IMG/VR virus record: IMGVR_UViG_3300034119_000910
Coordinates: 1 to 28,219 of that record
Length of the DNA: 28,219 bases
From: a virus
Direction: 5' to 3' (one strand)
The notes under the pieces are model-generated. The model was not told the DNA's origin and ran no database searches. It was given only the letters and a program-made list of their open reading frames with translations. Both the position numbers and the translations under genes were made by a program. Numbering within the stretch: position 1 is the stretch's first letter; each line of letters starts with the position of its first letter. This document shows positions 1-28,219 of this stretch, piece by piece.

Positions 1-70
1 CGGGTGGGTCGGCCTTGCCGCGATGCCGCTTGCCCTGCTTCCGGTTTCCTGCACCATGAACCATGGATCC

Positions 71-140
71 GGTTGCCTGTTGCCTGTCTCCGGTTGCCTG
101 TCTCCGGTTGCCTGTCTCCGGTTGCCTGTCTCCGGTTGCC
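71..140. repeat. 14-bp direct tandem repeat (GGTTGCCTGTCTCC)
   Basis: Perfect 14-bp units GGTTGCCTGTCTCC start at 92, 106 and 120, with a partial GGTTGCC at 134. The first copy at 71-91 is extended by an internal TTGCCTG duplication. The array stops just before the palindrome at 144. Reading through it gives only low-complexity Leu/Pro/Cys peptides, so it is probably not coding. Confidence 0.9.
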
Positions 141-143
141 TCC

Positions 144-166
144 CACTAGTGCGGGCCGCACTAGTG
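144..166. repeat. CACTAGTGCGG palindrome, copy 1
   Basis: Perfect inverted repeat: CACTAGTGCGG, a single central G, then CCGCACTAGTG (11-bp arms). It is the first of five related dyads found only in the leftmost 2.9 kb, always outside or at the edge of genes. No T-run follows, so a classical intrinsic terminator is not supported. A protein-binding or recombination site, or a mobile palindromic repeat, are alternatives. Confidence 0.85.
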
Positions 167-329
167 CCAAAAGCAAGGTGTCCTGCAATGGGTAATTGCA
201 AGAGGCGATCAGCCAAAAGCAAGGTGTCCTGCAATGGGTAATTGCAAGAGGCGATCAGCCAAAAGCAAGGTGTCCTGCAATGGGTAATTGCAAGAGGCGA
301 TCAGCCAAAAGCAAGGTGTCCTGCAATGG
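166..329. repeat. 46-bp tandem repeat array with internal hairpins
   Basis: Three perfect 46-bp units begin at 175, 221 and 267. A truncated fourth begins at 313 and a unit tail lies at 166-174. Each complete unit contains the dyad TGCAAT-GGGTA-ATTGCA (first copy at 184-200). The period is not a multiple of three, which argues against a repeated peptide. The organisation is iteron-like and lies about 70 bp upstream of the first gene; an origin or an operator array are the two readings to test. Confidence 0.9.
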
Positions 330-397
330 ATAAACGAACATCGTCAAACGGCGGGGACTGCCAGACAAGTGCCACCAACTCAACAAATACTGAAAAC

Positions 398-907
398 ATG
401 AAAACAGAATACACCACCGCACAAACCGCCGCCATCGAAACCGCCGCCGCCGCTATCACCGCCGCCGCGAATGAATCGCTGATCGCTATCGTCAAAGCCA
501 AAGCATCAATTGCATCGGTGATTCGCGAGCAAGTGGCAATCCTCACAAAAGCGAAGATCGCCGACAAGGACATCGCCGCGCTTGTGAAGGAATCGGTCGG
601 CAATGCCTGTGTGCCTTCGACGATCAGCCGCACGCTGACCGAATGCGGGATCCGCCTTCGCGGCAAGCGATCCGATTCCGGCCATTTGAAAGCCGCCGAT
701 GCCCTACTCACCGCCGCGCTTCAGCCCAAGCCCGCCAAGCCGGAGGCCGATGCCGCCGACGAAGGCGAAGGCGAAGGCGACGACGACGAAGTCGAGTGCA
801 TCGTCGAAGATGGCACAAAGCACACGCCGGAGACGCTCGCCGCATTGCTGGCAAGCATCGATCCGGAAATCGTCATTGAAGCTCTCGCCATCGCCGGAAT
901 CGCATGA
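398..907 (+). CDS. Small HTH-like, acidic-tailed protein of unknown function
   Basis: Encodes 169 residues from the ATG at 398. An in-frame ATG at 242 would extend it through the 46-bp array, but 398 is preferred because it has the leader CAACAAATACTGAAAAC, nearly identical to that of the ATPase gene at 1794, and begins Met-Lys-Thr like several neighbours. The N-terminus is Ala-rich and helical (residues 10-30). Residues about 57-87 look like a helix-turn-helix (DKDIAALV...STISRTLTECGI) followed by basic residues, resembling plasmid or phage DNA-binding proteins. Residues about 115-133 form a strongly acidic linker before a short helical C-terminus. A role as a binder of the adjacent repeats is inference from position only. 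Family not recognised. Confidence 0.8.
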   Translation: MKTEYTTAQTAAIETAAAAITAAANESLIAIVKAKASIASVIREQVAILTKAKIADKDIAALVKESVGNACVPSTISRTLTECGIRLRGKRSDSGHLKAADALLTAALQPKPAKPEADAADEGEGEGDDDEVECIVEDGTKHTPETLAALLASIDPEIVIEALAIAGIA

Positions 908-918
908 TCCACTCCCCG

Positions 919-945
919 CCCACTAGTGCGGCCCGCACTAGTGGG
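919..945. repeat. CACTAGTGCGG palindrome, copy 2
   Basis: The most perfect copy: 13-bp arms CCCACTAGTGCGG and CCGCACTAGTGGG around a single C. It lies 11 bp after the stop at 905-907 and before the CA-rich leader of the next gene. There is no T-tract. Confidence 0.9.
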
Positions 946-983
946 TAAACCTACACAACCCCACAACCCCACAAATTGAAACC

Positions 984-1211
984 ATGAAGACTGCAACACG
1001 CCTCACGATCGCCGACATCTCCGGCGCGTCCATCACCATTCCCGCCGGAACGCGCACCGCTCCGGCTTGGAATATCCCCACGCCCGCAAGTGGCAAGCGT
1101 CACCGATGGGTGTGCTTTGGCCGATGGGCAACGCCGGAACAGAAACGCCAATGGAAATTTGGCATCCTGTTAACCCATGAGGAAACTAAAGGCTTTGGCC
1201 TCATTCGCTGA
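984..1211 (+). CDS. Hypothetical protein, 75 aa
   Basis: Encodes 75 residues from an ATG preceded by the CA-rich leader ACCCCACAAATTGAAACC, with no Shine-Dalgarno sequence. The start ATGAAGACT matches those of the genes at 1476 and 3951 in sequence or sense. The protein is mixed basic and aromatic (RHRWVCFGRWATPEQKRQWKFG) with no membrane segment, signal peptide or catalytic motif that I can see. Codon use is GC-rich, like its neighbours. It sits between palindrome copies 2 and 3 together with the 53-aa gene. Function unknown; judged real by leader, start and codon usage. Confidence 0.65.
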   Translation: MKTATRLTIADISGASITIPAGTRTAPAWNIPTPASGKRHRWVCFGRWATPEQKRQWKFGILLTHEETKGFGLIR

Positions 1212-1249
1212 ATCTTGAACCCTGCAACCTGCACCCACAACCCTGCATC

Positions 1250-1411
1250 ATGAACCCGAAACCGCATCACCTCAACCGCCGCCGCTCGCACTCCCTCATC
1301 CGTTGGAGTGATGCACAAGTGGCACTCACCTTCGCCGCCTTCGCCGCCGCCTCATGGGTGGTCGGCTACGGCATCACCACGCTGGTTCTCATGTTCCAGA
1401 ACCGCTATTGA
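1250..1411 (+). CDS. Small single-pass membrane protein, 53 aa
   Basis: Encodes 53 residues: a basic N-terminus (MNPKPHHLNRRRSHSLIRW) and one hydrophobic segment at about residues 24-48, rich in Ala/Phe/Val/Gly, ending in NRY. The basic-then-hydrophobic layout predicts a cytoplasmic N-terminus and one transmembrane helix. It follows the 75-aa gene by 38 bp of CA-rich leader and ends 7 bp before palindrome copy 3. It is one of several tiny membrane peptides on this arm. It could be a holin-like or host-membrane-modifying peptide, but nothing specific identifies it. Confidence 0.55.
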   Translation: MNPKPHHLNRRRSHSLIRWSDAQVALTFAAFAAASWVVGYGITTLVLMFQNRY

Positions 1412-1418
1412 CTCACCC

Positions 1419-1447
1419 GCCCACTAGTGCGGCCTGCACTAGTGGGC
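1419..1447. repeat. CACTAGTGC palindrome, copy 3 (diverged centre)
   Basis: Arms GCCCACTAGTGC and GCACTAGTGGGC (12 bp) with the centre GGCCT instead of the paired GG-C-CC of copy 2. The arms are conserved but the centre has changed, so selection, if any, acts on the ACTAGT-containing arms. It lies between a stop at 1409-1411 and a leader made of AACCCC repeats. Confidence 0.85.
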
Positions 1448-1475
1448 AACCCCAACCCCAACCCCAACCCAAATC

Positions 1476-1679
1476 ATGAAGACCAACACCGATCCAGCCG
1501 CCGCATGGGCGGCACTCGCCCCATTCGCTCCGGAAATGTTCGACGCCTTGCTTGCGCTCACTCACCCGATGGCGGCGGACGATGACCTGCAAGACGCCCT
1601 CGCCCTATTGGCGGAGATCAACGCCGCCCGCAAAGCGGCGAGCGATGCCGCATTCATCGCCGCCGCTTTGCCGCGCTAG
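1476..1679 (+). CDS. Ala-rich hypothetical protein, 67 aa
   Basis: Encodes 67 residues, mostly helical and very Ala-rich (MKTNTDPAAAWAALAPFAPE...), with a short acidic stretch ADDDLQDAL around residues 34-42. The leader consists of repeated AACCCC units directly before ATG. The TAG stop (1677-1679) lies inside palindrome copy 4 and the first bases of the 79-bp duplicated block, so gene end and repeat overlap. No membrane segment or known motif. Function not recognised; its place just upstream of the ATPase promoter block may make it part of an earlier transcript. Confidence 0.6.
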   Translation: MKTNTDPAAAWAALAPFAPEMFDALLALTHPMAADDDLQDALALLAEINAARKAASDAAFIAAALPR

Positions 1680-1754
1680 TGCGGCCCGCACTAAGGAAAA
1701 AAGAATCTTGGAAAATAACATTGACGGCACGCCGCCCGCCTGTAAAGTGGCGGC
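1676..1754 (+). repeat. 79-bp duplicated promoter block, copy A
   Basis: Identical over 79 bp to 2879-2957. It contains a short form of the palindrome (TAGTGCGG-C-CCGCACTA, 1677-1693), an A-rich stretch and a sigma70-like promoter. An inverted repeat GCCGCC (1731-1736) / GGCGGC (1749-1754) brackets the -10 region. The duplication places the same control element before the ATPase gene and the DUF3150-like gene. Confidence 0.95.
1721..1748 (+). promoter_or_regulatory. Sigma70-like promoter for the AAA+ ATPase gene
   Basis: TTGACG (1721-1726), 16-bp spacer, TAAAGT (1743-1748); the ATG follows 45 nt later. The exact second copy before the next gene, and a TTGACA-N17-TAAAGT element before the gene starting at 23126, support it as a real promoter type of this genome. 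The GCCGCC/GGCGGC dyad around the -10 could be an operator. Confidence 0.6.
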
Positions 1755-1793
1755 TCACCCAATCCAATACCAACCCCAACAAATACTGAAATC

Positions 1794-2873
1794 ATGAAAC
1801 TACCACAAATCAAAATCAGCCAAGCCGCTGACATCTGCCGTGTCGCCTTCGCATCGAACCGCTTCTTCGCCATTTACGGCAAAGGCGGAGTCGGCAAAAC
1901 CAGCATCGCCGCCAACACTATCGCGCCCGCTTTGGGCTTCGATGAAGTCGCGGTGGTGAACCTGTCCGGCTCACTCCCACAAGATGCGGTCGGTTATCTG
2001 GTTCCTGTTCTTGAATCCCGCGAGGGTTTCTTCATCGAGCCGGAGCAATGGCCGACCGCAAAGCGGGTCGGTGACCGCAAAGTTCTGCTCGTTCTCGACG
2101 AGTTTCCGGAATGGGACTCTTCGATCCAAAGCCTGTGCCGTTCGCTCTTCAACACCGATGGCGGCCCGCCCAAGATCGGCGTGCATGAGCTTGGCCGGAA
2201 TGTCAAGATCATGATCACCGGAAACCGCCGCTCCGATGGGGCGCGGTCAGCTGTGCCAACCGCACCGCTTGTCAGCCGCTGTGCAAGCTACGCGGTCGAA
2301 CCATCGCTTGATGATTGGCTTGATTGGGCCGCGTCCAACGGACTGGCCGCTTCCCCAATCTTCACCTTCTTGAAATTCCAAGGCGGTGACCAGCACGGCA
2401 TCGATCACTTCTCACCGGACATTCCACAGCCGTGGGACGGCTCGCCGCACCCGACTCCACGCTCATGGGAAGCGGCGTGCCGCGCGATGCTCGACGATCA
2501 GCTCGACGATAGGCTGGCCGCGCTTGTTCTTGAGGGCTTCGTCGGTGAGGCCGCTGGCCGTGCCGCCTATGCCTTCATCAAGCTGGTCGGCGACCTCATG
2601 CCGAAGCTCAACGCGATCCGCTCCGGCGCGGAAGATATGCCCGCCGATCCGGCAAGCCAACAGGCTCTGACCCACGCCGCGCTCCGCATCGCGAAGCGAG
2701 AGACCGCCGCTGATCCGGCGGTGGCTGTTGCAAGCGGTGCGCTTGACTGGCTGGTCGAACGGATCCTTCTGCCCGCTCGCGGAGAGATTCGCGCTTATGG
2801 CTACGCCACCGCGCTCCGCTGTGGCTTGCCACTCGACCAGCACCCACGCCGTCAGCAAATGCAAGGCGTGTGA
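1794..2873 (+). CDS. AAA+ ATPase, MoxR-like, of a MoxR/DUF3150/VWA module
   Basis: Encodes 359 residues. Walker A is GKGGVGKT (29-36), Walker B is LLVLDEF (98-104, with D102 and E103) and the sensor-1 strand IMITGNRR carries N144, followed by a candidate arginine-finger region (SRCASY, about 161-166). This is the P-loop AAA+ core used by MoxR-type ATPases, which remodel partner proteins together with VWA-domain proteins. The C-terminal 190 residues are helical, as in lid domains. The start fits the leader CAACAAATACTGAAATC. It is followed by a DUF3150-like and a VWA/HExxH gene, the usual phage companions, so a chaperone acting on the VWA partner is the likely role; the substrate is unknown. 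Confidence 0.85.
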   Translation: MKLPQIKISQAADICRVAFASNRFFAIYGKGGVGKTSIAANTIAPALGFDEVAVVNLSGSLPQDAVGYLVPVLESREGFFIEPEQWPTAKRVGDRKVLLVLDEFPEWDSSIQSLCRSLFNTDGGPPKIGVHELGRNVKIMITGNRRSDGARSAVPTAPLVSRCASYAVEPSLDDWLDWAASNGLAASPIFTFLKFQGGDQHGIDHFSPDIPQPWDGSPHPTPRSWEAACRAMLDDQLDDRLAALVLEGFVGEAAGRAAYAFIKLVGDLMPKLNAIRSGAEDMPADPASQQALTHAALRIAKRETAADPAVAVASGALDWLVERILLPARGEIRAYGYATALRCGLPLDQHPRRQQMQGV

Positions 2874-2878
2874 CCCCA

Positions 2879-2957
2879 CTAGTGCGGCCCGCACTAAGGA
2901 AAAAAGAATCTTGGAAAATAACATTGACGGCACGCCGCCCGCCTGTAAAGTGGCGGC
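2879..2957 (+). repeat. 79-bp duplicated promoter block, copy B
   Basis: Exact copy of 1676-1754. It starts 5 bp after the ATPase stop and includes the palindrome (TAGTGCGG-C-CCGCACTA, 2880-2896), the promoter and the GCCGCC/GGCGGC dyad around the -10. Divergence begins abruptly at both edges, as expected for a recent duplication or gene conversion. Confidence 0.95.
2924..2951 (+). promoter_or_regulatory. Sigma70-like promoter for the DUF3150-like gene
   Basis: TTGACG (2924-2929), 16-bp spacer, TAAAGT (2946-2951), identical to copy A. The ATG at 2992 follows 40 nt later, through an AACCCC-rich leader ending in GAAATACTGAT. Confidence 0.6.
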
Positions 2958-2991
2958 AACCCCAACCCCAAATTGAAATAGAAATACTGAT

Positions 2992-3870
2992 ATGCAAACC
3001 AACCTCAATCAAATCAATTCGCTGGTTCTCGTAAAACTTTCCAGCACCGCGCCTTCAACCTCCACGCTCCACAAGGGCGCGACCGCCAAGCTGGCGCGTG
3101 ACAATGGCGCATCGAATAAGTCGGCCCGCGTGCGTGCCACTATCATCGAGCGCAAAGGCTCCGCCGTTGGCCGCGCCGCCGCGCTGGTCAACACCACCCA
3201 AGCGGCGATCCGCAAGCACGCTCTGCCCTGCCCTTCAATTGAGGGAGCGTCCTATGTGCAGGCGAAAGATGTGGACGCAGTCCAGCAGATCTTCGATGAC
3301 GCCGTGGCCAAGCTGGTCACGATCCGGCAAGACATCGTGGCGGAGTGGCCGCACCTTGTGGCGGCGGCCCGCAATGATCTTGGCCAGCTCGCATGGGAAG
3401 TCGAGTGGCCGACCGCCGATGAGTTTGCCGATCGGTTTTCGATCAGCCTCACATGGCTTGGCCAGCCCGCGCCGATCGCTGGCACGCTGTTGGAATCGGT
3501 GACAGCCGAAACCGCCGCGCGTGTACGCGCATCGTCGGAGCAGGCTGTGCGCTCTGACCTGCTCGCCGCCCATGGCTATCCGGTGCGCGACCTCATCGCC
3601 AATCTGGCCGAGTCGGTCGAGCAAGTTCGCAACGGCAAGCGGATCCGCCAAGAGCGGTTCGATAATATCCGCGCCGCCGCCGACGACATCGCCGCGAAGA
3701 ACTGGCTGGCCCTGCCCGAACTCGACAAGCTGGTCGCGTCCCTCCGCGAGTCGGTCGAAGATGTGACCGATGCCGCCAGCCTCACCAAGGGCCAGCGTGA
3801 CGCCGCCGCCGATCGCATCGCGGAGGCTCACCGCAAGGCCGAACAGACCCTTGCTGACTTGGGCATCTGA
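2992..3870 (+). CDS. DUF3150-like protein
   Basis: Encodes 292 residues, largely alpha-helical, with no membrane segment, Cys cluster or obvious catalytic motif. It contains EWPHLVAAARNDLG, DEFADRFSISLTWLG and a helical, charged C-terminal third (about 200-292) likely to form coiled coils. Length, helical make-up, the central W/F-rich 'RFSI' region and above all the position between a MoxR-like ATPase and a VWA/HExxH protein fit phage DUF3150 proteins. Molecular function of that family is unknown; an adaptor between the ATPase and the VWA protein is inference. It has its own copy of the duplicated promoter block, so it may also be made independently of the ATPase. Confidence 0.65.
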   Translation: MQTNLNQINSLVLVKLSSTAPSTSTLHKGATAKLARDNGASNKSARVRATIIERKGSAVGRAAALVNTTQAAIRKHALPCPSIEGASYVQAKDVDAVQQIFDDAVAKLVTIRQDIVAEWPHLVAAARNDLGQLAWEVEWPTADEFADRFSISLTWLGQPAPIAGTLLESVTAETAARVRASSEQAVRSDLLAAHGYPVRDLIANLAESVEQVRNGKRIRQERFDNIRAAADDIAAKNWLALPELDKLVASLRESVEDVTDAASLTKGQRDAAADRIAEAHRKAEQTLADLGI

Positions 3871-3876
3871 TATCCA

Positions 3877-3920
3877 ATGGGGTGTCGAACTTAATAAAAG
3901 AAAATAGTTTGACACCCCAT
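3877..3920. repeat. 15-bp-stem inverted repeat before the VWA gene
   Basis: Arms ATGGGGTGTCGAACT (3877-3891) and AGTTTGACACCCCAT (3906-3920) pair over 15 bp with one G-T wobble, around a 14-nt A/T loop. It begins 7 bp after the preceding stop. No T-run follows, so it is a weak terminator candidate; the right arm contains a perfect -35 (TTGACA), so an operator overlapping the next promoter is at least as likely. Confidence 0.85.
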
Positions 3921-3937
3921 CCCGAACCCTGTAACTT
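3909..3937 (+). promoter_or_regulatory. Possible promoter for the VWA/metallopeptidase gene
   Basis: Perfect -35 TTGACA (3909-3914), 17-bp spacer and a poor -10 TAACTT (3932-3937), 13 nt before the ATG at 3951. The -35 lies in the right arm of the inverted repeat, suggesting control by a dyad-binding protein or by structure. Confidence 0.4.
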
Positions 3938-3950
3938 GAACACGTAACCA

Positions 3951-5378
3951 ATGAAGACTGACCACACACCCACCCTCTCCGCCGCGATGCGCCGCGTCTC
4001 CCAGCATTGGCCGCTCGCCTACGGCAAGTTGCTTGCCCTCCGTTGGGAGGCGACCGATGCCACTTCCTACGGCGCGACCGATGGCCGCCGCCTCCTGCTC
4101 AATCCGGCTGGCCTTGCCAAGCTCGACAAGACAAGCGATCCGGTTGGCCTCACCGCCTTCCTTCTGGTACATGAAGCGTTGCACGCGCTCTTGAACCACG
4201 CGCTCCGGCTCCGCCTCTTGGCCGATGCCAAGACCGCGAACATCGCCGCCGACTATGTGATCAACGCGCTGATCAAGGCGCGTAACACCGAAGTCAACAC
4301 GGCACACGGCTTCGTGCCTTTCCCCTTCATCGAAGGCATCCTGTTCGACGAGTCGGTGTCCGCCGACTTCAGCGCGGAAGAAGTCTATCAGCGGATCATG
4401 AAGCCGGACGGCAAGCAAGATGGGCCGGAGCCACAGACAGCCCCACAGCCACAGCCACAGCCACAGCCACAAGACGATGGCGCGGACGACGATGCCGATG
4501 GTGATGCCGATGGTGATGGCGATGGTGATGGCGCGGACGATAGTCCCGATGCCGATGACAGCGGATCCGGTGACGGCGATGCCGATGCCGATGCCGATGG
4601 CGAAGCGGACGGCGAAGCTGGCGGCAAGCAATCTGACCGCGACATCCTTGGCGGGGATTGGGTTGGCGGTGGCGGCGATGATCTGGCCGAGCCGGAAGCC
4701 GGAGCTGGCGAATCGATCGACGATATCGAACGCGAGATCGAAGCAGATAACGAACGCCAAATCTTGGAGGACGCGATCAACGCACGCGCCGGAATCGGTG
4801 GCGGCGGTCAGAACCGCACGATCGACAAGCTCCGCCACAAGGGAACCGGAACCGACTGGGCCGCGTACCTCCGCCAGTTCCTCACCAGCTCCAACCGCAA
4901 CGGATGGGAAGCACCGCTGAACGCTCCGGTGTTCCTCTCGACTGGCGTGATCGCGGCTGGCCGCCAACGCCGTGCGCTCAACAGCGTGGCGGTGGTGATC
5001 GACACCAGCATCAGCGTGCCGCAGTCCCTGCTGGTCGAGATGCTTGGCGAAGTCCAACACGCGCTCGACGAAGGGCAAGTGACCAGCGTCCACCTCATCG
5101 CGTGCGACTGGCGCGTGCAACAGGCCGACGAATACTTTGCCGGAGATGTGATCCCCCCGACACTCAAGGGTGGCGGCGGCACAGCGTTCCAGCCAGCCTT
5201 CGACTGGATCGAAACCTACGCGCCAGAGGTGGACGGCATCGTGTACCTCACCGATGGCGAGGCGTACGATTGGGACAGCGTGCGCCAGCCGCAAGCTCCG
5301 GTTCTCTGGCTCGACTACGGCACAGACATTGCCAAGCCATACACCTTCGGTGAGGTGGTATCATTCACCCACCGCTAA
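3951..5378 (+). CDS. DUF2201-like metallopeptidase/VWA protein
   Basis: Encodes 475 residues. The N-terminal 120 residues match the DUF2201-type putative metallopeptidase region, with HEALH at 74-78 (zinc-binding HExxH) inside LLVHEALHALLNHALRL. Residues about 160-230 form a low-complexity linker of Pro-Gln repeats then Asp/Gly/Ala repeats. The C-terminal domain is VWA-like with a MIDAS: D351-T-S-I-S355, T411 in KGGGGTAF and D435 in YLTDGEAYD. Such proteins pair with MoxR-type ATPases, as here. The likely role is a metal-dependent protease or scaffold activated by the ATPase; no substrate is evident. A long antisense open frame across it is a codon-bias shadow. Confidence 0.85.
   Translation: MKTDHTPTLSAAMRRVSQHWPLAYGKLLALRWEATDATSYGATDGRRLLLNPAGLAKLDKTSDPVGLTAFLLVHEALHALLNHALRLRLLADAKTANIAADYVINALIKARNTEVNTAHGFVPFPFIEGILFDESVSADFSAEEVYQRIMKPDGKQDGPEPQTAPQPQPQPQPQDDGADDDADGDADGDGDGDGADDSPDADDSGSGDGDADADADGEADGEAGGKQSDRDILGGDWVGGGGDDLAEPEAGAGESIDDIEREIEADNERQILEDAINARAGIGGGGQNRTIDKLRHKGTGTDWAAYLRQFLTSSNRNGWEAPLNAPVFLSTGVIAAGRQRRALNSVAVVIDTSISVPQSLLVEMLGEVQHALDEGQVTSVHLIACDWRVQQADEYFAGDVIPPTLKGGGGTAFQPAFDWIETYAPEVDGIVYLTDGEAYDWDSVRQPQAPVLWLDYGTDIAKPYTFGEVVSFTHR
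4443..4620 (+). repeat. Coding microsatellites in the VWA-gene linker
   Basis: A CCACAG hexamer is repeated in tandem at about 4443-4472 (Pro-Gln), followed by degenerate GATGCC/GATGGT/GATGGC units to about 4620 (Asp-Ala/Asp-Gly). The repeats stay in frame and encode the linker between the peptidase-like and VWA domains. Length changes by slippage would alter linker length without breaking the frame where whole hexamers change. Confidence 0.8.
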
Positions 5379-5396
5379 CCCAAACAGGAAACCAAC

Positions 5397-5468
5397 ATGG
5401 AACCACCGATCATCTTCTTCTGCATCTACGCCATCCTTGCGATAGCCGCGACCCTTGGAAGACCATAA
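5397..5468 (+). CDS. Possible 23-aa membrane peptide
   Basis: An ATG 18 bp after the VWA gene opens a 23-codon frame: MEPPIIFFCIYAILAIAATL then GRP and stop. Nearly the whole peptide is one hydrophobic helix. Upstream AGGAAA is one of the few purine-rich, SD-like sequences on this arm. At this length chance is a real alternative; it is kept because other tiny hydrophobic peptides occur in the same gene run. Confidence 0.4.
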   Translation: MEPPIIFFCIYAILAIAATLGRP

Positions 5469-5558
5469 CCCGAAGCCCGCATCCTGCACGATGGATACTG
5501 CGTAGCTTACCGCATAGTTGGAGCATGAACCATAAACCATAAACAGAAAGACAAATAC

Positions 5559-6179
5559 ATGAAAGCAACACAAAAACAATACGAACAAGCAATCAAACAC
5601 TACGATGCGGGAGGGGCAAGTGCCGTCTTTGCTTTTGCAGAATGCATCGGCGTGGATTCCCACAGCTTCTGCCGCGACTGCGAAGAGCATACGCCAGACT
5701 GCCACGACGACTGCTGTCTAGTGTGCGGGACACACAAGCCATCGACCAGAAAACCACAGCTTATCCTCCGCGATGCATACTCCGTTTTGTTTCGCCCCCT
5801 TGAAGCGCGGCAGGAAGATCGACACAGAATGCTCCCGCCGTTTACTGGCGGAGATGACTGGCACAATGTGTCATCCATGCTCGACCTCAATGTGTGGGGG
5901 GATGAGTTTGAAACCAAAGCCGCGATGCATATCGTCGCTGATGGCAAGACGCTGACAGGCAGGGACTGCTCCGTTCCAATCGAAGTGATAGACAATCGCA
6001 CGAAGCCGGAGCCGGAACCGGAGTCGGTCGAGCAGACCATCGAGCGGTTGACAGGCACTATCGAGCAGTTGAGAAGACACGCTCAACGGACGATCAACTT
6101 GATGGAGAATCGTGAATATGTGGACAGCCTTCAACGGAGTCTCGACGCGATCATCAACAAGCATCAGCAATCCTACTAA
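5559..6179 (+). CDS. Cys-cluster (putative zinc-binding) protein, 206 aa
   Basis: Encodes 206 residues. A cluster of Cys and His at 38-59 (C38, C41, H44, C48, H49, C52, C53, C56, H59; CRDCEEHTPDCHDDCCLVCG) looks like a zinc-binding knuckle. The middle (about 65-140) is mixed alpha/beta, and the C-terminal 60 residues (from about 148) are a charged helix, probably coiled coil, after a Pro-Glu linker. The leader AAACAGAAAGACAAATAC is almost the same as the one before the gene at 6210, suggesting common translational control. Codon use is less GC-rich than upstream. Family not recognised; DNA or protein binding through the zinc cluster is possible. Confidence 0.75.
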   Translation: MKATQKQYEQAIKHYDAGGASAVFAFAECIGVDSHSFCRDCEEHTPDCHDDCCLVCGTHKPSTRKPQLILRDAYSVLFRPLEARQEDRHRMLPPFTGGDDWHNVSSMLDLNVWGDEFETKAAMHIVADGKTLTGRDCSVPIEVIDNRTKPEPEPESVEQTIERLTGTIEQLRRHAQRTINLMENREYVDSLQRSLDAIINKHQQSY

Positions 6180-6209
6180 CCAGCAATTACTAAACAGAAA
6201 GACAAACAC

Positions 6210-6728
6210 ATGAATACGCTATTTGATAACGCATACAAACTCGCCAGCACATTCTTCCTATCGTCATGCCATGACGACTGGAGTGGGAGCCGGATCCGAA
6301 ACGCGGTACTCGCCGACATCGACGGCGACGACAAGCGGGTCATCTCCGACCAGCAAGAGCTGGTGATATGGGATCCGATCGAACGATACCTTGATGTCTC
6401 ATGCAGTCCGATGACCGATGTGTTCCAAGATCTCGATGACCTCATCGAAGGGCTGGCCCACGCCTTTGTGGATTTCACCAAGGAGAATCACGCCACCCCT
6501 ATTCGGCGCGTTGTCATCGAGCATAAGGTCAAGCAGATTGGAAAGTCCGCGAACAAGTTTCCCGCCCGCATCATTCCAGCAGAGGCATTCGGTGACGACT
6601 TCGACAAGTACGAAGGTCTGACCCTCCGCCATGAGGAAGGTCAGAGAGATGGAGTGTGGGTAAGCTACAGCCAAACCTACCTCTACACCAAGAAGTCGGA
6701 CGAACAATTGCTCCGCGAATTTAACTGA
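6210..6728 (+). CDS. Hypothetical protein, 172 aa
   Basis: Encodes 172 residues, soluble, acidic in the first half (ADIDGDDKRVISDQQEL, FQDLDDLIEGLAHAFVDF), with a beta-rich middle (IRRVVIEHKVKQIG) and an aromatic C-terminus (GVWVSYSQTYLYTKK). No membrane segment or catalytic motif recognised. It starts 30 bp after the Cys-cluster gene with a near-identical 18-nt leader (AAACAGAAAGACAAACAC), and the next gene follows after 9 bp, so the three are probably one transcript. Function unknown. Confidence 0.75.
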   Translation: MNTLFDNAYKLASTFFLSSCHDDWSGSRIRNAVLADIDGDDKRVISDQQELVIWDPIERYLDVSCSPMTDVFQDLDDLIEGLAHAFVDFTKENHATPIRRVVIEHKVKQIGKSANKFPARIIPAEAFGDDFDKYEGLTLRHEEGQRDGVWVSYSQTYLYTKKSDEQLLREFN

Positions 6729-6737
6729 CACAAACAT

Positions 6738-6998
6738 ATGAAACTTAAACGAACCGAAGTCGGATATGTATCCCAATGCGGGCGATTGGAATTCTACCGC
6801 GTCACTATCCTCACCAAGAGCGGCAAGCCGAAGCACGGCTGGCGATTGTTCTTCAACGACCGACCAGTCAGCGACCGACTGCTCGACTCGCTCGACGAGT
6901 GCAAGCAATTGGCCCAAGCGACGCTCGATGCACAGCCACAGCCGGAACCACCGACGCTTGTCGTTGGCTTTGATCAACCTAACCACATCGTACCATGA
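6738..6998 (+). CDS. Hypothetical protein, 86 aa
   Basis: Encodes 86 residues with a beta-strand-rich first half (LEFYRVTILTKSGKPKHGWRLFFND), then a helix (LLDSLDECKQLAQATLD) and a Pro-rich tail. It resembles small single-domain phage early proteins but no family is recognised. It starts 9 bp after the previous stop and its own stop overlaps the next start (ATGA at 6995-6998), so the downstream 68-aa gene is probably translationally coupled to it. Confidence 0.7.
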   Translation: MKLKRTEVGYVSQCGRLEFYRVTILTKSGKPKHGWRLFFNDRPVSDRLLDSLDECKQLAQATLDAQPQPEPPTLVVGFDQPNHIVP

Positions 6999-7201
6999 CC
7001 CCAAGAATCTACGCAGACAAAGTGAATGTCATTGTCCTTACATGGTCTGACAATTCAAGGAATGTATTCTTCGCCGCCGACAAAGAGATGTCTGACTTCA
7101 TCGACTGGAAGCAAAGCAAAGAGCCAGAGCTTACCTTTGAACATGAGATCATGTCGGTCACCGACTACAAGATTCGCTACTGCTCCCCTATCCCCTACTA
7201 A
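6995..7201 (+). CDS. Hypothetical protein, 68 aa
   Basis: Encodes 68 residues, starting within an ATGA overlap with the previous gene. The first 30 residues look like beta strands (KVNVIVLTWSDNSRNVFFAAD); the rest is charged and ends SPIPY. There is no membrane segment. The overlap and shared codon style argue that it is a real, coupled gene. Function unknown. Confidence 0.65.
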   Translation: MTPRIYADKVNVIVLTWSDNSRNVFFAADKEMSDFIDWKQSKEPELTFEHEIMSVTDYKIRYCSPIPY

Positions 7202-7209
7202 TAAACAAC

Positions 7210-7383
7210 ATGAGTACCAACTACATAACAATCGGACGCGATGTCCATCTGACACTCGCAATCATCGACGGCCTACGCCAACGGCACGAACGGCAACAGC
7301 AATGGCAACGCAGACTGAAACCCCTATCCGGAATCCTGCACGCTGTATCCCGAATCCTTAACCATAGAACCGGAGGCATATGA
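7210..7383 (+). CDS. Small basic protein, 57 aa
   Basis: Encodes 57 residues: a short beta-like N-terminus (MSTNYITIGRDVHLTLAIID) followed by a very basic, Gln/Arg-rich helix (GLRQRHERQQQWQRRLKP) and a mixed C-terminus. The stop overlaps the start of the next gene (ATGA at 7380-7383), giving a coupled series of three (7210, 7380, 7502). The basic helix could bind nucleic acid. No family recognised. Confidence 0.5.
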   Translation: MSTNYITIGRDVHLTLAIIDGLRQRHERQQQWQRRLKPLSGILHAVSRILNHRTGGI

Positions 7384-7505
7384 CACTCGACATCGAAACA
7401 CTTATCACAGTTATCCCACCGTTGTTCTGGACTGCTCTCGTCATAGCAGTCATCTACATCGTGACATCGAACGACGGCGACGACGACAACCTATCGACAC
7501 CATGA
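7380..7505 (+). CDS. Single-pass membrane peptide, 41 aa
   Basis: Encodes 41 residues: MTLDIETLITVIPP, a hydrophobic helix at about 9-29 (LFWTALVIAVIYIV), then an acidic tail SNDGDDDNLSTP. This predicts one transmembrane segment with an acidic C-terminus. It overlaps both neighbours by 4 bp (ATGA). GGAGG lies only 3 nt before the ATG, one of few SD-like sequences here. It could belong to the spanin, holin or superinfection-exclusion class of small phage membrane peptides, but no signature decides this. Confidence 0.55.
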   Translation: MTLDIETLITVIPPLFWTALVIAVIYIVTSNDGDDDNLSTP

Positions 7506-7786
7506 AACAAGACACATCAGCAACGGAGTTGGGTCTCGTCATCGCCAACAATATCGCCGCCAGAAGGGAGGCACACTTCGCCGAACGGAGGGAGTTTGAT
7601 AACGCCATCCGGACACAGCTTGGATATCCAGACCATGAGCTTCTGCCAGCGGATCCATTATTCCAAAGGCTACACAAGCAGATAAGCGCGGCCCACGGAG
7701 CGCATATCAATCTGGATTTAGAGATGGTTCCGGCCAAGAAGAAGGCCATGATCCTGCTCGCTATCCACTCAATACTAACACGATAA
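7502..7786 (+). CDS. Hypothetical protein, 94 aa
   Basis: Encodes 94 residues, helical and charged (NNIAARREAHFAERREFDNAIRTQLG, then HINLDLEMVPAKKKAMILLAIHSIL). No known motif. The start lies in an ATGA overlap with the membrane-peptide gene, making it the last member of the coupled 7210-7786 series. The alternating charged helices may mediate protein interaction. Function unknown. Confidence 0.7.
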   Translation: MKQDTSATELGLVIANNIAARREAHFAERREFDNAIRTQLGYPDHELLPADPLFQRLHKQISAAHGAHINLDLEMVPAKKKAMILLAIHSILTR

Positions 7787-7866
7787 CTAATCAACTACAC
7801 AATACCATGCTTGCCAAACCGAAACTAATCTTACACAATATCTCAAACCCAAACCCTCAACCAACA

Positions 7867-8022
7867 ATGAGTCAAGACGAAGACGACAAAGCCAAGAGAA
7901 GTCCAGCCCTGTACATACCAACAGAACAGGACTACTCCAGTCCGGCCAGAGCGTTGTCACTTGCTATCCTGTTGTCACTCGCGCTTGTCGCAATCATAAC
8001 CATACTCGCCGTCTCATTCTGA
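7867..8022 (+). CDS. Tail-anchored small membrane protein, 51 aa
   Basis: The frame is open from an ATG at 7807, but the start at 7867 is preferred: the first 20 codons of the longer form are Asn/Pro-rich leader-like sequence, and the ATG at 7867 follows a typical CA-rich leader (AACCCTCAACCAACA). The 51-residue product has a charged N-terminal half (MSQDEDDKAKRSPALYIPTE) and a C-terminal hydrophobic helix (about 31-51, LAILLSLALVAIITILAVSF), a tail-anchor layout. Function unknown. Confidence 0.55.
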   Translation: MSQDEDDKAKRSPALYIPTEQDYSSPARALSLAILLSLALVAIITILAVSF

Positions 8023-8055
8023 ACCACCAACCACCAACCACCAACCACCAACCAC
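8023..8055. repeat. 7-bp tandem repeat (ACCACCA) in a 5' leader
   Basis: Four and a half copies of ACCACCA fill the gap between the stop at 8022 and the ATG at 8067. Purine-poor and unstructured, it is an extreme form of the CA-rich leaders found before most genes on this arm. Confidence 0.9.
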
Positions 8056-8066
8056 AATACTTAACC

Positions 8067-8342
8067 ATGAATCCTACACAGACTATCATCGAGATCGACA
8101 ACCAACCAGTCGAGATCAAGGCCCGCAAAGAAACCAACGGATGGGCAGTCATCGCGTTCACTCCGTCGATGTCGAGCCGATCGACAAAGCTCCATCTCTC
8201 CGGAACAAGGGACGCATTCGCACGCGCTATCGTCTACTCCATTCTGGATCCGGAGCTTGAAGAGGACTGGAGGGACACCGCAAACTTCCTCAAGTCGGTG
8301 GACAAAGCCATCCTCTATGTGACTAGCAACTTTTCCGAGTAA
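8067..8342 (+). CDS. Hypothetical protein, 91 aa
   Basis: Encodes 91 residues with a beta-rich N-terminal half (TIIEIDNQPVEIKARKETNGWAVIAF) and a helical C-terminal half (TRDAFARAIVYSILDPELEEDWRDTANFLK). It is soluble, with no Cys cluster or catalytic motif. The leader is the ACCACCA tandem repeat. A 16-bp gap separates it from the mini-frame ahead of the DnaA-like gene, so the two genes probably share a transcript. Function not recognised. Confidence 0.7.
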   Translation: MNPTQTIIEIDNQPVEIKARKETNGWAVIAFTPSMSSRSTKLHLSGTRDAFARAIVYSILDPELEEDWRDTANFLKSVDKAILYVTSNFSE

Positions 8343-8358
8343 CAGATTCGGATAACCA

Positions 8359-8379
8359 ATGAAGACTGAAACAATATGA
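8359..8379 (+). other. Six-codon mini-frame overlapping the DnaA-like start
   Basis: The frame reads MKTETI then TGA, and the TGA overlaps the ATG of the next gene (ATGA at 8376-8379). Its context AACCAATGAAGACTGA is the same as at the VWA gene start (3947-3962), so ribosomes probably initiate here. It may be a coupling leader peptide or the remnant of a replaced gene. Confidence 0.4.
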
Positions 8380-8747
8380 AAGCACACCACCCCATAATCA
8401 AGTCGGCATCGAAGGCATCGCGCCTACCATGCGTTGAGATATTAACCAGCAGGAAAAAGGAACCCACCGCGTGGCGACAGGTCGCCATGTACGCGATGCG
8501 GGATTCCGGTATGACCTATGCAGAGATTGCCGCCGTCGTTAAGCGCGACACAAGCACGACCCATAGCACGTGTGCCAAGCTGTCGAAGCTGGCAAACCAA
8601 AACTGGTTTGTTGAAATGCTAAATAAGATTGGCTTTGTCGCGATAGAAGTAAAGGCCCAGCAAGATTGCCGTGCCGCTGTTGATCGTATCTGTCAAGCCA
8701 TCCCGCCGCGCCTCTACATGGACGCGTTCGGGATGGCCGACGATTGA
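8376..8747 (+). CDS. Stand-alone DnaA domain IV-like DNA-binding protein
   Basis: Encodes 123 residues. Residues about 26-66 (TSRKKEPTAWRQVAMYAMRD, then SGMTYAEIAAVVKRDTSTTH and STCAKLSKL) align by eye with the C-terminal helix-turn-helix of DnaA, whose pattern is R-Q-[IV]-A-M-Y-L-x-R, then S-L-x-x-I-G, then R-D-H-T-T-V-x-H. Here the RD-x-[ST]-T spacing is kept, but the DNA-contacting His after RD is Thr and the later VxH is THS. There is no AAA+ domain, so it cannot act as a full initiator. It could compete for or redirect DnaA-box binding, or bind a phage site. About 55 C-terminal residues are unrecognised and helical. It is the last plus-strand gene before the convergent giant gene, two bases away. 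Confidence 0.7.
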   Translation: MKAHHPIIKSASKASRLPCVEILTSRKKEPTAWRQVAMYAMRDSGMTYAEIAAVVKRDTSTTHSTCAKLSKLANQNWFVEMLNKIGFVAIEVKAQQDCRAAVDRICQAIPPRLYMDAFGMADD

Positions 8748-8749
8748 TC

Positions 8750-11700
8750 TTACGGCTCAAGCATGATGTATCGTGGCGTGCCTTGGAGGACTTCAAGTGC
8801 GGCCTTGAGACGCTCCGCTCCCTGCTCGTTCTCTGGATCCGAAAGGCGTTTGATAAACTCTGGATTGAGAACCGGACGATCCATGATCTTGTTGAACAGC
8901 AGTCGGGTGCGGTCTTTGCCGTAGCCCATTCCGGTTGTGATCTGATAGAGCTGTTGCGGTGACAGGCCGAGACCCTCGAAGCCGCGCAGTTTCTTGTAGA
9001 TATCTTCGTTGATCTTCGCTTTGTCTTCGATCTCCGATTGGATAATCTCTTTGACGCTGTCAGTTTCCATCGCCTTCTTGCCGAACAAAGCGTTCTTCCG
9101 CTCGCTGACCCGATTGAATACATCGCGTGTGTCTGCCAGATAGTTGCGGAGTTGCTTGTCGAGTTCGATGTCGTGGCGTTTAACAGGATAGAACTCCCTC
9201 ATCAAGATGCCAGCCGGACTATCGTCGAACTCTGTGTAGTCCGCGCCGACCGCTTGATAAGACTCGATCGCACGCTTCATTACCGAAGGCTGGTACGCTT
9301 CCTTGAGCAGGAACCCTAACGACTTCAGCAACACGATGCCAGCGTTGTCCAGCTTCTCCTCATAGATCGGCTTCTTGGTCGACGGGTTCTCGTTATCACG
9401 GAGGCTTTGAACGGCGGACGATAGGATCTGATCGTCCAAGTACTGGTCGAAGATTGCTGTCTCAACAAACTTCGCCGCCGCCTTTGCCGGATTGCCTCTG
9501 AACAATTGCTCCATCGAACGCATGGTCGGGTCGGCCAAGATCGAGAACGGGTTGAGGAATGTGAAGTCCCACGATTGGAGTTGACCATCGGCCTTGCGGC
9601 GGTAGAAGAAGGTGTGGTTCCTCAAGTACTCTGGAACGGATGAGCGGAGTGCTTCGTCTTCGTCTTCTCCGATTCCGGCGACCGCGCTGGCGATAGCTGG
9701 AACGATGGCCGAGACGCCCGAAAGCATCGCCGTCATTCCAGCAAAGCGCGTGATGCCGCGTTGTTTCAAGACCGGATTGCTAGACTTCATCTCCGCTATC
9801 GCCGTCTTGTAGGTGTTGAGAACGATGCGGGGAACCTCAACCTTGAACCGGAGGAACGGAGCGAACAGCAGTCCGATACCGGACTTGGTAACTTCTTGCA
9901 CAAGAGGCGGTGCTTGTGACGATGACTGCGCGGTAGCCAGTACTTTGTCCGCAGCCATCCGCTCAAGCTGTGAGTCGGAGGCCGAAGCCAATGTTCCGGT
10001 ATCAACGGAGCGGGCTTCCTTCAAGACGCGAAGTTCATTCTCATAGTAAGCGATCTTGTAGAATGCATCGACCGATCCGGACAAAACTTGAGCGCGTTGT
10101 GACAGCCATTGCAGGGGCTTTGTCCCCTTCTTCGCTGTGTCGATAAGCTCTCCGAGTTTGGTTTCGATATCGTCCACGCCATCGCCACCGCGAAGCATAG
10201 CCGCCATGATATTGGTATTGATATCATCACCGATAACTCCGAGTGATATCAGCTTGGTGCGGTAGGAATCGATCTTTGTCGGATCGACGATCGCGTTGCT
10301 CCAAACTTCATCGTAAGCCTTTGTCGCCATCGACTTGAAGTTCACGAAGCCTTGGGCCGGAGCGAAGAAGAGGGCGTTCGATACAACGTTGCGGACATAG
10401 AATCCAATCGAGCCGAGAGTCTTCGCCGCCATCGCCGCGCCGGACAGGCGGGCGGCAACACCGATCGTCTTGCCGACTACCTCTTGCGCGGCGGTCTGGT
10501 TGAACCGGATCCCGTCTGGAGAGAACACCTTACGGAAAGCGTCAACCATTTCCGGCGGGCCGTAGAGTTCGCCAAGTGGGTCATAGCTTGATGTCGTTTC
10601 TCTGATTGACTTGTACTTACCGAATGTATCGTAGTCCTTCTTCTTGCCGTCAGCGAGTTCGGTAGCGGTGATGAGCCATCCTCCGGCACGACCGATGTCA
10701 CGGACATTGTTGAGGAACGATTGATTCGCCGCCATCGAACCAGTAGTGATGAGGGAACGGATCAGGTTATCGACTCCGGTTTCGGCTCCCTTCTCTCCGA
10801 GGAGATCGCGGATCTCTTTCGGAATGTCGCGCTTCAGTTGGACATTGTCGAGCAACGGCTTGAGCTGGCGGCTCATGTTGGTCGCAGAGATCGCCTTGCC
10901 AGTCTTGTCGTAGCTGTTGATAAACTCTTCCATCATGAGCTGGCCATATGTCCTGCCGCCCATCGTCTTGAGTCCAAGCTCACGCTTCGCTTCAGCTTCG
11001 GCTTGCGCTCGCGGAACTCCGTTCGCTCCAGAGATACGGCGGCGAACTTCGCTGTCGATGAATTGCTTCTCGAAGAAGTTAATCGCGGCGTCACGAACAT
11101 CTTCGTAGTATGGATCGTTGAGAACCTTCTCGCCGAATCCGATCTCATCAAACATCTTGTATGTTCTGGTGAGATAGATTCCGAGCTGGTTGTCGAACTT
11201 CGCTTTGAGTTCTGGCGGGAATCCGTACAGGCTCGCTACCTTCTTCGACATCTCGTCGGTTAAGGTACGGAGCTGGACGATATGCTTAACAAGATCTGGC
11301 GATTGAGTGGCGAGCTGGCCAAGTGCGTCGTCCCGTCTGGTGCGGATCGAGTTGGCCAATGTCTTCTCTGCATCGAGAATTGTCTTGTCCCGATTCATCA
11401 TGGCGATGCCGCGTGCTATCCTCTTGTCCTCTGCGGTCAGCGTGTCGTCGGTATCGATGACATCGAGATCGTAGTTGAAGTCATCTTCGATCTGTGTGAG
11501 TACATCTTCCGGAAGAGCGAGTCCCTTTGTCGAACCAGTTGCGTCTTGGATAAGATCGACTGGAGCGTTCTCGATACCACCGAAGTCCCTCTTGATGATC
11601 GCGTCGAGCTTGGTCTTGTATCGTTGGGCGAGATCAAAGGTAGCCTTGTTGAAGAAGTCGCGTTGGTTTTTAAGGCGCAGGATTCGGGGATCGAGTTCGC

Positions 11701-14700
11701 CCTTCAGCAACTTGTCGAGCATTCCCTTTGGCGATTGGTAAGTACCGACCTCCATCATCGGCATCTCAAGCGACTCAAGGAAGTTGCTGTAGTCGATGGT
11801 GTCGGCATCGAATCCAACTGGTAGTTGTGAAGCCGCGCCGAATTGGGTAGCGAGTGTTCGGCTTTGTGTTAAGTCTTGGAATTGTTTTTTGGCTTCTGCC
11901 TGCTCTTCCGGCAGTAACGCCGTATCGTATTGCCAATCGTAATTTATTGCAATTTGATTGTTACCATTCTTGAAGACGCGGACTCCTTCATCTCCAGTAA
12001 TTCCACTGAGATAATTGTTTAGTGCGGATATCGTGGAGATCTCTTTTCTGTCTCCGTCAACAATTACCAAGAATTTCTTACCGTAAACTTTGCCATCTAC
12101 TTTAGAAGCCTTATCCTGCACAGAAGAAATTAGTTTAGACAAGTCATTAGCACGGTTGCCGTCTGCATCATAAATAGAATTTATCTTATGAATCTCGATC
12201 GGAGTTCCGTATTTCCTTGGGATTGAGATGACTTGACTTGCTACGCTTTCGCCGCCAGCTCCAAACTGAGTGGCAAGTGGGAATGATGTGTCAGCTTTCG
12301 CGGCTCTTGCTTTGGCTACCTTTTCTTTCGCGGCGGTCTGCATCGCCATCGCCGCGTCGTAGTCATCGGTAAGCGGGATCGAATCGCGGATGGCCGCGTA
12401 CCCCTCTGCATCAATCTCTGGCAATCCGCTATCGCCGTCGAGATCCTTGACCATAAGAACGACGTCCGGCTCTCCGGCGAGTTCATAGGGCCATCCGTCT
12501 GGAGCATAGTCTCTGCTGAACGATACCCTTGCCGCTGGTCTGAATCCATAATTGGCATAAAGGTCTGGCAGGAACCCATTGATATCAAAGGCATCGAGCG
12601 TTACCGCGTATGGTGCGGCTTCGGCCAAGATATCTTTGATTTTCGCTTTGCTGGTCGGGTGTTTGAACACGCTGACCAGATCTCCATAAGAAGTTACGGA
12701 GACTCCGGAGAGTCCGTCTTCGGTGAGGAAGAGTCGGTTGTTGGGGTCGTTGTAGTATTCTGCTGGCTTAACTTCCACTGCCGCGCCCATGGGGTGTTCG
12801 GACGCTGTTCGGCTAATTCCCTCAACAAATCTTCGTCCTGCATCAGGGTCAGTGCTGAGGCTGCGTTCGTATATGCTTGGCGTAAGTCTTTCATATCCTG
12901 TTGGTGTTAGTTGTGATCCTATTTGGCTTGCCCTTGCTTCTTTGAAAGCCTCATGAGTTTGTCTAAAAACCTCCCCATTTGATCTGGCGTCATTCCGCTG
13001 GATACTTCGTGAGGCTCGATCGGCTCTGATGTTTTCGGCAAGCTGTCTTGCTTCTTCACCGAGCCCTCTTTCTGTTGCGATGTTGATGAATTCGTCGTCA
13101 TATGATTGTTTTAGATTGCTTTCTTCTTTACCCGATAGTTTCGCCCAGAGATCTTTTTCTGGATACCAAAGCACCGCTTGGATATCTGCGTTTGTAGTGA
13201 CATATCCAAGTGCTTCAAGCTCGACGCGCATCGCATTGACAATTTCTGTGATGACGCGCCTGTCTTGATCAGATGGGATATCAATCGGATTGAGTTCTGA
13301 TTTAATGACATCAGCCGCTTTTGCCCATTCTGGTTTGAGATTGGAGATGTCAGTATTCGAGAAGGACTCAATCCGGTTGGCATTCTTATAGCCGTCGTAA
13401 CGCCAATCGGCAATCTTTATGTTGAATTTCTTGCCATCTTTTTTCGCAGCGGCTTTTGCTTTCTCGAATTGTTTAGTGAGATCGTCATCAAATTGTTTAA
13501 TGTCTTTGATGATTTCTTCTATACCGATCTTTCCGGAGCGGTAGTCTACCATCAATTCTTTAGTGACCTTACCATATTTTATTTTCGTCGTTGCTCCGTT
13601 CTCTACTTTAGAGAATGTGCCATCTTTCAAAAGAGCGTATTGTTTCTGCCATGCAGAGTAGAGATCTTTTGCCAATTGGTTGAATTGATTTCTGTAATCT
13701 AAATCTTTCTCAAGTCGTTTAACCACAGCATCGGACACAGACTGATAGGCGGCCCCCTGTTTCCCCGTTGAGAGCGTATTATAGCGAGTTACGACTTTGA
13801 TTTGGCGAGCGAATGCTGGAAGAGATACGCCAGCATCCCTCGCGCCAATGAGCAGATTAGCCAATCGAGCATCGGTAACTCCATCACCAACTACATCTCC
13901 AGTCCAACGGCCCCAAGTCCTTCGCATCCAAAGATCGATCGTAACGGGATCGAAATTAGACATTAGGTTTTGAAGGAATCCTTGACCGATCTTCGGCCCG
14001 AAGATTGCCGCTCCGTTGACTTTGTCATCTTTCCTTCCAGAGATGGACACATCTTTACCACGGATCTCACTAGCCGCTTCCTCAAGTCCTTTGACGGTGA
14101 ACTCAGAACGTACGAAGTTTTCGGCTTCTTTATATCCGTATTTAGTTACAAGAATATTAGCCAGTTCAAGGTTGCTCTTAATGGCTAATGCTTTGGTTCC
14201 GTAATCTATTGTTGAATCAAATCGTCCGGTTTGTTTTAGAATATTAAATTGTTCTTCAGCATACTTAGTATTCTGTTTAACATTGATATTCTGTGATGTG
14301 ATAGCCAATGCCATACGCATTGCAAACTGAGCCGCTTGAACTGGATCTTCAGAAGCCGCAAAAGCTGGAACCTTTCTGGCAGCTTCGATGTCAGATAGTT
14401 CTGGATGAATCAATCCTGCTACTTCCATAGCCACTTCGATAGCCGTTGAATACCAGTCAGCAGCATTCTTACCACTGGCGTTGAGAGCAGCAATGAATTC
14501 CTGTACTCCGTTAAGAATGATCTCTTGTTTTTCTGCTTCGGTGATATTGCTACTAGTAATAACGCGACCCCAATATTTCTCTGCGGCTCCCGCTAATTCG
14601 TTTGCGACTTTAGCATTTGTGATTTTCTTGTCGGGCTTCGGAAGTTCTTTGCTATCGTTATGGAGAACACGAACAGCAGACATCGGCATAAGCTCGCGGA

Positions 14701-17700
14701 GTTCTGTTGGCTCTGCCCCAATTTTGGATCCAAGTTGAGTAGCAATCTGCGCCATCGTTGCGTGCGGGTTACGCGCATCAAACTCCAGCGTGTTCGGAGT
14801 GAGGCGATAGCCAGCGTTGATGGCGCGTACTTCGGTGATCATCCGCTGAAGCGTTGCGCGTTGCGTACCGTTCATGGTAGCGACAGACTTACCAGCCATG
14901 TAGCGGTTAATGAATCCCTTCATGTAGCGGCCAATGATCTTGAGTAGCGAAGGCTTGCTACGGAAGAACATATAGTCCTCTTCGGTAGTAAATCCGCGTG
15001 TCACTTTCTGTGAGTGCATCCGTAGCAATTCTTCAGCCATGCCTTCGCGCTCGCGTGCGGCGGTGGTCGGATCTTCAGAACGGATCCGTGCTTTGGCGGC
15101 GACCTTCAACTCGTCTGTCTGGTAGTACCTATCGATGACATCGTCGAAGTCAGACTCCTTCAATGTAGCGACATAGTTATCAAGCTCCTGCTGTGTGAGC
15201 GCGTTGTAGGAGGCGGCGTGCGCGGCTTCCTCTGTCATGATGCCTTCGACTATTCCCCTAGCGGAGACATCGTCGAGACCAGCTACGACACCGGACATCG
15301 CGTTCGGATTGAGCAGGATCTTGCCGCCTTGGAAAGCGGCGGCGTATGGCAAATCGGTTCTGATTTCAAGTTCAAATTCCGCAGGAACCATTCGGCGAAC
15401 CATGCGGATCATGTCCTTGACTTTTGCTAATGTTTCGGCAGTCGTGCTATTTACGGACGAAGCAATGTCTTGTTCCGTAATTCCTTGCACGATCGATTCG
15501 GTCTCCTGTTCAGCAACGATGTCGGCTTCGACCGCTGTCGTTTCAACTTCAGCCGCAACTTGAGTCGGGCGAATTGTATCATTGATCGCTTTAGCCGCTT
15601 CGGAAACCTGTTGCAGGGTTCGGGATGCGGGGCCAGCGATACGGTTGATCAGACCAGCCGGAGTCATCGGAGCGCGGAGAACGGCTTCTTTAGTAAGGTC
15701 AACGATATCGGTAAACGCTTTCTGGTAGTCCGATTGCTTCGACCTTCCGAGACCAAACATATCAAGCACGGCATCAACCATGCGGGCAAAGAAGCCACGC
15801 TGTTTCGCCGGAGGCAACAGGGCTTTCAAGAATCCTTGGAAATCTGTGCTGGTAAAGAAATGTGTAACGAACTCATTAACATTCTCAAGCCCGTCGGTCA
15901 GAGTCGGATCTGTGATTCCGTTGTCCGCAGCAGAACGGCGAGCCAGCTCAAGAATACCGTTGATCCGTTGAAGCGATCCGCGTTGGGCAGCGTTGAGGTT
16001 CTCGTTCGGGCTGGCAACGGAGATGCTAACAAATGCGTGGGTGTACTCATGGAGGAGTACATCAACAAGACCGCGTCCGTTGTGTCCGTCCAAGTTGACA
16101 GAGATCATCGGCGATCCATTGGACGCCTTCATGTAAGCACCAGCATATTGGAGCGGCGACTCATCCAGAGTGAACTCGACCTGTCTGATGTATCCTTGAT
16201 TCTCCAAGAGGAGTTTGGCGAGCAGACGCTTGTTCGCGTCCGGTTCGGAAGAGGCGATTGTTTTAAGTGCTTTAATGACGGACTCCGGATCGTTGGTCTT
16301 CAGTCCAAGGCGGGCTACCTCTGCATCGTTCTGTTGGCGTGCGTAAGCGATTTGTTCTCCGCGAACATAGGAGCGAGACCAGAGTGGTTGAATAGCGTTA
16401 CCAATTGATTTGAGATAGTCGGAAGCCTCTTGTCTAGAGACGGAGCGACCGAACGAACTCTCCAAGTTCTCGCGAATGGATTCGACATAGGCGACATCCT
16501 TTGTTGGATCGCCTTCGATAGTCTTGGAACTCAAGTACATCATCTTCATCACTCGACGCATCCTGTCCCCGCTTACATAAACACCGTCACGAAGATCGCG
16601 CTGGAATTTAATTGCATCCGGATTGGTGTTATAGTTTCCGGAAGACATCCAAGATGCGAGCATCCCGAACGCGTCGGTCGAACTAAGTTTGGTGATGTCG
16701 ATTGCGCTGTTGCCTTTGAACACAGTCCGGCGAAGCAGTCTGTCAATCTGGGAACGCATCTCTGGATCGGAGTCCAGAGCATCGGCGGCGTCGAACGTGG
16801 CTTCTTTCAGAGCCTTTCCAATCAAACTCGAATCCGGAGCCTCGAACGGTGTGGTAGGAGCAATGAATGTATTGTCCGCCGCTTCGGCCTCTGGATCGAA
16901 GAGTTCGGTATCGTCTTGGATCTGCGCCAGATCGGTCGGATCGGTGGTCTCGAACAATGCTTTCCGAGAAAAGATATCGCGGCTACGTTGTTGTTCAGCA
17001 AATGCGTTACCAACTTTAGCACCGATCTCGCGGAAGGTTGGCATAAAGGGAGGGCGGACAAGCACCTCATTCTCGATAAACTTTTGCAGTACTAGATCTG
17101 GCTCAGTCTCTGGATCAATGTCCGAACCAAATATACCAGCAATATTTCGAGCCGCTATGTCTTTATCGACTTTGGTTCGTGAAACCAAGTCGTCGATAGC
17201 GGCTGCGATTTTGTCTGTCTTGAGTGTTGGTGTCGCTTCTCCGGACTTGCGTTCCGAGAATTTATCCATTCCAAGACGGAGTTCGTGGATGATGGCTTCT
17301 TTGCGTACCGACATATTAAATGCTGGCACAGCAGCTTCAAAGAACTCTGTTTCAAGTGTCCCCTTTCTTGGCTTCACGATAACGCGAAGAGTAGCGCGGG
17401 CTTTCTCTGGATCTCCATAGGCACTATTCGGCCTGCCACTAGAAGCAGCGGCAGCAAGTTGATCTGCGTCTTGAATAATTTCGTCGAGAGTAACTTCGCT
17501 GGACCGGCGAAGAACTTCGCCGGACACACCTCTTGGGTTGGTAACAAAACGGCTAGTAATCTCTGGCTTGAACAGCGCAGTAAAGGATGACAAGTTTGCG
17601 TAGTACTTATAGTTTGGCTCGCTAGAAATAACTTGATCTTCTTTGGTAAGAACGGACACGAATCCGGTTCCGGTTTCCGGATTAGTCATCACGATGTCGT

Positions 17701-20700
17701 TCAAGAAGCGGACTCCTCCGGATGTATATGTGCGGAAAGATGGGTTGAGAACCGAAACAAAACTGTCTGGAATGACAACCGGAATTCGGCGGTCTAGAAG
17801 CAGCTTCATGGAGACGGGATCGTTGTTGAAGATACCCACTCCGCTTTTATCAATAGAAGCCTTCGGTGTTCTGCGAACAACCGATTTGACTTTGGGGTCA
17901 TAGAACGAAACTTTTTCTTTGCTAACAATAGTCTCCGCTTCGACTGCGTTTTTATCAACACGAACTGGATACAGCTCGCTAATTTTTCTAGCGACCATGT
18001 CCGACTTTCCAACAAGATATCCTTTTGGATAAGTCCCACGTTGGGGCATCCCATGAAGAGCCTTCCGCTCCAACCGGACTGGATATCCGAGTGTGGCGAT
18101 CCTTGTTAGAGAGGCAACTTCTTGGCCGATCATCTCGTCATCGATGAACTCGTCTGGAGAAAACATCGGTTCCTTCGCCCCAATAGCTGCGCCGAGGATA
18201 GGGGGTTGGGCAGTAGCTTGAGCAGGAATATTCTTTGTAGCTTTCTTGCCCTTCGTTGTTGGGGCTTTTGTCTGTTGCGACTCAATCGCCCCGAAGAGTT
18301 CAATCAACATCCGGTTGCGCTCTTCAGTTGGGAGTTGCTCTGCTGCGAGTTCGGCGTTCAGGTCGGCCTTATCTTGATCTGTCAGATCCTCATCTGAATA
18401 GTTTGCGTTGATGTGGTTGTTCTGTTCGTCAACCGAAGCGGAATCAAAATCAAGTCCAAGCTGCTCTGCGAGTTTTGCCTTCTTAATACTTTTAGTGGAA
18501 GATGCCGTGCGCGTCTTCTTTACCTTCGGCTTCTCTGGACTTGAAGTGTCGAGTCCAAGATCAAGTTGGTCTTGGGGTTTCTTGTCTTGCTTCGATGTGT
18601 AATCGAACTCTAATTGCTGCGCCACCGGACTGGTAGGGCCAGCGGGCTTGCGTACTGTACGGCCTCTTTTGGCGACTTCGGTTGTCGGGATATCTTCCAC
18701 AAAGGCAAACTGCGACTGGCCGCGCTCATCAACAATTGTTTTAGCAACGGTATCGGGAGACGTCGAATTGTTAAGAGCCTCCGTAATCTGCTCTGCTGTT
18801 GGGGTTTGTGTATCTTCGACTTCGGTATCTACTTCAGTCGCTACTTCATCGGCAATAGCTGGCTGGCGAGACTGGTCAAGAATTGCTTGAGCGATTGGAG
18901 CACGTGCGCGGCGTGGGGCGGTGAGGATACTGTAGACAGTCTGTGCTGTGATAGGGCTACCGCTTTGGGTGAGCTTGTCACTTACTCCTCTAGCGAACTC
19001 TGTCTCGACTCCGATCTGTACTCCGACGGAGTCACGCTGAATAACGGCGTTCTTTACCGCTTTAATGGCGGGAACGCCGCCGCCGATAATGCCGCCGATT
19101 AGGGCAGCGCGGCCAGCCTGTTCGAGTTTTTCAAGGAATGGAGTGTCCTCATCTGTAGCGGCGTCTGTGATGAAACCATTAACAAATTGATCGAGACCTT
19201 CTTCAGCCCCTTCATCAACGGAGTTCTTAAAGATTTCTTTTCCAACTCCTCCGGCAACATTTAAAGTTCCATACTTTTTAAGGGTTTCAGAAACCTGTTT
19301 GGAAATAACTTTATTGAAAACATCATCTGGAATGTCATCGACATTGGAAAGACGAGCGACTACGTTCTTGATTTGTTTACGGGAGGCTCCGCTGAGAAGA
19401 GCGTCTTCAAGACCGCCACGTCCGAATGCTCCGAACGCTCCAGTTATGAGAGCGGTAGTTGCGCCCGCAGCGAGTCCGGCTCCAAGTGCGCGATCGTGTC
19501 TCTCTTCCGGAGTAAGGTCTTTGTTGTTTTCGAGTGTCGCATAGACCGAAGCATATGTAGATCCGGCAGAGCGGTTGAATGCCGGAACGGCTGTAGCGGC
19601 TGTGACGCCAATAGTCTTGGCGAGTTCGCTGTTGAATCCTTTGATCGCGGCTTGTGCTCCACTGATTCCGGCTTCGGTTGTGGACGCTTTGACGAGTCCT
19701 TGGGTAACGAGTCTTTCAGCTGCGCCTTCGGCGGTCTCTGTCGGCAACTGGCGCAAAGCACTAGATGTCATCCCTTTGAGTAGCCCCTTTGCAGTGAGTC
19801 GTGCGCCTTGTTTCGCGGCGAGGAAGACAGCACCGCCAGCACCAGCAGCTGGTGCGGTAGCGGCTGCGAGTAATCCAGTTGCGGCAACGTCGGCCAACAT
19901 CGGAGCAAGTGATTCAGCGACATCTTGTACAATACCATATTCTTTACCAAACAAGTTAGCGACTTCACGGCGATTGCTGCGCTCTTTGATGTTGCCTACC
20001 ATGTAGTCGCGAGCCCAATCTGCGCCCATCATCATCGGAACTGCGGCGACCATTTCGCCGAGACCATCAACAATTGATTGAGCGACACCAGCTGTGCGGT
20101 CTTTGATCTCGCTAAAGTTATTAGGATCGCTGAGGTATTCTTTTACGATTTGTGTATCTTTTTTTCCGCCAACGCGTCCGGCTTGTAGGGTGTTTAGCCA
20201 GTCATCGGATAGAGATGATTCGCTCAACGTCTTATTGATTTGATTGAACGACGCTTGAAGATAGGGATCGCGTTGTGCTGTAATAATTTTCTTTTGATCT
20301 TCAGAAAGATTTGCGTTAGCTGTGACTGACTTATCGAATAAGTCGTCATTTGCCATCACGGCTGGATGAACAAAAGGAGTCGAATATCCAGCGGTGCGAA
20401 TATTCTTTGACGCATCTTTTGGGTCGTCATAAAGTTTGAACTTACCATTTTGGTTGGCATTATAGTAAGCAACTTGAGTAAGTGCTTTTGAGATTTCCTC
20501 ATTAGAGAAAGCATCATCTTCTGGGATAAGCCCGCTCTTATTTACTTGAAAGCGGATGTTACTAACCATGTCATCAAAAGACTTTGCGGGTCTTCCGTCT
20601 TTATCAGCCGCTGCGAGTTCATCAGAATAACGATTGATAATATCGGCAACAAATTTATCGTTCTCTGCAAACTTCTCAATTGTGGCTGCTGCTTCGTTAT

Positions 20701-21373
20701 AGCGATCAACTTTAAACAACGGTTCGTTATAGCCAATTGGAACAGACATTTTGGATTGCACCTTCGCCGCGTCAGCAAAAGTCACCCCGCCCTTTTTACT
20801 AGCCTTAATCGCTTCAGCCAAGTTCATGCTTCCAAGATTCGGAGAAGCAATGATTTCTTCCTCGCCGTTATCGTTTGTGAACTTCGCCAGTGGTATCTCG
20901 CCGCTACGAACTGCGGACTTCAGAGCCTTCCGGTATCCGGTATCCGCGACTGCTAGTGCATCCGTCAAATATTGTTCACCCTTCAAACGGATATCCTCCG
21001 GAACTTCCGCCCCTTCGGGATTGAGCTTTTTGAACGTAAGATATTTAGTTGCCGCGCCCCAAGTTGGATCCGACGAATCGAGATTGGACTGGATCAATTC
21101 GAGCTTAGTATCCAATTTCGTCTCCTCTGGAGTAAAGATCGAATTGATCTGCTCTTGATTTAGGCCATCTTGTTTTGCGCCAAGCAACGTAGAGTTGCTA
21201 ATTTCGCTTTCGATCCGATCATTATACGCGCCAGCAGTGGCGTATTCTCCACGCACATATTCCGCATAATTTTTGCGGTCTTTAATTTGATCTCCGGAAT
21301 CGTTATCCTTTTTCCAATCGTTGAATGGGAGGAAGTCGGGATCTTGTTTTAGTAGTTCATCAAGCTCTGACAT
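8750..21373 (-). CDS. Giant polyvalent/ejection-type virion protein, about 4,207 aa
   Basis: One frame of about 12.6 kb. The ATG at 21373 is used; a GTG at 21382 would add three residues, and positions here count from that GTG. Visible elements: Ala/Gly-rich membrane-like segments near 495-530, 632-650 and 760-778; charged linkers near 790-1000; a zincin motif HEYTH at 1778-1782; a second peptidase-like motif EEAAH at 2051-2055 lacking the first His; a region with DLWMRRTWGRWTG near 2485; a GNAT-like segment near 2890-2980 (LYANYGFRPAARV); and a C-terminal region from about 3650 (FYVRNVVSNALFFAPAQG, then a hydrophobic segment near 3883-3905) resembling LPD38-type polyvalent proteins. Such proteins travel in the virion and enter the host with the DNA. 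Several domains are unassigned. Base composition changes along the gene, suggesting a mosaic. Confidence 0.85.
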   Translation of the reverse strand: MSELDELLKQDPDFLPFNDWKKDNDSGDQIKDRKNYAEYVRGEYATAGAYNDRIESEISNSTLLGAKQDGLNQEQINSIFTPEETKLDTKLELIQSNLDSSDPTWGAATKYLTFKKLNPEGAEVPEDIRLKGEQYLTDALAVADTGYRKALKSAVRSGEIPLAKFTNDNGEEEIIASPNLGSMNLAEAIKASKKGGVTFADAAKVQSKMSVPIGYNEPLFKVDRYNEAAATIEKFAENDKFVADIINRYSDELAAADKDGRPAKSFDDMVSNIRFQVNKSGLIPEDDAFSNEEISKALTQVAYYNANQNGKFKLYDDPKDASKNIRTAGYSTPFVHPAVMANDDLFDKSVTANANLSEDQKKIITAQRDPYLQASFNQINKTLSESSLSDDWLNTLQAGRVGGKKDTQIVKEYLSDPNNFSEIKDRTAGVAQSIVDGLGEMVAAVPMMMGADWARDYMVGNIKERSNRREVANLFGKEYGIVQDVAESLAPMLADVAATGLLAAATAPAAGAGGAVFLAAKQGARLTAKGLLKGMTSSALRQLPTETAEGAAERLVTQGLVKASTTEAGISGAQAAIKGFNSELAKTIGVTAATAVPAFNRSAGSTYASVYATLENNKDLTPEERHDRALGAGLAAGATTALITGAFGAFGRGGLEDALLSGASRKQIKNVVARLSNVDDIPDDVFNKVISKQVSETLKKYGTLNVAGGVGKEIFKNSVDEGAEEGLDQFVNGFITDAATDEDTPFLEKLEQAGRAALIGGIIGGGVPAIKAVKNAVIQRDSVGVQIGVETEFARGVSDKLTQSGSPITAQTVYSILTAPRRARAPIAQAILDQSRQPAIADEVATEVDTEVEDTQTPTAEQITEALNNSTSPDTVAKTIVDERGQSQFAFVEDIPTTEVAKRGRTVRKPAGPTSPVAQQLEFDYTSKQDKKPQDQLDLGLDTSSPEKPKVKKTRTASSTKSIKKAKLAEQLGLDFDSASVDEQNNHINANYSDEDLTDQDKADLNAELAAEQLPTEERNRMLIELFGAIESQQTKAPTTKGKKATKNIPAQATAQPPILGAAIGAKEPMFSPDEFIDDEMIGQEVASLTRIATLGYPVRLERKALHGMPQRGTYPKGYLVGKSDMVARKISELYPVRVDKNAVEAETIVSKEKVSFYDPKVKSVVRRTPKASIDKSGVGIFNNDPVSMKLLLDRRIPVVIPDSFVSVLNPSFRTYTSGGVRFLNDIVMTNPETGTGFVSVLTKEDQVISSEPNYKYYANLSSFTALFKPEITSRFVTNPRGVSGEVLRRSSEVTLDEIIQDADQLAAAASSGRPNSAYGDPEKARATLRVIVKPRKGTLETEFFEAAVPAFNMSVRKEAIIHELRLGMDKFSERKSGEATPTLKTDKIAAAIDDLVSRTKVDKDIAARNIAGIFGSDIDPETEPDLVLQKFIENEVLVRPPFMPTFREIGAKVGNAFAEQQRSRDIFSRKALFETTDPTDLAQIQDDTELFDPEAEAADNTFIAPTTPFEAPDSSLIGKALKEATFDAADALDSDPEMRSQIDRLLRRTVFKGNSAIDITKLSSTDAFGMLASWMSSGNYNTNPDAIKFQRDLRDGVYVSGDRMRRVMKMMYLSSKTIEGDPTKDVAYVESIRENLESSFGRSVSRQEASDYLKSIGNAIQPLWSRSYVRGEQIAYARQQNDAEVARLGLKTNDPESVIKALKTIASSEPDANKRLLAKLLLENQGYIRQVEFTLDESPLQYAGAYMKASNGSPMISVNLDGHNGRGLVDVLLHEYTHAFVSISVASPNENLNAAQRGSLQRINGILELARRSAADNGITDPTLTDGLENVNEFVTHFFTSTDFQGFLKALLPPAKQRGFFARMVDAVLDMFGLGRSKQSDYQKAFTDIVDLTKEAVLRAPMTPAGLINRIAGPASRTLQQVSEAAKAINDTIRPTQVAAEVETTAVEADIVAEQETESIVQGITEQDIASSVNSTTAETLAKVKDMIRMVRRMVPAEFELEIRTDLPYAAAFQGGKILLNPNAMSGVVAGLDDVSARGIVEGIMTEEAAHAASYNALTQQELDNYVATLKESDFDDVIDRYYQTDELKVAAKARIRSEDPTTAAREREGMAEELLRMHSQKVTRGFTTEEDYMFFRSKPSLLKIIGRYMKGFINRYMAGKSVATMNGTQRATLQRMITEVRAINAGYRLTPNTLEFDARNPHATMAQIATQLGSKIGAEPTELRELMPMSAVRVLHNDSKELPKPDKKITNAKVANELAGAAEKYWGRVITSSNITEAEKQEIILNGVQEFIAALNASGKNAADWYSTAIEVAMEVAGLIHPELSDIEAARKVPAFAASEDPVQAAQFAMRMALAITSQNINVKQNTKYAEEQFNILKQTGRFDSTIDYGTKALAIKSNLELANILVTKYGYKEAENFVRSEFTVKGLEEAASEIRGKDVSISGRKDDKVNGAAIFGPKIGQGFLQNLMSNFDPVTIDLWMRRTWGRWTGDVVGDGVTDARLANLLIGARDAGVSLPAFARQIKVVTRYNTLSTGKQGAAYQSVSDAVVKRLEKDLDYRNQFNQLAKDLYSAWQKQYALLKDGTFSKVENGATTKIKYGKVTKELMVDYRSGKIGIEEIIKDIKQFDDDLTKQFEKAKAAAKKDGKKFNIKIADWRYDGYKNANRIESFSNTDISNLKPEWAKAADVIKSELNPIDIPSDQDRRVITEIVNAMRVELEALGYVTTNADIQAVLWYPEKDLWAKLSGKEESNLKQSYDDEFINIATERGLGEEARQLAENIRADRASRSIQRNDARSNGEVFRQTHEAFKEARASQIGSQLTPTGYERLTPSIYERSLSTDPDAGRRFVEGISRTASEHPMGAAVEVKPAEYYNDPNNRLFLTEDGLSGVSVTSYGDLVSVFKHPTSKAKIKDILAEAAPYAVTLDAFDINGFLPDLYANYGFRPAARVSFSRDYAPDGWPYELAGEPDVVLMVKDLDGDSGLPEIDAEGYAAIRDSIPLTDDYDAAMAMQTAAKEKVAKARAAKADTSFPLATQFGAGGESVASQVISIPRKYGTPIEIHKINSIYDADGNRANDLSKLISSVQDKASKVDGKVYGKKFLVIVDGDRKEISTISALNNYLSGITGDEGVRVFKNGNNQIAINYDWQYDTALLPEEQAEAKKQFQDLTQSRTLATQFGAASQLPVGFDADTIDYSNFLESLEMPMMEVGTYQSPKGMLDKLLKGELDPRILRLKNQRDFFNKATFDLAQRYKTKLDAIIKRDFGGIENAPVDLIQDATGSTKGLALPEDVLTQIEDDFNYDLDVIDTDDTLTAEDKRIARGIAMMNRDKTILDAEKTLANSIRTRRDDALGQLATQSPDLVKHIVQLRTLTDEMSKKVASLYGFPPELKAKFDNQLGIYLTRTYKMFDEIGFGEKVLNDPYYEDVRDAAINFFEKQFIDSEVRRRISGANGVPRAQAEAEAKRELGLKTMGGRTYGQLMMEEFINSYDKTGKAISATNMSRQLKPLLDNVQLKRDIPKEIRDLLGEKGAETGVDNLIRSLITTGSMAANQSFLNNVRDIGRAGGWLITATELADGKKKDYDTFGKYKSIRETTSSYDPLGELYGPPEMVDAFRKVFSPDGIRFNQTAAQEVVGKTIGVAARLSGAAMAAKTLGSIGFYVRNVVSNALFFAPAQGFVNFKSMATKAYDEVWSNAIVDPTKIDSYRTKLISLGVIGDDINTNIMAAMLRGGDGVDDIETKLGELIDTAKKGTKPLQWLSQRAQVLSGSVDAFYKIAYYENELRVLKEARSVDTGTLASASDSQLERMAADKVLATAQSSSQAPPLVQEVTKSGIGLLFAPFLRFKVEVPRIVLNTYKTAIAEMKSSNPVLKQRGITRFAGMTAMLSGVSAIVPAIASAVAGIGEDEDEALRSSVPEYLRNHTFFYRRKADGQLQSWDFTFLNPFSILADPTMRSMEQLFRGNPAKAAAKFVETAIFDQYLDDQILSSAVQSLRDNENPSTKKPIYEEKLDNAGIVLLKSLGFLLKEAYQPSVMKRAIESYQAVGADYTEFDDSPAGILMREFYPVKRHDIELDKQLRNYLADTRDVFNRVSERKNALFGKKAMETDSVKEIIQSEIEDKAKINEDIYKKLRGFEGLGLSPQQLYQITTGMGYGKDRTRLLFNKIMDRPVLNPEFIKRLSDPENEQGAERLKAALEVLQGTPRYIMLEP

Positions 21374-21398
21374 AGCAGACACTGGTTATTAGTTGTTG

Positions 21399-22400
21399 TT
21401 ATTGGGGTGGGGTAGTCAGGAATTTATCGCTCCGGAATCCGGATTGGAGTCCTGACAGTTTCCTGAGAGAGGACGTAGTACTGCGAACAGTAGAACGGTA
21501 AAGATTTTCGTCCGAGTATTTTGAGAGATCTTCGTTCTCAAGCATCGGGTTAAGGTCGCGCATCATTTCCTCAAGTTCAATTCGGTCTTCCGTGGCGAAC
21601 TTAAATGGTTGTGCTTGTGGAACTGCTCCAGTTGTTGGTGCTTTACCACCAAGAGTTCCTATAGTCATTCCGTCAACTTCTTTTGATTCTGGAGGGGCGA
21701 GACGGCGGAGGGTATCCATGTAACTATTCATCGTACCAATCCGCGCTGTTTGCTGCGCTGTCTCGCGTTTCATGAGTTCCTTGTTCATCGCTCTATCTCC
21801 AATCCGTTTGGACTCCGCCATTTTAGCGGAAGATATCGCATCAGCAGCAGTAATGTACTCGTCAGCTAGCGGATCAGATTTTCCTTCATACAACTTACGC
21901 ACAGCATCAGCCTGTCCTGTTTGGGCGAGCGCATAAGCCAACGCACCAGTGCGGTCAGACTCAGCCTTCCGTGATTGGATTCTCCCTTCGGCGGCAGAAA
22001 AAAGATTAGATGTCGTTTTGTTATAAGTTACTGGTCCAGCATATTGAAACTTAAGTTCGGCTACCTTAGATATTTTAGTAGAATCGTCCAGAGACGGGTC
22101 ATCCATAATGCTTGTCAACGCTTTGGTAACTTCGGGAATAGCAGCTAATGACTCTCGCTCAAGACGTGCAATATCTTTTTTCTGTTCTAATTCAAATTGT
22201 TGTTGTCTAAAACTAAGTTCCGCGTTTCTGATGGCCAGTTCTTGTTTTCGATTGTTAGCCGCTATCGCATTTTGACGAGTGAGATCATTAAGATACTGAA
22301 GCTCCAGCCCCGCCACCTCATCTTGAGACATGCCTATAGAACCGCGAAAGTAGTTACCCTTGAGGGGGGCAATATCGCTAGAGTAATCAAATTCAGCCAT
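21399..22400 (-). CDS. Putative internal virion protein, 333 aa, coiled-coil-rich
   Basis: Encodes 333 residues on the minus strand, between the 234-aa and giant genes and in the same direction. The first third contains a long Gln/Glu/Arg-rich helix (NNRKQELAIRNAELSFRQQQ and onward, about 49-80), likely coiled coil. The rest is helical and charged, with an Ala-rich stretch and a flexible Gly/Pro segment near 255-270. There is no signal peptide or catalytic motif. Composition and position before a giant ejection-type protein fit internal core or ejection proteins of short-tailed phages, but no family is recognised. It starts 21 bp after the upstream stop with no Shine-Dalgarno sequence. Confidence 0.7.
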   Translation of the reverse strand: MAEFDYSSDIAPLKGNYFRGSIGMSQDEVAGLELQYLNDLTRQNAIAANNRKQELAIRNAELSFRQQQFELEQKKDIARLERESLAAIPEVTKALTSIMDDPSLDDSTKISKVAELKFQYAGPVTYNKTTSNLFSAAEGRIQSRKAESDRTGALAYALAQTGQADAVRKLYEGKSDPLADEYITAADAISSAKMAESKRIGDRAMNKELMKRETAQQTARIGTMNSYMDTLRRLAPPESKEVDGMTIGTLGGKAPTTGAVPQAQPFKFATEDRIELEEMMRDLNPMLENEDLSKYSDENLYRSTVRSTTSSLRKLSGLQSGFRSDKFLTTPPQ

Positions 22401-22421
22401 CTTAAATATAGAGTTATCTAG

Positions 22422-23126
22422 TTATAGTTTTCTACGGGACTCTGCTTCTTCTTTTTGTCTCTCTTCTTCTCTTCGACGCTCCTCTTCTTGTTGTTTAATG
22501 AGGGCCATGCGGTTGATCCTTTCCTGTTCCCTACGACGCTCCCCCTCTTCTTGGCTCCGGATTCCGCCAGCGGAGAAGCCCATTCCTTTAAGTTCATCTA
22601 CCGAATACTTCGATGGGTCGATCCCAGCCCTAGCGGCTTTACGGTTAATCCGTCTCATTTGAGAAGCTGGCGAACCAATCAAACGCCTAGAGCTAGACAT
22701 GGGACGAGAACCAATTGGCTCATTCTGCATCTGTGCAAGACGGTCAAGCCTTGGCGTTTCAGGCTGTGCTTCAGAGGACTGGCCCCTCCAGTTAGGGCCG
22801 CCGAACGCTCCGGAAGCGGTTGAACGTTCCCTAGCTTCGCGTTCCTGTCGATCGAACACAGATTCGTTAGTGTTGTTCTGATCATACTTACCGCGATACA
22901 ATCGATCCACAAACCCAGCAATTTCGGATTCTTGTAATCCAGTGCCAAATTTTGTATCTACAGTATTATTGAGATGATTTATATCAACACCAGTCTCACT
23001 CCTCATTGCATCTTCTGGAGTCATGCCGGATTCTCTAGCTTTCCATAAACGAGACGCCAGCTCACGGCGTTTCTTGAGAGTATCTTCATCTTGAGCAGCT
23101 GGGGCGTAAATGTCAGATAAGGCCAT
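22422..23126 (-). CDS. Putative virion-associated protein with charged C-terminal helix, 234 aa
   Basis: Encodes 234 residues. The N-terminal half is polar and helical (SDIYAPAAQDEDTLKKRREL, MTPEDAMRSETGVDI). A flexible Gly/Ser/Pro-rich middle (about 105-150) leads to a highly charged, probably single-alpha-helix tail of Glu/Arg/Gln repeats (about 195-234, EEERRREEERQKEEAESRRK). The start codon lies only 7 nt downstream of a TTGACA-N17-TAAAGT promoter, so its mRNA is predicted leaderless or nearly so. The gene order in the minus block suggests a minor structural or ejection component. Family not recognised. Confidence 0.7.
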   Translation of the reverse strand: MALSDIYAPAAQDEDTLKKRRELASRLWKARESGMTPEDAMRSETGVDINHLNNTVDTKFGTGLQESEIAGFVDRLYRGKYDQNNTNESVFDRQEREARERSTASGAFGGPNWRGQSSEAQPETPRLDRLAQMQNEPIGSRPMSSSRRLIGSPASQMRRINRKAARAGIDPSKYSVDELKGMGFSAGGIRSQEEGERRREQERINRMALIKQQEEERRREEERQKEEAESRRKL

Positions 23127-23133
23127 GAGCGGG

Positions 23134-23162
23134 ACTTTATCTCCGCGTCACTACATTGTCAA
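23134..23162 (-). promoter_or_regulatory. Promoter giving a near-leaderless mRNA for the 234-aa gene
   Basis: On the minus strand: TTGACA (23162-23157), 17-bp spacer, TAAAGT (23139-23134). Only 7 nt separate the -10 from the ATG at 23126, so transcription should start at or next to the start codon. The -10 hexamer is the same as in the duplicated promoters at 1743 and 2946. Confidence 0.65.
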
Positions 23163-23168
23163 TACAAT

Positions 23169-23462
23169 TTACCAGAGATACTTACAAGCCCAATGGCGGG
23201 CGGTCGTTTTGTCGTTAGCCGTCTGGCAATTGTGGCGAGAACGGAAATTAGCGCGGCGTTTGGGGTCTTTGTGTTGGGTGAAATCCTCATACCCTCTCGC
23301 GCCAAACGAAACCTTTTTGACCTTATCTCCTTCTTTTCCCAGAACCACAAACTTCTTTTCGGAGCCGGACGGTGCTTTCTTCGGCTTATTGAAGCCAGCG
23401 TACTTCTCGCCCATATACTGGATCTGACCGGAAGGTAGTCTCTTAAATCGTTGGGTAGCCAT
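23169..23462 (-). CDS. Conserved small phage protein, 97 aa, with basic Cys/His C-terminus
   Basis: Encodes 97 residues, strongly basic. The C-terminal half (KKVSFGARGYEDFTQHKDPK, then RRANFRSRHNC...ARHWACKYLW) matches a recurrent small phage and virus protein type with an FG-[x]n-HKDP-RR-x-F-x-x-RH-[x]n-W ending, seen in DUF5754-like proteins and relatives. Function is unknown; a minor virion or DNA-associated role has been assumed from context in other phages. Two Cys (HNC and WAC) and several His could bind metal. The ATG lies 8 nt after a TACAAT -10 box, implying leaderless translation. First gene of the virion block after TerL. Confidence 0.75.
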   Translation of the reverse strand: MATQRFKRLPSGQIQYMGEKYAGFNKPKKAPSGSEKKFVVLGKEGDKVKKVSFGARGYEDFTQHKDPKRRANFRSRHNCQTANDKTTARHWACKYLW

Positions 23463-23470
23463 ACATTTAC

Positions 23471-23498
23471 ATTGTACCTACACCGGAGCGGATGTCAA
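23471..23498 (-). promoter_or_regulatory. Promoter giving a near-leaderless mRNA for the 97-aa gene
   Basis: On the minus strand: TTGACA (23498-23493), 16-bp spacer, TACAAT (23476-23471, five of six consensus bases). The ATG at 23462 begins 9 nt after the -10. The -10 lies inside the 12-mer TACAATGTAAAT, which recurs in both arms of the adjacent inverted repeat, so a repressor binding this 12-mer would block the promoter. Confidence 0.7.
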
Positions 23499-23509
23499 CG
23501 TTTTTGGTG

Positions 23510-23675
23510 GATGTATTTACATTGTAGTTTGATCCCTTTCAAGATCCCTATATAAAAACTTTTTCTATACTCCATTAAACTGATTGGGCTATAACCCAAT
23601 CTGTTTATTCTATTCTATAGAAAGTTTTCAAGTGGGGGGTACAGAGTGGCAATCAAACTACAATGTAAATACATC
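23510..23675. repeat. Nested inverted-repeat region between TerL and virion genes
   Basis: Three nested dyads share one centre near 23592. The outer arms are a perfect 24-bp inverted repeat at 23510-23533 and 23652-23675 (core ATTTACATTGTA). The middle arms at 23555-23569 and 23616-23628 pair AAAACTT...CTATA with TATAGAAAGTTTT, with two extra bases on the left. The inner arms at 23577-23588 and 23595-23606 (AAACTGATTGGG / CCCAATCTGTTT) pair with one mismatch around CTATAA. The rest of the 255-bp gap (23463-23717) holds the promoter above and no gene. Possible roles: terminator plus operator, packaging site or secondary origin. The position between terminase and virion genes allows any of these. 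Confidence 0.85.
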
Positions 23676-23717
23676 GCCAGAAATGGACGCAAAAACCCCA
23701 ACCCGAATCCTGAATCC

Positions 23718-25505
23718 TTAATCGAGAGCCATCGTCATCTCCGAACTGAGAGCGTTCCGGAGAGACTGGAACGAGTTGGTCCGGCGGAACGTACCAGATT
23801 TGTTTTCCGGAAGTGGCTCCACCGCCACCACTCCGTGCCTCTGGCGGGCGAGATCGAGACAGAGGAAGGCGGCGTCCGCTAAGTCCGGAGAGCGTCCAAA
23901 TCTGGATTTGAAGTCTAGCTTGGACTCGATCTTTACACGGAGCGTACCACCTTTGACCAGCTCGTAGTTTCTGGCACAGATCTCTTGGGCCAGATCTCCG
24001 GAAATTCCGAACAACTGTCTGGTTCTCACCAGTTCTTTACCCACAAACCAGAGTTCGGATACACGGTTCACGTAGAGTTCTTCTCCCACCAGACTGCTGT
24101 TTGCGCTGACACGCTTGTCTGATGCCTTTCCACCAAATCCTACGCGGAGGAATCCAGAGGACCACTCTCCGGCAAGCACGTCGCAGAACGGAGCGCCAGC
24201 GCCAGTCGAGTCAACCGCCACGTTTTCCGGAAGGATTCCACGCTTCTCGCAGTGGTCCTTAACCTGTTTGACAATCTGGTAGGTACGCGGAATGGCCTTA
24301 TTGGTAGCGTCGTCGTTGAGGTGTATGGCCTCTCCGAGTTCACAGACATACTGGCCGTTCACGTCGTAGCCCACCTTTCCGGTATATAAGATAGTGCGGT
24401 CACCTCCGTTGGTGAAGGCTGGATCGAGTCCCGCAACCGGAATCGGCTTTCCGGCCCACTGTACCTTTCCGAGCGAGCCACTCCTTGCCAGCTCTGCCTC
24501 TGAATAGATCCCTTCGGTTTCTTCGGAATCGAAGAACACGGCACGGACCATCCGCATGTATCCGCGAGATTCCGGTCCGAGCAGAGCCTTGTCCTCTGCC
24601 AGCTTCTCCGCCGTCGGGAGCCAAGGATAGATGGTCTCTCCGGCCATAATGTTGGGGCTCCTCTCGCCGTCTAGACGGATGTACTTCCCACCCCATTTCG
24701 TGTCCCACTCGTCGTCGATCTGTGCGTCGATCGAGTCCCACCCGTTCTTCGGCTGAGACCAGACACCGAAAGCGTCGAACCGACTGTTCGGGTTGGACAT
24801 CCCGATCATTTGGAAATCAGGGTTCTTGGAAAGGTTGGTAAGTCCAGCGTTGAGGATAGCTTCTGACAGTTCGGAAAGCTCGTCACCGATGAGGATCACC
24901 CGTTTCTGCTTGATACCGATGAACTTGCCGACCGCTTCACGTGTCTTGCTTTTTTCTGCCGCGATAAGTGACAGGCCAGCTTTTTCAATAAGGTCCCCCT
25001 TTTCGTTGATGTAGGCAATGTTTCCAATTGAATCCCGAATCTTGATCGGTGCGTCCTCGACCACTGTAAGGAGCGAGATAATGGAACCCCAGATCCGTTT
25101 CCGTGCTTCCCGAAGCGTGGTGCTGGTTACAAGGATCAGGGTATTCTGTGGCTGTGAAAGGAAGTTCACGATGCCCCATGCCGCCATTGTATGCGATTTA
25201 CCAGACGAAGCCGAACCGCCGACCGCTAGATATTTATTGCGGATCGCGTTCTTGATCATGCGGTCTGCCCACGGATGGCGGACCATCAGCTTTTCCGGAA
25301 GGTCGTCGTTGTTCCAAAGCTCGTCGCAGATGCGCCAGAAATAATACTCCTTCGCCGCCGGACGATCGTGCTTGGCAAAGCCGTAGAGCAAAGCCGTTAT
25401 AAGGTTCGTTGGCCTGATGAATAGACCGCCGACGTCCATCTTTTTTGATGTTGGGTCAATACGCGGCTCCAGAACACTCCGAGCAGGATTCGATTTATTT
25501 GTCAT
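23718..25505 (-). CDS. terL: Terminase large subunit (TerL)
   Basis: Encodes 595 residues with both TerL activities visible. ATPase: Walker A GGSASSGKS (96-104), Walker B VILIGDE (203-209, catalytic E209) and the coupling-type strand MIGMSNP (233-239). RNase H-fold nuclease: D361 (GLDPAF), D432 (VAVDSTGAG) and D541/D544 (SPDLADAAFL), the usual three-Asp pattern. It packages DNA through the portal and cuts the concatemer. It is transcribed leftward into the virion block and divergently from TerS. Its start lies about 38 nt after a candidate TAAAGT -10. No truncation or frameshift seen. Confidence 0.95.
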   Translation of the reverse strand: MTNKSNPARSVLEPRIDPTSKKMDVGGLFIRPTNLITALLYGFAKHDRPAAKEYYFWRICDELWNNDDLPEKLMVRHPWADRMIKNAIRNKYLAVGGSASSGKSHTMAAWGIVNFLSQPQNTLILVTSTTLREARKRIWGSIISLLTVVEDAPIKIRDSIGNIAYINEKGDLIEKAGLSLIAAEKSKTREAVGKFIGIKQKRVILIGDELSELSEAILNAGLTNLSKNPDFQMIGMSNPNSRFDAFGVWSQPKNGWDSIDAQIDDEWDTKWGGKYIRLDGERSPNIMAGETIYPWLPTAEKLAEDKALLGPESRGYMRMVRAVFFDSEETEGIYSEAELARSGSLGKVQWAGKPIPVAGLDPAFTNGGDRTILYTGKVGYDVNGQYVCELGEAIHLNDDATNKAIPRTYQIVKQVKDHCEKRGILPENVAVDSTGAGAPFCDVLAGEWSSGFLRVGFGGKASDKRVSANSSLVGEELYVNRVSELWFVGKELVRTRQLFGISGDLAQEICARNYELVKGGTLRVKIESKLDFKSRFGRSPDLADAAFLCLDLARQRHGVVAVEPLPENKSGTFRRTNSFQSLRNALSSEMTMALD

Positions 25506-25522
25506 TTTTCAGAAAAATTTTC

Positions 25523-25550
25523 TTGAATTTTTTGTCGGCCCCACTTTAAT
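25523..25550 (+). promoter_or_regulatory. Candidate TerS promoter (plus)
   Basis: TTGAAT (25523-25528), 16-bp spacer, TTTAAT (25545-25550), followed 10 nt later by the proposed TTG start of TerS. It overlaps the opposing TerL promoter across the -10 boxes, so the two would compete for polymerase. Confidence 0.45.
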
Positions 25551-25571
25551 TCACATCATCTTGAGCAGCAA
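25543..25571 (-). promoter_or_regulatory. Candidate TerL promoter (minus)
   Basis: On the minus strand: TTGCTG (25571-25566), 17-bp spacer, TAAAGT (25548-25543), leaving 37 nt between the -10 and the TerL ATG. The -35 is weak, but the -10 is the hexamer used by the other promoters of this genome. Confidence 0.4.
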
Positions 25572-26238
25572 CACAAAAAATGTACTGAAGAAAAAGGGCA
25601 TAAAGAGCAAGCCCAAACAGTCGAAAGAACAGATCGCGGCAGAGTCATCTCGACTTCGCCAGCGTGCGTTGGACCTGTACCAACAGGACTACATGGTGAC
25701 TTCGATCTCCAGAGATCTGAAGGTCAGCCAAAGCACAATCCACAAATGGATTCGGGAAGCCGGAATCAGGAAGAGGGTAAACCCGTTCGATTCGATCGCT
25801 GATCCTGACGCAGAGCCAGTCGATCCATTGGCCGACACCCTTGAGGAAGATCTTAAAAATAAGACTGGTGAGGCGGTCCGACTGGCGATGCACGATGCCG
25901 TGATTGAAGAAGAGAAGAGCCTCCTTGAGATCGCCGAATCGCAGTCCACTCCGGCAGACAAGTACCAGCATTATATCGCGGCGGCTGGCGTGAAGCTCAT
26001 GCGGGACAGCATGAAGAATCTACGTGGTCCGAGAACTGTTCGGGAACTCTCCGAACTCGACCAATTGATTCGCCGCAACTTGGGACTCAACTCCAAGAAC
26101 GGTGGAGGCCAAAGCAAGATGCACATTGACATTTCCATTCTCAACAACACCGAAGCCGATCGCGGAGACGGAGCTGTTCGAGTAAAGAAAAAAGCAACAG
26201 TGATTGATATACCAAACGAAGAACAAAACGATGATTGA
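25561..26238 (+). CDS. Probable terminase small subunit (TerS)
   Basis: Encodes about 225 residues from a TTG at 25561. The only other in-frame start upstream is an ATG at 25417, which would run through the TerL promoter and 89 bp into the opposing TerL coding sequence. After a Lys-rich N-terminus, a helix-turn-helix is clear: MVTSISRDLKVSQSTIHKWI then REAGIRKR. Long charged helices follow (DTLEEDLKNKTGEAVRLAMH...), as in TerS oligomerisation regions. HTH plus helical core, size and position facing TerL support TerS, which recognises the packaging site and regulates TerL. A transcriptional regulator is the alternative. The last 8 bp overlap the next gene. Confidence 0.7.
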   Translation: MSSNTKNVLKKKGIKSKPKQSKEQIAAESSRLRQRALDLYQQDYMVTSISRDLKVSQSTIHKWIREAGIRKRVNPFDSIADPDAEPVDPLADTLEEDLKNKTGEAVRLAMHDAVIEEEKSLLEIAESQSTPADKYQHYIAAAGVKLMRDSMKNLRGPRTVRELSELDQLIRRNLGLNSKNGGGQSKMHIDISILNNTEADRGDGAVRVKKKATVIDIPNEEQNDD

Positions 26239-26509
26239 ACTACACAGCAGCCCGATTCAGTTTCTCGCAAGAATTGAAAGCAAGAATCCTGAAGTGGTGA
26301 AGAAACGCAAAATGATTACGGTAGATGATTACGCTTTCGATTCGGTAGAATTACGCGGAACGTATTATCGAGTGATTCCGACTACCGCTAGAGAAGTATT
26401 CTTTTTGGCATCTCTTGAAAAATACGAAGATAAGTGGGCTCCTGCAAAAGGAAACGGCGTCATCGTCCGCTCTGAAATTATTGATCAACTGACAATGAAA
26501 CGGCGGTGA
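26231..26509 (+). CDS. Hypothetical protein, 92 aa
   Basis: Encodes 92 residues. The ATG at 26231, overlapping the TerS stop by 8 bp, is chosen over the longer frame from 26204. The protein is small, basic and beta-rich (SVELRGTYYRVIPTTAREVFFLASLEKY), with no catalytic motif, Cys cluster or membrane segment. Its stop overlaps the GTG start of the RuvC-like gene, so it is tightly coupled on both sides within a DNA-metabolism series. Family not recognised; a DNA-binding accessory protein is possible but unproven. Confidence 0.7.
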   Translation: MIELHSSPIQFLARIESKNPEVVKKRKMITVDDYAFDSVELRGTYYRVIPTTAREVFFLASLEKYEDKWAPAKGNGVIVRSEIIDQLTMKRR

Positions 26510-26997
26510 TTATAGGCATCGACAACGGACTCGACGGCGGGCTGTGTGCTATATCGGCGCACGATGGTTCCGTCATCGACAAGTTTGCGATGCCGACTTT
26601 TGAACGTGCCGGAAAGCGCGAAGTCGATACCAGAACAATCTACGACTGGCTCACTGACCTGCACACTGTACCCTTAATCGGGATTGAGGAACCACTTAAA
26701 CATGCAAAGTCCTCACAAGCGATGCGCTCGATGGGCATCTCGTTTGGCAAGATTATGGGCATGTGCGAGTCGCACGATCTTGAAGTAAAGCCCATTCAAG
26801 TATTAGACTGGCAGAAGTCTTTGTTGGGCAAAGTGCCCAAATCGCAGACAAAAGTCTTCGCGCTAAAGAAGGCGCAAGAACTTGCTCCAGATGAGGACTG
26901 GCGCAAGAACAACCGTTGCACTGTGCCACACGACGGCATCATTGACGCTTTCCTCATAGCGCATTACACTAGACAACGTTATACCAAAAGAAAGTAA
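26506..26997 (+). CDS. RuvC-like Holliday-junction resolvase / nuclease
   Basis: Encodes 163 residues from a GTG start overlapping the previous stop; no other start would keep the catalytic N-terminus. The RNase H-like fold of RuvC is evident: first strand IIGIDNGLDGGLCAIS with D6, second acidic site IGIEEP (E61/E62), and the C-terminal PHDGIIDAFLIAHY with D143 and D147. The length fits RuvC-type resolvases. It should cleave branched DNA made by recombination or replication, clearing concatemers before packaging; its place just after TerS supports that. Next gene starts 4 bp later. Confidence 0.85.
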   Translation: MIIGIDNGLDGGLCAISAHDGSVIDKFAMPTFERAGKREVDTRTIYDWLTDLHTVPLIGIEEPLKHAKSSQAMRSMGISFGKIMGMCESHDLEVKPIQVLDWQKSLLGKVPKSQTKVFALKKAQELAPDEDWRKNNRCTVPHDGIIDAFLIAHYTRQRYTKRK

Positions 26998-27001
26998 TCT
27001 T

Positions 27002-27280
27002 ATGGACATTGCATCTACACTTGAACAGTGCCTTGACGACGAAGAAGAAGTCATTCTTGCTGACGGCTTTGAAGAAGCGTTCATGGGAATCGCCCGCCAG
27101 TTCGGCAAGCCCTTTGCCGTTTACAGTTTTGAGAAATGCCTTGAGATCTTGCGACGCGAAATGACGGAAGAGGACGCCATCGAATACTTTTACTACAACG
27201 TGGAGGGCGCATGGGTTGGAGAGAACACTCCTGCTTTCATGTCGTGGGCGGATCCAGAAGACGCTATTTCAGAGGACTAG
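27002..27280 (+). CDS. Conserved small acidic phage protein, 92 aa
   Basis: Encodes 92 residues, acidic. The pattern ILADGFEEAFMGIARQFGKP, then FAVYSFEKCLEIL and MTEEDAIEYFYYNVEGAWVG, recurs in small phage proteins of unknown function usually lying among replication or nuclease genes (recognised from memory, not by search). No catalytic motif. It follows RuvC by 4 bp and precedes the helicase by 59 bp. Its TAG stop is part of a short inverted repeat that may act as a terminator. Confidence 0.75.
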   Translation: MDIASTLEQCLDDEEEVILADGFEEAFMGIARQFGKPFAVYSFEKCLEILRREMTEEDAIEYFYYNVEGAWVGENTPAFMSWADPEDAISED

Positions 27281-27304
27281 AAAGATTTTTCAATTTTTTT
27301 CTAG
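27277..27304 (+). terminator. Weak terminator candidate after the 92-aa gene
   Basis: CTAGAAA (27277-27283) and TTTCTAG (27298-27304) form a 7-bp dyad around an A/T loop with T5 and T7 runs. A second dyad follows at once: ACTTACTC (27305-27312) / GAGTAAGT (27322-27329). The first stem is too AT-rich for a strong intrinsic terminator; attenuation or an operator before the helicase are alternatives. Confidence 0.3.
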
Positions 27305-27339
27305 ACTTACTCCGAACCATCGAGTAAGTGACTCCTCGA

Positions 27340-28219
27340 ATGAAAACACTGTTCCCAAAACAAAGCGATGCGAAAGAGTTCTTTATTTGCTGTCACAAGA
27401 ACGGAGTTAATACTCTTGATAGTTCTAGTGTCGGTACGGGTAAGACAGTGGTCGCAGTCCATTTGGCCAGAGATTTGGGAAAGCCTGTCGCTGTACTTTG
27501 CCCGAAAGCGGTTATCCCATCATGGGAGCGTGAGTTTAAGACACACGGAATAACGCCGTTGTTCGTAACGAACTTCGAGAAGATCCGTGGGGGCAAGACG
27601 AAATGGATGTCCAAAGCTGGTAAGAAGATCATGCGTTGGTCACTACCAGCCGACACACTGGTCCTTGTGGACGAGATCCACAAGTGTAAAGGACCATACA
27701 CGCTAAACGCCCAACTCGTAATCGCACTAGTACAGCAGAAGTACGCCGTACACGGCATGTCCGCCACTGCCGCTGAAGACCCTACTGAGATGCGGGCATT
27801 GGGATATCTATTGGGGCTACACTCGCTCAACAAGCCAGAGAACGGACTGACTAGCTGGTACAGCTGGATGATGAAATACGGCTGCTATCAGGACGATTGG
27901 GGCGGCTGGAAGCTGGCGAATAAAATAAAGCTGGCTCCGCTCCGACACACAATGTACGGAGTAAACTGCAACAAGCTGACGCCAGCAGATTTTCCAGATA
28001 GCTTCCGTGACAATCGTGTTTTCGTCGAGCCGACTGAATTCAAAGATCTGAAGAAGATCGATAAAGCTTATGAACAATTGGGTCTCACGCCAGCGATTAT
28101 CGACGAATACATACTGAATGGTACGGTAGCAAATAGCGAACATGTGCTGGTCAATATCCTCAAAGCCCGCCAACTGGCAGAGTCCTTCAAAGTGCCAGAC
28201 ATCGCTGAGATGGCGGAGG
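27340..28219 (+). CDS. SNF2/DEAD-type helicase, 5' part (cut by window edge)
   Basis: Open from the ATG at 27340 to the window end (293 codons), so only the first RecA-like domain is present. Motif I is SSVGTGKT with VGTGKT at 31-36, motif Ia is VLCPKAVIPSWEREF (52-66), motif II is LVDEIHKCK with DEIH at 111-114, and motif III is GMSAT (139-143). PKAVIPSWEREF and the DEIH form fit phage SNF2-like helicases. Later residues (about 150-290) are helical and less diagnostic. The likely role is ATP-driven duplex remodelling in replication or recombination, near the RuvC-like nuclease. The second RecA domain should follow outside the window. Confidence 0.85.
   Translation, partial: MKTLFPKQSDAKEFFICCHKNGVNTLDSSSVGTGKTVVAVHLARDLGKPVAVLCPKAVIPSWEREFKTHGITPLFVTNFEKIRGGKTKWMSKAGKKIMRWSLPADTLVLVDEIHKCKGPYTLNAQLVIALVQQKYAVHGMSATAAEDPTEMRALGYLLGLHSLNKPENGLTSWYSWMMKYGCYQDDWGGWKLANKIKLAPLRHTMYGVNCNKLTPADFPDSFRDNRVFVEPTEFKDLKKIDKAYEQLGLTPAIIDEYILNGTVANSEHVLVNILKARQLAESFKVPDIAEMAE

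Follow-up and report, generated by a model that had tools for sequence, protein, structure and literature searches.

Two pairings of a MoxR-type ATPase with a VWA protein are already known from phages. Phage N4 encodes an ATPase/DUF2201 pair, gp24/gp25, counted among the Schitoviridae core genes where its members are listed as 'Unknown' and 'vWFA domain' (PMC4193335, PMC2784036, PMC7650795), and present among the middle transcripts (PMC4193335). The group 2.2 jumbo phages have a MoxR AAA+ protein together with a vWA protein bearing an N-terminal metallopeptidase, for which Iyer et al. in 2021 proposed a role in virion assembly (PMC7824862). From a mechanistic perspective NorQ/NorD is also pertinent, being a MoxR hexamer with a MIDAS VWA partner, though with two components and a function in cofactor insertion, and with no peptidase domain mentioned in the portion of the source drawn on here (PMC9976466).

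The window considered here is a complete IMG/VR virus record of 28,219 bp, in which three consecutive genes, spaced 118 and 80 nt apart, occupy 1794-5378 of the + strand. The first (1794..2873, +) encodes a 359-aa MoxR/midasin-class AAA+ ATPase, the second (2992..3870, +) a 292-aa DUF3150-related protein, here called the middle protein, and the third (3951..5378, +) a 475-aa DUF2201 metallopeptidase-VWA protein. A preliminary description had reported this run on one strand, and its coordinates, like the positions that it gave for four motifs, proved correct. Selection on each of the three genes is purifying, with dN/dS of 0.05-0.31 from a simple Nei-Gojobori count, and a 467-aa ORF opposite the third (3891-5294, -) is judged to be a shadow ORF. 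Also in the window are a terminase gene, a 4210-aa ORF, a RuvC-like resolvase gene and a helicase gene truncated at the record end. The component families are known ones. For the phage group itself no close relative turned up among isolated phages: tblastn of the terminase against isolated phages, and of the middle protein against 50,697 phage records, gave no match, and the isolated-phage matches of the ATPase, in N4-like phages and other groups, are every one below 60% identity.

A 95-bp repeat containing a palindrome is intergenic upstream of the ATPase gene (1671..1765, +), with a second copy, 94% identical, upstream of the middle gene (2874..2968, +). The palindrome, CCCACTAGTGCGGCCCGCACTAGTGGG, occurs at 142, 919, 1420, 1672 and 2875 (142-2906 overall), some copies being imperfect; five copies in the first 2.9 kb compare with zero expected by chance. 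It is retained before the ATPase gene and between the ATPase and middle genes in three related contigs (G001, G002 and G003), and the RNA fold of one copy is unremarkable (z -0.64). Tandem repeats of 14 and 46 nt are present near the record start, at 79-333.

Walker A (GKGGVGKT, 29-36), Walker B (LLVLDEF, 98-104) and sensor-1 (N144) are all present in the ATPase, and Walker A, D102, N144, R162 and R223 are invariant in 57/57 aligned proteins. The window protein itself falls below Pfam cut-offs, its relatives pass that for AAA_5, and it matches PHROG_1297 ('ATPase') at E 3.8e-37. With a profile of 40 relatives, midasin AAA modules are the best match (E 2.8e-30), far above ClpB-type ATPases, and CobS is reached at E 7e-6. 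These features, together with its MoxR/dynein-related homology, place the protein in the MoxR/midasin class, in agreement with the earlier MoxR-type designation. It is homologous to the N4 gp24-type ATPases.

The third protein is above the Pfam cut-offs for both DUF2201_N (E 1.6e-16) and DUF2201 (E 2.4e-16), which with the conserved residues bears out the earlier suggestion of an HExxH motif joined to a MIDAS-type VWA domain. Its zincin-like DUF2201_N domain has the HExxH (HEALH) at 74-78 plus H83, R86, N97, D101 and N105. In 62 DUF2201 proteins, drawn from the window clade, plasmids, the N4-like phage YH6, phage G, Thermus phage phiFa and cyanophage S-TIM5, the residues H74, E75, H78, H83, R86, N97, D101 and N105 (HExxH-x4-H, R, N, D, N) are 100% conserved, and the MIDAS residues D351, S353, S355 (DTSIS, 351-355), T411 and D435 (DxSxS...T...D) 98-100%. 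Such conservation makes an active metallopeptidase likely. Between the two domains is a variable acidic/PQ-rich linker at about residues 160-226; repeats at window 4429-4629 encode its PQ-rich and then D/G-rich part, whose length differs among relatives. An AlphaFold2 model (mean pLDDT 76.7) matches VWA domains in a fold search, with the NorQD complex (9qhe) among the weaker matches. The protein also matches PHROG_1314, labelled 'HNH endonuclease', a label present on several phage records as well; that identity is rejected on the Pfam result and the active-site residues.

The relationship of the middle protein to DUF3150 is less direct. It has no match to Pfam DUF3150 (PF11348), and the best phage-contig family member tested reaches 24.1 bits against a cut-off of 24.9, so direct membership is rejected and the protein is classed as DUF3150-related. 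However, the window clade aligns with homologues from Burkholderiales, Rhodovastum and Simplicispira plasmids (A3 versus A4) at 96% by hhalign (E 2.7e-9, 217 columns), and the whole middle family aligns with DUF3150 proteins, intermediates left out, at 94%, whereas three control comparisons with unrelated families gave <1%. Members in two MAGs (2 of the 69 bacterial loci found) pass the Pfam DUF3150 cut-off. Since the window clade by itself against DUF3150 gives 0.6%, which is not significant, the link is transitive, and via these family profiles the protein appears to be a distant DUF3150 relative. The earlier 'DUF3150-like' label therefore holds as a remote family link and not as a Pfam match. 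A search for 'DUF3150' in the literature covered found no paper.

Five IMG/VR contigs carry relatives of the middle protein at identities of at least 58%; a plasmid-type profile finds 179 IMG/VR relatives and the 69 bacterial loci, a window-clade profile has no match in bacterial genomes, and a profile from 45 middle proteins is too diverse for a collection scan. With three other family members as queries, the only cultured phages found were Synechococcus phage MinM2 (OQ594354), whose record itself names the middle gene DUF3150, and two Planktothrix phage records of equal length. The gene order in these, ATPase, DUF3150, VWA-like, is that of the window, but in MinM2, a cyanophage not closely related to the window, small ORFs separate the genes. 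In the 45 middle proteins only P140, P159 and N237 are invariant, with no invariant residue of catalytic type, which suggests a structural role. An AlphaFold2 model (mean pLDDT 79, pTM 0.51) consists mostly of long helices and has no fold match in the PDB at E<=0.001. At loci L190-L202, in Planctomycetota and other bacteria, a middle homologue occurs with no ATPase or DUF2201 gene detected in the fetched DNA, two of these loci being near RadC-like genes.

Where flanking sequence is adequate (for viral loci at least 2.5 kb each side), all three genes are on one strand in 55/55 viral loci, 54 of them in the order ATPase, middle, VWA, and in 43 of 50 bacterial loci; in the 7 exceptions partner genes are not detectable within the fetched DNA. 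The middle protein is thus a fixed third component in the window's group. Profile matches and co-occurrence of the trio in other phages uphold the view of a recurrent module, and its description as a phage module is right in that it recurs in many uncultured phages but too narrow, the same trio being present on plasmids and in bacterial genomes. A different arrangement is seen in N4-like, jumbo and cyanophage pairs, where a search of about 6-8 kb around the ATPase and VWA genes detected no middle gene (YH6, phage G, S-TIM5, phiFa, phiTE, a Rhizobium phage and Pantoea phage G19), so that the third part is dispensable in some such systems. In YH6 the genes like gp24/gp25 are homologous to the window's ATPase and VWA genes with active sites conserved as in the window, and are consecutive and close to DNA polymerase; the window has the middle gene added. 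The likeness of the group 2.2 jumbo system, described as a pair, to the window's ATPase and VWA proteins is by description only.

Plasmid versions fall into more than one type. On pBMC401, a Robbsia plasmid and two Rhodovastum plasmids, the trio has the window's gene order and a homologous middle protein, the difference being that it is plasmid-borne rather than phage-borne; some trio-bearing plasmids are conjugative. On a Simplicispira plasmid the genes are scattered across some 7 kb and are preceded by RecT, SSB and toprim genes. An IncC plasmid has ssb, bet and exo followed by DUF3150 and CobT-like VWA genes, with an AAA_5/CbbQ_C ATPase gene upstream. As in the window there are an AAA_5 ATPase, DUF3150 and a protein with HExxH plus DxSxS, but the ATPase gene is apart from DUF3150 and the VWA protein is CobT-like, with weak similarity to DUF2201 (hhalign 53%). 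This parallel DUF3150 version beside ssb/bet/exo is found in genomes also (RecT and exonuclease being identified by eye from sequence), and DUF3150 relatives are on 1,168 plasmid records. Homologues of the IncC/DUF3150 genes were presumably among those deleted in a study of SXT. There, loss of bet, exo, s067, s068 or s070 cut transfer at most 10-fold (PMC2791158).

The setting of the module bears on its target, for which the preliminary description had thought a host or a virion protein plausible. With loci oriented so that the module is on the + strand, DNA polymerase is + in 18/18, terminase - in 9/9 and a giant virion-type protein - in 7/7, counts that lack independence, the contigs being related. 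In the longer contigs G001 (59.7 kb) and G004 (57.4 kb), the genes of the latter assigned by matching sequence starts to those of the former, the polymerase, exonuclease, helicase and RuvC-type genes are all on the strand of the module, and terminase is opposite. The module is beside DNA-replication genes and not coat-protein genes, which makes the virus particle an improbable target; from the same arrangement we infer that it acts early. The 4210-aa ORF (8750-21382, -) has counterparts of about 4,260 aa in G001 and about 4,410 aa in G004, and a homologue (L043) is matched over part of its length by a PHROG labelled 'virion structural protein'. An N4-type virion RNA polymerase was considered for it; Pfam, PHROG and the PDB gave nothing informative, and the homologue matches the virion PHROG. 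Adjacent to it, a 123-aa ORF (8376-8744, +) has a sub-cut-off resemblance to the DnaA C-terminal helix-turn-helix (E 8e-7, 29.4 versus 31.5 bits).

The most serious alternative would be a chaperone-peptidase of virion assembly or maturation, of the kind proposed for the group 2.2 jumbo pair with archaeal virus ATV as the analogy. In addition to that published proposal, the encoding of virion proteins near gp24/gp25 homologues in roseophage RPP1 (PMC4193335) favours it and counts against a non-virion target. However, because of the polymerase-strand location opposite terminase and giant virion-protein genes, and the presence of the same trio on plasmids, the proposal is disfavoured here and seems unlikely, and with it the virion half of the earlier suggestion.

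The preferred reading, to which a probability of about 55% is attached, is that the three genes encode one ATP-driven remodelling, probably proteolytic, machine that acts early on a non-virion protein of the host or of replication or recombination. The ATPase would form a MoxR-type hexamer as docking site for the third protein's VWA domain, and that domain would grip the client via its MIDAS metal, as NorD does for NorQ. The client would be pulled on or unfolded at the expense of ATP and cut by the attached zincin domain. The middle protein may be a dedicated, mostly helical accessory subunit, either client adaptor or scaffold. Working early alongside the DNA-replication genes, such a complex would have a host or replication/recombination protein as its target, and it is proposed that the trio is kept on plasmids for that reason. 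MoxR/VWA pairs elsewhere work without proteolysis, which counts against the proteolytic aspect.

A related possibility, overlapping this reading but with a different target, is a host-takeover or counter-defence protease or unfoldase for inactivating a defence or regulatory protein of the host. Its carriers, phages and plasmids of which some are conjugative, face common host barriers, and MoxR-vWA ternary systems are known in conflict systems (PMC7159879), but PADLOC gave just weak matches of the ATPases to its anti-phage defence models and none of the neighbouring genes inspected was recognisable as a known anti-defence gene, leaving it quite improbable. A metal-chelatase or cofactor-insertion pair of the CobS/CobT or NorQ/NorD type, to which the similarity of the ATPase profile to CobS and the matches of the IncC counterparts to CbbQ_C and CobT might point, is very improbable given the complete zincin site kept in 62/62 DUF2201 proteins and the mobile-element context.

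What is new, beside the pairs already described, is that a single trio spans phages and plasmids, together with what the gene orientations show. A bolder reading, less likely than not, is that the trio forms a three-part device, common to phages and plasmids, by which a replication, recombination or host-defence protein is proteolysed or unfolded in a regulated way as the element establishes itself; this would be a hitherto uncharacterised type of AAA+ protease. The literature cited gives no function for the N4-like core pair, nor is one known for the widespread plasmid family DUF3150, and the trio links both under one hypothesis. Conserved as it is, and on the replication strand, it points away from the published proposal of virion assembly.
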